DNA of 64,000 bases from Clostridiales bacterium (lineage in GTDB: Bacteria > Bacillota > Clostridia > Lachnospirales > Lachnospiraceae), in assembly GCA_021203365.1 (NCBI GenBank), contig JAJQBI010000041.1:1-64000 (forward strand), in the 5' to 3' direction. Below the pieces are notes generated by a model. It was not told the DNA's origin. It saw only the letters and a list, made by a program, of their open reading frames with translations, and did no database searches. A program made the position numbers and the translations under genes. Positions within the stretch are counted from its first letter, which is position 1. Each line of letters opens with the position of its first letter. Below are positions 1 to 64,000 of this stretch, in pieces.

Positions 1-101
1 AAGGTTCAATATGGTAACAAAGGGAAGTTCAACTTACCCTTTTGTCGCTCAAATCTTTTTATAATAATAGGAAGAATTATTAAAGAACAGGGAGGATATT
101 C

Positions 102-1322
102 ATGGAAGCCTATGAGAGATTACTGAAATATGCCAGAATTTATACCCCCAGCGACGAGAAGAGCGATACGGTCCCCTCCTCCTTCTGCCAGTTTGATCTG
201 GCGCACACGCTGGTCCGGGAACTGAAGGAAATGGGCGTCGCCGACGCCCAGGCAGACGATAAATGCTATGTCTACGCAAAACTTCCGGCCACAGCCGGAC
301 TGGAATCCCGGCCATGCCTGGGATTTATCGCCCATATGGATACCGTATCTGATTTCTGCGACCATCCGGCCCATCCCATGGTACACAGAAATTATGACGG
401 CGGCGAGCTTCCCCTTGGGGAAAGCGGGCGGACCCTTTCTCCCAAAATGTTTCCCCACCTTGAGAAACTGAAGGGACAGACGCTCATCACCACCGACGGC
501 ACCACAATTCTGGGCGCAGACGACAAGGCCGGCATAGCCGAAATCATAACCATGACAGAGCAGATCCTGCGGGACAGAATTCCCCACGGCCCCCTGGCAA
601 TCGCCTTCACCCCCGATGAGGAAATCGGCCTTGGGCCCAGGTATTTCGATGTAGAGAAATTCGGGGCTGATTTTGCCTATACCCTGGACGGCTCCACAGA
701 AGGAGAAATCCAGTATGAAAACTTCAACGCCTGCAGCGCGGTTTTTGACATAAGAGGCGTCAACATTCATCCGGGCGCCAGCAAAGACATCATGGTCAAC
801 GCCGCGCTGGTGGCCATGGAAATAAATTCACTTCTCCCTTCCGGGGAAACCCCCAGGGACACGGAAGGCTACCAGGGCTTTTATCATCTCACCCACATGG
901 AAGGGGATGTGGCCCATGCCGTACTGCACTATATTGTCCGGGACCACGACGCCGCCGGATTTGCCAGACGTCAGGAAAAACTGCGGGAAATCACAGCTGC
1001 CATCAATGAAAAATGGGGGCTGGGCACGGTCAGCCTGAAAATACAGGATGGATACCGCAACATGGCAGAAGTCATCCAAAACGGCAACATGCACCTCATC
1101 CAGAATGCCCGGACGGCATGTGAGACCGCAGGCGTGCCGGCCCTGGTTCTCCCCATCCGCGGCGGAACAGACGGTGCCCGTTTAAGCTTCATGGGACTTC
1201 CCTGCCCCAACCTTGGCACAGGCGGCCAGGGCTGTCACGGTCCCTATGAGCACATTACCTCGGAGAGTATGGAGATCTGTACCCGCATTGCCCTGGAGCT
1301 TGTAAAAATTTACGCGCAATGA
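102..1322 (+). CDS. pepT: Peptidase T (tripeptide aminopeptidase, M20 family)
   Basis: 406 aa ORF preceded by an AGGGAGG RBS; M20 metal-site motifs (GFIAHMDTVSD, TTDGTTILGADDKAG, FTPDEEIG, RGGTDGARLSFMG). Confidence 0.95.
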   Translation: MEAYERLLKYARIYTPSDEKSDTVPSSFCQFDLAHTLVRELKEMGVADAQADDKCYVYAKLPATAGLESRPCLGFIAHMDTVSDFCDHPAHPMVHRNYDGGELPLGESGRTLSPKMFPHLEKLKGQTLITTDGTTILGADDKAGIAEIITMTEQILRDRIPHGPLAIAFTPDEEIGLGPRYFDVEKFGADFAYTLDGSTEGEIQYENFNACSAVFDIRGVNIHPGASKDIMVNAALVAMEINSLLPSGETPRDTEGYQGFYHLTHMEGDVAHAVLHYIVRDHDAAGFARRQEKLREITAAINEKWGLGTVSLKIQDGYRNMAEVIQNGNMHLIQNARTACETAGVPALVLPIRGGTDGARLSFMGLPCPNLGTGGQGCHGPYEHITSESMEICTRIALELVKIYAQ

Positions 1323-1413
1323 GACACAGGTAAAGTCTATGAAATAAGAGCAACATCGAAAATGGTGAAAAACCCATTTCCCACAACCACTTTCTCTCAT
1401 AATATAATTTAAA

Positions 1414-1548
1414 CAAGGGACCCAACCTCATGAATGCAGATGCCTGCATCGACATTCATGCGATTAGGTCCCGAACAACATGACACCGCAGGCGCTCTGT
1501 GAGGAAATCCCGGTATCACAGCGACAAAATATCTTTTTTCGCTTCAAT
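1414..1548 (-). repeat. Composite hairpin repeat, second copy (inverted relative to the copy at 24.6 kb)
   Basis: Reverse complement reads ATTGAAGCGAAAAAAGATATTTTGTCGCTGTGATACC...CATGTTGTTCGGGACCTAATCGCATGAATGTCGATGCAGGCATCTGCATTCATGAGGTTGGGTCCCTTG, collinear with 24644-24831. Confidence 0.85.
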
Positions 1549-1551
1549 TAT

Positions 1552-2984
1552 TTAATTCAGTATTGCATCCAGAATTCCGATTGATTGCAATGCCAATATC
1601 AGCATCAAAACCGGTGCCACATATTTAATCATGATATTGTATAGCTTTTTCCGTTTGAACGTATGTCCGCCGGATTCCATCTCATCCGATATCCATTTCG
1701 GTCCTACGACCCAGCCGATCAGGATACACGAGAAAAACGAAATAAACGGCATCATTATACTGTTGCTGATATAATCCATGATATCAAGCAGCTGTCCGAC
1801 CGTTCCGTTTGGCAGCTTCACTTCCATATAAAAAATACTATAGCCAAGAGTAATCACAGCAGAGGCTGCCATATAAATAACCGTTAATACAAGAGTCACC
1901 TTTTTTCTGGATGCGTGAAAAAGAACCATGCAGTTCGCAACAATTGACTCCAACACCGAGATACAGGAAGTAAGGGTCGCAAATACGGCTGTCAGAAAAA
2001 AGAGCGTCCCAACCAGGATACCCGCTTTTCCCATGGCATAAAAACCTTTGGCAGAGAAATAAACATCAGGCTCGGTCCAGCGCTCATCCCCTCCGTTCCC
2101 GAGAAAACATAGACAGCGGGAACGATCATCATACCTGAGAGCAGCGCAACTCCCGTGTCAAAAAACTCAATCTGATTCACTGCTCTGTTCAGATTGACCT
2201 CCGGTTTAACATATGAACCATAGGTGATCATAATTCCCATCGATACGCTGAGGGAAAAGAACAGCTGACTCATTGCATCCAGCAGTATTTGCAGGAATCG
2301 CTGAATCGTGACTCCTTCCAGATTCGGCGTCAGATAGAACTTTAAGCCCTGAAGTCCGTTTCTCGTGACCCCTGTTTCATCTGTATTCGTCAGTGTCAGT
2401 GAAAAAATAACAATTCCCACCACCATGATGAGAAGGACTGGCATGATAAATTTTGAAACCTTTTCAATTCCCTTTTCTACCCCATTATAAACAATCAAAG
2501 CGGTTAAACCCATAAAAAACAGGGCAAATACCACTGGTGAGACCGGCGATGCAATAAAAGAAGTAAAATATTCATCTTCAGCAGCTGCTTTGGCCCCTCC
2601 TGTCAGATATACCGTGAGATATTTGGTAATCCAGCCCCCGATTACAGCATAATAAGTCATGATTAATACAGGAACAAGAAATGTCACCACTCCAAGGAAT
2701 CTCCATTTTTCGTTCATTTCTGCATAGGCATAGATAGCACTCTTCTTTGTTTTCCTGCCAATCGCAATATCTGAAACAAGTAAGGTAAATCCAAACGTAA
2801 CGACCAGCACCAGATACACTACCAGAAACAGCCCGCCGCCATCTTTCGCAGCAAGATATGGAAAGCGCCAGAGATTTCCTACCCCTACCGCGCTTCCGGC
2901 CGCAGCCATGACAAATCCAAACTGGCTGCTGAACGTATTTTTCTTCGTATTTTTCCTCGTATTTTCCTTCATATTTTCCTTCAT
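1552..2984 (-). pseudogene. Sodium-dependent (NSS/SNF family) transporter, frameshifted into two ORFs (1992..2984 and 1552..2034)
   Basis: N-terminal NSS signature FVMAAAGSAVGVGNLWRFPYLAAKDGGGLF; the first ORF runs out of homology after SLPKVF and the second resumes with MGKAGILVGTLFFLTAVFATLTSCIS in another frame. Confidence 0.85.
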
Positions 2985-3133
2985 AATCAGTTTCCTCTGT
3001 TACAGACAGATTTCTTATAAATCCGACTGCCTGGCTCATTGCTTCGCGGGAATAAAAACAGAAAATACATTTCCTTACTCCCATTCAGGCATATAAGCAG
3101 ACAAATTGATTTTCGGAAATACCATTTTTCATG

Positions 3134-3823
3134 CTACAACAGAAAATCCATACAAAAGCCAGCCTCTTCTTCTGATATCCCCTGCTCCTTCAGAAGATGC
3201 CTGATGGTCTTCATGTAATGCTCTGATATGACCCTGCAGATACTGTCTGTATTGCCAGTATGGCAGGCATCCACCAGCTCCTTATGAATTGTGTATTGAC
3301 GGGATACTACGTAATTTCTGTCGAGATCTTCCCTGTATCCGGATATAACATTTCCATAATTCAGCTGACTCCATGCCTGATACAGCCGCGGCATATTCGC
3401 CATCTTTACGAGTTCCCCATGAAATCCGTTATCGTACGCAAACACTTCATCGTAATGTTCCACATCCAGATTTTTCATTTTATCCAGAATATCTTCCATT
3501 CGATCCAACGTATCACCTGGAATCTTACCGCCAACCAGCTTGACCGACATCGTTTCATACCCTGTTCTCATAAAATAGATCTCATAAGAATCCTGAATGG
3601 TAATCTGTTTTACCGAACATCCTATGTTTCTTGTATATTCTATCAGCCCTTCAATCTCAAGCTGTCTCAGGGCTTCACGGATGGGACCCCGGCTTATCCC
3701 GAATTCATTGGCCAGTTCTGCTTCTACAATATGATCGCCCGGTTTCAGTTCCTGACCGACGATCTTCATGCGTATTGCATCTGTTATATTTTCACGTAAT
3801 GTACGATATGCCAGTTTCCCCAT
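3134..3823 (-). CDS. GntR family transcriptional regulator (FCD/FadR-like C-terminal domain)
   Basis: Winged HTH ELANEFGISRGPIREALRQLEIEGLIEY plus helical effector domain. Confidence 0.92.
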   Translation of the reverse strand: MGKLAYRTLRENITDAIRMKIVGQELKPGDHIVEAELANEFGISRGPIREALRQLEIEGLIEYTRNIGCSVKQITIQDSYEIYFMRTGYETMSVKLVGGKIPGDTLDRMEDILDKMKNLDVEHYDEVFAYDNGFHGELVKMANMPRLYQAWSQLNYGNVISGYREDLDRNYVVSRQYTIHKELVDACHTGNTDSICRVISEHYMKTIRHLLKEQGISEEEAGFCMDFLL

Positions 3824-3910
3824 TTCTCTCCTTTATGCTTTCTCTCCATCTGCCTGTTTTTTATTTCTTTTTTCACAAAGGATTTTATCATAAAGAAGAT
3901 TCACGGTAAA

Positions 3911-5353
3911 TCATTTCTTTTTATTTTCCCGCTTTGCAAGCTTTGGCATAATCATTCCCAAAGCAGTGAGCACGATCGGTGTAATTACATTCAGCGCGAA
4001 CGTAAAACTATCTGTGCTGTACATTCCCATAATACAGCATATCGCTGTTACTGCAAAGCACCAGCCTCCAAAAAACATTGCGACCCTCTGATTTTTTACA
4101 AACCGATATTCCGACGGAAATTTATCAATGGATTTTCGAAGTGCCAAATAGGCCACAAATGCCCGCAAATAACGAAGCGGCATACATACCGAATTCAGTT
4201 TTGTCAGCTGCTGCAATACCGCGGCTGCTCCCGGCACAACAGACTGAATCAGGATAATCGCTCCCGAAAGAACAACAACAAGCAAAATACCATTCGTATA
4301 AGCGCCATGCTTATTCTTCTTACGAAGCTTTGACGGAATAAATTCCTTTGTTTTTTCATTATCCAGCAGCATACGAAGAGGCGCATCGATACTCAGAATC
4401 AGAATCGCAAACTGGCTGATCATATTGCACAAAGCATAAAGAACCAGGAAGAGATCGCCCACATGATAATATTCTCCCAGCCTCTGAAATGCCCAGTATC
4501 CACCATTTGCAGCATAAGAATTAAATGATTCCTGGCTGGCATTGATAATCTCCGGATCATACATCATTCCCATCGCAACTGTTCCCAGCATGGCACATCC
4601 AAGTACCATGACTGCCATGGCGATAATTCCTTTCGGAAAGTTTTTACTTGGATTATCTACCTTATTTACATAAGGTGAAATTTTCTCGCATCCACCTACC
4701 GCAAAAACAAGAATAGACAGAGAAGTAAAATATCCCACGTTGAAATTCGGAATCAGGTTTTTCAAGCTGAAATCCATCGATACATATTCTGCACTCGAAT
4801 TGATTACAGGAGCTGCAAACATCATCAATATATACAAAAATGACAGGATAAACACACATGTTCCCGCCAATGTCAGAAGTTTCTTCAGCGGATTCAGACC
4901 CTTGCTTGCGATAAAACATCCGATCAGGAATACAGCCAGTGTTGCAAGCTGTACCATAAAAGTCGGAAGCGAATCATACGTCTCTGCATTACGAAATATC
5001 ATCCAGCTCGTCGCCTTCAGAAAACCGCTTCCCTTACTTGCGATATATGTAATATGACATGCCCAATAGGTCCACCCTGCATAGTACGCCAGTTTTGGTG
5101 ACGTGGTTTCATAAATCCATGCATTTACACCGCTTCCACTGGTTTTAAAAGCAGCACCCAATTCACCTACCATAAGCGCATAGGGAATGAAATACAGAGC
5201 AAACATCAGGATCCAGCTGAAAATAACCTGAATTCCATTGAAATAGACGAATCCATTTACAATATTACCAAATCCCCAAACTGTAGAAAAAGCCATAAAG
5301 GCAAGCGCATGCCATGTGATCTTCTGCGCGTCTGACTTTTGTTTCTGTGACAT
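3911..5353 (-). CDS. APC family amino acid permease (YjeM-like)
   Basis: 480 aa, multiple TM segments; N-terminal FSTVWGFGNIVNGF and GSGVNAWIYETTSPKLAYYAGW typical of APC glutamate/GABA-type transporters. Confidence 0.88.
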   Translation of the reverse strand: MSQKQKSDAQKITWHALAFMAFSTVWGFGNIVNGFVYFNGIQVIFSWILMFALYFIPYALMVGELGAAFKTSGSGVNAWIYETTSPKLAYYAGWTYWACHITYIASKGSGFLKATSWMIFRNAETYDSLPTFMVQLATLAVFLIGCFIASKGLNPLKKLLTLAGTCVFILSFLYILMMFAAPVINSSAEYVSMDFSLKNLIPNFNVGYFTSLSILVFAVGGCEKISPYVNKVDNPSKNFPKGIIAMAVMVLGCAMLGTVAMGMMYDPEIINASQESFNSYAANGGYWAFQRLGEYYHVGDLFLVLYALCNMISQFAILILSIDAPLRMLLDNEKTKEFIPSKLRKKNKHGAYTNGILLVVVLSGAIILIQSVVPGAAAVLQQLTKLNSVCMPLRYLRAFVAYLALRKSIDKFPSEYRFVKNQRVAMFFGGWCFAVTAICCIMGMYSTDSFTFALNVITPIVLTALGMIMPKLAKRENKKK

Positions 5354-5491
5354 TCTTTTGTCCTCCCTCGTTTTTCTTTTTTCATTCTACCCTTTTTATT
5401 TCTTATTGTAAACTGTTAATTGTCAACAATATACAAAAAGTTTTTTATTAAATATTACCCATAAAAAATTCCTCTATCCCGCTTTATCTGC

Positions 5492-6799
5492 TCAGGCATC
5501 ACTTTTCATCCGGTCATAAAAATACAGACGCACAACGGTAGAAACCAACAAAATAGCAACTGCCATAAGCCCTGCGATTGCAATCGTGTAAAGTCCCTGT
5601 TCAGCGACAAGAGACATCTCTCCCAGCACAATATAGTTCATTGTATAATAAACACCCGCACCAGGAAGCATCGGAAAAATGGAAACAACCAGATACGAAA
5701 TTGTCGGGAATTTGCGGATACGTGCCATTGTTTCCGAATATATCGCGGCAAAAGCGGCCGCCAGAAAATATGCCGTCAGCTCAGATATTCCTGACCGCGT
5801 GGTAAAATAATACACGGTCCATGACAGCATACCCCCAAGACAGCAAATGAGCAAACCGAATCCATGAATATTAAACAGAATCGAAAAACCTGCACAGCCA
5901 ATAAAACAGGCCGCCGCATGAATCAGATACGTATACCCAGGATCCGTATTCAACGGTGAAGCACCCAGAAAGCTTACAGTGAAATTCCATGCAGCACCAG
6001 CTCCCAAAGCAATTGCCACGGCAGTCAGAAACACCTGTACGATCCGGTTGAGCCCGGAATTTGTATCGCCATAAATAATATCCCGCATTGCATTCGTAAA
6101 AAGCAATCCCGGCACAAGCAGCATCAGAGCCCCGATCACGACTGCATCCGAATTATCTGCGATACCCCATACCCCCATCGCGTAGGCAGGGATCGCCATA
6201 ACAAATGACGCAAGGATTGTCCAAAAAAATGGATTTGTACGGAAACGGTCCAGAAAACAGCCTACTAAAGTGATGATCAATCCACATATTCCGGAACAAA
6301 ACGCATCCTTAAAGCTTCCGCCAAACAGAATACAAAATCCGCCCGCCGCCAGATAGCTTCCCAGAAGCAGAAAGGGAAAACAATAGGTCAGATGATCTTT
6401 TTTTGTATCCTCGATCCAGCAATTCAGTGTATCAATATCTGGTTTTTCCTGACAGATCCTGCGGCTTAAATTACTGAAATGTTCTACAGCATCCAAGTCG
6501 TTTCCATGAAAACCGACCCGACGCATTCTCGTCAGGGACTCTCCTTTGGGTGTACGGATACTTACGATCAGACAATTTGGGATAGAAAACGCCTGCGCCT
6601 TAAGGCTTCCAAATTCTCTGTGCGAAGCATTCTTTTCAAAACTTTCCTGTCCATCTGACAAACAGGAATCTTCCGAACGATAGGCATCCAGAATCCGTAC
6701 AATACTCTCTTCCACACGAAAAGTTTCCGCACCGCTTATAGCCAGCTGGTATCCAAGTTCCGTTACCAGATCCAACAATACTTCATAATCCATAACCAT
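5492..6799 (-). CDS. Threonine/serine exporter family protein (ThrE-like, fused N and C modules)
   Basis: GYQLAISGAETFRVEESIVRIL start, soluble N-region followed by about 10 TM segments. Confidence 0.88.
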   Translation of the reverse strand: MVMDYEVLLDLVTELGYQLAISGAETFRVEESIVRILDAYRSEDSCLSDGQESFEKNASHREFGSLKAQAFSIPNCLIVSIRTPKGESLTRMRRVGFHGNDLDAVEHFSNLSRRICQEKPDIDTLNCWIEDTKKDHLTYCFPFLLLGSYLAAGGFCILFGGSFKDAFCSGICGLIITLVGCFLDRFRTNPFFWTILASFVMAIPAYAMGVWGIADNSDAVVIGALMLLVPGLLFTNAMRDIIYGDTNSGLNRIVQVFLTAVAIALGAGAAWNFTVSFLGASPLNTDPGYTYLIHAAACFIGCAGFSILFNIHGFGLLICCLGGMLSWTVYYFTTRSGISELTAYFLAAAFAAIYSETMARIRKFPTISYLVVSIFPMLPGAGVYYTMNYIVLGEMSLVAEQGLYTIAIAGLMAVAILLVSTVVRLYFYDRMKSDA

Positions 6800-6847
6800 T
6801 TCCCTTCGTAATTATTTAACCCGGTAACACATCCGGAAAAACCCGGC

Positions 6848-8011
6848 TCAGAGCAGTCTGAATACCTGCTCCACCGCCAGCCGCATGTTCTTCTTTGCCG
6901 TTTCCGGTTCCATGGCCTCATCCAGCGTCGTTACCCCGCGCACAATCGGAAAGAAGGCATCAATCCCCTCTTCATTGCAGGCAAACGCATCGTCCGTCAC
7001 ACTGCCCGCAAAAGCGATCACGCGGCAGCCATGCTTTTTTGACAGGTGTGCCACACCGACCGGCACCTTCCCCATTGCCGTCTGTCCATCCAACCGGCCT
7101 TCTCCCGTCAGGACATAGTTTGCGTCGATAAGCTCCTGCTCCAGACGGATCGCCTCAAGCACAATGGAAATCCCCGACTTCAGCTCCACATTCGGCAGAT
7201 AACTTAAAAAAGCAAAACCAAGGCCTCCCGCTGCTCCGGCGCCTGCCAGATGCGAAGCATTTTTTATTTTGCGGGTACGTTCTGCCACATTATTTTGGGT
7301 CTCCAGGTACCGAAATGTCTCTTCCGCATAATGGCGCATCAACTGATCCATCCCTTCCCGTTCCTCCGACTTCACACCCTTCTGCGGCCCAAACACATAA
7401 ACGGCTCCATTCTCGCCGCAGAGTGGATTTGACACGTCACAGGCAATCTGAAAATGACATTCCTCCAGCTCCGGAAGCACGTTCCGGTCATCAATTCGCG
7501 CGATCCTGCCCAGACTTGCAAACACAGGCGGCAGGATTTCTCCATCTGCATCATAAAACTCGTATCCGAGTGCCTGCAGCATTCCGATACCGCCTTCTGT
7601 AGTCGCACTCCCGCCGATTCCGATGAGGAATTCCCGACACCCCTTTCTGACCGCATCACAGATCATCTGTCCGACTCCGACGGTAGACGCACGCCACGGA
7701 TCCAGATTTTCACGCTTCACCAGAGTAATACCGGACGCCTCTGCCATCTCCATCACAGCTGTTTTCCCATCAGCCATCACTCCATAACGCGCCGTAACCG
7801 GCTCTCCCATCGGGCCGGTCACCGAAACTCTGGCATAGGTTCCGCCCAGCCCTTCCACAAGCGCTTCTGTCGTCCCTTCTCCGCCATCTGCCAGCGGGCG
7901 GACCACCACCTGTGCATCACAGGCATGCAGCACGCCCTCGCGTGCTGCCATCCCGGCCTCCATGGAGCTCATACTGCCCTTAAACGAATCCATCGCAATT
8001 ACAACCTTCAT
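6848..8011 (-). CDS. Glycerate kinase (GlxK/GarK type)
   Basis: MKVVIAMDSFKGSMSSMEAGMAAREG, PLADGGEGTTEAL, GIGGSATTEGGIGMLQALG motifs. Confidence 0.95.
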   Translation of the reverse strand: MKVVIAMDSFKGSMSSMEAGMAAREGVLHACDAQVVVRPLADGGEGTTEALVEGLGGTYARVSVTGPMGEPVTARYGVMADGKTAVMEMAEASGITLVKRENLDPWRASTVGVGQMICDAVRKGCREFLIGIGGSATTEGGIGMLQALGYEFYDADGEILPPVFASLGRIARIDDRNVLPELEECHFQIACDVSNPLCGENGAVYVFGPQKGVKSEEREGMDQLMRHYAEETFRYLETQNNVAERTRKIKNASHLAGAGAAGGLGFAFLSYLPNVELKSGISIVLEAIRLEQELIDANYVLTGEGRLDGQTAMGKVPVGVAHLSKKHGCRVIAFAGSVTDDAFACNEEGIDAFFPIVRGVTTLDEAMEPETAKKNMRLAVEQVFRLL

Positions 8012-8052
8012 CCGGTCTTTCCGCCTCCCACTACTGCATCATTGCCGAAAGT

Positions 8053-9024
8053 CTATTGATGGCGCACCAGCAGCCCTGCCAGTCTCTGCTTATACAGCTT
8101 TCCGTCAAAATCTGCAATTACCGAACAATTAGGTTCAGCAAAACCATACGGCTTTGCATCAAAACCGCTCATATCCGCAAGAACCTGTCCGGCATAGAAA
8201 ATCACCTGTCCGTAAGTCGCCGGTTCAGAGACACAGACATATGCCATACATGAAACCAGCTTACGCACATCTTCCCAGAGGAAACCTGCCATGGTAACAG
8301 CATCCGGGAGAGTTACAATCGATTTCTGACAATGAAGCAGATTGTATTTTGCTAAAGCCGCATTACATTCAACTGCAAATTTTGCAACTGGATTTCCTGT
8401 ATCCAGCAGTGCATCCATATCCTCCTGTGTCCAGGCTGCATCCCCTTCGTATAAATCCGCCCCTCCTATATAAATGGGAACACCACAATTCATCATAACT
8501 TTATATGCTTCTGCATCTGCATATACATTGAATTCCGCTACCGGTGTTGTATTTCCCGGGCCAAAACCGGCTGTAGACATGGACCAGATGGATTTAAGCA
8601 GGCCCATTGTCTCTGGTTCTTTCATAATCGCCAGAGCAATATTGGTAACAGGCCCAAGGGTAATAAGCTCTATTTCCCATGGGTTTTTTCTTACCAGATC
8701 CAGGATCGCATCACAGGCGTGGATCCCCGGAACCGGCGCTGTGACCGGATGAATCAGGTTCATATCCCCCATACCGTCTTTCCCGTGAACATTCATCGCA
8801 TGTACAGGCTGTCTTACCAGCGGCCGGTCGGCTCCTGCATAGACCGGAACATTTTTTCCGGCCACTTCGATGGTTTGCAGACAGTTTGCCGTCGCCTGTT
8901 CTACCGGAACATTTCCACTCACCGTTGTAATTGCCAGTACATCCACGCTGTCATCCAGCAATGCCATCAGAATGGCTACTGCATCATCTGAACCAACATC
9001 CGTGTCAATGATTACTTTTCTCAT
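8053..9024 (-). CDS. Nucleoside hydrolase (IunH family)
   Basis: N-terminal DTDVGSDDAVAILMAL, ITLGPVTNIALA, AEFNVYADAEAYKVM. Confidence 0.95.
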   Translation of the reverse strand: MRKVIIDTDVGSDDAVAILMALLDDSVDVLAITTVSGNVPVEQATANCLQTIEVAGKNVPVYAGADRPLVRQPVHAMNVHGKDGMGDMNLIHPVTAPVPGIHACDAILDLVRKNPWEIELITLGPVTNIALAIMKEPETMGLLKSIWSMSTAGFGPGNTTPVAEFNVYADAEAYKVMMNCGVPIYIGGADLYEGDAAWTQEDMDALLDTGNPVAKFAVECNAALAKYNLLHCQKSIVTLPDAVTMAGFLWEDVRKLVSCMAYVCVSEPATYGQVIFYAGQVLADMSGFDAKPYGFAEPNCSVIADFDGKLYKQRLAGLLVRHQ

Positions 9025-9144
9025 ATAGCTTCTCCTTTCATATCACGTTTTTGGATTCTTATAAAGGTTCGTCTGCTGATAATACTTACATTCCTCTCAT
9101 ATCTTCATTTACGTTTGAATTATATACCATCATACCATATAATG

Positions 9145-9180
9145 ATTGAAGCGGCAAAAAGTATTTTGTCGCTATGATAC
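9145..9180 (+). repeat. Solo hairpin repeat (GCGRCAAAA...TTTTGTCGC + TATGATAC)
   Basis: ATTGAAGCGGCAAAAAGTATTTTGTCGCTATGATAC, near-identical to 24645-24680. Confidence 0.8.
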
Positions 9181-9350
9181 ACAGGCAAGAAAACAAACTT
9201 TTCAGGAACCCGCTATGATCCCGCACTCATTGCAACGAAATACTGGAAATTGTATACTGAACGCAATGAGGTTGAGTTTATCTTCAAATAAGTTTGTCGT
9301 TGTACGGAACCCGGGCTGAAAAAAATTCGGTGAGAAGAAAATGCGAATGG

Positions 9351-10223
9351 CTATGAATACTTCAATTCAAAGTTTTCTTTTCTGTATGCAATCGGCGTGG
9401 TTCCCACAATTTCTTTAAATGCCTGCGTAAATTTACTCTGCGTTTCATACCCGACCAGCGCCGCGATTACTGCTACACTGTCCTGCGTATGCAGCAGTAA
9501 CTGCGCAGCATGACGGATCCGATAATTCTTCATGTAAGCGCCGATGGGCATTCCATAAACGGCTTTAAACACTTCTTTCAGCGTGGATGTGTTGATTAAA
9601 AATTCTTTTGACAGATCTTTGATCGTATACCTGGTGCCAAGATTTTCTGTCAGCAGGGCGTGGATTTGTCGAATGGTTTCGGTAGAATCTGCACCGTAGG
9701 CGATCTGCTCCGGAGCATCCAGCGCCTGTAAGTATAAGAAAAGGAGCAGTTCCTGCACTTTCAGCTTTAAATAAGGAAGAACCATTTCTTCCGGCAGATG
9801 ATATAAAGGAGCGAAAATCTGATCAATTTTAGGCCCTGTTGTAAAGAGGAACGAACGATCCTGTCTGCAAAAAGAGGATATAATCTTCTGCATATCCAGA
9901 TGAGCGCTCTGCACGATCTCAGGAACCTCCTGTTGCAGCACGGAGAAATCAATGGCAAAAGTAATCCCCTCATAGCGGCCAAGAGGAAACTGTATTTTTG
10001 AATGGGCACAAAGTGCAGCGCTGTGAACAGCCAGATCTCCTTCTCCCATATACAGAGAAGTGCCATTATTCAAATCCCATCCGATTCGCCCATAATGGCA
10101 ATGGTTTACCTCCATAAGAAGCGGAGATGCCGCATGATCGGATACATAGGATTCACCCTCAAAAAAGTTATAGGCTGCGTGAATTCCGGGGAAAATCTGT
10201 ATTGATTCTTCAAGAGTTTCCAT
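9351..10223 (-). CDS. AraC family transcriptional regulator
   Basis: C-terminal double HTH: LLTENLGTRYTIKDLSKEFLINTSTLKEVFKAVYGMPIGAYMKNYRIRHAAQLL...ALVGYETQSKFTQAFKEIVGTTPIAYRK. Confidence 0.93.
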   Translation of the reverse strand: METLEESIQIFPGIHAAYNFFEGESYVSDHAASPLLMEVNHCHYGRIGWDLNNGTSLYMGEGDLAVHSAALCAHSKIQFPLGRYEGITFAIDFSVLQQEVPEIVQSAHLDMQKIISSFCRQDRSFLFTTGPKIDQIFAPLYHLPEEMVLPYLKLKVQELLLFLYLQALDAPEQIAYGADSTETIRQIHALLTENLGTRYTIKDLSKEFLINTSTLKEVFKAVYGMPIGAYMKNYRIRHAAQLLLHTQDSVAVIAALVGYETQSKFTQAFKEIVGTTPIAYRKENFELKYS

Positions 10224-10225
10224 TT

Positions 10226-10585
10226 CTACTCCTCATTCGGGCAGGCCACGGCAATCATTCCCTCAATCGTTCGATGTAAAAGAGCCGATTCGGGTGTGTC
10301 CGCTGCAGTATAATATACTTCTTTTCCCTCTCTTCGGGTCGTCACAAGATTTGCAGATTTCAGTTTTTTCAGGTGATGCGATACAGCCGGGCTGCTCATC
10401 TCCACAATCGCAGATAAATTCATCACACAGGTCTCACAATGGCAAAGTATCCAGAAAATCCGAATACGATTCGGATCTCCCAGAATCTTCAGAATTCCCG
10501 CGGCCGTTTGAAACTGCGTTTCATTGGGCATATGTTTAAAAACCGGATTGCCGCCTTCCTGATGGTCATGCGGAAGCTGCTTCAT
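10226..10585 (-). CDS. ArsR/SmtB family metalloregulator
   Basis: KILGDPNRIRIFWILCHCETCVMNLSAIVEMSSPAVSHHLKKLKSANLVTTRREGKEVYY; CxxC-type metal ligands near helix 3; divergent from the HMA/P-type ATPase genes. Confidence 0.93.
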   Translation of the reverse strand: MKQLPHDHQEGGNPVFKHMPNETQFQTAAGILKILGDPNRIRIFWILCHCETCVMNLSAIVEMSSPAVSHHLKKLKSANLVTTRREGKEVYYTAADTPESALLHRTIEGMIAVACPNEE

Positions 10586-10803
10586 ATAACGGATCCCCCT
10601 TTTCTCAATTTAACAGACAGTAAATTGATTGTAGCAGCAAACCGTGGAAAAAACAAGTGGCAGATCCATCGGACGCCGTCTCATTTGGAAGCGATTTTGC
10701 CCGAAACAGAAAAGCAGATAATTATAATTTTACTGTTTAAGACCTTAAATTATTCCAATCAGAAGTTTAATTGTTCCTGACAGAAGAACCAGATCAAAAG
10801 CTA

Positions 10804-10862
10804 TTGACTCTGAAAACAAGAGGCTGTACAATGGCGCTATCAATTAAATAAATATTTAATTG
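10804..10862 (+). promoter_or_regulatory. Promoter (TTGACT-N17-TACAAT) with downstream ArsR/SmtB-type 10-2-10 palindromic operator
   Basis: TTGACT 10804-10809, TACAAT 10827-10832, perfect inverted repeat CAATTAAATA-AA-TATTTAATTG 10841-10862. Confidence 0.8.
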
Positions 10863-10903
10863 TATAAACCAATTAGGTCAGCTGACAAAGGAGACGAAAT
10901 ACT

Positions 10904-11122
10904 ATGAAGAAAACGTACAGGATTGATGTGGACTGTGCTGCCTGTGCCGACAAGATGGAGGTAGCTGCAAAGAAGACTGCCGGAGTGAAGGATTGTACTG
11001 TAAACTTCATGACTCTGAAAATGACTGTGGAATTCGAAGAAGACCAGGACGCTAAAACTGTCATGAAGAATGTCCGTGCTGCCTGCAAAAAAGTAGAAGA
11101 CGACTGCGAAATCTTTATCTGA
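10904..11122 (+). CDS. Heavy-metal-associated (HMA) domain metallochaperone-like protein
   Basis: 72 aa, VDCAACADKME (CxxC) metal loop in a ferredoxin-like HMA pattern. Confidence 0.88.
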   Translation: MKKTYRIDVDCAACADKMEVAAKKTAGVKDCTVNFMTLKMTVEFEEDQDAKTVMKNVRAACKKVEDDCEIFI

Positions 11123-11136
11123 GGAGACATCTTCCC

Positions 11137-11168
11137 AAAAGGCGCTCTCAATCCGGGCGCCTTTTCTA
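11137..11168 (+). terminator. Hairpin between the HMA gene and the P-type ATPase gene
   Basis: AAAAGGCGC-tctcaatccgg-GCGCCTTTT. Confidence 0.6.
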
Positions 11169-11176
11169 AAGCCAAG

Positions 11177-11198
11177 CAATTAAACAAATACTGAATTG
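11177..11198 (+). promoter_or_regulatory. Second, degenerate ArsR-type operator upstream of the P-type ATPase
   Basis: CAATTAAACAAATACTGAATTG, 3 mismatches from the 22-bp palindrome at 10841-10862. Confidence 0.55.
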
Positions 11199-11226
11199 TC
11201 AGGCATACATATAAGGAGAATGGATT

Positions 11227-13131
11227 ATGAATAAGAAACAAAAAAAGATGCTTTCACGCATCCTGCTTTCCGCCATACTGCTGACTGCCCTGTACATTCT
11301 CGGCAGGATGGAGCTTCTGCCCGCAGGTGGGCCTGTCCGGTTCCTGGCTTATATGATTCCCTATGGAATCATCGGCTATGACATCCTGCTCAAAGCCTTT
11401 AAGGGTATCCGGAACAGACAGGTTTTTGACGAAGCCTTCCTGATGGCCGTCGCCACCATCGGGGCCATTGCCCTGGCCCTGTATTCCGGAAGCGGTGACT
11501 ATACCGAAGCGATCGCTGTCATGCTGTTCTATCAGATTGGCGAATGGTTCCAGAGCTATGCCGTAGGAAAAAGCCGCAGGAATATCAGCGAGCTGATGGA
11601 TATCCGTCCTGATTATGCCAACATCGAACAGGATGGCGCGCTGATAAAAATCGATCCGGATGAAGTCGCCATCGGCTCTGTCATTATAATTCAGCCTGGA
11701 GAACGCATCCCTTTGGACGGTGTCATTATTGAAGGCAGTTCTGTGCTGAACACCGCCGCCCTTACCGGTGAAAGCCTGCCCCGCGATGTCAAAGTCGATG
11801 ATGAGATCATCAGCGGATGCATCAATGAAAGCGGTGTGCTGAAGGTCCGAACCACAAAGGAATTTGGTGATTCGACAGTATCTAAAATTCTGGATCTGGT
11901 AGAGAATGCAACTTCCAGGAAATCTAAATCGGAAGATTTTATCACAAAATTTGCCCGTGTTTATACTCCGGCTGTCGTGTATGCGGCCTTAGCTCTGGCG
12001 ATCCTGCCTCCCTTTGTCAATCTCCTGTTCCTGCATAACCCTGCCGGCTGGAACACATGGGTTTACCGTGCGCTGACTTTCCTGGTAGCTTCCTGCCCCT
12101 GCGCTCTGGTTGTGAGCATTCCGCTGAGCTTTTTTGCAGGCATCGGCGGGGCCAGCAAGGCCGGCATCCTGGTCAAGGGTTCCAACTATCTGGAACTGCT
12201 GAGCAAAACTAAAATCGTTGTTTTCGATAAGACCGGCACACTGACGCAGGGCGTTTTTGAAGTCAGCGGCGTACACCACAGTGTATTTTCCGATGAACAG
12301 CTGATTGAATACGCTGCCATGGCAGAATCTGCATCCTCCCACCCGATTTCCAGGAGCCTTCAGAGGGCATATGGCAGAAAGATCGATCGTTCCAGAGTGT
12401 CCGATATTCGGGAAATCAGCGGAAAAGGCGTAACGGCCCAGGTGGATGGCCACCGGGTTGCAGCAGGCAACGATAAGCTGATGACATCCCTCGGCATCCG
12501 GTACATCAGCTGCCACTCGGCAGGAACCATCATCCACATGGCGATCGACGGCAATTATGCAGGACACATCGTGATTTCTGATGTAGTCAAGCCTCAATCC
12601 AAAGAAGCCATTACACGGTTAAAGGCGGCAGGCGTCCGGAAAACTGTCATGCTTACCGGAGATGCACAAAAGGCGGCGGACCACGTTGCAGAGGAATTAG
12701 GCGTAGATCAGGTCTACGCACAACTCCTGCCGGCAGATAAGGTCCGCCGTGTGGAAGAACTGCTGGACCAGAAATCCGACAGGGAAACGCTGGCCTTCGC
12801 AGGTGACGGAATCAACGATGCCCCTGTCCTTCGCCGTGCTGACATTGGAATTGCCATGGGCGCTATGGGTTCAGACGCTGCCATTGAAGCCGCAGATGTT
12901 GTCCTGATGGATGACAACCCAATGCAGATTGCGAAAGCCATCCGGATTGCACGGAAATCCCTGCGGATTGTGTACCAGAATATCGTCTTTGCAATCGGTG
13001 TGAAGCTGCTGTGCCTGATACTGGTTGCCGTGGGGGTGGCCAATATGTGGCTGGCCGTGTTTGCGGACGTAGGCGTTATGGTTATTGCCGTTTTCAATGC
13101 GATTCGTGCCTTATTTGTAAAAAATCTGTGA
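11227..13131 (+). CDS. Heavy-metal translocating P1B-type ATPase (Zn/Cd/Pb type, ZntA/CadA-like), no N-terminal HMA domain
   Basis: SCPCALV CPC motif, VVFDKTGTLTQG phosphorylation site, GDGINDAPVL hinge motif. Confidence 0.95.
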   Translation: MNKKQKKMLSRILLSAILLTALYILGRMELLPAGGPVRFLAYMIPYGIIGYDILLKAFKGIRNRQVFDEAFLMAVATIGAIALALYSGSGDYTEAIAVMLFYQIGEWFQSYAVGKSRRNISELMDIRPDYANIEQDGALIKIDPDEVAIGSVIIIQPGERIPLDGVIIEGSSVLNTAALTGESLPRDVKVDDEIISGCINESGVLKVRTTKEFGDSTVSKILDLVENATSRKSKSEDFITKFARVYTPAVVYAALALAILPPFVNLLFLHNPAGWNTWVYRALTFLVASCPCALVVSIPLSFFAGIGGASKAGILVKGSNYLELLSKTKIVVFDKTGTLTQGVFEVSGVHHSVFSDEQLIEYAAMAESASSHPISRSLQRAYGRKIDRSRVSDIREISGKGVTAQVDGHRVAAGNDKLMTSLGIRYISCHSAGTIIHMAIDGNYAGHIVISDVVKPQSKEAITRLKAAGVRKTVMLTGDAQKAADHVAEELGVDQVYAQLLPADKVRRVEELLDQKSDRETLAFAGDGINDAPVLRRADIGIAMGAMGSDAAIEAADVVLMDDNPMQIAKAIRIARKSLRIVYQNIVFAIGVKLLCLILVAVGVANMWLAVFADVGVMVIAVFNAIRALFVKNL

Positions 13132-13162
13132 TAAATGCCCGCTGTTTATTTGTGGTTGCCGC

Positions 13163-14728
13163 CTACATATCATCCTTGCCGGCATCTTCCACTTCATAAG
13201 TAATATCTTCATAGCTGACATCAAATTTGAGAGCCGTACCGGATGTTACTTCTTCGTACAGATTCTGTGCCAGTGCAACTGTCTGTTCCGAAATAGAAAT
13301 GCCAAGATCCGTGGCAGTCTGCGAAAGACCGGCGGGGTCATTCTCGCAGACCGCCAGCAATTGTTCATCTACGGTCGCCTGCGCGTCTGCAAGTTTGCTC
13401 ATATATTCCTGATAAAAACTTTTCACTGCTTTTTTCATCGTGTCATCCGCGTCGGAGCGCAGATATTCTCCAAGTTTCTGGTATGTCCAGTAAGCCGATG
13501 TATCTGTATATTCCGGAGCTTCTTCTTTATATGAATCAGCTGTATCTGTCAGTATTGCGCCATAAAATGGCACCATCGGCGCGTAGGCTGCACTGCTCAG
13601 GCTCAGCCACTCTATTGTAGCCAGTTCCGCCGGCATATCTCTGCGGATCTGGATAATATGGCATTCCGCAGAAGATTCCGTACCGATATAACGGATTTCA
13701 GAAGATGCGGTCGCCGGCCTTGCCTCCGAAAAATCAATTCCGGCTTCTGAATATTCTTCACACTGGCTGCCGGCAATCTGATATAATTTCTCAATGGTTA
13801 CCTTTTCAGACGGCACAAAAAAGATATCCTGATAATCATCTGTGTAGATATCGATATTGTCCTCTCCTGTCAGAATATACTGCGCGGCCCGGATGCGGTC
13901 CGCATCGTAAGAATCATAGCCTTCTCCGCCATAGGTAAGCTTGATATTAATGTCATTCACAGCAGGATCCTCCAGGGCCGCCACATAAATGCCGCCTTCC
14001 TGGGCAACCGTTACAATTCCCTCCGACGCGATCACATTTTCAGTGTCATCAAGATCAACATCACCGATTACCAGACAGTTGGGAATCAGCGCTGCCTTAT
14101 CATCCGGCATACGGATCGCACAATACTGATGTCCGGACAAAATCTCAAAATACCATACTTCTGTATTATCGGAAATAAACACACCGTCTGCCGAATACCA
14201 TACGCCATACTCATCAATGACCTGCGCCAGAATTTCCACGCCCTGTTTTGCCGTGGAAGCCTGACATAAAATATAGTCCAGATAGTTTTCTTCAGAAATT
14301 CCCGAACTGCCTGTAAACGGGTCGGCCGCCTGTGCTTCCTCAGAATTTGATGCAGTTGTAGTTGCCGACATGGCAACCCCATTCTCATTTATACCAACCT
14401 CACCAAATAATCCGTCGCCATAATCAGCCGCATCATGACATGCCGTATAACTGTAAGTCTCTGTTATGCCGGTATTATAATACGGCGCCGTAAAATCGGT
14501 ATATCCCTTTTCATCCGTCCACATCCCGTCTTCCGGAATCTCTCTCGATTCAACGACCTGAAATACTTTGTCATAAGAAGAACCAATATCCTCGGTACGC
14601 CCGAACATTACAGAGCCGTCTGCAGTCAGATCGGATCCTACATAATAAGAAGTACAGGCACTGACCGGAGTACTCATCAGCGCGCAAAGTCCAAAAACCG
14701 TCAGTGAGAACATCATTCTTTTTCTCAT
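13163..14728 (-). CDS. Secreted C69 family dipeptidase
   Basis: Signal peptide then ACTSYYVGSDLTADGSVMFGRTEDIG (N-terminal Cys nucleophile typical of C69). Confidence 0.92.
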   Translation of the reverse strand: MRKRMMFSLTVFGLCALMSTPVSACTSYYVGSDLTADGSVMFGRTEDIGSSYDKVFQVVESREIPEDGMWTDEKGYTDFTAPYYNTGITETYSYTACHDAADYGDGLFGEVGINENGVAMSATTTASNSEEAQAADPFTGSSGISEENYLDYILCQASTAKQGVEILAQVIDEYGVWYSADGVFISDNTEVWYFEILSGHQYCAIRMPDDKAALIPNCLVIGDVDLDDTENVIASEGIVTVAQEGGIYVAALEDPAVNDINIKLTYGGEGYDSYDADRIRAAQYILTGEDNIDIYTDDYQDIFFVPSEKVTIEKLYQIAGSQCEEYSEAGIDFSEARPATASSEIRYIGTESSAECHIIQIRRDMPAELATIEWLSLSSAAYAPMVPFYGAILTDTADSYKEEAPEYTDTSAYWTYQKLGEYLRSDADDTMKKAVKSFYQEYMSKLADAQATVDEQLLAVCENDPAGLSQTATDLGISISEQTVALAQNLYEEVTSGTALKFDVSYEDITYEVEDAGKDDM

Positions 14729-14743
14729 CTTTCTTTCCTCCTT

Positions 14744-14780
14744 GTATCACAGCGACAGAATTCTTTTTTATCGCTTCAAT
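14744..14780 (-). repeat. Solo hairpin repeat copy
   Basis: GTATCACAGCGACAGAATTCTTTTTTATCGCTTCAAT; reverse complement matches the ATTGAAGCGAC...GTCGCTRTGATAC family. Confidence 0.7.
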
Positions 14781-14797
14781 ATCTGTTACCCGTTCTT

Positions 14798-15391
14798 TCA
14801 TTTTTTCATGAACAGCGTCATCTGTTCAAAATCAGCCTGCCGTCTCAGACCGCCCGGCACCTGGCACAACAGCTTCCAGGCAGTCCCATCATCCAAAATC
14901 CACTCTTTGATCTGCGCCTCTTCCAGCACCAGCGGCATCCGGTCGTGCACCGCAGACATGGATTCATTTGCGCACGTTGTCAGAATCACAAATCGGTCTT
15001 CATTCCCTATCAGATCATAGAACCCGGCGAAATACAGCATGTTTCCATCTCTGCGGCTGAAAATATTTTTCTCCTTCAGCGCGTTCCACTCATAAAAAAG
15101 CTTTGCCGGAATCACCGCACGATGATAACGGATTCCGTTCCGGAACAGCTTTTTCTCCCGCACGGACTCTGCCCGCGCATTGAAAATAACATTCGCTTTT
15201 TCAAATCCCGGATAACCCCATCGCATGCAGGATAATCTCAGGCCATTCTTACAGCCGGAGATCACAGGCGCCGGTTCCGTCGGATGAATATCTCCTTGGA
15301 AAACCATCTCCTGGATTTTCTGATCCGTTTCGTTTACAAATTTTCGGACTTTCCATACGGAATCCTGATCCATATAAAATACACTGCACAT
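14798..15391 (-). CDS. SOS response-associated peptidase (SRAP/YedK/HMCES family)
   Basis: ORF track starts upstream, but the start at 15391 gives MCSVF... with the catalytic Cys2; FYEWNALKEKNIF and MPLVLE motifs. Confidence 0.88.
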   Translation of the reverse strand: MCSVFYMDQDSVWKVRKFVNETDQKIQEMVFQGDIHPTEPAPVISGCKNGLRLSCMRWGYPGFEKANVIFNARAESVREKKLFRNGIRYHRAVIPAKLFYEWNALKEKNIFSRRDGNMLYFAGFYDLIGNEDRFVILTTCANESMSAVHDRMPLVLEEAQIKEWILDDGTAWKLLCQVPGGLRRQADFEQMTLFMKK

Positions 15392-15482
15392 ATCTGTTCC
15401 CCGGCAATTCTTTGAACCGCCTGATGCTGAAAACTCTCCGGCTGCGCCGTTCACATATATATCCAAACGGCAACTCCATTAT

Positions 15483-15698
15483 TTACAGCTCGTCCGCCAG
15501 AATTTCATTGATAATCTCACTTGCATCTTCCAGCGCATCCAGAGCCTCTGTCAGATCATCTGTTTTTTCACTGTTTTCATCTTCATACTGCTCCACAACC
15601 TCTGCCAGGACATCCCTGACCATATCCAGATGCTTCGCAACTTCATCCAGATTTAATTCTTTGTTCGCCAGCGGCTTAAATTCAATCGTCTGTGCCAT
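15483..15698 (-). CDS. Small acidic hypothetical protein (71 aa)
   Basis: MAQTIEFKPLANKELNLDEVAKHLDMVRDVLAEV..., preceded by GGAGGAGAAACGG; overlaps the end of the upstream gene by 17 nt. Confidence 0.65.
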   Translation of the reverse strand: MAQTIEFKPLANKELNLDEVAKHLDMVRDVLAEVVEQYEDENSEKTDDLTEALDALEDASEIINEILADEL

Positions 15699-16323
15699 CC
15701 GTTTCTCCTCCGTAAATGTTATGTTGAAGCCTGTTTGATTCTCTCCAGTCCCTGTCATTGTATGGCGTATCTTCTATCCCATTTTGCTGTAGTTTTGCCA
15801 CAATAGGATTCAGTACACCTCTCCACATACTCCGGAACCAAGGTGTGCCTCCAAACCATTTCACAATCCCGGGGCTTACCGCATAATAGGCATATATGAA
15901 CCATCTGCCAGGTCTCGTCTTTGCCAGTATGTTATCACGAAAACGACGAAGCGTCCATACCTGCGGACAATCATAAGAGCCATATACGCAGGTGGCCACA
16001 TAGCAGCCCTGGCTGTCACTGTGAGAATAGCCGCCAAGCAGATTGGGATCACTGGAACCGGTTCGTTTGCCGCTGCTGTCCTTATGAGAATAGCTTCCAA
16101 AAAGGCCTGGATCACTATGCCCGGTTTTCTTGCCATGCGCATCGTAATGGTTATATCCACCGAATAACGTGGGATCAGAATGACCGGTTTTATGTCCATT
16201 GCTGTCATAGTGATTGTATCCGCCAAAAAGGCCCGGATCACTGTGGCCGGTTTTTTTACCGTGCTCATCATAATGGTTCACTGACCCAAACAGGCCCGGT
16301 CTGCTCTCTCCTTTCTTTGACAT
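15682..16323 (-). CDS. Tandem-repeat protein with CFI-box-like C-terminal domain
   Basis: Four full plus one partial 21-aa repeats (GLFGGYNHYDSNGHKTGHSDP) followed by CYVATCVYG...LRRFRDNILAKTRPGRWFIYAYYAVSPGIVKWFG. Confidence 0.8.
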   Translation of the reverse strand: MSKKGESRPGLFGSVNHYDEHGKKTGHSDPGLFGGYNHYDSNGHKTGHSDPTLFGGYNHYDAHGKKTGHSDPGLFGSYSHKDSSGKRTGSSDPNLLGGYSHSDSQGCYVATCVYGSYDCPQVWTLRRFRDNILAKTRPGRWFIYAYYAVSPGIVKWFGGTPWFRSMWRGVLNPIVAKLQQNGIEDTPYNDRDWRESNRLQHNIYGGETDGTDD

Positions 16324-16381
16324 CTCTCAAATCCCCCTTGAATTTTTATTTATGGTTTCGTTACGCTATTAACAGACTTGA

Positions 16382-17704
16382 TCAACCGTTCTTTACCTCA
16401 TAAACACCTGCATCTGTCTCGCAGATATGGCTGTTAAAAAAGGCTTCGGATGCCTGGACCAGATAAGCCGCATCCTTAATTCCCGCCGTTTCAAAGGATG
16501 AGTGCATCGCCAGCTGCGCAAGCCCGATGTCCACAGTATTCACAGATACCTGCGACATGGCAATATTCCCAAGTGTACTTCCGCCATTCATATCCGACCG
16601 ATTGGCAAAGAACTGAACAGGAACCCCTGCCTTTTCACAGATCGTTTTAAACAGGGCAATGCTCATGGCGTCACTCGTATATTTCTGTCCGGCATGTGAC
16701 TTGATCACAATTCCCTCATTCATATACACACAATTACATACATCCGTCTTTTCCGGGTAATTCGGGTGAACGGCATGCGCATTGTCGCAGCTCAGCATAA
16801 AGCTGGAGGCAAGGGCTCTCGAAAGTTCTTCCGGGGATTTTCCCATCGCAGCATTGACTCGGGTCAGCACTTCGCAGAGAAAGGTAGACGCGGCACCCTG
16901 TTTTGTTCCAGAGCCCACCTCTTCATTATCAAAGCACGCATATACACTGACGGTTTCGCTGTTTCCTCCCTGCAGAAATCCCTGGAGAGACGCGTAAGCA
17001 CACTCCAGATCGTCCAGCTTCGGGCAGGAAATAAATTCATCCTCCGCTCCCCAGATAGATGGTTCCTCTCTGTTATACAGATAAAGATCCGTACCGTATA
17101 TCTGCTTTGCTTCTGCTCCAAGCTCCTCTGCCACCATGTTCTTCAGCGCATCTGCATCCATTGTTCTTCCACTGCAGACCGGCAGCATATCCTTCTGTTT
17201 ATTCAGCGACTGTTTTTCGTTCACCTCCCGGTTCATATGGATTGCAAGACTGGGAATCATAAGAAGATCCCGGTCAATATTCAGAAGTCTGGATACAAGA
17301 CGGTTTCCCTCTTTTACAATCACTCTTCCGGCCAGGGAAAGAGGTCTGTCGAACCATGTGGAGCAAAGCATTCCCCCGTAGCCTTCCGTATTCAGAACCG
17401 TGTATTTCCCTTTGATATCTATCTGTGCATTCTCTTTTAATTTAAAGGTCGGTGAATCGCTGTGGGACGCTGCTATATGAAAGCTGTAGTTTTCCAGCTG
17501 TGTCCCTGTTTTAAATGCCAGGATGCTGGAACCGTTTCTTGTTACATAGTACTTTCCGCCCGGTCTTATGTTCCATGCAGAGCCTTCTTTCAGTCTCTCA
17601 AACCCTTCTCCTTCCAACGTGTCGCTGATATTTTGGACAACATGGAAGGGAGTCGGTGAACCCTTTACAAAAGAAAACAGTTTCTGTGCAACTTCTTTAT
17701 ACAT
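16382..17704 (-). CDS. M18 family aminopeptidase
   Basis: HIAASHSDSPTFKLK, DNEEVGSGTKQGAASTFL, NGGSTLGNIAMSQ motifs; start chosen at MYKEVAQKLF. Confidence 0.94.
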   Translation of the reverse strand: MYKEVAQKLFSFVKGSPTPFHVVQNISDTLEGEGFERLKEGSAWNIRPGGKYYVTRNGSSILAFKTGTQLENYSFHIAASHSDSPTFKLKENAQIDIKGKYTVLNTEGYGGMLCSTWFDRPLSLAGRVIVKEGNRLVSRLLNIDRDLLMIPSLAIHMNREVNEKQSLNKQKDMLPVCSGRTMDADALKNMVAEELGAEAKQIYGTDLYLYNREEPSIWGAEDEFISCPKLDDLECAYASLQGFLQGGNSETVSVYACFDNEEVGSGTKQGAASTFLCEVLTRVNAAMGKSPEELSRALASSFMLSCDNAHAVHPNYPEKTDVCNCVYMNEGIVIKSHAGQKYTSDAMSIALFKTICEKAGVPVQFFANRSDMNGGSTLGNIAMSQVSVNTVDIGLAQLAMHSSFETAGIKDAAYLVQASEAFFNSHICETDAGVYEVKNG

Positions 17705-17987
17705 CGTAATTCCTCCTTCGGCCATCCCATGGCTTCCTGTGCTTCACTCGATTCTATCTCAGGCAATACTTCAGAAAATACAGTCAGATTTCTCCTCATT
17801 TCCGCAGGATATTATAGGTCATTTTATTGACATCGTCAATATTTCAGGCATATTTGCGTTGCCGGCAATTCACGAATTGGGCACGTCGCTGTCTTTCTTT
17901 TCTCGTCCTGATATGATATGATGATACCATGACTTTTTGACCCGCCAAAATATGAGGAATAATAAAAAATCAGGAGACAGATTGACA

Positions 17988-19406
17988 ATGGAGAAAGATT
18001 TAACACAGGGAAATGTACTGAAGGTGCTGCTGCGTTTTTCACTGCCGTACCTTCTTTCCAGCTTTTTGCAGACGTTTTATGGTATGGCCGATCTGTATGT
18101 GACAGGGCAGTTTAACGGGGCTGCGGCCATCTCGGCTGTATCAATCGGCAGTCAGGTCATGCATATGCTGACCGTGATGGTCGTGGGACTGGCAATGGGA
18201 ACTACCGTCGGACTGGGGGTGGCGATCGGCAGTAAACACAGCGGGCGGGCATCGCGTATTATCGGGAACACAGTGACATTATTTGCGGCAGGTTCTGTGA
18301 TTCTTGTAGCTGTACTGATGTTTGCCCGAAACGGGATTATCTCTGTGATGTCCGTTCCGGCAGAAGCAGTCACCCAGACGAAGGAATACCTGACGATCTG
18401 CTTTGCAGGCATTCCTTTTATCACAGCTTACAACATCGTCAGCAGTATTTACAGAGGCATGGGAGATTCAAAGAGCCCCATGTATTTTGTCGGAGTGGCA
18501 TGCGTGCTCAACATCGCGCTGGACTTTCTGTTCATCGGCAGATTGGGAATGGGTGCGGCAGGCGCCGCCTGCGGCACGGTGATCTCACAGGCGGCCAGTG
18601 TAATGTTCGCGCTGTTTTTTCTGATGAGAAAATCCTCCGCCGGAACAAAAGCGGCATCAACAGAGAATGAGGGCTTTCATGCAGCATCCGGCATAGTCCC
18701 CCGGCTCGCCAGAAAGGACTTCCTGCCGGAACGTTCTGTCATTTCAGACATTCTGAAAGTGGGTGTCCCGGTCGCTTTTCAGGACGGATTTATTCAGATT
18801 TCCTTTCTGGTAATTACCATGATTGCAAACCGGCGCGGGGTCGATGTAGCTGCCAGCGTCGGCATTGTGGAAAAAATCATCAGCTTCCTGTTTCTGGTTC
18901 CGTCCGCGATGCTCTCCTCCGTCTCGGCCATTGCAGCACAGAACCGTGGAGCCGGTCAGCATGACCGCGCAAGAAAAACCCTTTATTACGCGATGCTCGT
19001 GTCTGTATCCTTCGGCTTCCTCTGCTTCGTATTCTGCCAGATTTTTCCGGAACAGTTTGTGGGGCTGTTTTCCGGCGAAGACGCAGTGCGTGTCCTGGGT
19101 GGCCAGTACCTGCGCTCTTATTCCTTTGACTGCATTGTCGCAGGCATACACTTCTGCTTCAGCGGATTTTTCTGTGCCTATGGTCTGTCGGGTTTTTCCT
19201 TTGCACACAACCTGATTTCCGTATTGCTGATACGAATTCCCGGGGCATACCTTGCCACAAGGTTTTTTCCGGACACACTTTTCCCCATGGGGCTGGCGGC
19301 ACCCGCGGGTTCTGCTGTATCTGCGCTGATCTGTGTGGCGCTGTTTTTAATATTTCATAAAAAATTCGAAGCGGACTCTGAGGTTTTGACAGATAACCCA
19401 CAATAA
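17988..19406 (+). CDS. MATE family efflux transporter
   Basis: MEKDLTQGNVLKVLLRFSLPYLLSSFLQTFYGMADLYVTGQFNG; 12-TM pattern; CAGGAGA RBS before 17988. Confidence 0.94.
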   Translation: MEKDLTQGNVLKVLLRFSLPYLLSSFLQTFYGMADLYVTGQFNGAAAISAVSIGSQVMHMLTVMVVGLAMGTTVGLGVAIGSKHSGRASRIIGNTVTLFAAGSVILVAVLMFARNGIISVMSVPAEAVTQTKEYLTICFAGIPFITAYNIVSSIYRGMGDSKSPMYFVGVACVLNIALDFLFIGRLGMGAAGAACGTVISQAASVMFALFFLMRKSSAGTKAASTENEGFHAASGIVPRLARKDFLPERSVISDILKVGVPVAFQDGFIQISFLVITMIANRRGVDVAASVGIVEKIISFLFLVPSAMLSSVSAIAAQNRGAGQHDRARKTLYYAMLVSVSFGFLCFVFCQIFPEQFVGLFSGEDAVRVLGGQYLRSYSFDCIVAGIHFCFSGFFCAYGLSGFSFAHNLISVLLIRIPGAYLATRFFPDTLFPMGLAAPAGSAVSALICVALFLIFHKKFEADSEVLTDNPQ

Positions 19407-19660
19407 TAATTAAAACACTCAGATCCCTATCTTCCAGATTTATACATAGATTCAGCCCAGACATGAAAACCCGAAGTATGATCCGGACGTGCTTTCAAAT
19501 CCTGCGGATTGGAATATAGCTTGGACAATTTGTCGTCCACATCACGTTCACGGACTGGCCCGAAGAAATCGCTCCTGTGCTGGCTGAGTTTACGGTACTG
19601 GACAACCGTGCAGCAAAAAATTATTAAAGATTAATCAAAGCTCCTTTTTCCTAAAGAGGT

Positions 19661-20965
19661 TTAAGAATCCTTCTTTACATCCGGCGTTTGGAGCAGCGAT
19701 TCACACCAATACTGCATCCCGAATTTTGTCTTGTACTTTGTCGCAAACACATGAAACCTGTTATCCATAAAAAATACATTGATATAACTGTAATGGTTAT
19801 CCTCAAAAAACTTTCTTAATGCACCCACGGCTCCCCGGCCCTGGAAAAAGGCAATCCTCTTCAGCGCGGAAATACAGTTCAGCACCACATCCTGTACCAC
19901 ATTGTCCGTAAAATCATACAGGTGTATATTATTGCAGGAATAAAACTTACACTGATACCTGTACCTGATATTATTTCTGCAGGCTGTGAACTCTATACTT
20001 TTATGATCCTCAGCAATAAAGAATTCAAAATCCGAAAAATTACTCCTGGATAATTCCCGGCTGCATCTGCAAATCAGTTCCTCCCTGGAAATCTGCGGCT
20101 GTTTTTTTAAAATCTGCCTTTCATATTCATACAGATCGAAATAATAATTTATCGAACCCAGCCCGGCTGAAATTCCATAAAGATTCACCGTAATATTATT
20201 TCCCGAAGCGCCGATCACTTCACATACATTACATCCATGGCCGGAATAAAAATCATAGATCTGTGATTTCCGGTTCTTTCTGTCCGTCAGATCGATTTCA
20301 CGCAATGATTCTGCCAGTGTTAAAACCCTTTCATCCTCAATCATCGGCTGCGCCAGCACAGGCTTAAACTGAAGCTTATATTCAAATTCATTTAACCGCC
20401 CGCTTATTTCAACAGGCATATGCTTTTTCAGATCCACCTTAACATCTGTAAATCCGGAATCCAGAAGTATATGGACGCATTGACACTGTATCTGTTGTAA
20501 ATGTTCCTGTTCTAAGTATTCCTGTTCCGATCGCTCCTGCTTCTTATCTGAAGAAACCCTTTCTTCTAATCGTTCTTTTTCTCCCTCCATCTCGGCAATC
20601 TGTCTTTTATGCTCTTCCCTCTCGGCGATCCGCCTTTCATGCTCTTCCCGCTCGGCGGTCTGTCTTTTATGCTCTTCCAATAACTGTGAATATTTTTCCT
20701 TTACATCCTCTTCCATAACGAAAGAGCCCCCATAAAACCGGGCCGTTTGTTCAGCATTTTCTATCAAAGTCTGAATGATCATCAACTGTTTGCTGCAGTC
20801 ATAACAGTTAATCGTCTCCAAATGTTTTCTCAGGCTATAGTTACAGCTTCCATTGGAAAAAGCAAGTTTTTCACTTAGAAGCTGTTTCATTGATTTTTTC
20901 CTGCCGCGGGAACCTGGATGATCGCTTCCCGACAGAAAATATGCAATGCCATCCGACAAGTCCAT
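19661..20965 (-). CDS. Hypothetical protein with central coiled coil
   Basis: 434 aa ORF, heptad-rich repeats EEHKRQTAEREEHERRIAEREEHKRQIAEMEGEKERLEE; C-terminal globular region with no recognised family. Confidence 0.7.
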   Translation of the reverse strand: MDLSDGIAYFLSGSDHPGSRGRKKSMKQLLSEKLAFSNGSCNYSLRKHLETINCYDCSKQLMIIQTLIENAEQTARFYGGSFVMEEDVKEKYSQLLEEHKRQTAEREEHERRIAEREEHKRQIAEMEGEKERLEERVSSDKKQERSEQEYLEQEHLQQIQCQCVHILLDSGFTDVKVDLKKHMPVEISGRLNEFEYKLQFKPVLAQPMIEDERVLTLAESLREIDLTDRKNRKSQIYDFYSGHGCNVCEVIGASGNNITVNLYGISAGLGSINYYFDLYEYERQILKKQPQISREELICRCSRELSRSNFSDFEFFIAEDHKSIEFTACRNNIRYRYQCKFYSCNNIHLYDFTDNVVQDVVLNCISALKRIAFFQGRGAVGALRKFFEDNHYSYINVFFMDNRFHVFATKYKTKFGMQYWCESLLQTPDVKKDS

Positions 20966-21001
20966 ATCGATCCTCCTCTGTCATCGGAAAGACAATGGGA
21001 T

Positions 21002-22684
21002 TCAGCCATTTTCCATTTCCGGTTCTTTCCCGATCAGTTTGCGGACACCCATGACAGCGACCACGACCCCAAGTGAAAGCAACAGTACAGCAAAAACAAG
21101 CTGCAGACAATCCCCGAAAAGATCGGCTGAGGTGCCGCCCAGGAATCCGCTGATCAGGGAAAAGATCTTCATGGACAAAGCGGTAAAGGTGATGGCAATC
21201 ATGCAGACCATCGGGAACCAGAGCATGAAGCCTTTGCGGTGCGTGTGCTTCAGGAACACAGCACAGGCAACAAGGGAGAGGGCTCCCAGCAGCTGATTGG
21301 CAGATCCGAACAGCGGCCAGATGTTTTCGTACCCGACCTTTGCCAGGGCGTAGGCGAGAATCAGAGTGACTGCAGTGGCAAAATACTTGTTGGAGCAGAC
21401 CCTGACAAATAAAGACGGGTGCTCCTGGTCTGTATCTTCGTCAAAGAAGAATTCCTGGAATGAGAGCCGGCCAATGCGGGCGACGGAGTCCAGGGAGGTC
21501 AGGGCAAATGCGGAGATTGCCAGCAAAATCAAAGTGGACGAGGCATTTTCCGGAATGCCGAGTTTCGTCAGAAAAACGGCAATGGCCGAGGCAAATATCT
21601 GCGCCGGCGTGCCATCCGGCAGGGTACTCCCTGTTGCCAGAAAGCCTACTGTGATCAGGGCGATGACGGCAAGCATAACTTCCATCAGCATGGCGCCGAA
21701 GGACACCGGGAGCATGTCCTTTTCATTTTTGATCTGCTTGCTGGAGGTACCCGATGAAATCAGGGCATGAAATCCGGAGATGGCACCGCAGGCGATGGTG
21801 ACAAACAATGTGGGGAAAAGCATTGAGCCATTCACATTAAATGAGGTAAACACAGGAAGATTCATTTCCGGATTGTAGGCGATAATGCCGACAACCGAGG
21901 CGATAATCATGGCAATCAGCAGGTAACTGTTAAGAAAATCCCGCGGCTGTAATAATGCCCAGGCCGGTACGACGGATGCAATAAAAATGTACAGGAACAC
22001 GAAAAGATGCCAGAAACCTGTGGTCTGATAAATCGGCAGCTGCAGACCAGCTACAATACATAAAATCAGTAAAGCAATGGCAATCACCGTGTTAACCGCC
22101 GTAGGACAATGGGTATAGCGCAGGAAAAAGCCCAGTCCAACCGCCGCGGCGATGAACAGAATGCTTGTTGTGGCAACGGCCGCATTGGCCTCGATCAGAG
22201 CCCCATCGGTTCCAAAGCCGTTGAAGGTCTCGGCAACAATGTCCACAAAAGCGGCAACCACCAGGATCGAAAACAGCCAGCAAAAAGCCAGAAACAGTTT
22301 CTTGCCCAGTTTTCCCACGTACCGTTCAATAATGACGCCGATGGTGTGCCCTTCATTTTTCATCGAGGCATACATGGCAGAAAAATCCTGCACTGCCCCA
22401 AAAAACACACCGCCGAGCAGACACCACAGCAACACCGGCAGCCACCCGAAAACAGCCGCCTGAATAGGACCGTTGATCGCTGCTGCGCCGGCGATCGAAG
22501 CAAACTGATGCCCAAAGACGACATTGCGGTCTGCGGGAACATAATCCACACCGTCCTCCAGTTCATAAGCCGGGGTTTTGGCCTTTGGATCAATCCCCCA
22601 GGTTTTTTCCAGCCATTTGCCATACAGTCGATATGCGGCGACCAGTACAAGAATCGCAATCAGCATTATTATTAATCCGTTCAT
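21002..22684 (-). CDS. Carbon starvation protein CstA family (peptide/pyruvate transporter-like)
   Basis: YELEDGVDYVPADRNVVFGHQFASIAGAAAINGPIQAAVFGWLP, typical CstA N-terminus; start at 22684. Confidence 0.94.
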   Translation of the reverse strand: MNGLIIMLIAILVLVAAYRLYGKWLEKTWGIDPKAKTPAYELEDGVDYVPADRNVVFGHQFASIAGAAAINGPIQAAVFGWLPVLLWCLLGGVFFGAVQDFSAMYASMKNEGHTIGVIIERYVGKLGKKLFLAFCWLFSILVVAAFVDIVAETFNGFGTDGALIEANAAVATTSILFIAAAVGLGFFLRYTHCPTAVNTVIAIALLILCIVAGLQLPIYQTTGFWHLFVFLYIFIASVVPAWALLQPRDFLNSYLLIAMIIASVVGIIAYNPEMNLPVFTSFNVNGSMLFPTLFVTIACGAISGFHALISSGTSSKQIKNEKDMLPVSFGAMLMEVMLAVIALITVGFLATGSTLPDGTPAQIFASAIAVFLTKLGIPENASSTLILLAISAFALTSLDSVARIGRLSFQEFFFDEDTDQEHPSLFVRVCSNKYFATAVTLILAYALAKVGYENIWPLFGSANQLLGALSLVACAVFLKHTHRKGFMLWFPMVCMIAITFTALSMKIFSLISGFLGGTSADLFGDCLQLVFAVLLLSLGVVVAVMGVRKLIGKEPEMENG

Positions 22685-22705
22685 AAGACCCCCCTGAAAT
22701 CTCTT

Positions 22706-22749
22706 TGCAAAAAGGCCCCTCAATCCCGGGCTGTACCAGGGATTGAGGG
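22706..22749 (-). terminator. Intrinsic terminator between the flavodiiron gene and cstA
   Basis: CCCTCAATCCC (22717-22727) / GGGATTGAGGG (22739-22749) perfect 11-bp stem followed on the minus strand by GCCTTTTTGC. Confidence 0.8.
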
Positions 22750-22764
22750 AGCACACTGCGAAAT

Positions 22765-24555
22765 TTATGCAATCGGTTCAAAGTCTGCGACACCATGCTT
22801 GCACAGCGGGCAGATAAAATCATCCGGAAGCTCATCGCCTTCATAGACGTACCCGCAGACCTTGCAGACAAAGCCCTTTTTGCCTTCTGTCTGTGGTTTT
22901 GGCTTCACGTTGCTCTGGTAATAATTATAGGTCATGGTCTCCACATTGGAGATGACGCGGGATTCAGTCACTGTACAGATAAACATGCCGTGCGTTCCCA
23001 GATCAATGTACTGTTCCACCTTCAGGGACATAAACGCATTGATATATCTGGGCAGGAACGCAAGCCCATTGTCTGAATAAAGCGGGGTTAAATCCTTAAA
23101 TTTGTCCGCCGTTCTTCCGCTCTGGAATCCAAAGTTCTGGAAGATGCCAAAGGGTGCCTCTGTGGAGAGACAGTTCACATTCATGATTCCGGTCTGCCGG
23201 ATCACGTGATGCGAATAATTTGCCTGGTTGATGCATACAGCTATACGATTCGGATTCTCCGCCACCTGGGAGACTGTGTTCACAATCAGGCCGTTGTCCC
23301 TCGTTCCGTCATTGGAGGTCACCACATACAGGCCGTATCCGATTCTGAACAGAGCAGACAGGTCATTCTTGTTGGCAGTCTCACTGCTCTGCGCGATGTA
23401 ATCCTGGCACAGCTCATCGGCCAGAGCCGAAAGCTCGTTCCGGCTCTCCTCGCCAAGGGCGGACTTAATGTGGACCGTAGTGTTTGCCCAGGAAATGTTT
23501 TTGCTTTTCTCCAGCATCTGTTTCATGGTTCTGGCAGCAGTCGGCGCCCAGGATCCGTTTTCAATCAGGGCCACCTTCCGGTTCTGGAAATTGCGCTCGG
23601 TCAGGCGATGGATATAATCGCGCATAAACGGATAAATATCGGCGTTGTAGGTTGTGGTGGCCAGAACAAGCTTGTTATAGCGGAAGGCATCCGCCACGGC
23701 CTGGGCCATGTCCGTTCGGGCCAGATCGTGAACAACCACGTTGGGGCAGCCCTTGGCGCGGAACTGATCGGCAAGACTGTTCACCGCCCTCTGCGTATGT
23801 CCATAAACTGACGTGTAGGCGATGACGATTCCCTCGGATTCCGGCTGATAGGAGGACCACAGATCATAGAGATGCAGATAATGGCCAAGGTTCTCCCTGA
23901 GTACCGGGCCGTGCAGCGGGCAGATGACCTGAATGTCCAGAGTGGCCGCCTTCTTCAGCAGCTTCTGTACCTGCGCGCCGTACTTGCCTACAATGCCTAT
24001 GAAATAACGGCGCGATTCGTCATCCCAGGGCTCGTCCACATCCAGTGCGCCGAATTTTCCGAAACCGTCGGCAGAGAAAAGAACTTTGTCGCAGGTGTCA
24101 TAGGTCACGATAACCTCCGGCCAGTGAACCATGGGCGCTTCTACAAAGGCCAGCGTATGCCTGCCCAGGCAGAGGGTATCTCCTTCCCGAACGACCACGC
24201 GCCGGTCCGAATAATCAGTACCGAAGAACTGTCCCATCATGTTGAATGCTTTGGCGCTGGAGACAATGACTGTATCCTGATAAACCTCCATAAAATTCGC
24301 AATATTGGCGGAATGATCCGGCTCCATATGCTGTACAATCAGATAATCGGGCCGGCGGCCGTTTAAAACCGCGGCGATATTGTCCAGCCATTCGTGCTTA
24401 AAATGAGCGTCCACCGTATCCATAACGGCAATCTTCTCATCAAGAATCACATAAGAATTATAAGACATGCCATTTGGCACGACATACTGTCCCTCGAACA
24501 GATCCACCTGGTGGTCATTCACACCTACGTATTTGATATCAGCAGTGATTTCCAT
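22765..24555 (-). CDS. Flavodiiron protein with fused flavin-reductase-like domain and C-terminal rubredoxin
   Basis: QHMEPDHSAN metallo-beta-lactamase diiron motif, IAYTSVYGHTQRAVNSLA flavodoxin, ALFRIGYGLYVVTS flavin reductase, FVCKVCGYVYEG...FICPLCKHG rubredoxin. Confidence 0.94.
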   Translation of the reverse strand: MEITADIKYVGVNDHQVDLFEGQYVVPNGMSYNSYVILDEKIAVMDTVDAHFKHEWLDNIAAVLNGRRPDYLIVQHMEPDHSANIANFMEVYQDTVIVSSAKAFNMMGQFFGTDYSDRRVVVREGDTLCLGRHTLAFVEAPMVHWPEVIVTYDTCDKVLFSADGFGKFGALDVDEPWDDESRRYFIGIVGKYGAQVQKLLKKAATLDIQVICPLHGPVLRENLGHYLHLYDLWSSYQPESEGIVIAYTSVYGHTQRAVNSLADQFRAKGCPNVVVHDLARTDMAQAVADAFRYNKLVLATTTYNADIYPFMRDYIHRLTERNFQNRKVALIENGSWAPTAARTMKQMLEKSKNISWANTTVHIKSALGEESRNELSALADELCQDYIAQSSETANKNDLSALFRIGYGLYVVTSNDGTRDNGLIVNTVSQVAENPNRIAVCINQANYSHHVIRQTGIMNVNCLSTEAPFGIFQNFGFQSGRTADKFKDLTPLYSDNGLAFLPRYINAFMSLKVEQYIDLGTHGMFICTVTESRVISNVETMTYNYYQSNVKPKPQTEGKKGFVCKVCGYVYEGDELPDDFICPLCKHGVADFEPIA

Positions 24556-24630
24556 CTGTGTTGCTCCTTTTCCATATTTTAATTATTCTATAGTTACAAT
24601 TATAAAACGACAAAAAATATTTTGTCCTCA

Positions 24631-24844
24631 GTATCATAACATAATTGAAGCGACAAAAGGTATTTTGTCGCTATGATACCAGAATTTCTCCGCACTTCGT
24701 GCTCCCGAAATTCTGACAACATTCGAAATCCGCTCATTTTTCTGCGAAAAATGGCTACTTTCTCATGTTGTTCGGGACCCAATCTCATGAATGCCGATGC
24801 AAGCATCTGCATTCATGACCTTTTGTCCCTTGTATCATAACATA
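24631..24844 (+). repeat. Composite multi-hairpin repeat flanked by 13-bp direct repeats
   Basis: GTATCATAACATA at 24631-24643 and 24832-24844; internal hairpins GCGACAAAA/TTTTGTCGC, AGAATTTC..GCAC/GTGC..GAAATTCT, CATTTTTC/GAAAAATG, ATGAATGC.GATGC/GCATC.GCATTCAT. Confidence 0.85.
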
Positions 24845-24899
24845 TTCTTTTGAAATAGAAAAGAAGTATATGATATACTATGACAAAATTTTCACGCAG

Positions 24900-25634
24900 T
24901 TAGGGCAGCCGCAGGTTCCTGGCCAGGATCTGATGATATCTCTCCCGCACACCTGCGGACAAAGACCGGCTCACCGGAAGGCGGATCCCGTTTGTAAGGA
25001 TCACTTCCCGGGCATCCAGACTGCGGATATATTTCCAGTTTACAAGATAAGAGCGGTGAATCTGCAGATAATCCATAGGCTCCAGCCTTTTGCAGAAGTC
25101 CCGGAATCTGGAGTAGGTCTCGTATGTCTCCCTCTCCGTAACGATCAGCTGCATACGATTCTGGCTTTCTATATAAAAAATATCCGAAAGCCTCAGAGAT
25201 ATGAAACGGCCGTTTCTCTGAATCGTCAGCGACTCCGGGACTGTCTGCATTTTCTCTATCACCGCATCCACAGCCTCCCCGATCTCTTCCCGGAAACGGC
25301 TTTTTCGGATAAATCGAAGAGGCTGCTCCTTCAGGGATTCATAAACCATATCTTCCCGGTTGGATATAAAAATAATAACGGGCTCACGTCCCGAAGTACG
25401 TCCGCGGATTTTATGGGCAAGAGTAATTCCATCCAGAGAATCCTCCTCCATGGCGATATCCAGAAAACAGGCGTGAAAATCTGACAGCTCCCTGGCATCA
25501 AGCAGATCTTCTGAATGGGCAAAGCAGAAAATCTCCGCCCGTATCCCCCTGGCCTTAAAGCATTTGCAGATACTCTCCCGCAAAAGAACCCGAATTTCCG
25601 CTTCGTCTTCACAAACCGCGATCTTATAAATCAT
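24900..25634 (-). CDS. LytTR-family response regulator
   Basis: IAVCEDEAEIRVLLRE receiver start; C-terminal LytTR domain (DIFYIESQNRMQLIVTERETYETYSRFRDFCKRL...YLQIHRSYLVNWKYIRSLDAREVILTNGIRLPVSR). Confidence 0.94.
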   Translation of the reverse strand: MIYKIAVCEDEAEIRVLLRESICKCFKARGIRAEIFCFAHSEDLLDARELSDFHACFLDIAMEEDSLDGITLAHKIRGRTSGREPVIIFISNREDMVYESLKEQPLRFIRKSRFREEIGEAVDAVIEKMQTVPESLTIQRNGRFISLRLSDIFYIESQNRMQLIVTERETYETYSRFRDFCKRLEPMDYLQIHRSYLVNWKYIRSLDAREVILTNGIRLPVSRSLSAGVRERYHQILARNLRLP

Positions 25635-26931
25635 CCCCCTGTCCCTCCTGTATCATCAGGGATACCGTAAAACGGTCCCTTTCCTGGGAAAACTGCAGGT
25701 CTCCGTTATATTTTCGGGCAAAATCCCGCATAATCCGTGTTCCATAACCGTGAAGTGCCCCGGCAGATTTCGTGGTCTGCAGCCTGGGATTTTTTTCCAG
25801 AACCTTTCCCTGCACCTTATTTGTCACCGTGATCAGACAGAAGGATTCTTTCATCTGTACTGACACCTGGATTTCCGGATCTTCTACCGCTGCACTGGCC
25901 TCGATGGCGTTGTCTATGCTGTTAAAAAGAAAGGAACTGAACTCGGTCATGGAAAAATGCATCTCCCCGGGCAAAGCCGCGTGAACCGTAAAGGGAATGC
26001 CCAGATTCTTCGCCTTATTCTGTTCCCGGAAAAGGACGGCATCCACCGTCGTATTTCCACTGGACGCGGCGTACAAAAACGTCTGATTTTCTCTGGAATA
26101 ATCCTTCATGTATTTCTCCAGTTCAGAATACTGCTTTTTTTCCAGAAGAGACTCCATAATCATCAGGTGGTTTTTCATGTCATGAGCCGTTTTACGGCTT
26201 TGCCGGTGCATTTCTCCGGCGAAATCAAGTTCCATCTTCTGCATGGCCACCTGATGTTCCCTGAGGAAAAGATTTTCCAGCTGCCGCAGAAGCATCGATA
26301 TACACCAGTACATAAAAATAACAATCAGGACCAGCGAAACACGCACAGCTGTTTCCATCCGCAGAAGATGAAGCTCATTCAGGGCGGAATAGGAATCGTC
26401 GGCGGCGATAATCAGCTCTTCCACAAATACACTGAGCAGACAGACACAATACAGAACCGCCGGTTTGATCCTGAGTGTGGAATCCACACGGAGACGACAC
26501 AGAAATATGGAAAAAAATGTCTGCAAAATATCATTCACCAGCAAAACCGGCAGCACCTGTACCTCCAGGGCAGGGTCAATCACCTGGGCTGCGGCAAAGA
26601 GAATACTGCGCGCCACCCCGTAAAAAAACCACCACATAGTGATCACAGTCAGCTGATAAAGCCACCAGCCCTCCAGGGCCGCCCGGGCAAAACAAAAAGC
26701 CAGAAAAATATAGAGAAGCAGAAGGGAAATTCCCCGAAGCTCCAGCAAAAACGTACCCCGTTCTGAGAATCGCAGCGCCAGATAATCACAGCCGCAAAGC
26801 AGAAGGAAAAATACCGGAAAGGTTCCCCGGACCCGCCAGGGAGATTTTCCCGGAAAAGTAAATACCAGAACCAGAAGCAAAAGCAGATTCGGATAGTAAT
26901 GAATCATCCCATTGATAATCATATGTAACAT
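25624..26931 (-). CDS. Sensor histidine kinase, GHKL/AgrC-like
   Basis: N-terminal TM bundle; KTAHDMKNHLMIMESLLEKKQYSELEKYM and FNSIDNAIEAS; overlaps the response regulator ORF. Confidence 0.92.
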   Translation of the reverse strand: MLHMIINGMIHYYPNLLLLLVLVFTFPGKSPWRVRGTFPVFFLLLCGCDYLALRFSERGTFLLELRGISLLLLYIFLAFCFARAALEGWWLYQLTVITMWWFFYGVARSILFAAAQVIDPALEVQVLPVLLVNDILQTFFSIFLCRLRVDSTLRIKPAVLYCVCLLSVFVEELIIAADDSYSALNELHLLRMETAVRVSLVLIVIFMYWCISMLLRQLENLFLREHQVAMQKMELDFAGEMHRQSRKTAHDMKNHLMIMESLLEKKQYSELEKYMKDYSRENQTFLYAASSGNTTVDAVLFREQNKAKNLGIPFTVHAALPGEMHFSMTEFSSFLFNSIDNAIEASAAVEDPEIQVSVQMKESFCLITVTNKVQGKVLEKNPRLQTTKSAGALHGYGTRIMRDFARKYNGDLQFSQERDRFTVSLMIQEGQGDDL

Positions 26932-27015
26932 AGGCAGTCTCCTTGTTTCTATTATAGTCTGTAAGAAACAAAAAAACCATCTGTTTTCTCAAAAAAACCG
27001 GGCAATGAGGACAAA

Positions 27016-27045
27016 TCCGTTTGCAACGAAAAAAAAGCCGTTCAC
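27016..27045 (+). promoter_or_regulatory. Candidate LytTR direct-repeat operator upstream of the GH43-like gene
   Basis: TCCGTTTGC (27016-27024) and GCCGTTCAC (27037-27045), 21-bp start-to-start spacing, 11-12 bp upstream of a TTGTCT-N17-TAATTT promoter-like pair. Confidence 0.6.
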
Positions 27046-27112
27046 GCGGGAATGCTTGTCTCAGGCGCAGAATTATGTTAATTTTAAAAAAACTGTATAA
27101 AGGAGGATTTTT

Positions 27113-29044
27113 ATGAGAAGGAACATGTTGTTACTAGGGTTGGCTGCGGTTCTCACACTGGGGATGAGTCTGACCGTTTCGGCGGAAGAAACCTCCGGAG
27201 AGATTTCCCCCTATCGGGCGTGTGAGCACACCAACAGCTATCAGCTGCAGGATGACAGCTATGAAGCCACGGACACGGAAGGCGGCTATCGCCACTATGT
27301 GTGCAGTGAGTGCGGGGCGGAATATTCCTACGAGACAGATCCGCTTGTTTACACGGTAAACCCGGTCACCGGCGAGGAAGTGGATCAGTCCGGCGCCAGC
27401 AACCCTCTGTTTGAAAACTGGGAGTATGTACCGGACGGAGAGCCCCATGTCTTCTGGTCCAGAGACGACGAGGAATGGAGGGTGTATATCTATGGCTCCC
27501 ATGACGCCAACGGGACCTCCATGTGTGACACTGACCAGGTTCTGTGGTCCGCGCCGGTGTACGATTTAAGTGACTGGAGATATGAGGGAGTCATTTTCGA
27601 GCTTGAAGAAGACAGCACCTATGGCGGAACCATGCTTTTCGCGCCAGATGCGGATTATGATGTCACAACGGATACCTATTATATGGTTTCCAGCCAGGTA
27701 TTTGACAATTCCGTACTTCGTGCCGCGGACAGTCCGCTGGGACCCTGGGATGAATCCGAAGGTCTTCTGGTGATTCCTACCAAAAACAGCTATGACCCGA
27801 GCCTGTACATTGAAGACGGAACCATTTACATGGCCGTTTCCACCATGACCTCCGGGTACTCTGACAATGAGGAAATCCAGGCTATGGTTGATGAGGACAA
27901 TTACACCACCGGCATGCGGCACGTAGCCGCCATCTACCAGCTGGAGGGCAACGCAGACGACGGATATGAAATCGCCGCCACCACCTGGTGCCCCACCGAT
28001 GAACGCGGATATCTTCCCATCTATGAAGGACCGTCTCTCACCGGCTATGTAGAGGAGCTGGACGCCTACGTTCTGCTCTATGTAAGCTATGAGGTCGGCG
28101 CGGACGGAAGCTTTTACAATTCCACCATCTCCTACGTATACACAGATGACCTTATGAACGGCACCTGGCATTATGGCAGCAATGGTGTAGAGGGCGATAT
28201 TGTGGAATACGACACCAGTGCCCTGATCAGCGGCGACCATGGAAATGTAATTTCGGATACCAGCGGACGCTATGTGCGCAATCTGGAAACCGGAGAGATG
28301 GAATTCACCGATTTTGCCACCTACATAATCGGAAACAACCATGGCGGCATGGCAAAAGTCAACGGAGAATGGTATTTCTTCGGCCATCGCCAGACCAACG
28401 CCAGCAACGCCTCCCGTCAGGCCATCGCGGGGCAGCTGACCCTTTACATGGACGAGGAAACCTCGGAACCTGTAATTGAGCCCATGGAATTCACCTCCAG
28501 CGGTATCTCAGACAGTCTGGACGCCTACACCATCTGGGACGCAAACGTAACCACCTATCTGCTGGAAGCCATTGACCATCCCGCACCTTCTGTGGAGGCA
28601 AACAACGTTCACAGCGACTGCCTGGAAAACGGCCCTTACATTAAAGCCGACCGGGATACAGAAGCGGTTCACACCACTTATGTGGCAAATCTGAAAAACG
28701 GAAACATTGTAGGTTACAAATATCTGGACTTTGGAGATGCCTCCGAAAACACCTTAAAAGTTCTTGTCGCACAGAATGCCGGTGACGCGGACGGCACTGC
28801 GGAAATATATATTGACGCGCCTTCCGGGGAAGACGGAGGAACAAAGATCGGAGAGCTTTCCATCACCGCAGAGGCCATTGAATCGGCGGAAGAGAAAGAA
28901 GATGGCTCAGACGGCACCTCCTGGAGCTGGCTGTCCTGCGATACAGATGAAATTTCCGGTGTTCATGCTGTGTACTTTGTATTCTCTTCTGACAGTGATG
29001 ACGAAATCTGTATCATGGATCAGTTTGGATTTGAAGCTAAATAA
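27113..29044 (+). CDS. Secreted glycoside hydrolase family 43-like protein with C-terminal CBM-like domain
   Basis: Signal peptide (MRRNMLLLGLAAVLTLGMSLTVSAEE); five-blade type motifs EPHVFWSRDDEEWRVYIYGSHD, YDPSLYIEDGTIYMAVS, YEGPSLTGYVEELDAYVLLYVS; beta-rich C-terminus. Confidence 0.82.
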   Translation: MRRNMLLLGLAAVLTLGMSLTVSAEETSGEISPYRACEHTNSYQLQDDSYEATDTEGGYRHYVCSECGAEYSYETDPLVYTVNPVTGEEVDQSGASNPLFENWEYVPDGEPHVFWSRDDEEWRVYIYGSHDANGTSMCDTDQVLWSAPVYDLSDWRYEGVIFELEEDSTYGGTMLFAPDADYDVTTDTYYMVSSQVFDNSVLRAADSPLGPWDESEGLLVIPTKNSYDPSLYIEDGTIYMAVSTMTSGYSDNEEIQAMVDEDNYTTGMRHVAAIYQLEGNADDGYEIAATTWCPTDERGYLPIYEGPSLTGYVEELDAYVLLYVSYEVGADGSFYNSTISYVYTDDLMNGTWHYGSNGVEGDIVEYDTSALISGDHGNVISDTSGRYVRNLETGEMEFTDFATYIIGNNHGGMAKVNGEWYFFGHRQTNASNASRQAIAGQLTLYMDEETSEPVIEPMEFTSSGISDSLDAYTIWDANVTTYLLEAIDHPAPSVEANNVHSDCLENGPYIKADRDTEAVHTTYVANLKNGNIVGYKYLDFGDASENTLKVLVAQNAGDADGTAEIYIDAPSGEDGGTKIGELSITAEAIESAEEKEDGSDGTSWSWLSCDTDEISGVHAVYFVFSSDSDDEICIMDQFGFEAK

Positions 29045-29099
29045 ACCAGAAATCCCAGGCTGAGGATCTCTCCTGATTCGGAACCTGCATAATAAAATC

Positions 29100-29157
29100 C
29101 GGCCGGCTGCCTTCACGCTGCATGATTCGCAGCGCAAAAGGCAGCCGGCCGTTTTTA
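29100..29157 (+). terminator. Bidirectional intrinsic terminator
   Basis: GGCCGGCTGCCTT...AAGGCAGCCGGCC followed by GTTTTT. Confidence 0.85.
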
Positions 29158-29180
29158 CACAAAAATTCTGTGATATTTTC

Positions 29181-29738
29181 TCATGCCACGTATTTTCGCA
29201 GCTTATTGGAAAGCACAAAAGCCAGCGCGATCTTCACAAGATCGGGGATCACAAAGGGAAAAACGCACCAGCCCAGAACCGCCACAAGGCCTACCGCACC
29301 GGTCTGGCTGGTATAGACCACCATAAACCATATGGTTCCAAGCGCATAACACACAAGCAGCCCCAGCACCATGGACAGGAGCAGAACCACCGGCTTTTTC
29401 CCGAAAAACTTCTCAATGGCCCACATCAGCAGTGCGGAAAAAAGGAAACCGACCAGGTAGCCTCCAGTAGTTCCAAGAAGTTTTCCGATTCCCCCGGTAA
29501 ATCCGGAAAACACAGGAAGACCCACTGCTCCCATAAGAAGAAACACCAGAACAGACATGGTGCCTCTCTTTCCTCCAAGGCATCCAACCGCCATAAAAAC
29601 AGCAAAGGTCTGCAGGGTAAACGGCACCGTAGTGGGAATGGAAATCCAGGAACACACCGCCATTAACACGGCAAACATGGCAATGTAAACCATATCACGG
29701 GTTTTGCTCACAGGTCCTGTTGTTGTGATCGTACTCAT
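29181..29738 (-). CDS. bioY: Biotin transporter BioY
   Basis: VYIAMFAVLMAVCSWISIPTTVPFTLQTFAVFMAVGCLGGKRGTMSVLVFLLMGAVGLPVFSGFTGGIGKLLGTTGGYLVGF. Confidence 0.95.
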   Translation of the reverse strand: MSTITTTGPVSKTRDMVYIAMFAVLMAVCSWISIPTTVPFTLQTFAVFMAVGCLGGKRGTMSVLVFLLMGAVGLPVFSGFTGGIGKLLGTTGGYLVGFLFSALLMWAIEKFFGKKPVVLLLSMVLGLLVCYALGTIWFMVVYTSQTGAVGLVAVLGWCVFPFVIPDLVKIALAFVLSNKLRKYVA

Positions 29739-29794
29739 ACTCAAATCCTCTCCTTTGTTTTTTCTGTCAGTAAATCTAACACACAGGATTCTAA

Positions 29795-29826
29795 TTGTCA
29801 ACCTTTATTTTTTTATCGGTTTACAT
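29795..29826 (-). promoter_or_regulatory. BirA-type biotin operator overlapping the -35 of bioY
   Basis: TTGTCAACC-N14-GGTTTACAT; on the minus strand the half-site contains TTGACA followed 17 bp later by TAGATT. Confidence 0.75.
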
Positions 29827-29875
29827 TTGCAGTCCAAAAACCAACGGAAATTCCAGAACCTATAGATCCCAAATT

Positions 29876-29926
29876 AAAAAGCCGTTTCCGAGGGCTTCTG
29901 CCCTGCTGTCGGAAACGGCTTTTTTA
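29876..29926 (-). terminator. Intrinsic terminator of the 3D-domain gene
   Basis: GCCGTTTCCGA ... TCGGAAACGGC flanked by A/T runs. Confidence 0.88.
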
Positions 29927-29943
29927 CCGGATAAATTGTATAA

Positions 29944-31299
29944 TCAGCTCACCAGATACACATCCGCGTACTGCAGACCAAAGGCCAGAGCCTCTGCGTG
30001 ACTGTCAAAGTAAATATCCACATGCCCGTACGGTGTGCCCAGATCCTCTACCGTATAGATTGTCCCATTGATGGAAAGCTTGGTTCCAAAGGCCACACCG
30101 GCCATCGCCACAGTTCTTCCCGCTGTAGGGGTGGTTCCGCTGGCGGTCAGATTTCCGGCCGTCCCGCAGCAGATCGCACAGTTACAGTAAGCGGTCAGCT
30201 TAAAATTCCCAAGGTAGGTTCCGGTGGAAGAGGAAGTGCTTTCCGTCGTCTCTGTATAATCCGTGGTATCGTAACCGGACGTATCACTCGTATCCGAAGT
30301 ATCCGATTCTGTGTAATCCTCAGAACTGTCATAGGCAGCTGCACTTTCAGAGCTGTCCTCTTCATATGTTTCTTCGGAATAAGTTTCATCCTCATATGTA
30401 TCTTCAGAATAGGAGTCCTCCTCATATGTATCCTCGGAATATGTTTCCTGGGTCCCGGAGGAATCGTCTTCGTAATCTGCAGCCCCGGAAGCGCTTTCCT
30501 GCGCCGCTTCTGCCTCTGCGGCCGCCGCAGCTGCAGCCGCCTGTGCCGCCGCTTCTGCTTCCGCCTGTGCTACCAGAGCCGTAATACTGCTCTGTGCACT
30601 GCTGATTTCCGCCATAAGCTGGCTGGCTTCTGCCTGACTGGCGCTGATCTCATTTACATAGGAGACGATGCTGTCACTGGTGGTCGCCGCCAGTGTCTGC
30701 ACCTCCGCCTGCGCCGCGGATTTTTCCGTAAGCAGCGCGTCAATCTCCGCAGCCTCCTGCTCCGCCTGCGCTTCCTGGGCAGCGATGCTTTCCTGCAGTG
30801 CCTCATATTCCTCCAGCTTTTCCCTGTCATACTGGGTAAGCTCTGCTATATTTGTCGCTTTATTAATAAAATCCGCCAGGTTTTCTGAAGAAAGAAGGAT
30901 CTCCAGTGTACTGCTGCTTCCCTGTTCATACAGATATACAATCCTCGTCTTCATAGCTTCATACTGGGCGGCCGCAGTCTGCTTCGCTGCCTCCAGCTGT
31001 GCGTTAAGGACGGTCAGTTCCTCTTCCTTCTCCGCCGCCTGAGTACTGAGCTGGGATATGGTCTCTGTCAGCTCATCATACTGGGCTTCCAGCTGAGATA
31101 AATATGTCTGCAGCTCCTGTTTTTTACTTTCCAGGCTGCTGATCGTACTCTGTGTCGCCGCCAGTTCACTCTCCGCAGCGGCTTTCTCTGCCTGCGCGCT
31201 GGCAATCTGATCGTCTAATGTGGACGCATATGCCGTTCCTCCAACAGATAACGTGAGAAGGCCGGCCAATAATAAGGATAATACCTTCTTTTTCTTCAT
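29944..31299 (-). CDS. Secreted coiled-coil protein with C-terminal 3D domain (cell-wall lytic type)
   Basis: Signal peptide, PcsB-like coiled coil, Ala-rich and acidic Tyr-rich linker, 3D domain YLGNFKLTAYCNCAICCG...GHVDIYFDSHAEALAFG. Confidence 0.88.
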   Translation of the reverse strand: MKKKKVLSLLLAGLLTLSVGGTAYASTLDDQIASAQAEKAAAESELAATQSTISSLESKKQELQTYLSQLEAQYDELTETISQLSTQAAEKEEELTVLNAQLEAAKQTAAAQYEAMKTRIVYLYEQGSSSTLEILLSSENLADFINKATNIAELTQYDREKLEEYEALQESIAAQEAQAEQEAAEIDALLTEKSAAQAEVQTLAATTSDSIVSYVNEISASQAEASQLMAEISSAQSSITALVAQAEAEAAAQAAAAAAAAEAEAAQESASGAADYEDDSSGTQETYSEDTYEEDSYSEDTYEDETYSEETYEEDSSESAAAYDSSEDYTESDTSDTSDTSGYDTTDYTETTESTSSSTGTYLGNFKLTAYCNCAICCGTAGNLTASGTTPTAGRTVAMAGVAFGTKLSINGTIYTVEDLGTPYGHVDIYFDSHAEALAFGLQYADVYLVS

Positions 31300-31446
31300 A
31301 ATCTAAACACCTCTTCATCGTTCTGTCCCCTAGTATAACACTTTTTTCAAAAAATGCAACACTTTTATTTCATTTTTGTAATAATTGTGTAATATTTCCA
31401 GTTGGAAGCGATGAAAACGGTGAGGATTCTCCGCCGGATATACGTC

Positions 31447-31483
31447 AAAAGGCGATGCTTCCTCTCTGAAGCACCGCCCTGTT
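31447..31483 (-). terminator. Intrinsic terminator downstream of spoVG
   Basis: Minus strand GGCGGTGCTTC-agagag-GAAGCATCGCC-TTTT. Confidence 0.7.
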
Positions 31484-31528
31484 TTCTGCTGATCCTAAGC
31501 TGCCTGTGATGGAATTCAGATTAACGCA

Positions 31529-31813
31529 TCAGTCCTGCACAGCCTCCTCCGGCTCCGCGGCCAGAACATCCTGATATCTTCCAAGAATGATCGTCTGGAT
31601 CTTATCCCTTGTAACGGAATTAATCGGGTGAGCGATGTCACGGTATTCGCCATCCGCCGCTTTACGGCTTGGCATTGCAATAAAAAGCCCTTTTTCACCC
31701 TCGATGACCTTAATGTCATGAACCACAAATTCATCATCAATGGTAATGGAGACAACAGCTTTCATCTTGCCTTCTTTTGCAACCTTCCTCACACGTACAT
31801 CTGTAATATTCAT
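31529..31813 (-). CDS. spoVG: Septation/RNA-binding regulator SpoVG
   Basis: [51 protein letters not shown]. Confidence 0.97.
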
Positions 31814-31896
31814 AATTCACATGCCCCTTTCGTTTCGCATATGTATCTGCGGGGATTCGTAACTGCTTTGCCGTCACAGTTTACGGGATCTGCAGC

Positions 31897-33015
31897 TTAT
31901 AATACATAACGCTCATTTTTCTCCACAACGATCCTTATCCCGGATTCGCCGCAGTAGTAAGAATTTGCCCGGATGGTATCCCGGCTTTCTACAATGCAAT
32001 TCTCAATGTGTGTATTGTCTCCTATATACACATCATTCAGAATTACAGAATTCCTGATCACGCAATTGTTCCCCACAAATACATCCCTGAAAAGGACTGA
32101 ATTTTCCACTGTGCCATTCACTATGCACCCGCTGGACACAAGACTGTTTGATACATGGGCACCCGGATTATATTTCGCCGGTGGAAGGTCGTCGATCTTT
32201 GTTTTTATCGGCGGATCCTGCCTGAAGAAATAATTCCTTATCTCCGGCTTCAGGAAATCCATATTCGTCTGATAATAGGATTCCACCGTGGAGATGTTAC
32301 TCCAGTATGCGTCAGTCTTATACCCGTAAATCCTCTTCAGGTTCTTATACCGGATGAGAATATCATTGACAAAATCCTTCCGTCCCTCCTGTGCTGCCTT
32401 TTCAATGAGCTCAATGAGCTGCCTCCTCCGAATCACATAAATCCCCGTGGAAACGGTGTTATAGGAAGAAACAATTGGTTTCTCCTCGAATTCCTCTATT
32501 CTGCCATCGTCATTCATACAAACGGCTCCGAAGCGCTCAACCTCAGACGGATCCGGACAGGCCGTACACACTACGGTTACATCCGCGCGCTTCGCTATGT
32601 GATATTCCAGAACTTTATTATAATCCAGCTTATATACACCGTCGCCGGACGCAATTACCACATAAGGCTCATGGCTGTTTTTCAGAAATGTCAGATTCTG
32701 ATATATGGCGTCCGCCGTTCCCTGATACCACAGGCTGTTCTCCCTGGTAATCGTCGGGGTAAAAACAAAAAGTCCTCCCTGCTTTCGCCCGAAATCCCAC
32801 CACTTTGAAGAGCTCAGATGCTCGTTCAGTGAACGGGAATTATACTGGGTCAGCACCGCAACCTTCTGAATGTGAGAGTTCGCCATATTGCTCAGCGCAA
32901 AATCCACCGCACGATAGCTTCCCGCAATGGGCATGGCTGCCACAGCTCTCTTATTGGATAATTCTCTCATCCGGCTGCTGTTTCCGCCGGCCAGTATGAT
33001 ACCGATCGCCCTCAT
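31897..33015 (-). CDS. glgD: Glucose-1-phosphate adenylyltransferase subunit GlgD
   Basis: [39 protein letters not shown]; downstream of glgC with a 4-nt overlap. Confidence 0.94.
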
Positions 33016-34289
33016 ACCCTACCACCATCCTTTGCTGCGATTACCTGCCCTCCGGCAAGCTCCCCTCCCGGATAATCCTCCGGGGTGGTAACCCCGCTGA
33101 TCGCGGTATTCCTGCCGATTCTCACATTAGAAGGAATCACGCTTCTCTCACCAATGGTCGCAAGTCCAAAGGAATAAACGGAAGGCTTATACACGTTCGG
33201 CACTTCCTCACCAAACCCGATCTCCACATGATCGCCAACCACAACATCCTCGGCGAGAATCGCCTTATCCATCCGAACGTCCTGGCCAATGGATGTATTG
33301 CGCATGATAATGGATCCGCGAATCACACTTCCTTTTCCAATGATCACATTGGGACCGATCACAGAATCATGCACTTCCCCGTAGATCTCTGCCCCCTCTC
33401 CGATCAGACAGCGGTCAACCACCGCTTCCGATGAAATATACTGGGGAGGAATAATATCTCCCTTGGTATAAATTTTCCAGAATTCCTCATAAAGATTAAA
33501 CTCGGGAATAATGTCAATCAGCTCCATATTGGCTTCCCAATAAGAGCCAAGAGTCCCCACATCTTTCCAGTAGCTGTTGTACTCATATGCAAAAAGTCTC
33601 TGACCCTTTTCCCTGCAGTATGGGAGTATGTGTTTGCCGAAATCACAGCTGCTCTGATCCTTCAGCGCGGTCAGCGCTTCCTTAAGCACCGGCCAGGAAA
33701 AAATATAAATTCCCATGGACGCCAGATTGCTGCTGGGATGCTCAGGCTTCTCCTCGAATTCCGTAATCCGCCCCGTCTCATCCGCCACCATGATGCCAAA
33801 ACGCCCCGCCTCCTCTATGGGCACCGGCATACAGGCAATGGTGACATCCGCCCGGTTCGCCTTATGAAAATCCAGCATAATCTCATAGTCCATTTTGTAA
33901 ATATGATCTCCGGAAAGAATAAGTACATAATCCGGATTGTACTGCTCCATATATTCAAGGTTCTGATAAACGGCATTCGCTGTACCTGTATACCATTCAC
34001 TGTCCGTACTCTTCTCATAAGGAGGGAGAATCGTTACGCCTCCCTCATTCCTGTCCAGATCCCACGGAATGCCAATCCCTATATGTGCATTCAGACGCAG
34101 CGGCCGATACTGAGTCAGAACCCCCACCGTGTCTATCCCTGAATTAATACAGTTGCTCAGAGGAAAATCAATGATCCGATATTTCCCCCCGAAGGCAACC
34201 GCCGGCTTCGCCACCTTCTCTGTCAGCACACCAAGTCTGCTTCCCTGGCCTCCGGCTAAAAGCATTGCAATCATTTCTTTTTTTATCAT
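33012..34289 (-). CDS. glgC: Glucose-1-phosphate adenylyltransferase
   Basis: [53 protein letters not shown]. Confidence 0.97.
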
Positions 34290-34678
34290 GCAATCACCTC
34301 TTGTATGTTATGATTACATCATTATAGCATACTTTAATCTAATAGTGAACATTTTTTACAATAATTTTGTACCAAAATCACGTTTTTTATTGTTATTGTA
34401 TATGATTGCTTCCCATATGCGCAAAATAATTGTTAAAATATTCACCACATATTCCGTCTCCGCCTCCAGCCTGTCTCTCCGGCAGAAACGTTTCCATACA
34501 GGCTTTTACACTTGCCTGGTTTCTGGTCCTGAGTTCCCATTCACAGCCGCTTCGTAACGTCCTGCGCATGATTCAAAAATAACCGCTTTTCATTTTAACC
34601 GGTTCGAGGTATAATAAAAAAGTCAGAATCCGGGCCATCCCCGTTTCCGGACGAATTTTACAAGCAAGGAGATTTCAT

Positions 34679-36058
34679 ATGTATCAGATAGATTTTCACA
34701 AACCTCTGCATATCCATTTTATTGGAATCGGCGGCATCAGTATGAGCGGACTGGCGGAAATTCTGCTGGAAGAGAATTTCCGCATCTCCGGTTCCGATTC
34801 CAAGGCAAGTCCGCTGACCCGTTCCCTTGAAGAAAGAGGTGTGCAGGTTTTCTACGGTCAGCGCGCTTCCAACATTGCAGAGGGAATTGATGTGGTCGTT
34901 TATACCGCCGCCATCCATCCGGATAACCCTGAATTTGCATGCGCAAAGGAAAAAGGCCTGCCCATGCTGACCCGGGCGGAGCTTCTCGGACAGATCATGC
35001 GCAATTATGAGACCTCCATTGCCGTCGCCGGCACACATGGAAAAACCACAACCACTTCCATGATCTCACATATTCTTCTGGAAGGCAGCTGCGACCCCAC
35101 GATCAGTGTAGGCGGCATTCTTCCCTCCATCGGCGGCAATATCCGTGTAGGCAGCTCCCAGACCTTTATCACGGAAGCCTGTGAATATACCAACAGCTTT
35201 CTGAGCCTTTATCCAACCATCGGCATTATCCTGAATATGGATGCGGATCATCTGGACTTTTTTAAGGATATCGACGATATCCGCCGTTCCTTCCGGAAAT
35301 TCGCGGAGCAGATCCCCGCGGACGGAACTCTGATCATCAATGCGGATACCGCCAGATATCAGGACATCCTCTGTGACCTGCCATGTCACAAAATCACTTA
35401 CGGGCTGGAGAATTCCGCGGATTATACCGCGTCCGATATCACGTGGGACAAATATGGTCATGCCTCCTTCACAGTTTTTATCCATGGTCAGAAGGCCGGC
35501 AGCTATTACCTGAAGGTACCGGGGATTCATAATGTATCCAATGCGCTGGCAGCCATAGCCGCGGCTCATATACTGAAGCTTCCGGAGCCGGTGATCATAA
35601 AGGGACTTGGCGGCTTTACAGGAACCGACCGGCGTTTCCAATATAAAGGAGAGGTAGGCGGTGTTACCATTATAGATGATTATGCCCATCATCCCACAGA
35701 GATCGAAGCCACCCTGCGCGCAGCCCGGAACTATCCCCACCGGAAAATCTGGTGCGTATTCCAGCCTCACACCTATTCCCGGACCAGAGCGCTTCTCCCG
35801 GAATTTTCCAGGGCACTGACTCTGGCAGACCATGTAGTGCTTGCAGATATCTACGCGGCCCGGGAAACCGATAATCTGGGAATCTCCTCAGAGGATCTTC
35901 AGCACGGTATTCAGGATCTTGGAACTCCCTGCGAATACTTTCCGACCTTTGACGAGATCGAAGCTTTTCTCCTGAGCAGCTGTGAACAGGGAGATCTGCT
36001 GATCACCATGGGCGCAGGAGATGTAGTTCTGATCGGTGAACACCTGCTTGGAAAATAA
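34679..36058 (+). CDS. murC: UDP-N-acetylmuramate--L-alanine ligase
   Basis: HFIGIGGISMSGLAEIL, VAGTHGKTTTTSM, DDYAHHPTEIEATL. Confidence 0.97.
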   Translation: MYQIDFHKPLHIHFIGIGGISMSGLAEILLEENFRISGSDSKASPLTRSLEERGVQVFYGQRASNIAEGIDVVVYTAAIHPDNPEFACAKEKGLPMLTRAELLGQIMRNYETSIAVAGTHGKTTTTSMISHILLEGSCDPTISVGGILPSIGGNIRVGSSQTFITEACEYTNSFLSLYPTIGIILNMDADHLDFFKDIDDIRRSFRKFAEQIPADGTLIINADTARYQDILCDLPCHKITYGLENSADYTASDITWDKYGHASFTVFIHGQKAGSYYLKVPGIHNVSNALAAIAAAHILKLPEPVIIKGLGGFTGTDRRFQYKGEVGGVTIIDDYAHHPTEIEATLRAARNYPHRKIWCVFQPHTYSRTRALLPEFSRALTLADHVVLADIYAARETDNLGISSEDLQHGIQDLGTPCEYFPTFDEIEAFLLSSCEQGDLLITMGAGDVVLIGEHLLGK

Positions 36059-36072
36059 ACATACGAAAAAGA

Positions 36073-36123
36073 CGGCATCTGTGACATCTTCTCTTCCCCT
36101 GAATGTCACAGGTGCCTTTTTTG
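36073..36123 (+). terminator. Intrinsic terminator of murC
   Basis: GGCATCTGTGACAT...ATGTCACAGGTGCC-TTTTTT. Confidence 0.85.
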
Positions 36124-36131
36124 AAAAAAAC

Positions 36132-36361
36132 TTTTCCACATCCCTGCGAAACCGGATTTTTCAACCCTCCTGCAGGTTATCCACATTATCCACAATGTTA
36201 TACACAATTTCAAAAAAATTTTTTTGTGGATTCCCATGTGTATAACCCACTTAACATAAATCGACAGGAATTTTTAACAAAATATCCATAAATATTACAA
36301 TTTCCTCACTTTTTCAGTTACCCATAATCACATCTCCACAAAGTTATCCACATTTTCCACA
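36132..36361. promoter_or_regulatory. DnaA-box cluster in AT-rich intergenic DNA
   Basis: Perfect TTATNCACA at 36177-36185, 36186-36194, 36198-36206, 36237-36245 (minus) and 36344-36352; near matches TTTTCCACA at 36132-36140 and 36353-36361. Confidence 0.8.
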
Positions 36362-36438
36362 TAATGCCACAAAAAGATCCCCACGTTCCCCCTTTCTTCC
36401 CCCTCCAAAATCCTCTATTCTCAACCTCCAAAACTTGT

Positions 36439-36713
36439 GATATAATGTGAACACTTAGTGAGCCCAAGCTTCCGGCGCAGGGCGAACTTAGTGTGAACTT
36501 ATGCCTGGACACTTAGTGCGTCCGAGCCTCAGCGACGGACAAACTTAGTGTCCATGGTATAATGTGAACACTTAGCCCAAGCCTTTGGCGCTGGGCGAGC
36601 TTAGTGTGAACTTATGCCTGGACACTTAGTGCGTCCGAGCCTCAGCGACGGACAAACTTAGTGTCCATGGTATAATGTGAACACTTAGCCCAAGCCTTCG
36701 GCGCTGGGCGAAC
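36439..36713 (+). repeat. Tandem iteron-like repeat array, about 115-bp unit, two full copies plus one partial
   Basis: TATAATGTGAACACTTAG repeats at 36441, 36558, 36671; nine CTTAG-centred motifs (ACACTTAG / AACTTAGTGT) spaced 25-33 bp. Confidence 0.9.
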
Positions 36714-36766
36714 ATTCCCCCTCAGGGGAAAGCATATTTTTTGAATGTTGTGAAAGCGAGTGTTCT

Positions 36767-37864
36767 ATGACCATGATTTCTCTGCAGAACGACTCCTCCC
36801 GGGAGGTAACCGTTCTGTCCAACTGTTTTATTGACGAATATATGCCCCGCGCAAACGGGGAGTTTGTAAAAGTATACATCTATCTTCTGCGCCTTCTCTG
36901 CTCTCCGGACGCCTCATTCTCCCTGGAGCAGATGGCGGACCGTCTTCTCTGTACGGAAAGAGATATCTTCCGGGCTCTGAAATACTGGGAAAGTGAACAG
37001 CTCATGGTCCTGCATTACGAAAAAGACCAGCAGCTGTCCGGAATCTCTATTCGCTCTCCCAGGATCCCGGATCTTCCGGAAGAAAAAGCGGATGCCCCTT
37101 CCCAGGAAGAAGAATATGAAACAAAGGTTCTCACAAAGTCCGCATCCGCTGCCTCCTCCCGTAAACAAAACGCACCGGGCGGCGACTCCGCACGGCTGAC
37201 GCCGGACCGAATCCGGGAGCTGCAGCAGGATGAGGACATCCGGCAGCTTCTATATATCGCAGAACAGTATCTGAACAAAACTCTGACCTCCACGGAAATG
37301 CAGAAAATCCTTTATTTTTACGACGAGATGCATATGTCCGCAGAGCTGATCGAATATCTTCTGGAGTACTGCGTTGGCAAAGGGCACAAAAGCATACGCT
37401 ACATAGAGACCGTGGCAATGGCCTGGACGGACGAGGGCATCACCACAGTAGAGGCCGCCAAGGAAACTGCCTCCCGTTTTTCCAAAGATTATTTTACCAT
37501 TTTAAAGGCCATGGGAATCACCGGGCGCAATCCGGTGGAGGACGAAATCGTTTTTATGGATACCTGGCTCCAGGAATATGGATTTGACATGCCGCTGATC
37601 CAGGAAGCATGCTCACGGACGGTTCTCGCCACAGGACAGGCAAGCTTTCAGTACACGGACAAAATCCTTGCCGGATGGAAGAAAAACAGGGTTCACACAA
37701 TGGAAGACATTCGCCGGCTGGACGCGGAGCATAAAAAAAGACAGCTGGAAAAATCACTTCCCCGCCAGAATGCGGTCTCCAAATCGCCAAACCGATTTAA
37801 CAATTTTCACCAGCGCCAGTATGACTTTGAGGAATACGAAAAGCGACTTCTGAATCAGTCATAA
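36767..37864 (+). CDS. DnaD domain protein (replication initiation/helicase loading)
   Basis: N-terminal winged-helix-like region and C-terminal DnaD domains (LTSTEMQKILYFYDEMHMSAELIEYLLEYCVGKGHKSIRYIETVAMAWTDEGI). Confidence 0.92.
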   Translation: MTMISLQNDSSREVTVLSNCFIDEYMPRANGEFVKVYIYLLRLLCSPDASFSLEQMADRLLCTERDIFRALKYWESEQLMVLHYEKDQQLSGISIRSPRIPDLPEEKADAPSQEEEYETKVLTKSASAASSRKQNAPGGDSARLTPDRIRELQQDEDIRQLLYIAEQYLNKTLTSTEMQKILYFYDEMHMSAELIEYLLEYCVGKGHKSIRYIETVAMAWTDEGITTVEAAKETASRFSKDYFTILKAMGITGRNPVEDEIVFMDTWLQEYGFDMPLIQEACSRTVLATGQASFQYTDKILAGWKKNRVHTMEDIRRLDAEHKKRQLEKSLPRQNAVSKSPNRFNNFHQRQYDFEEYEKRLLNQS

Positions 37865-37933
37865 AAAACGCCCGCAAAATAACAGCTTCGGGCTGCGCCG
37901 GACAGCTCGTGAACAACAGGACGGAGGGATGTT

Positions 37934-38920
37934 GTGCCTTTACAGAATTTTCAATATGATGAGATCATGCGGGAATACAGCCGCAGGCAGGCTCATAACC
38001 GGCGGCTTCTGGAAGAACACAGGGCAGAGGCCTATAAGAAGCTTCCCCGTCTTCAGGAAATTGACAACGAGGTTGCCTCTCTTTGCACGGACAAAATTCG
38101 CCGGCTTTTTTCCGGAAAAAACAAGAGCACAGGCGATCTGAAAGAAGCCGTTGCACGGCTGTCCGAGGAACGTCGTCTTCTGCTCACCCGCAGCGGGTAT
38201 CCGGAGGATTACCTGGACATGCCCTGCAGCTGCCCCCTTTGTCAGGATACCGGCTATGTGGACGGAAAAAAATGTGTCTGCTTTCGCCGGGCGGAGATCG
38301 AACTCCTCTACGCACAGTCTAATCTGAAAGAAATTCTCGAAAAAGAAAACTTTGACCACTTTTCTTTTGAATACTATTCTGATACAATAAGGGACGAGGC
38401 CGTTGGACTCTCCGCGCGGGAAATGGCACGAAGAGCCTATGACACGGCCAGACGTTTTGTACAGAACTTTGATAACCGATTTGAAAACCTTTTTTTATAT
38501 GGCGACACCGGTGTGGGAAAAACCTTTCTTTCCCACTGCATTGCCCGGGAGCTTCTGGCCTCCGCACAGTGTGTTTTATATTTTTCCGCTTATGACCTGT
38601 TCGACGAAATGGCCGGAAGCACTTTTTCTGCAAAAGATAAGAATACAAATGAGGAACTGCTATACAGCTGCGATCTTCTGATCATCGATGATCTGGGCAC
38701 TGAACTTACCAACAGCTTTGTATCCTCCCGGCTTTTTCTGTGCATCAACGAGCGTATCATGCGCAGAAAGTCAACAATCATATCCACGAATCTGACTCTG
38801 AAGGATTTTTCGTCAACGTATTCCGAGCGAACCTTCTCCCGCATTGCCAGCAGCTATCAGCTGATTCGGCTGATCGGGAAGGATATTCGAATAGAGAAAC
38901 TATTTACAGGAGGAAAATAA
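37934..38920 (+). CDS. DnaC/DnaI-like helicase loader ATPase (GTG start)
   Basis: GGAGGG RBS before GTG; CPLCQDTGYVDGKKC zinc motif, GDTGVGKTFLSHCIA Walker A, DLLIIDDLGTE Walker B. Confidence 0.94.
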   Translation: MPLQNFQYDEIMREYSRRQAHNRRLLEEHRAEAYKKLPRLQEIDNEVASLCTDKIRRLFSGKNKSTGDLKEAVARLSEERRLLLTRSGYPEDYLDMPCSCPLCQDTGYVDGKKCVCFRRAEIELLYAQSNLKEILEKENFDHFSFEYYSDTIRDEAVGLSAREMARRAYDTARRFVQNFDNRFENLFLYGDTGVGKTFLSHCIARELLASAQCVLYFSAYDLFDEMAGSTFSAKDKNTNEELLYSCDLLIIDDLGTELTNSFVSSRLFLCINERIMRRKSTIISTNLTLKDFSSTYSERTFSRIASSYQLIRLIGKDIRIEKLFTGGK

Positions 38921-38922
38921 AG

Positions 38923-40104
38923 ATGGCACAGACAACTACGAAAGCCCTGACGACTCTTCCATTTGGAAGGCTGGGCCTGATTCCCATGGAAAACTGCCAG
39001 AGCCTCGGACAGAAGGTCAATGAATGGCTGGTAAAATGGCGTTCCCAGCGGCAGCATCCGGAAATGGATTCCTTTGCCTTCGAAGGATACAAACGAGATT
39101 CCTACACCATTCAGGTACAGACGCCCCGTTTTGGCTCCGGGGAGGCAAAATGTGTAATCAATGAATCCGTCCGCGGGGACGACATTTACATTATGACCGA
39201 TGTGAGCAATTACAGCATGGAGTATTCCATCGGACCATATACGAACCTGATGTCTCCGGATGATCATTTCCAGGATCTGAAGCGTGTCATTGCAGCCATT
39301 GGCGGCAAGGCGCGCCGCATCAATGTCATCATGCCCTACCTGTATGAAAGCCGTCAGACGCAACGGAACGGCCGCGAATCTCTGGACTGTGCCAACGCGC
39401 TTCATGAACTGGTGAGTATGGGAGTGGAGAACATTGTCACCTTTGACGCCCATGACGCCCGGATTCAGAATGTCACTCCCCTCCATGGCTTTGAAACCGT
39501 ACAGCCCGCCTATCAGTTTATGAAATCTCTTCTCAACGAGGAAGATGGTCTGCGCATTGACAATGATCATTTTATGGTTATCAGCCCGGACGAGGGCAGC
39601 ATGAGCCGCGCCATCTATCTCGCCAATATCCTCGGCATTAATATGGGAATGTATTACAAAAGGCTGGATTACGCCACCACTGTAAACGGCAGACATCCTG
39701 TAGCCGCCAACGAATTCCTGGGGCCGGATCTCGCGGGCAAGGATGTCATCCTCGTGGACGACATGATCTCCTCCGGCGATACGGTTCTGGAAACCGCCGC
39801 GCTCCTGAAGGGCAGAGGTGCAAGACGGGTCTATATATGTGCTACCTTCGGATTCTTTACAGACGGTCTGAAGAAATTCGATATCGCCCACGAAAAGGGC
39901 ACATTCGACCGGCTTCTCACCACCAACCTGGTATACCAGACTCCGGAGCTTCTGGCCCGCTCTTACTACATCGACTGTGACCTCAGCAAATATATCGCGC
40001 TGATCATCGATACACTGAATCATGACCTGTCTGTAAGCCACCTGCTGAATCCGGTTGACAGAATCACCCGCTGCGTAAACAAATATATGGCCAGATATAA
40101 ATGA
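38923..40104 (+). CDS. prs: Ribose-phosphate pyrophosphokinase family protein
   Basis: ATG at 38923 after AGGAGG; FDAHDARIQN, VDDMISSGDTVLETA PRPP loop; about 393 aa. Confidence 0.9.
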   Translation: MAQTTTKALTTLPFGRLGLIPMENCQSLGQKVNEWLVKWRSQRQHPEMDSFAFEGYKRDSYTIQVQTPRFGSGEAKCVINESVRGDDIYIMTDVSNYSMEYSIGPYTNLMSPDDHFQDLKRVIAAIGGKARRINVIMPYLYESRQTQRNGRESLDCANALHELVSMGVENIVTFDAHDARIQNVTPLHGFETVQPAYQFMKSLLNEEDGLRIDNDHFMVISPDEGSMSRAIYLANILGINMGMYYKRLDYATTVNGRHPVAANEFLGPDLAGKDVILVDDMISSGDTVLETAALLKGRGARRVYICATFGFFTDGLKKFDIAHEKGTFDRLLTTNLVYQTPELLARSYYIDCDLSKYIALIIDTLNHDLSVSHLLNPVDRITRCVNKYMARYK

Positions 40105-40141
40105 ACTTTTCCTCCGAAGAACAATACCTGTTCCTGTAAAT

Positions 40142-40184
40142 AAAATACCGCTGGCAGAATTTTACAATGCCAGCGGTATTTTTC
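40142..40184. terminator. Bidirectional intrinsic terminator between prs and the SbcC-like gene
   Basis: AATACCGCTGGCA-gaattttacaa-TGCCAGCGGTATT-TTT. Confidence 0.88.
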
Positions 40185-40200
40185 TCAGAAATTCCTTTCT

Positions 40201-41751
40201 TCACATTGAAACTTTATGGAAATCGATTCCTTCCCGTTCCAGAATTTCCATTTCTCTCTCATGACAGGTACAGAGAATTACCTGTCTGTTTTCTTTTGCA
40301 AGCCAGTGCAGCACAGCGGACAGTCGCTCCTCATCGTACATTCCAAATACATCGTCCAGAATTACCGGATATTTTTCTTTTCCGCATAAGAGCTCCCCGG
40401 CTGACATCCTGAGAGCGAAATAAATCTGCTCCAGTGTACCGCGGCTCAGCCTTTCAACCGGCACAGTCTTCAAATCGGTATTCACCCACATCTGAAAATC
40501 CTCGTCCATCAGAAGCTCCCGATATTTTCCGCCTGTGATCTCACAGAGGATCGCGGAGGTACGCTGACGCAGCCGCCCCCCAACCTGCCGGGAAAAGCTG
40601 CCGGAAAGGCTTTCAATACGGTCCATCGCCAGATTCAGTGCCTGTATTTCCCCCTGCTCCGGTGTGATCCTGCTTTTTTCTCCCTCGCATTCCAGGAAAT
40701 CTTCCTTCAGATTGTCCAGTGCCATCCTTTTTTCTTCCAGCGCACCGGAAATCTCTTCTTTTTTCCACTTCAGCTCCTCTCCCGCAGAGACCAGACGAGT
40801 CTTATGTCTTTCCCGGATCCGAATCTCCCTGGCAAATCGAAGCCGCAGAAATACAGCTCCGGCGGCCACGGCAGCCGCCGCGGCTCCCACAGACACTCCG
40901 ACCCATACAGACCCGTATATTCCGGGAAGAAAAACAATCCCCAGAATTCCCATCAGCAGAGCCGCAAACACCCCCGCCTCCGACAAAAGCATTTTTTCCC
41001 GAATCTCCCTGATTCCCTGATCCAGAAGGGAATCTCCCTCCTTTATACTATCCCCGGTTCTTGCCTGGAGAGATCTTTCTTTTTTTTCAATCTGTGCCTT
41101 TTTCTCTTCCAGATCCCAGATTTCTTTCTGCACAAACTCAATATTTGAAGAAACCTTTTCCTGCTCTGCCTCCGCTTCCCTCTTCCTGCGCTCTTCCTGC
41201 GCGAGAAAACCCTTTCGGGTCATTTTCAGCATCTGCATCGCTCTGCCCAGGTCTACCGTGCAGTCTCCGGCTCCCTGGTAACCGGCCATGTAATTCCGGA
41301 GCTCATCCACCAGTTCCTTTCCGGTTACGCTCTTTAGCTGTGCCACGGAAACCGTATTGTCATAAACCGCCTCACTGACATTCTCAAAAATTGCATCCGC
41401 CGCTCCATTTACCTTCCGGACTTCCCCGTTGTCCTCACACAAGACCTCTCCCAGCTGCTTCTCTTTATAAAAATTCCGGGTAATACGATAATTTTTCCCT
41501 CCATATTCCAGCCAGAGGGTTCCTCCAAAGGACGTGGGGTCTTCCCATGGCTCGAAGGAGGAATAGGTATCGTTTTTTGCCGCTCTTCCCCGCTGCCGGC
41601 GTACTCCATAAAGCATGGACCGGACAAAAGTATGAAAGGTTGATTTCCCGCTTTCATTTTCCCCATAAAGCACATTCATTCCCGGGGCAAGTTCTATCGT
41701 CCGGTCATGAAGCTTTCCAAAATTCCGAATCGCAATACGACGGATGATCAT
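40201..41751 (-). CDS. SbcC/Rad50/YhaN-like AAA ATPase with internal hydrophobic hairpin
   Basis: IRNFGKLHDRTIELAPGMNVLYGENESGKSTFHTFVRSMLYG; signature-like LSRGTLEQIYFALR; Walker B YPVILDDVFGMYDEERL; ATG at 41751 or GTG at 41766. Confidence 0.88.
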   Translation of the reverse strand: MIIRRIAIRNFGKLHDRTIELAPGMNVLYGENESGKSTFHTFVRSMLYGVRRQRGRAAKNDTYSSFEPWEDPTSFGGTLWLEYGGKNYRITRNFYKEKQLGEVLCEDNGEVRKVNGAADAIFENVSEAVYDNTVSVAQLKSVTGKELVDELRNYMAGYQGAGDCTVDLGRAMQMLKMTRKGFLAQEERRKREAEAEQEKVSSNIEFVQKEIWDLEEKKAQIEKKERSLQARTGDSIKEGDSLLDQGIREIREKMLLSEAGVFAALLMGILGIVFLPGIYGSVWVGVSVGAAAAAVAAGAVFLRLRFAREIRIRERHKTRLVSAGEELKWKKEEISGALEEKRMALDNLKEDFLECEGEKSRITPEQGEIQALNLAMDRIESLSGSFSRQVGGRLRQRTSAILCEITGGKYRELLMDEDFQMWVNTDLKTVPVERLSRGTLEQIYFALRMSAGELLCGKEKYPVILDDVFGMYDEERLSAVLHWLAKENRQVILCTCHEREMEILEREGIDFHKVSM

Positions 41752-41772
41752 AAAAGCTCTGTTCACCTCCCC

Positions 41773-42837
41773 TTATTTCCCTGATGTTCTGCTGGTTTCC
41801 AGCAGTGCCTGGAGCCCATAATACAGCGCCTTCTTTTCCGTCTCATTCATTCCATGATTTAAGAACCATCCAATATAATCTCCAATCAGTGTACCGCTGT
41901 ATCGCTGATAAAGTGCCTGCATATCATAAGCCGGACTGGATTCATCCAGCACCTCTGTTATGTTTCCCAGTTTTTTCAGTTTTTCAGGAATCAGAAGCAG
42001 ATCCGGAGAGCGCAGTCCCTGAAGTATTACCCGATATATATTCTGTCCGCCTCTGCGAAAGATTTCTGTTTTCATGGCGTCTTCCAGCGAAAGCTGCGTT
42101 GTCTCCTCGTGCAGCGAAAGGATCAGCTGCTGATAGGAGCGGGAGGCAAAGGGAATAAATTCTGTCCTCAGACGTCCATTCACCACACGTCCTTCTATAT
42201 ATCCATGCGGGCCCAGATCGTTCCGGTCAATGGGTTCAAGCGCTCCGGAATAAGCCGCCCGATCCCTGAGCAGCACCTGAGGCTTATGAATGTGTCCAAG
42301 AGCAATATAATCGAAACCCTTTGCCGAGAGGGCGAAAACATTCAGGGGAATATGTTCCCTGTCCCCGCCGTGAGCCAGAAGAATGTGCATTCCCTCTTCC
42401 CGCCTCGGCTCTGCCTTTTCATACAGAGCCTCCCGGATCTCCCGGTGGTGATAACTGAGACCGTAAACATATACATCCAGCTTTTCATCCTTCACACAGG
42501 TCAGTGTCTCTTCCCGGAAAAATACCACATTGGGCTCCCAGACAAACGTATTGTAAAAGGATTCTCTGCTTATGGGATCATGATTTCCCGCCATAAGATA
42601 AATACGGGTATCTGGAATGGTGGAAAACAGATAATTCACTTCCCGCAGTTCCCGCAGCAGAGGCTGTCGGTGAAACAGATCACCGGCTACAAACAACAAA
42701 TCCACCGGGTTCCTGCGTATATCCGCAATAACCCGGCGGAAGGTTTCCCAGATTTCCTTTTCCCTCTCCTCACTCCAGGAGCAGCCCCGGTCCGGAACCG
42801 CCCCCAGATGCACATCCGCAAGATGAATAAACCTCAT
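41773..42837 (-). CDS. DNA repair exonuclease SbcD/Mre11/YhaO-like metallophosphoesterase
   Basis: MRFIHLADVHLGA, VAGDLFHRQPL, MAGNHDPIS, LALGHIHKPQ-type motifs. Confidence 0.93.
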   Translation of the reverse strand: MRFIHLADVHLGAVPDRGCSWSEEREKEIWETFRRVIADIRRNPVDLLFVAGDLFHRQPLLRELREVNYLFSTIPDTRIYLMAGNHDPISRESFYNTFVWEPNVVFFREETLTCVKDEKLDVYVYGLSYHHREIREALYEKAEPRREEGMHILLAHGGDREHIPLNVFALSAKGFDYIALGHIHKPQVLLRDRAAYSGALEPIDRNDLGPHGYIEGRVVNGRLRTEFIPFASRSYQQLILSLHEETTQLSLEDAMKTEIFRRGGQNIYRVILQGLRSPDLLLIPEKLKKLGNITEVLDESSPAYDMQALYQRYSGTLIGDYIGWFLNHGMNETEKKALYYGLQALLETSRTSGK

Positions 42838-42892
42838 AATATCCCTCTTATATCCTTTGGACGACCCGTACTGTAAAACACTGCCGCTGCGT

Positions 42893-44284
42893 TTACAGTT
42901 CGCAGTTATTCACAGTTCTCGGGTATGGCAGCACATCCCGAATGTTTCCCATACCTGTGAGATACATAACGCAGCGCTCAAAACCAAGGCCAAATCCGGA
43001 ATGACGCGTGGATCCATATTTGCGCAGGTCAAGGTAAAAACCATAGTCCTCCGTTTTCAGCCCCAGCTCGTCCATACGGTTTTTAAGCTTCCCATAGTCA
43101 TCTTCCCTCTGACTTCCGCCGATGATCTCCCCGATGCCTGGAACCAGGCAGTCCATGGCCGCCACAGTCTTTCCATCCGGATTCAGCTTCATATAGAAAG
43201 CCTTGATTTCCCTGGGATAATCTGTGACAAATACCGGTTTTTTATAAATTTGCTCAGTAAGGCAGCGCTCATGCTCCGTCTGCAGGTCACAGCCCCAGGA
43301 CACCTTATAGTCAAATTTGTCATTTCTCTTCTCCAGAAGCTCAATCGCCTCTGTATAAGTCACACGGGCAAATTCCGAATTCATCACATGATTCAGCCTC
43401 TCAAGCAGTCCCTTATCCACAAATGAATTGAAAAAATTCATCTCCTCAGGCGCATTCTCCAGAACATAACGAATCACATATTTCAACATAGCTTCCGCCA
43501 GATCCATATCATCCGCAAGATCCGCAAAGGCAATTTCCGGCTCGATCATCCAGAATTCCGCCGCGTGCCGGGTCGTATTGGAATTCTCGGCCCGGAATGT
43601 CGGACCAAAGGTATAAACATTGCGGAAAGCCTGCGCAAAGGCTTCCACATTCAGCTGTCCGCTTACCGTCAGATTCGTCTCTTTCCCAAAAAAGTCTTTC
43701 GTATAGTCAATTTCCCCCGCCTCATTAAGGGGTGGGTTTTCAGGATCCAGAGTTGTTACCCGAAACATTTCCCCCGCACCCTCACAGTCACTTCCCGTGA
43801 TCAGCGGCGTGTGTACATAGACAAACCCTCTTTCCTGGAAAAATCTGTGAATCGCGTAAGCACAGAGCGAACGCACCCGAAAAACCGCCTGGAAGGTATT
43901 CGTTCTGGGGCGAAGATGCGTCATGGTCCGCAGATATTCCAGAGAATGACGTTTCTTCTGCAGAGGATAATCCGGCGCGGATGCGCCTTCCAGCTCTACC
44001 GCAGAAGCCTGAATCTCAAATGGCTGCTTCGCCTGAGGCGTTGCCACCAGAGTTCCTGTCACAAGAATCGCAGCTCCCACATTCAATTTTGAGATTTCTC
44101 CAAAATTATTCATTGTATCGTGATAAACGATCTGAAGCGTTTCAAAAAACGTACCGTCGTGAAGAACAATAAATCCAAAGGCCTTTGAAGCGCGGACACT
44201 CCGAACCCATCCGCCCACACACACTTCCCGGTCCAGGTACTGTTCCCTGTTTTTATATATTTCTTTCACCGTAGTCAGATTCAA
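42893..44284 (-). CDS. asnS: Asparaginyl-tRNA synthetase
   Basis: Class II signature motifs ([55 protein letters not shown]). Confidence 0.97.
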
Positions 44285-44425
44285 TGTAATTTCCTCCGTT
44301 TCGATCTTTCAAAATATTGAAGGATCCTTCAGCCCTTCCGTCGTAGTATAGCCTATTCCCGTATTGTGCGCAAGGAGCAATCTGTCAGTTTACACCGCAG
44401 GTTTCTCAAAATCATGCCGTTTTTC

Positions 44426-45916
44426 TCACAGAGAGTTTATAAAGCGCATAAAGGCCATTCTGCCCTCTTCTGTACATTTATAGACACCCGCGTCCTCCAG
44501 GACATGTACAAAAACATTTCCCACTTCTTTTCTGAGAACATCCTGAATGTTCTCTCTGTCCAGATTGTCATATCCGGGAAGAAATTCTTTTACCCAGGCC
44601 GCATGTTTCTCAATTTTCTCATTTGAGGAAATATCCTTTCCTTCCAGAATATATTCCTCCAGAAGCTCCAGTTCTTCTTTCAGCCGGGCCGGCAGCACGG
44701 CAAGACCCATCACCTCGATCAGGCCAATATTTTCCTTTTTTATATGATGATACTGCGCATGGGGGTGGTAAACTCCCAGAGGATTCTCCTCAGTGGTAAT
44801 GTTATTGCGCAGCGTCAGATCAAGCTCAAAAAGATCTCCCTTCTTCCTGGCAATGGGCGTGATTGTGTTATGCGGCTCTCCCTCTGTCTCCGCAAAAATA
44901 AACGCGGCTTCATCCGTATAGCCCCGCCACACCTCCAGTACATGAGTCGCCAGATCGATCAGCCTCTTCTCGTCCCTGTGGCGAATTCGCAGCACAGAAA
45001 GGGGCCATTTCAGAATCCCGGCTTCCACATCCTCATAGCCTGGAATTACCACAGATTTCTCTATGGGCGCTTTTGCCATGGCAAAGGTGTAATGCCCGCC
45101 CTGAAAATGATCATGACTCAGGATAGAGCCACCCACAATGGGAAGATCCGCATTGGATCCCAGAAAATAATGAGGAAAAAGCTTAACAAAATCAAAAAGT
45201 TTGATAAACGCATTCCGGTCAATTTTCATGGGTGTATGTTCAAAGTTAAAAACAATACAGTGCTCATTGTAGTACACATAGGGAGAATACTGAAATCCCC
45301 ACGGTGTATCATTGATCGTAATGGGAATCACTCTGTGATTCTGTCTGGCCGGATGATTCACACGCCCGGCGTATCCTTCGTTTTCCGGACAGAGAAGACA
45401 TCGGGGGTAATTGCTGCTTTTTACCAGTCTGGCCGCCGCAATGGCCTTGGGATCTTTCTCCGGCTTGGACAGATTAATCGTGATATCAATGGCTCCGTAC
45501 TCACTGTCCACCGTCCATTTCAGATCCTTTTTCACACGATCCCGGCGGATATAATTACTGTCCTGACTCAGCTTATAAAAATAATCGGTAGCTTTTTCCG
45601 GACTCTCTGCGTATTTATCCCAGAATTCTCTCTGAACCTGATGCGGGCGCGGCATCAGACAATTCATGATTCTCGTGTCAAACAGATCCCGATACACAAT
45701 GCTGTCCTGCGTCAGTCCCCGTTTTACCGCCTCATCAAGAAGAGCTGCGAGTACCTCTTCCAACACAATGTTCTCATACTTTTCTGTCGGCTCTTTAAAA
45801 TCATCCTCTCCGAAAACGTCCAGCAAAAGATTCGTTGTGTAGGCCCGCTCACATTCCGGAGTCAGCCCTGTTTCAATTCCATACTGCACAAGTTTTGCAA
45901 TGTTCTCACTCAGCAT
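44426..45916 (-). CDS. galT: UDP-glucose--hexose-1-phosphate uridylyltransferase (Firmicute-type GalT)
   Basis: MLSENIAKLVQYGIETGL; LCPENEGYAGRVNHPARQNHRVIPI; SHDHFQGGHY. Confidence 0.94.
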   Translation of the reverse strand: MLSENIAKLVQYGIETGLTPECERAYTTNLLLDVFGEDDFKEPTEKYENIVLEEVLAALLDEAVKRGLTQDSIVYRDLFDTRIMNCLMPRPHQVQREFWDKYAESPEKATDYFYKLSQDSNYIRRDRVKKDLKWTVDSEYGAIDITINLSKPEKDPKAIAAARLVKSSNYPRCLLCPENEGYAGRVNHPARQNHRVIPITINDTPWGFQYSPYVYYNEHCIVFNFEHTPMKIDRNAFIKLFDFVKLFPHYFLGSNADLPIVGGSILSHDHFQGGHYTFAMAKAPIEKSVVIPGYEDVEAGILKWPLSVLRIRHRDEKRLIDLATHVLEVWRGYTDEAAFIFAETEGEPHNTITPIARKKGDLFELDLTLRNNITTEENPLGVYHPHAQYHHIKKENIGLIEVMGLAVLPARLKEELELLEEYILEGKDISSNEKIEKHAAWVKEFLPGYDNLDRENIQDVLRKEVGNVFVHVLEDAGVYKCTEEGRMAFMRFINSL

Positions 45917-45965
45917 TTTCCTTCCCCTTTCTGTTATGGCTGTAAAAATACAGCCGGTTTGCAAA

Positions 45966-48416
45966 TCAATAGTCCGTATTCTCAATATATGTGATGAAAA
46001 CATTCCCGGCGCCGGCAAACAGGGTTGTACTGTCATTCATCCCATAAGCACTGGTCTCTCCTGTCACCACATCATAAAGATATGTATTATAATCGTCATA
46101 TCCCACAATCACTGTACAGGTATCATCTCCGGTTTTTGCGATCACCGGCCGCTGAGCGCTGACCTCGTAAAGGACACTGTCCAGAGAACAGCCGGTAAGG
46201 TCCAGAATTGTTCCTTCTTCTCCAAGGGCTTCCTGCAAAGCCTCCTGATCCCATGATCCGGACAGCATGGCAGCAGGAATATCCGAAACATTCAGCTGAA
46301 TCTGTGTTTTTTTGTTGCCCCGTTCCCAGACATACTGCTGCTCACGGTTCAGCACCACACCCATCAAATCATCCGCTGTCAGAATGGCCTCCGCCGGATC
46401 CGTTGAGACGCTGTTCAGTCCGCCTTTCGCATATACATAATAAACTGTATCTTCTTCCTCTGTAATATCAATCGCAACAACCTGTTCCTCCCCGGTGCGA
46501 AGTTTTGCGGAAAGAACCAGCGGCTCATCATCCGCAGGCGCATCTTCGAAAACAAGTTCAACCTGCCTGCCTGTCCTGGAGTCGGAAAAAGTATCCACCG
46601 TGACAAGATTTGCTGTGGCGCTGCTGTTATTGGTGATATTGTCCGTTCCCTGAACTGTGTATCCCCCATCACTTTTCACAGACAGTTCAAATTCCATAAT
46701 CATACTTCCCACAGAGACATCTGTGATATACAGACCTTCCTCATGGTATTCTTTTTTTACCTCTCCCTCAAAGCTCTCAATTCTCAGTGTGGTAATTCCT
46801 TCTGTCACATGCCCGTTCGCGTCTGTCAGTATATCACCTTCCTGAATCAGCCCATACACCAGATCCTCATTCATAAAGCCCAGCGGCCGGATTACCTGCC
46901 CCTCATCCGCCGAAAGCAGTCTGGTCTCCAGCGTATCAAAATCAATCTCCAGAACTTTTCCGGCATCCTCTCCTTCCTGAATCAGCCAGGCTGCGTGTGC
47001 ATTTGTATCAGATACAACCAGATTATCGGTCAGAATCCCATCCGCAATCACCTCCGCGGTTCCTTCCTCAATGTCCACCTGATACAGTTCATCGCCAAAG
47101 AGCACAAAGAGCTGATTCTCACTGTTTATATAAGAAAGCCTTCCCATATCCTCCTTCAGGAAGTCATAGGATCTTGTGCTGGGGATAAAAACCTTTTCCT
47201 CCACCGCGTTCTGGTCATTGCTGTAATGGCATACGCTGACACCGCAGAGTCCTTCATGGTCTCCCCGGTTCATGTAGCCATAAACCACGAAATCCACATC
47301 CCCGTTGTCCTCTACCCGCACAATCTTAATATCATGTTCATTCCGGATATCCCGGAAGTCACTGTCTTCCTCCTTACAGAAGCTGTAAATCTTTACAATT
47401 TTCCCATTGTCCGGAGAGTAAGACCATAATTCACCGCTGCGGACAAAAGCCACAACCGAAGCGTCTTCGTTTACTGCATAATTCACATCCGTACTTCCAA
47501 CACCCAGAATCAGCCCATCCCCCGAAATCACAGACAGTTCCCCGTCAAACATCCGCTCCGCAGACCTCTCAAAATCCAGAAGCATTATCCTGGTTTCCGT
47601 ATATCGCATCCGGTAAAATTCCGTGACATAATAAATCTCTGTCTGACCCTCACTGTTTTCAGCAGAAATCAGATATTCCATGGATATACTGGCAGTGGTC
47701 TCATTGATCTCCCGGATAACCGGAAATCCGGCCATATAGATCTGCGGGTTTAAGGAGCCCCAGCTGATATTGCTGAGTCCGGAGCTGATGTCAATGTCAT
47801 ACAGGTTTGTTGACGAAGAGGACTCACTGTCCAGATACACAGATATATCCTCCGCAGCATCCTTGTCCAGGCAGCTTTCCACAAATGTGTAAACAAAACT
47901 CACATAGGATTCCGTATTTACGGAGGATCTGGACACAACTCTGGTATAATAATATGCTTCCCCGTCATCCGTATCCAGAGTAATCTGAAGAGAATACTCC
48001 TGATTCATCTTCAGATCGCTGGATATATTTATAGTTGCCTCCAGATATCCGTCCTCCTGCTCAGTCAGGTTTCGTATTTTCTGATTTTCCATGACTTTGC
48101 TTCCATCGGATGTCCGAATCTCATAGGACAGGCTGTTTACCTCACTGTCATAAGGATTGATGAGAAAAGTCAGCTGCTTCGAGGTATCCAGGGGAGTTAT
48201 GCTTTCACGGACATAATCTGTCTCCATCTTCTCACGATATCCATACATGCGGTTGGCAGCTGTACTTCCAAACTGAACCATTACCTCCGGAAGGGCAGAA
48301 TCATTCATATCCGAACGGTCATCCGTCGTCTGGTTATTTAATAGCAGGGCGCTGACAGTGACTCCCATTACAAAAATCAGAAGCAGGATGCCCAGCCTTC
48401 GCAAGGCTCTTTTCAT
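45966..48416 (-). CDS. Membrane-anchored extracytoplasmic hypothetical protein (816 aa)
   Basis: N-terminal TM (RRLGILLLIFVMGVTVSALLL) then long beta-rich, acidic region; no recognised catalytic motif. Confidence 0.75.
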   Translation of the reverse strand: MKRALRRLGILLLIFVMGVTVSALLLNNQTTDDRSDMNDSALPEVMVQFGSTAANRMYGYREKMETDYVRESITPLDTSKQLTFLINPYDSEVNSLSYEIRTSDGSKVMENQKIRNLTEQEDGYLEATINISSDLKMNQEYSLQITLDTDDGEAYYYTRVVSRSSVNTESYVSFVYTFVESCLDKDAAEDISVYLDSESSSSTNLYDIDISSGLSNISWGSLNPQIYMAGFPVIREINETTASISMEYLISAENSEGQTEIYYVTEFYRMRYTETRIMLLDFERSAERMFDGELSVISGDGLILGVGSTDVNYAVNEDASVVAFVRSGELWSYSPDNGKIVKIYSFCKEEDSDFRDIRNEHDIKIVRVEDNGDVDFVVYGYMNRGDHEGLCGVSVCHYSNDQNAVEEKVFIPSTRSYDFLKEDMGRLSYINSENQLFVLFGDELYQVDIEEGTAEVIADGILTDNLVVSDTNAHAAWLIQEGEDAGKVLEIDFDTLETRLLSADEGQVIRPLGFMNEDLVYGLIQEGDILTDANGHVTEGITTLRIESFEGEVKKEYHEEGLYITDVSVGSMIMEFELSVKSDGGYTVQGTDNITNNSSATANLVTVDTFSDSRTGRQVELVFEDAPADDEPLVLSAKLRTGEEQVVAIDITEEEDTVYYVYAKGGLNSVSTDPAEAILTADDLMGVVLNREQQYVWERGNKKTQIQLNVSDIPAAMLSGSWDQEALQEALGEEGTILDLTGCSLDSVLYEVSAQRPVIAKTGDDTCTVIVGYDDYNTYLYDVVTGETSAYGMNDSTTLFAGAGNVFITYIENTDY

Positions 48417-48599
48417 ATCATTCCCCCTCGCTGTATGGCAGTCTCATCCGAATGGAAACATCCTTTTCTCCATGTGCCTATGACTGTCTGCTGCATCGGT
48501 CGCTTACAACTCCGTTCCTTAAAAAATACTCTTATCGTCTTCATTATTCTACTTGATTCACTTCTGTACTGACTGCGCGCGGAATACTTTCACACACAC

Positions 48600-48971
48600 C
48601 TAAAAACTGTAAAAACTACACCGCCTGCGGCGGCATCGGCGTCTGGTTATTTCCTGATAAAGAATTACCTGAATCAGTTCATCAAGAAAACTTCCCGGCA
48701 CGCCGCCGGCATCCGTATCTTGCCGTATATCCTCCCGGATTTTTCTGTAAAGCCGGTCAAGCATAAATCTGTCCGGATACTCATCATAAATCCGGCTCCC
48801 CTCATAATCAAGGAGATGGCACCATTTTTCTACTTTTTCCTGTATCTGCCTGGCAGCCTCCGGGTAATATGACTTCATCAGGGCAAATTCCTTTTCCTGT
48901 CCGCTCTCCTCCCTGTAAAGCCCGGAAGCCGCCCAGGTCTTATAAAACGGGTAAAAATCATCCTTATACAT
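48600..48971 (-). CDS. Hypothetical protein (123 aa from MYKDDFYPFYKTW)
   Basis: Internal start after an upstream frame that looks non-coding; helical, Arg-rich C-terminus. Confidence 0.6.
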   Translation of the reverse strand: MYKDDFYPFYKTWAASGLYREESGQEKEFALMKSYYPEAARQIQEKVEKWCHLLDYEGSRIYDEYPDRFMLDRLYRKIREDIRQDTDAGGVPGSFLDELIQVILYQEITRRRCRRRRCSFYSF

Positions 48972-49105
48972 AACAACCCGATCCTTTCGCACAGAATATC
49001 CAGAACGGCAAAACGTCTTTCGCCGCCTCAATCCTATTCTATGCGGTCGGAAACGGACGGTTCCATCTTTTCACATGCGATCTTTATCCCGGATACATAT
49101 TCCTC

Positions 49106-49807
49106 CTATCGAAGGGCTTTGATAACTCCCCGCGTAAGCTTTACACAATGCTCAATGGCAAGCTGCTCAAAAGCAGCATAATCCATATTCGCACTGTCAT
49201 CTGCCTTATCTGAAATTGCGCGGATCACCAGGAAGGGTATATGATTAAGATAAGCGGCCTGTCCAATGGCAGCCCCCTCCATTTCCGTAGCATATGCGTT
49301 AAAATCTTTGTAAATCTCTTTGTTTCTCTTTTTATCACTGATAAACTGATCACCGGATGCAATTCTTCCCTCAAAAACCTGAATATCCGGGTTTACCTCC
49401 CTGCAGATCCTGGCAGTAATTCTCCGAAGCTCCTCATCCGCAGGGAAGGAAAATTCCTCCATCTGAGGAATCTGTCCAATCGGATAGCCAAATCCTACCG
49501 CATCCATATCATGATGTACCACATCCGTAGAGAGAACGATATCCCCAATATTCAGCTTTTCATACAGACCGCCGGCAATTCCTGTATTGATCACCGCTTC
49601 CACCTCGAACAGATCCGCCAGAATCTGCATGCAGATTCCGGCGTTAACCTTCCCGATTCCGGAACGGACAACCACAACCTGCATCCCTTCCAGGTTCCCC
49701 TCATAGAAATCCATACGGGCCCTGCTTGTAATCTTCACATCTTCCATGCTGTTTTTCAGTCTTGTAACCTCAGATTCCATTGCCCCGATAATTCCAATAC
49801 GATTCAT
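49106..49807 (-). CDS. mtnN: 5'-methylthioadenosine/S-adenosylhomocysteine nucleosidase
   Basis: IGIIGAMESEVTRLK, NTGIAGGL, EMEGAAIGQAAY, VIRAISDKAD. Confidence 0.95.
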   Translation of the reverse strand: MNRIGIIGAMESEVTRLKNSMEDVKITSRARMDFYEGNLEGMQVVVVRSGIGKVNAGICMQILADLFEVEAVINTGIAGGLYEKLNIGDIVLSTDVVHHDMDAVGFGYPIGQIPQMEEFSFPADEELRRITARICREVNPDIQVFEGRIASGDQFISDKKRNKEIYKDFNAYATEMEGAAIGQAAYLNHIPFLVIRAISDKADDSANMDYAAFEQLAIEHCVKLTRGVIKALR

Positions 49808-49855
49808 AATAAACTATCCCTCTCTTTCTCTTGTATATTCCATCTTACAATGATG

Positions 49856-49888
49856 TTGGGGTCAAAAGCATTTGACCCCTATGATACC
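49856..49888 (+). repeat. Variant solo hairpin (GGGGTCAAAA...TTTGACCCC + TATGATAC)
   Basis: GGGGTCAAAAGCATTTGACCCCTATGATACC; different stem sequence, same TATGATAC tail. Confidence 0.6.
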
Positions 49889-49982
49889 TGAGAATTCGGT
49901 ATCATCTTACTTTTCAGACAAATTGTATTCCTACTGATTATAACAAATTTTAAATTATATGGAAACTTATTTTCAACTCTGT

Positions 49983-50100
49983 TATAATAAAAGCCAAGTA
50001 CAGGTCTGAAGGCATCACCTTTACGGGAGTATTTCCTTACCTGAAGAGCTGCCTTAAAATATTAAAACAGAACCTGCACTTAAATATTCAAATTACGGAG
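49983..50100 (+). ncRNA. Candidate structured leader RNA upstream of the TSCPD gene
   Basis: TATAAT 49983-49988; outer stem AAGTACAGGT (49996-50005)/ACCTGCACTT (50072-50081, one mismatch), inner stem AAGGCA/TGCCTT, apical GGGA-gtat-TTCC. Confidence 0.4.
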
Positions 50101-50109
50101 GTATAAAAA

Positions 50110-50349
50110 ATGCTGTACAAAACAAGCGGTGTCTGTTCCCAGGGAATTGAATTTGATGTAAGTGAGGACAAAACCGTTCATAATGTAAAGTTCATCGGCG
50201 GATGCTCCGGCAACACACAGGGTGTCGCCAAACTGGCGGAAGGGATGAAGGCCGAGGATGTAATCAGCCGCCTGGAAGGAATCCGCTGCGGCCGCAAACC
50301 CACTTCATGCCCGGATCAGCTGGCAAAGGCGCTCCGGCAGGTTCTGTAA
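50110..50349 (+). CDS. TSCPD domain-containing protein (TIGR03905-like)
   Basis: 79 aa; GVCSQGIEFDVSEDKTVHNVKFIGGCSGNTQGVAKL...LEGIRCGRKPTSCPDQLAKAL. Confidence 0.9.
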   Translation: MLYKTSGVCSQGIEFDVSEDKTVHNVKFIGGCSGNTQGVAKLAEGMKAEDVISRLEGIRCGRKPTSCPDQLAKALRQVL

Positions 50350-50865
50350 TGCCGCGCAGATTCGCGCTCACAATTGTAAAATATCCAACATCGCAAAGGG
50401 TACAGGCAGACTTCATCAGATGTCCGTGATGACAGCGGAATCCCAAACACAGCCTGTGCTCTCTGTTATGTGGAGCCTCACAGATCCGTCCCCTGCCCAG
50501 AGTGTGTTTTTGCCCGCTGTCTTTCCGAAAAGCTGTCTGCTCACAGACATTCTTCATCATCGCCGGATGGCAGAACAGAGCCGCAGATTATATCTCCCCA
50601 ATAATCACTGTTTTCATCCAACGCAACACCTGATGTCCGCTGCCCAGAGACAGTATAGCTATGCTTTACTGACTGTCTTTTTTGTGGGCTGGAGGTTTTT
50701 CCTTTCACATTTTTCGTGGTCTTTCGCTTTTGCTTTTATATATTCTATTTCTATACACGAATGCAGTTTATCCTTCCCTCTGCTATGCGGCCTGCCCTAC
50801 AGATATAAATACGAATCCGGCGTGCAAAAATCACACCTTTTTATCAAAAAATTAAATTTTTTCAT

Positions 50866-50930
50866 TTATCGCAGCGACAGAATACCTTTTATTGTTACTA
50901 TTTACAGCCACTTTTATCGCTTCGATCCTC
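50866..50930 (-). repeat. Degenerate, interrupted copy of the solo hairpin repeat
   Basis: TCGCAGCGACAGAATACCTTTTATT...CTTTTATCGCTTCGATC; family ends preserved, about 25-30 bp inserted in the middle. Confidence 0.45.
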
Positions 50931-51014
50931 ATATCCCTTCTTGACAATTTTTCTGTCCTGGTTCATATTATGATTGAAACGACAGCTGATATAAACATAA
51001 CAGGAGGAATTCCT

Positions 51015-52088
51015 ATGAAACATATTGTACTTACCGGCGGCGGCACCGCAGGACATGTCACCCCAAATATTGCACTGATACCCAGACTTCAGCAGCTTGG
51101 ATACCAGATTTCCTATATTGGCTCTTACAATGGAATCGAAAAAAAGCTCATCGAAGAGCTTGATATTCCTTATTACGGAATCGCCTCCGGAAAACTGAGG
51201 CGCTACTTTGACCTGAAGAATTTTTCAGATCCTTTCCGAGTTCTAAAAGGCTTCGGACAGGCACGAAAAATTCTGCGAAACTTAAAACCGGATGTTGTTT
51301 TCTCCAAAGGAGGATTTGTGTCTGTTCCTGTTGTAATTGCAGCCAAAAGGCTCCGGATCCCCGCGGTTATTCATGAATCTGACATGACACCCGGGCTTGC
51401 AAACCGTCTCTGTCTGTCCTCCGCCACGAAAGTGTGCTGCAATTTCCCGGAAACAGTCCAAAGTCTTCCGAAAGAAAAAGCGGTTCTCACAGGCACGCCA
51501 ATACGACAGCAGCTGCTGTCCGGCGACAGCGAAACCGGAAGGGCTTTCTGCGGTCTGTCCGATGACAAACCAGTTCTTATGGTCATCGGCGGAAGCCTGG
51601 GCGCCGCCTCTGTGAATGAAAACATACGCAGAATTCTTCCGGAGCTTCTGAAGGAATTTCAGGTAATTCACCTGTGCGGAAAAGGGAAAATGGACACAAG
51701 TCTAAATGGTACCCCTGGCTATGTTCAGTATGAATACATCCAGGATGAGCTCCCTGACCTGTTTGCGCTGGCAGACGTGGTGGTATCGAGAGCCGGCGCC
51801 AACGCAATCTGTGAACTAAACGCTCTGCACAAGCCCAACCTTCTGATCCCTCTCTCCGCCAACGCAAGCAGAGGCGACCAGATTCTCAATGCCCGTTCCT
51901 TTGAGCGCCAGGGCTTCAGTATGGTACTCGAGGAAGAAGAAATTACAGAAACCACTTTACTGAATGCAATCCGGCAGCTTTACTCCAATCGCCAGGTCTA
52001 TATCGACGCCATGACCGGAAGCGGCCAGATTGATTCCATTACCCGCATCACAGATATTCTGGAAGACTGCACAGCCAGTCAGATCTGA
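51015..52088 (+). CDS. murG: UDP-N-acetylglucosamine--N-acetylmuramyl-(pentapeptide) pyrophosphoryl-undecaprenol GlcNAc transferase
   Basis: MKHIVLTGGGTAGHVTPNIALIPRL, HESDMTPGLANRL, SRAGANAICELNALHKPNLLIPL; AGGAGGA RBS before 51015. Confidence 0.95.
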   Translation: MKHIVLTGGGTAGHVTPNIALIPRLQQLGYQISYIGSYNGIEKKLIEELDIPYYGIASGKLRRYFDLKNFSDPFRVLKGFGQARKILRNLKPDVVFSKGGFVSVPVVIAAKRLRIPAVIHESDMTPGLANRLCLSSATKVCCNFPETVQSLPKEKAVLTGTPIRQQLLSGDSETGRAFCGLSDDKPVLMVIGGSLGAASVNENIRRILPELLKEFQVIHLCGKGKMDTSLNGTPGYVQYEYIQDELPDLFALADVVVSRAGANAICELNALHKPNLLIPLSANASRGDQILNARSFERQGFSMVLEEEEITETTLLNAIRQLYSNRQVYIDAMTGSGQIDSITRITDILEDCTASQI

Positions 52089-52140
52089 TCCCCCGGAGAG
52101 GAGGGGCTGTCCGCCCCTTCTCCGCCGCGCCTGTCTTTCC

Positions 52141-52674
52141 TTAGTTTCCATAGATCTTTCCAAACTCTTCTCTGACCCAGGTTCTCGCACGTCCGACTCT
52201 GTTGTTTACATTGCCTGGAGTGATGCCATATTCACCGGCAACCTCCACAGCCGGGCGCCCCCAGATTTTGGTCTTCACAAGGATTTCATAGTTCATGGAA
52301 TTTTTGCGTTTCAGTCTGTTAAGGGCTTCTCTCGCATAAAAACCAAATTCCATATCCAATATGATATTTTCCACATCCCGGCCTCCTCCCACGGAATCAC
52401 AGAGCGTTACAACATCCTCCAGAGGAATCTCGTAATTTACGTAGGATTTTCTCCAGTAATCTGTCACCCTGTGAATGGTCGCCGTCTTTACCAGCCATGA
52501 TAAATCCGCTTCGCTCTCCAGGCTCAGATTTTTCCTGTTTCTGTAAAACTTCAAAAACACACTCTGGCTGATGTCTTCTGCCATATAACGATCCCCGGTC
52601 ATCCAATAAGCCAGATTCAGGGAAAATGCATAATAATTTTCATAAAACCAGTGAAATGTCTCGTTGCTTATCAT
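52141..52674 (-). CDS. Sigma-70 family RNA polymerase sigma factor (ECF-like)
   Basis: MAEDISQSVFLKFYRNRKNLSLESEADLSWLVKTATIHRVTDYWRK (region 2) and region 4-like VAGEYGITPGNVNNRVGRARTWVREEF. Confidence 0.82.
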   Translation of the reverse strand: MISNETFHWFYENYYAFSLNLAYWMTGDRYMAEDISQSVFLKFYRNRKNLSLESEADLSWLVKTATIHRVTDYWRKSYVNYEIPLEDVVTLCDSVGGGRDVENIILDMEFGFYAREALNRLKRKNSMNYEILVKTKIWGRPAVEVAGEYGITPGNVNNRVGRARTWVREEFGKIYGN

Positions 52675-52702
52675 TTTTCATACGACTTTTCCTGAATCCA
52701 TA

Positions 52703-53107
52703 TCAGGCTTTAACTTTTGACAGTATTTCTTCCTTCTCCTTATCTCCAAGCTCGCCCGGTGTCCAGCCAAGACCTACACCATCCCCTTTATACCTTGGAA
52801 TCAGATGCATATGGAAATGAAAAACGGTCTGTCCCGCCACTTCTCCATTATTCTGAACAATATTAAATCCATCGCAGCCCAGTCCTTCTGTAATCCTTCC
52901 CACCATTTTTTTCGCAAGAACCATCGCTTTTGCGGCCAGTTCATCCGGAAGCTCACAGATATTAGCAGCATGGGCTTTCGGCAAAATCAGGGCATGTCCC
53001 CTGCTTGCAGGTCCCAAATCCAAAATTACGCGAAATTCCGCATCCTCGTAAAGGGTCGCAGACGGAATTTCCCCGTTGGCTATTTTACAAAAAATACAGT
53101 CAGACAT
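52703..53107 (-). CDS. HIT family protein
   Basis: MSDCIFCKIANGEIPSATLYED..., HIT triad region FHFHMHLIPRY. Confidence 0.95.
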   Translation of the reverse strand: MSDCIFCKIANGEIPSATLYEDAEFRVILDLGPASRGHALILPKAHAANICELPDELAAKAMVLAKKMVGRITEGLGCDGFNIVQNNGEVAGQTVFHFHMHLIPRYKGDGVGLGWTPGELGDKEKEEILSKVKA

Positions 53108-53252
53108 CTTTTAATCCTCCTTAGATTTATTTTCATCTCCAAACCCGAGATAAAGGCAGACAAATCTGTCGTTTTTCCTCGAACTTTTACGAACGATATA
53201 AGTTGCCGGAAAATTTTCGGTGTGTTACACTTCCATTGAGGTGATGATCCAC

Positions 53253-53927
53253 ATGCAGGAAAGTGCAGAAACCGAACAGTTAAAAAATGAATTCCAGCTC
53301 TCCTTATCAAAATTCTCCCATGAAATTCGCAATCCTCTGACTCTGATCAGCAGCAGTCTCCAGATGATGGCCGCTGAACATCCGGAGGTGGAAAATTTCC
53401 GGCAATGGGACGACATTACAAATAACATGGAATACATCTGTGAACTCATTGACGATCTGTCTGTCTATAACAACGCCGATACGATTACAGTGAAAGAAAC
53501 GGATCTCCCCGAATATATAAATTCCGTTCTTTCTTCTGTAAGGCCGACGCTGGACTACCTGGGAATTACACTGAAAACAGATCTGTCCGCTTCCCTCCCG
53601 CCCGTCATGCTGGATCAGGTTAAAATGCGCCAGGCCCTTCTGAATCTGCTGCAAAATGCCTGGGAATCTATCCCGGTTCAGCGAAGAGGCGAAATCAGAG
53701 TACGCGCCTTTTCCCAGGGAGGAAGCATCTGCATATCCATCGAAGATAACGGAAGCGGAATTCCCGCAGAACAGAAATCTGATATTTTTCAGCCATTCTA
53801 TTCCACCAAGCCCTCTGGCACCGGGCTTGGACTGGCCGTAGTCAGCCAGATCATCCGGGCTCATCATGGCAGCATCCGAATCTTTGACCTTCCGGAGCGC
53901 GGAACCGCCTTTCAGATTCTTTTGTAA
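53253..53927 (+). CDS. Soluble orphan sensor histidine kinase
   Basis: HisKA FSHEIRNPLTLISSSLQMM, HATPase NLLQNAWESIP / DNGSGIP / STKPSGTGLGLAVVSQIIRAHHG; no TM segment; GAGGTG RBS before 53253. Confidence 0.88.
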   Translation: MQESAETEQLKNEFQLSLSKFSHEIRNPLTLISSSLQMMAAEHPEVENFRQWDDITNNMEYICELIDDLSVYNNADTITVKETDLPEYINSVLSSVRPTLDYLGITLKTDLSASLPPVMLDQVKMRQALLNLLQNAWESIPVQRRGEIRVRAFSQGGSICISIEDNGSGIPAEQKSDIFQPFYSTKPSGTGLGLAVVSQIIRAHHGSIRIFDLPERGTAFQILL

Positions 53928-53945
53928 AGCACCGTCCATTTTCAT

Positions 53946-54563
53946 TCAGGAAGGCTGCCCAACGATGGCTGCCAGAAGAAATCCAAAGACCAGCCCTCCC
54001 ACATGGGCAATATTATTCACTCCACTGCTGGCAAAACCAAAATAAAGCGAAAATGCTGCCAGGATCAGAATCTGTCTGGCCGAAAGATCTGCCACGCGCC
54101 CTCTGTACCGGATCAGAAGAAAAATCAGGGCTCCCATTACCGCAAAAACAGCTCCCGACGCACCGGCGGAAATCGCGTAATCATTTGTTACCGTATCTGC
54201 GTACAATGAAAGCAGGTTTCCGCCCACACCGCCCAGAAGATAGATCAATAAGAAACGGATTTTTCCCACAACAGGCTCCAGCCTTTGTCCCAGTACAAAC
54301 AGAATCAGCATATTATTCACAAGATGCCGGATTCCAAAATGGAGGAACATACTTGTAAAAATGCGATACCATTCCCCATACGTAAGAATCCAGGGAGTGT
54401 AAGCCGCGCCGCAGGCGGCCATATGTTCCGCGCTTTCCGTTCCGCCCGTTAATTCTACAAGCAAAAAAACAACCACATTTGCCAGAATCAGAATCGCCGT
54501 GACCGGTTCTTTTTTTATTTCCTCCAAATTTATCCTCTTTTCCATTCTATTTTCATGCTGCAT
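53946..54563 (-). CDS. Rhomboid family intramembrane serine protease
   Basis: FGIRHLVNNMLILFVLGQRLE, AGASGAVFAVMGA (GxS), NIAHVGGLVFG (His). Confidence 0.94.
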   Translation of the reverse strand: MQHENRMEKRINLEEIKKEPVTAILILANVVVFLLVELTGGTESAEHMAACGAAYTPWILTYGEWYRIFTSMFLHFGIRHLVNNMLILFVLGQRLEPVVGKIRFLLIYLLGGVGGNLLSLYADTVTNDYAISAGASGAVFAVMGALIFLLIRYRGRVADLSARQILILAAFSLYFGFASSGVNNIAHVGGLVFGFLLAAIVGQPS

Positions 54564-54651
54564 TTTTCTCTGCTGTCATTGTATCAGATTTATATGACAA
54601 TTACAAAGATTTTTACAGGTTTGGCCTCTATAAAAAATGTTTTCTCTGATT

Positions 54652-56088
54652 TTACTTCAGGAAAATATATCTTGCCTGTGCAAAATCCACTTCGTCCTCG
54701 TTTTGCAGCTGATATTCCTCATCTCCCTGCAAAAGCCTGCCATTCACAGTCGTTCCATTCCTGGAATTTAAATCTGAAAGGAAAAAGTTTTCCTCTTTTT
54801 TACGGATTTTGGCATGAAGACGGCTTACAGTCATCACAGGGATTACAGCGTCCGCCGCAGTTTCCAGCTTCCCGATTACGGTAATATCATCCCGAAGGTA
54901 GATCGTTGCAAGCTCTCCGGGCTCACGGCTCACTAAGGACGCAGGACCCGTCCCCGGATTCGAGGAAAGAACAACGGTTTCTCCAAACAACTCAGAGTTC
55001 TCCTGCGGAACATCTGAAACTTCCGTAAAAGTCCTGGAGCCGGTTTTTTCCTCCGTCCTTTTTATATCCGGGTCTTCTACCGGAACCTTTTCCCCGTATT
55101 CCGGAAAAACCGTTTCCTTTCCCCGAAGCTTTTTTCCCTCGTCTTTCCGGCCCATTTTTTTTAATATAAGAGAAACGGCCATTCCAACAGACATAAAAAC
55201 CAGAACACTTCCCAATATCACACTTGTCTCCACTTCTGGCAGATATCCCAGAAATGTGGCAATGGCCATTGCAAGAAATATGAAGGACGCAGCAAAAAAA
55301 ATCGCGCTTCTTTTTCCCGTCTTTCTCCTCCGCGATTTGGGCTCTTCCCGAATACTTCTGTCCCCGGGCATCTTTTGCATCTTTTCGTCCCCGGGAAACT
55401 TCAGCCAGTCCCCTTCACTGCCCGGCTCTTGAATCCCATCTTTATCCTCTTCCCAATCCGCATTAAAAACATTCTGCCGGATCTCTCCGCTTTTTGAAGT
55501 CTTATCTGAAAACCCTGCCGGATCATTATTTCCCCTGCGAATACCATAAAGTTCTTCCTTTATATGTTCCAGATGAAAAGTATCCTCCAGAGCCCGTCTG
55601 TATACCCCATACCCAAGCATTACCGCCTTTGCATCTTCATGATCCAGTCTGGGGAGAACATATTCCGCCAGTGTCTGAAACTGTTCCCTTATCTCTTTCT
55701 GGTAACCCGGCATACAGCAGAAACCGATTTCTCCTTTTTCTACGTCCATATACATATATTCCGGCTGAATAAGAAGCTGGCCCGGATTTAAAAGGTGCTC
55801 TGACATTTCTTCCATCGCGTGAACAAAACCGCCAAAAATTATCTGCAGATCCTCAATCTTCATTTTTTTCTTTTCGTACAACGCCTCCACCGACTGGCGG
55901 GAGGTTATTTCATAATAAACCATACATTTTCCGTCAATTCCCTGAATTCTGCACTTTAAAAGACAGGGAACCACATTCCCCACAATCATACGAACCTGGT
56001 AAGAATCCGTATCTATTTCCCTCTCTGCTGGAAGAATCAAATAATTGTGATTCATATCCCGCTTATATTCCGGCTGTATCTCCCGCAT
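54652..56088 (-). CDS. DUF6382-like plus FHA domain membrane protein
   Basis: C-terminal FHA TVSRLHAKIRKKEENFFLSDLNSRNGTTVNGRLL; central TM pair; start at MREIQPEYKRD. Confidence 0.88.
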   Translation of the reverse strand: MREIQPEYKRDMNHNYLILPAEREIDTDSYQVRMIVGNVVPCLLKCRIQGIDGKCMVYYEITSRQSVEALYEKKKMKIEDLQIIFGGFVHAMEEMSEHLLNPGQLLIQPEYMYMDVEKGEIGFCCMPGYQKEIREQFQTLAEYVLPRLDHEDAKAVMLGYGVYRRALEDTFHLEHIKEELYGIRRGNNDPAGFSDKTSKSGEIRQNVFNADWEEDKDGIQEPGSEGDWLKFPGDEKMQKMPGDRSIREEPKSRRRKTGKRSAIFFAASFIFLAMAIATFLGYLPEVETSVILGSVLVFMSVGMAVSLILKKMGRKDEGKKLRGKETVFPEYGEKVPVEDPDIKRTEEKTGSRTFTEVSDVPQENSELFGETVVLSSNPGTGPASLVSREPGELATIYLRDDITVIGKLETAADAVIPVMTVSRLHAKIRKKEENFFLSDLNSRNGTTVNGRLLQGDEEYQLQNEDEVDFAQARYIFLK

Positions 56089-56120
56089 AGACTCTCCTCC
56101 ATAAACTGCTCTTTGACCTT

Positions 56121-56546
56121 TCAATCTGTCACATCTCTCAGAGCATCTGCAACCCCCTTCACCCTGCGAATCCATTTTACCGGATCTGCCACAGACGCCT
56201 TTCCGGTGACCTTCATATCCCAGGTCTGCCCCAGGATTCCTGTATTTGTAGATGCTTCATAGGTAACCTTCACAGTACTCCCTTCTCCCGCAGCCGAGAA
56301 ACGGATATCTTCCAGGGCAAAAAATCCCATACTTCCAAGATTCCTGGCTTTCGCTGACGCCGTGCCGCTGGCATCTCCCTCCTCACGGCTCCCTTCCAGA
56401 CTTCCGTCAACCGCCGCCTCATATGCCGCGGCGGTCAGCCACGCGCGGTTATGAATGAAAAGGCACAGATAAATTACTCCCATAAGCGTGATAAGAATTA
56501 AAGGCATCACCAGCGCTGTCTCTACTGTGAAACTGGCCCGTCTTAT
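56121..56546 (-). CDS. TadE-like pseudopilin (start codon non-canonical, possibly ATA)
   Basis: RRASFTVETALVMPLILITLMGVIYLCLFIHNRAWL; overlaps the stop of the peptidase gene as ATAA. Confidence 0.72.
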   Translation of the reverse strand: MRRASFTVETALVMPLILITLMGVIYLCLFIHNRAWLTAAAYEAAVDGSLEGSREEGDASGTASAKARNLGSMGFFALEDIRFSAAGEGSTVKVTYEASTNTGILGQTWDMKVTGKASVADPVKWIRRVKGVADALRDVTD

Positions 56547-56968
56547 CGCAGAAACAGCCTTCCCAGATATGCCACGGTTAAAAATGGAACAAAAGGCATT
56601 TCCGCCTTCCTTTCTTCCCGAAGCACCAGCAGCCGTACCGCTCCCACTGCACCGCAGGCTGCCAGTCCCCAGAACAGAAGACCCAAAAACTCCTCCGGCT
56701 CCAGCACGGCAGCCAGAACCAAAAGAATCAGTCCGTCCCCGAATCCCAGACTGCCCCCGCTTACAATACCCAACAGCAGGAAAAAAAGCCCAGTCGCCAG
56801 TGATGCCATGCGTATCCACGAAATTCCGCCTTCTGTTATCATACGAATGATTCCCAGACATCCCAGAAGAATCACTGATGTAAGACTGACTTCTCTCTTT
56901 CTTATATCTGTCCATGTATTCACCCCCAGAAATAATAAAATCAAATATTTCATCTTTTTTCTCCACAC
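56543..56968 (-). CDS. A24-type prepilin peptidase-like protein (TadV/CpaA-like)
   Basis: NTWTDIRKREVSLT and SLGFGDGLILL (GxGD) with surrounding TM segments. Confidence 0.82.
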   Translation of the reverse strand: MWRKKMKYLILLFLGVNTWTDIRKREVSLTSVILLGCLGIIRMITEGGISWIRMASLATGLFFLLLGIVSGGSLGFGDGLILLVLAAVLEPEEFLGLLFWGLAACGAVGAVRLLVLREERKAEMPFVPFLTVAYLGRLFLR

Positions 56969-56994
56969 CGAAATCTATCTTTATTTACTGCAGT

Positions 56995-57771
56995 TCAGCC
57001 GCAGCGACTGCAGGGGCTGCGGCCGGCAGCCTCCGATTCCTTTACCATCCGCACGGAACGCTTCAGCCCGCTGCATGTGCTCTGATTATGATAACAGTTC
57101 CCTTTCTCTGTTATATATACCAGGCCTGCGGGTTCCTGTCCCAAACTGCAGACAGAACATGCCTGATATTTTTCACCATAATCATTTTTCATCGTTTTTA
57201 CTGCACTCCCTGATACCTGCGTTACCGAAAGATTCAGATAACTGCACCCGAGACTCCTGTGAAATACAGTTCCGGATTCCGTAATATAAACCATCGCCTC
57301 AATCTCTTCCGTGTCCTGAAAGGCTTCATACTCGCTTCCTGTCCAGGCATGAACCTTTACAGTGTTATACATCCATATCTTTGGAAGAGAAATCAGTCCA
57401 CTGACCGGCGTATACGCATACACATCCGGAAGTGTAATCTCATTTATGCCTGTGCCCTCCACAGCATAGGCGTACATACCCGCTTCCTTCGCTCTCTGAC
57501 ACAAAGCCGTCAGATGTTCGGTCTGAATACGATAAATATCCATAAAAGAAATCATTGAGACAATTCCCAGAAAAAAAATCGGAAGCACCAGGGCTGTCTC
57601 CACCGCAAGGCTGGCCTTTTTTAAAGAGGCACGGAAAGATACTCCGGGGGGAAGGTTTTGTCCTGTCATCGGGGGGTCAGGAAAAACCACCGGCTTCAGA
57701 GAGCTGCATCGTTTTATTTTTCCCAGTCTGTCTGTTTTTTTCTGAATATCCTTTTTCGCCCCCAAAAGCAT
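56995..57771 (-). CDS. TadE-like protein with two C-terminal His/Cys modules
   Basis: KKASLAVETALVLPIFFLGIVSMISFMD then VYITESGTVFHRSLGCSYLNL...CSVC and VYITEKGNCYHNQSTCSGLKR...CSRC. Confidence 0.82.
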   Translation of the reverse strand: MLLGAKKDIQKKTDRLGKIKRCSSLKPVVFPDPPMTGQNLPPGVSFRASLKKASLAVETALVLPIFFLGIVSMISFMDIYRIQTEHLTALCQRAKEAGMYAYAVEGTGINEITLPDVYAYTPVSGLISLPKIWMYNTVKVHAWTGSEYEAFQDTEEIEAMVYITESGTVFHRSLGCSYLNLSVTQVSGSAVKTMKNDYGEKYQACSVCSLGQEPAGLVYITEKGNCYHNQSTCSGLKRSVRMVKESEAAGRSPCSRCG

Positions 57772-57785
57772 CTTTCCCCGCCTCC

Positions 57786-59264
57786 TTAATCATAGACATA
57801 TTGTCTTGTTACCGTGAAGATTTTTGAGCTGTTTGCCCGGACATCCACCGATGCCTCCATGGCAGTGATGCAGGTATCCAGCCGAAAATTCTCCCTCCCC
57901 GTCAGAGCGCGAACCGAAAGCTCAATCATATCCATTCCCCGCTGTATCTTAACGTTCCTGCCGGCGGAAAACAGAAGCACCTGAAGATAATCCTGATAAG
58001 ACATTCCGCTGCTGTTTCCCCTTCGCATAGTATCCAAACCTCCCAGCAGATCCGGCAGATTTTCCAGGGAAATCTGCCAGTCCGCGGCTGCTTTCACAAG
58101 GGGGACTTTCCCTCCGTCAAACAGTTCCCTCACATCCAGCACGCTTTCCGCAAATGCCCAGCAAAGAAGAATCGCTGCCTGAATTACCCCGGCTGCCGGC
58201 GGTACAAGAAACCCGGAAGCGATGGCGACCGCCAGAGCGGCCGCCTGACTCCTTTTGGTTCCGTCCACCATAAGATGGGCAAAATTAACACCTTCCCGTA
58301 TGAGCAAAAGTCTGGAAGCCACAGCGGAAAGATTCTCCTGATCACTGCTTTTTCCTCCAATGATATATTCTGTCTGATACTTAAGACCGGAAGAAGCCGG
58401 CTCAAGATAATTACCCAGCTTATCCGTCAGATAAGTCACAAACAATGCCTGCGAAGTATAGGAATTATCTTCTTTGGCCCCCGTTCCCATAGCCATTCCC
58501 TGTGCAAGGCTCCTCCCTGAAACAAGAGTGTTTTTATCCGTTCTGCCCCCGGAGATTCCCCGGTTTCCGGAAATCACAAGCTCCAGAATCCCCATTTTCA
58601 TCACTCTGCGAATCACTGTAACCGGATTGACCGTCTTTGCAGGTACCTCATCAGAAAAGCCTGTACTGTTTCCATCACCGAAGTTGTCCGAAGACGCCTG
58701 CTGCTGTTGTCCTTCTGCCTCCTTACTTTCCCTGGCTGCCGCATTCATCTCTGTTTCATAGGAATCCAGAGAACTGCTGTCCTGAGTGAGTTCTCCCATC
58801 TTCTCGGCCTGCGCAGTCTGAGTTTCCCGATTCTCCAGCCGGTTCAGAAGGAGGCGTATTCCCTGTGTTCCAAGTGTTTCTCTCATATATGCCACTGCCT
58901 GACTGTAAAAGACCTCACCGTTCCCGTCTGTCAGCAGCCGATACCCGGAGATACCGCCCTGGACAATGGAAAGGCTCTGATTGTTCTGTTTCAGCACGGG
59001 TTCCATATAAGATTCAAAATTATCATATACAGATGCCAGATTCAGTTTTCCGCTTCCCCCGCTGCCATCCAGCACAAACAGATCATAGTCCTCCAGCATT
59101 TTCTTATCATACTGCCCAAATAAAGAATACAGACCGATATCCATGCCATTAAGGATCTGTGTTCTCGCAGACGCCATCTGCACAGACTTTATTCCGGTTG
59201 TGACCAGCAGCAGTACAAAACTGAGAAGCAACGCCAGAAAGGCTGTAATACTGCCTCGTTTCAT
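57786..59264 (-). CDS. DUF5702-like / TadG-like secreted pilus-locus protein
   Basis: MKRGSITAFLALLLSFVLLLVTTGIKSVQMASARTQILNGMDIGLYSLFGQYDKKMLEDYDLFVLDG. Confidence 0.82.
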   Translation of the reverse strand: MKRGSITAFLALLLSFVLLLVTTGIKSVQMASARTQILNGMDIGLYSLFGQYDKKMLEDYDLFVLDGSGGSGKLNLASVYDNFESYMEPVLKQNNQSLSIVQGGISGYRLLTDGNGEVFYSQAVAYMRETLGTQGIRLLLNRLENRETQTAQAEKMGELTQDSSSLDSYETEMNAAARESKEAEGQQQQASSDNFGDGNSTGFSDEVPAKTVNPVTVIRRVMKMGILELVISGNRGISGGRTDKNTLVSGRSLAQGMAMGTGAKEDNSYTSQALFVTYLTDKLGNYLEPASSGLKYQTEYIIGGKSSDQENLSAVASRLLLIREGVNFAHLMVDGTKRSQAAALAVAIASGFLVPPAAGVIQAAILLCWAFAESVLDVRELFDGGKVPLVKAAADWQISLENLPDLLGGLDTMRRGNSSGMSYQDYLQVLLFSAGRNVKIQRGMDMIELSVRALTGRENFRLDTCITAMEASVDVRANSSKIFTVTRQYVYD

Positions 59265-59312
59265 CAGGAAATCCCCTCCCTCCTGCTCCGTTATTTTTCC
59301 TTTTCTCTCAGG

Positions 59313-59492
59313 TCAGATTGCGTTGCTCTGTGTTGTGATTTTTGAAAGAATTGATTTTACAAGAGATGTCAGCTGCGTCTTAAAAAGCGCAACCAGCGCT
59401 ATAAGGACGACCAGAATCAGGATCAGCTCAACCACACCCACCGCATCCTCTTCCTTTCCAAATTCTCTTGCCATATTCCATATTTTTTTCAT
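59313..59492 (-). CDS. Flp1-type pilin (59 aa; absent from the supplied ORF track)
   Basis: Manual translation MKKIWNMAREFGKEEDAVGVVELILILVVLIALVALFKTQLTSLVKSILSKITTQSNAI*, preceded by GGAGGAACCTAT. Confidence 0.88.
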   Translation of the reverse strand: MKKIWNMAREFGKEEDAVGVVELILILVVLIALVALFKTQLTSLVKSILSKITTQSNAI

Positions 59493-59517
59493 ATAGGTTC
59501 CTCCAATCCGATTTCGT

Positions 59518-60558
59518 TTATAAAAAAGCCAGAAATGCGGGAATCATTACAATCGCCATTACAACCGCCAGCATCAGTATCATCGGAACAAGCAGTTTCA
59601 TCGCAGCCGTTTCGCCAATCACGCGGGCCTTCCGCTTTCTCTCATCCCAGGCTTCCATGGATTCCTGTTCCAGGATATCCGCCAGATAACGGCTTCCCTT
59701 CTGCAGATTCTGAATCAGAAGAACAGAAAAGGTCTTATATCGAATATGTCCGCACCTCTCTCCAAATCTTCGATAGGCCTCCGCCTCCGAAATACCGCTG
59801 TCCATCTCATTACATGCCGTCATGATTGCCTCATAGGCATACCTTGGACACTCAGGTCTGCTTCTCTGATAATCTGACGCCATTTTCTGAAAAGCTTTTC
59901 GAACCGTCAGTCCCGCCTGGACAAGCAGGGTAAATTTCATAATCAGCCCCGGATAATCCATAAAAACCTGCTCCCTTCTCCTCAGAAATTCCTGTTCCTC
60001 CTCTCTTTTCTGAACAAAAATCAGAAGCAGGCCTGCAAGAAGAAACATTCCGGAGAGCAGGGTTCCTGTGGTATCGCCCTCCTTTTCCCAGACCAGCTTT
60101 CTTCCCTCCCATTCTCCAGGCAGATAATAATAATCCGGGTCATCTTTTTCCAGATTATATTCCTCAATCATGGTCAGAAGCTCCTTCTCGCGCCTCTGTT
60201 CTTCTGTCAGGATCTCTTCTCCGGCGGCATCTCCTGCTGTTTCCTCAGATATTTTTTCCGGTACCTGAATAGATACAGTTCCCATATCATTTCCATCCAC
60301 GGATACCATGAATTCCTCTTCATAGACGCCTGCAGTCTCTTTTTCCAGCTGATAACCGGAAGAATAGATCTTTTTTCCCCCTTCCTGCAGTGTCATCGCC
60401 AGCCCCATAATATTCCCCGCCAGCGCTACGGCCAGAAACATATAAAAGCCCCTGGAACCGGCCATTTTCTCTATCGGAATACAGCCTGTTTTTTCAAGAA
60501 CAAATGCCGCGGAAATGATAAAAAAATAATAATATGTACCCACATATTCAGACCTCAA
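59518..60558 (-). CDS. TadC-like type II secretion system F family protein
   Basis: PGLIMKFTLLVQAGLTVRKAFQKMASDYQ...KGSRYLADILEQESMEAWDERKRKARVIGETAAMKLLVPMILMLAVVMAIVMIPAFL. Confidence 0.86.
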   Translation of the reverse strand: MRSEYVGTYYYFFIISAAFVLEKTGCIPIEKMAGSRGFYMFLAVALAGNIMGLAMTLQEGGKKIYSSGYQLEKETAGVYEEEFMVSVDGNDMGTVSIQVPEKISEETAGDAAGEEILTEEQRREKELLTMIEEYNLEKDDPDYYYLPGEWEGRKLVWEKEGDTTGTLLSGMFLLAGLLLIFVQKREEEQEFLRRREQVFMDYPGLIMKFTLLVQAGLTVRKAFQKMASDYQRSRPECPRYAYEAIMTACNEMDSGISEAEAYRRFGERCGHIRYKTFSVLLIQNLQKGSRYLADILEQESMEAWDERKRKARVIGETAAMKLLVPMILMLAVVMAIVMIPAFLAFL

Positions 60559-61408
60559 TATCTACAATTCTTGTTCCCATCCAGTAAGCGCCCGCGTAAA
60601 CGCCCAGGCACAGACTCATAGTGAATATTCCAAAGGGATTTCCATACATAACACTTAAGAAACCCGGCGATGTCAGTTTCAGATATAAAATGATTCCCAT
60701 AGGCATCGCACTCATAATCATCTGTTCAGATTTTTTAGCCGCCAGCGTTGCCTCAATTTCCTTTTTTACATCAATTTTATCTCCCAGCATTCTGGCCACC
60801 TTCTGAATCACTCGCGTCATATCTCCGCCGGTTCTTTTCGCCGTATAGAACACCGCCGCAAAGTTTTCAATATCTTCCACCCGGGTTCTGTCTCCCAGAT
60901 CCAGAAACAGTTCCTCCACAGGAACACTGACACGCTGCTGACTCTCGATATAGCGGAATTCCTCCAGAATATCACAGTTTTTCCCATACATACGCTCCAG
61001 ATCCCGGACACAGGCGGATATGGCATTCTCTGCGGAATATCCGGCCTGCATGGCTACGCTCATGGATGCCAGAGCATCTTTAAACTGATAGTTCAGCTCT
61101 TTCTTCTTCCGGCGAATCATCTGCCTGCGCCTCTGTTTAATAAACAGGATCGGCACGGGCGTCATAAACAGCAGTGCCCATGGAGTCTGGAAAAACAGAT
61201 AATCGACGACAAGACACAACACTATGCTCTCTGTCACGCAGACCGTCATCTCTTTCCCTGTAAAATGATACTGTTCGTAATTCTTTTTTCCTGTTGTACA
61301 TAAATTCTCTTTTCCTTTTCTTTTTTTCATATTCTCCGGTTCCCGTCTGTGTCCTTTCCCGAGCGTTTTCTTCCGGTCTGCCCATACAGAAGCATATCCG
61401 GCCATCAC
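60548..61408 (-). CDS. TadB-like type II secretion system F family protein
   Basis: YQFKDALASMSVAMQAGYSAENAI...YTAKRTGGDMTRVIQKVARMLGDKIDVKKEIEATLAAKKSEQMIMSAMPMGII. Confidence 0.9.
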   Translation of the reverse strand: MMAGYASVWADRKKTLGKGHRREPENMKKRKGKENLCTTGKKNYEQYHFTGKEMTVCVTESIVLCLVVDYLFFQTPWALLFMTPVPILFIKQRRRQMIRRKKKELNYQFKDALASMSVAMQAGYSAENAISACVRDLERMYGKNCDILEEFRYIESQQRVSVPVEELFLDLGDRTRVEDIENFAAVFYTAKRTGGDMTRVIQKVARMLGDKIDVKKEIEATLAAKKSEQMIMSAMPMGIILYLKLTSPGFLSVMYGNPFGIFTMSLCLGVYAGAYWMGTRIVDIEV

Positions 61409-62611
61409 TCACTGATAATCCTCGTACTCAATTCCTGCATACTGAAGCTTTTTTCTGTTTAAAAGAGATTCTTTTCTCACCAGTCCCTTCTCCTCATCCC
61501 ACTCATACAAAACGTGAAGATGAATCTCCCCGTTATAAAACCCGCAGATTTCCGAAATCTCCAGAACCTTCCGGCTTTTATCCCGCATTCTCCCCAGATG
61601 GACAAGAATATCCACTCCCGAAGCGATCTGTCTTCGTATGGCCTCCAGCGGGAGGTCCACGCCCATGAGGGTCATGGTCTCCAGGCGGCTCAGCATATCC
61701 CTGCAGCTGTTTGCATGGGCAGTGCCAAGACTTCCGTCATGCCCGGTATTTAAAGCCTGCAGCATATCCACCGCCTCCCCGCCCCGCACCTCTCCAACTA
61801 CAATCCGGTCCGGCCGCATTCGAAGGGCCGAGCGGATGAGATCCCGGATCGTTACCTCCACAGAACCTTCCATATTCGACATTTTGGCTTCCAGACAGAC
61901 AAGATTGTCGATTCCCTGAATTCTCAGTTCCGCATTGTCTTCAATGGTAATCACTCTCTCGTCCCGTGGAATATACCGGGAAAGCGCTCCCAGAAATGTA
62001 GTTTTTCCGCTTCCGGTCCCACCCCCGATTATTATGGAATATCTGGCTTTCACAAGCTTCGAAAGAAAGGCCGCGCATTCTGCGGTAATGCTTCCAAGAG
62101 AAATCAGTTTTTCCATGGTAATCGGCTGCTCCGGAAATCTGCGGATGGTCAGAATCGGACCGTTCAGAGCCACCGGATAAATCACTGCGTTGACTCTGGA
62201 ACCATTTTCCAGCCTGGCATCCACAATGGGCATGGATTCATTCACTACACGGTTGCAGCGTCCCACAATCTGCTGGATCACATCTTCCAGCTTCTCTCTG
62301 GATGTAAATGTTTTATTCCATCGGGTCAGCCCTCCTCCCCGTTCAATAAAAATCGCATTGGGTCCGTTTACCATTATTTCCGTAACTGTATCATCCTCAA
62401 CCAGTTCCTGCAGGACGTCCAGCTTCCGCACGGAATAAAACAGCTCCTGACGGAGTTCTACCTTTTCCCTCAGGGAAAGACAGGCATCCCGCATCTGATT
62501 CATCAGTACATCATCAATGGTTTCCAGAATTTCCTCATCGGTCAGCTCCCGGGTAATATCCAGGTGTTCCATCAGCACCTTCCGGATTTTCTGAAAATAG
62601 TCTCTTGCCAT
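61409..62611 (-). CDS. CpaF/TadA family secretion ATPase
   Basis: IIIGGGTGSGKTTFLGAL Walker A, RIVVGEVRGGEAVDMLQALNTGHDGSLGTAHANS. Confidence 0.95.
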   Translation of the reverse strand: MARDYFQKIRKVLMEHLDITRELTDEEILETIDDVLMNQMRDACLSLREKVELRQELFYSVRKLDVLQELVEDDTVTEIMVNGPNAIFIERGGGLTRWNKTFTSREKLEDVIQQIVGRCNRVVNESMPIVDARLENGSRVNAVIYPVALNGPILTIRRFPEQPITMEKLISLGSITAECAAFLSKLVKARYSIIIGGGTGSGKTTFLGALSRYIPRDERVITIEDNAELRIQGIDNLVCLEAKMSNMEGSVEVTIRDLIRSALRMRPDRIVVGEVRGGEAVDMLQALNTGHDGSLGTAHANSCRDMLSRLETMTLMGVDLPLEAIRRQIASGVDILVHLGRMRDKSRKVLEISEICGFYNGEIHLHVLYEWDEEKGLVRKESLLNRKKLQYAGIEYEDYQ

Positions 62612-62647
62612 ATCCCCTCCTTTTCATGTATGTCATCCTTCACAGAC

Positions 62648-63667
62648 TCACTTCAGCTCCCTCTCATTTCTCAAAACCTCCCGCACATAATCTCCCAGCT
62701 CGCTCCATACCAGCTGCTCCACATAATTTTCCGAAGCGGAGCCCTCCAAATGAAAAGGCGGCCGTATTTTCACGATTTTCCCTAAAATATGTGAATAATC
62801 CCATATCCGCAGCAGATTTTCAAACTGTGCCACTTTACAGGCTGACATTGTATCCCCAAGAACAGGCATATAAATGATTTTGCACCTGTCAAGCAGCTGA
62901 AAGGTCTCATCGATTCCATTTCCCAGATCGAGAATCACTGTCTCATAAGAACTGTTAACCGAAAGCTCATTCAACAGACGCTCCCAGTCTTCCCAGGCGG
63001 CGGCACGGATATCGGGAGGCGTGCGCACCGGCGGAATATAATCCAGATTGTTCACATTCTGCACAATACCGTTCAGTCTGTGAATAAGGTTTTCGTTTTT
63101 CTGACGCACATAATACAAAAGGTCTCCAAGATCAGCCGCAAAGCCCTTGCCCATCAGCTCCTCAAAGCCTGCATACTCCTCAAGGTTCAGATAAAGTACT
63201 GCTTTTTCCCTTGCCAGCACCTGCCCCAGCGTTAAGGCGAAGGAGGTTTTCAGGCACCTTCCCAGAGGAGAAAAAACCCCCAGAATCTCCGTAGTTTTCT
63301 TAAGAACCGGAAACTGCACAGGCTCCAGCGCCTTTTCCTCTCCATAACAGGCCATCACCTCACGAATCACGTTCGCGGAGGACTGATATTTATATACACT
63401 GGAATACTGATCCAGCTCCGGGGGATGCACGCCTTCCGAAAGAATAATAATTTTTCCAATTTTAAGCTCCAGCACCTTCTCACACATAGCCTTCACAGAA
63501 ATCAGCAGCAGCTCTATCGGAACTCTCTGCCCGTATTCCAGCAGACTTTCCACACTGGTAAATGCCTGAACCTCAAAGGGAATATTTCTTTTCTGATTCA
63601 GGTAATCCATAAAATTACAGGCATAATCCACCTCCAGATCACATACGGCAAAAATATTTTTTTTCAT
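62648..63667 (-). CDS. CpaE/TadZ-like pilus localisation protein
   Basis: Receiver-like N-terminus (IFAVCDLEVDYACNFMDYLN) plus degenerate P-loop region (GVFSPLGRCLKTSFALTLGQVLAREKAVLYLNLEEYAG) and YETVILDLGNGID. Confidence 0.82.
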   Translation of the reverse strand: MKKNIFAVCDLEVDYACNFMDYLNQKRNIPFEVQAFTSVESLLEYGQRVPIELLLISVKAMCEKVLELKIGKIIILSEGVHPPELDQYSSVYKYQSSANVIREVMACYGEEKALEPVQFPVLKKTTEILGVFSPLGRCLKTSFALTLGQVLAREKAVLYLNLEEYAGFEELMGKGFAADLGDLLYYVRQKNENLIHRLNGIVQNVNNLDYIPPVRTPPDIRAAAWEDWERLLNELSVNSSYETVILDLGNGIDETFQLLDRCKIIYMPVLGDTMSACKVAQFENLLRIWDYSHILGKIVKIRPPFHLEGSASENYVEQLVWSELGDYVREVLRNERELK

Positions 63668-64000
63668 TTAATACAAACCTCCCGCAAATAACAGCGTGCT
63701 TAAAAAAACCGGTACAGTAAAATGGAAATTTTCAGTCTCAGACATTCCCTTCCGTATATAAGGTTTTCTTTCACCCGACCTTATCAGGTCTTCCATATAT
63801 TGAAAAAAATATTGAAATCTTCGGCGGAAATCGCCGTTGGAAATCAGAATAGCCAGAGAAATACCGGCTCCAATCAGAAAAGAACAGAATATACACTTTC
63901 CCACTACAGCAGGACCCATAAATCCGCCAAGAGAACAGAACAGCTTGATATCGCCCGCTCCCAGCATATGATATATGAAAAGAATTCCCGGAAAAATAAG
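63668..64000 (-). CDS. Prepilin peptidase (A24), 5' part beyond the window edge
   Basis: MLGAGDIKLFCSLGGFMG (GxGD); frame stays open upstream to the window end (LIFPGILFIYH-MLGAGD), so 63967 is not the real start. Confidence 0.82.
   Translation of the reverse strand, partial: LIFPGILFIYHMLGAGDIKLFCSLGGFMGPAVVGKCIFCSFLIGAGISLAILISNGDFRRRFQYFFQYMEDLIRSGERKPYIRKGMSETENFHFTVPVFLSTLLFAGGLY

Follow-up and report, generated by a model that had tools for sequence, protein, structure and literature searches.

The murC-dnaD intergenic region of the window examined here, a 64-kb stretch of Lachnospiraceae DNA, contains five perfect copies of the DnaA box, TTATNCACA, within 176 bp. What role might such a cluster play directly upstream of genes for helicase loading? 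The preliminary description of this DNA favored a regulatory or titration function. This choice is supported by the density of the boxes, by their conservation in the family, and by the position of the locus relative to GC skew and to dnaA. Moreover, two clusters of DnaA sites are found at a preserved distance from a predicted dnaD promoter, an arrangement that points to control of these helper genes by the initiator itself.

The boxes are organized as two arrays. The distal array (36177..36206, plus strand) consists of three head-to-tail boxes, TTATCCACA at 36177-36185, TTATCCACA at 36186-36194, and TTATACACA at 36198-36206; their starts are 9 and 12 bp apart, a spacing kept in relatives, and are located 264, 255, and 243 bp upstream of the predicted dnaD -10 element. 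The proximal array (36344..36361, plus strand) is made up of TTATCCACA (36344-36352) and TTTTCCACA (36353), 97 and 88 bp ahead of the same element; a second copy of TTTTCCACA is present at 36132. Between the arrays, an inverted box, TTATACACA, occupies 36237..36245 on the minus strand, at the same offset in many relatives of the genus. All boxes listed in the preliminary description are present in their places, and to these can be added a partial inverted box, TGTGGAT (36225..36231, minus strand), for which the genus alignment gives the consensus aTGTGGATT. The region between the arrays additionally features a companion motif, TTAACATAA (36251..36259, plus strand; consensus TnACATAA), that is conserved in the genus.

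A genome-wide count of boxes, the check proposed at the outset, places the array far above background. The window contains 10 TTATNCACA sites compared with 1.85 expected from shuffles (6 in the largest of 100 shuffles), and half of the 10 are inside the 176 bp. The source assembly, a MAG of 3.13 Mb in 84 contigs that is 83.7% complete, has 140 sites (86 + 54), or approximately one per 22 kb, versus 22 + 28 for a reversed-pattern control. The abutting pair TTATCCACATTATCCACA occurs in just two places assembly-wide.

Profile matches bear out the dnaD- and dnaI-like genes first described downstream of the boxes. The upstream neighbor is murC (34679..36058, plus strand; TIGR01082, E 1.9e-141), which is followed by a terminator-like hairpin and T-run absent from the earlier account (36068..36122, plus strand; an inverted repeat with 20-nt arms, 85% complementary, ending in TTTTTT). 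This presumed terminator means that the dnaD operon would rely on its own promoter. A candidate sigma-A-type promoter, likewise newly recognized, is located at 36418..36446 on the plus strand, with TTCTCA at 36418, a 17-bp spacer, and an extended -10, TGaTATAAT (TATAAT at 36441-36446); the extended -10 motif is found in 71 of 104 family intergenics, compared with 0.9 expected. Downstream are dnaD, encoding a DnaD-domain primosome protein (36767..37864, plus strand; PF07261, E 2.1e-41; TIGR01446), and a gene for a dnaI/dnaC-like AAA+ helicase-loader ATPase (37934..38920, plus strand; NF005304, E 1.9e-107), which has weaker DnaI, DnaC, and DnaA AAA+ matches, all under their cut-offs. The last gene of the plus-strand run, a PRPP synthetase-like gene (38923..40104; NF005299, E 3e-159), is a presumptive member of the operon. 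The dnaD 5ʹ leader contains a 113-bp tandem repeat (36441..36713, plus strand) that forms strong hairpins (fold z = -10.2), and each unit repeats the -10 sequence. A pattern search found no copy of this repeat elsewhere in the assembly or in five relatives, and the sole match in an Rfam search of the leader, mir-2542, was below threshold and was taken as chance.

The boxes are kept upstream of dnaD in related genomes, as a test set by the preliminary description asked. At least three perfect boxes are present in 45 of 57 same-genus relatives, most of which share one layout: two forward boxes 9 bp apart, a third 12 bp on, an inverted box another 39 bp on, and then the second group. In 11 of the 57, boxes are wholly missing, so the control would be dispensable in them; in 10 of the 11, no more than 143 bp separate murC from dnaD. 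These short, box-less junctions belong to G050, G019, G002, G018, G049, G040, G058, G027, G003, and G031. The promoter motif is retained in at least one box-less locus of the genus (L097). The genus alignment was built from sequences chosen for perfect triple boxes, so box invariance within it is not evidence, and the unselected counts are those of the 57 relatives and of a survey of 109 other Lachnospiraceae genera. In that survey, murC adjoins dnaD in 108 genera, and at least one, two, and three boxes are present in 96, 75, and 55 genera, respectively. The intergenics of the 108 genera with murC-dnaD adjacency contain 281 boxes, compared with 2.7 expected under a first-order Markov model, and compact intergenics (125-151 bp) that retain two boxes hold them close to the promoter. 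Across 140 family genomes, 74 of 148 abutting double boxes among the matches listed fall within 900 bp of dnaD. The arrangement is restricted to the family, an assignment that follows search hits whose names are for the most part Lachnospiraceae. In a class-level sample, murC and two boxes were present in 4/4 Lachnospiraceae; among 64 other Clostridia, murC was not detected beside dnaD in any (by tblastn at E <= 1e-4, the cut-off that defines "not beside murC"), one box was found in 4, and two boxes were found in none.

Other short motifs accompany the boxes in parts of the family. The companion motif TTTACATAA is found in 24 of 109 genera in the forward orientation and in 1 in reverse and is strand-specific, and the sequences TTTACGTAA/TTATGTAAA, akin to the TnACATAA consensus, are located near dnaA in relatives. 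In some genera, the stretch that separates the proximal boxes from the promoter has a recurrent half-palindrome, CCTTGATTTT, approximately 58 bp ahead of the -10. Spo0A boxes (TTCGACA) are near the array in 11 of 109 genera.

The placement of the boxes is consistent relative to the promoter. Upstream of the conserved dnaD -10, the proximal array is found at approximately 68-97 bp and the distal array at approximately 231-254 bp, and the distances are grouped at intervals of roughly 10 bp. When genus and family are pooled, the starts of the boxes are most frequent at 67-69, 76-78, 86-88, and 96-97 bp and at 231-233, 243-245, and 252-254 bp, a lattice on which the proximal boxes of the window also fall. 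In 26 of 47 genus loci, 68 or 69 bp separate the final box from the -10, whereas the distance from the -10 to the ATG varies from 36 to 326 bp. Across the family, the distance from box to -10 shows periodicity (best T 9.5 bp, R 0.67, p ~2e-11), with p values that are nominal because the sequences share ancestry and the period was picked after looking, and with some confounding from the 9-bp spacing of the repeated boxes, which alone yields a lattice. Leader length was tested for periodicity family-wide and none was found. The array-to-array distance in most genus loci belongs to classes of 164-169, 176-179, and 188-189 bp (167 bp in the window), and its best period across the family is 11 bp. 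As in a DnaA-regulated promoter, consensus boxes above background are combined with consistent placement relative to the (predicted) promoter.

The probable explanation of this architecture, as judged from sequence, is that DnaA, seated at both arrays, acts directly on transcription of the dnaD/helicase-loader operon, most likely as an activator, with titration as a secondary effect. DnaA would bind the distal head-to-tail array and the proximal array largely on one helix face, and the bound protein would contact or wrap the single extended -10 promoter, setting transcription of dnaD, the dnaI/dnaC-like ATPase gene, and probably the PRPP synthetase gene. Activation is likelier than repression because the boxes precede the -35 and leave it uncovered. 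In this position, and with distances that shift by approximately 10 bp, the array resembles activators that are required to lie on one helix face. Loader expression would then track DnaA, in its amount or its nucleotide state, and may have a role in the cell cycle. Given their consensus boxes and origin-proximal position, the arrays would titrate some DnaA too. A more specific version, offered tentatively, is that the Lachnospiraceae possess a family-specific, loop-forming DnaA transcription switch that gates loader supply by DnaA state.

DnaA-dependent promoters and DnaA-box clusters have been described in other bacteria. E. coli DnaA favors paired boxes 2-3 bp apart (PMC11317965), and in B. 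subtilis, DnaA activates sda and represses other promoters (PMC4447404). The sda promoter, one of the closest known systems, is also preceded by distinct sets of DnaA boxes, and boxes of both sets contribute to DnaA binding (PMC4447404); at the Lachnospiraceae locus, such binding is what we infer. Unlike sda, the Lachnospiraceae target is a helicase-loader operon, and the distance of its two arrays to the -10 is conserved in the family. The Caulobacter helicase gene dnaB, which has DnaA boxes (PMC8203912), also ties DnaA to expression of the helicase machinery; however, its product is the helicase and not the loader, its boxes are predicted, and the organism is an alphaproteobacterium. The same review does not mention dnaD. 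A literature search, mostly without subscription papers, yielded no account of dnaD being controlled by DnaA, and the literature examined does not name dnaD as a DnaA target in B. subtilis, which counts against such control.

The main competitor to transcriptional control is that the locus is purely a sink for DnaA, similar to datA or a B. subtilis DnaA-box cluster, that binds the initiator after early replication and delays re-initiation, its proximity to dnaD being incidental. The locus has the high box density outside oriC and the origin-proximal position of a titration site, with distance measured in relatives: dnaD is approximately 0.33-0.65 Mb from dnaA on the near-complete chromosomes of five relatives (G001, G038, G044, G029, and G052), in which, judged from the strands, it is head-on to the fork, and approximately 0.7 Mb away on a contig of G004. 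The boxes are consensus boxes, and B. subtilis clusters are additive in their effect on initiation (PMC5295017). Those clusters (Okumura 2012, cited in PMC5295017) are likewise intergenic, dense in TTATNCACA, and origin-proximal; however, dnaD, dnaB, and dnaI are missing from the B. subtilis regions listed in the literature examined, whereas the Lachnospiraceae boxes hold their place relative to a promoter. E. coli datA also has several boxes outside oriC, but it needs IHF and stimulates DnaA-ATP hydrolysis and is not described as a promoter element in PMC5295017. A sink gives no reason for a fixed spacing to the dnaD -10 with a free leader length, or for the retention of promoter-proximal boxes in compact intergenics. 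Transcriptional control is favored because of this conserved spacing, and pure titration is considered unlikely.

A second family-wide DnaA-box locus adjoins differing genes, a point in favor of titration. In the source assembly it is located at C74:41450-41479 (L157, L211; also L135-L157 and L367-L386), within a conserved block of approximately 200 bp that consists of a box, a box-box pair, TTTACATAA (in the genus), a GAACnnnnGTTTTG-like motif, and TTGAC. The companion motif TTTACATAA has a fixed offset of 41-42 bp in ten same-genus loci. The genes beside this second locus vary and include trxB, the gene for V-ATPase subunit D, and trmB, and an Rfam search with eight loci gave no match. This locus is a candidate titration or DnaA-remodelling site, and titration suits it better because it has no consistent neighboring gene. 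Three boxes within 85 bp at C31:4519-4603 of the same assembly (L210), between PTS enzyme I-like and radical-SAM-like genes (named from translations), possibly represent a third cluster.

The remaining alternatives fare worse. That some protein other than DnaA recognizes the boxes, or that they are functionless sequence inherited passively with the 3ʹ DNA of murC, is improbable. Adjacency to murC is as conserved within the family as the boxes, so the two are inseparable there; against this, the boxes match the E. coli/B. subtilis consensus perfectly, are keyed to the dnaD promoter, are kept from genus to genus at 100-fold the expected count, and share their motif with the flanks of dnaA in relatives. 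DARS promote nucleotide exchange on DnaA and contain IHF/Fis sites. A DARS-like reactivation site, or another locus that remodels the DnaA nucleotide state, would accommodate boxes in mixed orientation and a conserved companion motif (TTTACATAA) as a possible partner-protein site; with spacing keyed to a promoter, no partner protein identified, and DARS known from E. coli, this is a very doubtful reading. Least credible is an origin or backup origin, an origin-like element being one of the options named in the preliminary description: several boxes in both orientations lie beside A/T runs, but their spacing follows a promoter, GC skew stays negative outside two 2-kb windows and keeps its sign at 36 kb, and the association with dnaA/dnaN expected of oriC is absent from the locus. 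A search for dnaA in the source MAG (83.7% complete) did not find it, and 13 relatives have one dnaA each, with boxes upstream, where the flank suffices, and mostly in the dnaA-dnaN gap too. With a separate, classical dnaA locus in relatives and no change of skew sign, the reading as an ordinary origin was rejected.

For DnaA control of the loader operon, the preserved architecture yields simple quantitative predictions, in the form of 5- versus 10-bp shifts. B. subtilis DnaD inhibits cooperative DnaA binding (PMC5295017), so a DnaA switch on dnaD would make a two-way circuit, of which no description in other bacteria was come across. Almost no work on replication control in the Lachnospiraceae was found in the literature search. 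If the proposed control is true, one of the major gut bacterial families would couple helicase-loader transcription directly to its initiator.
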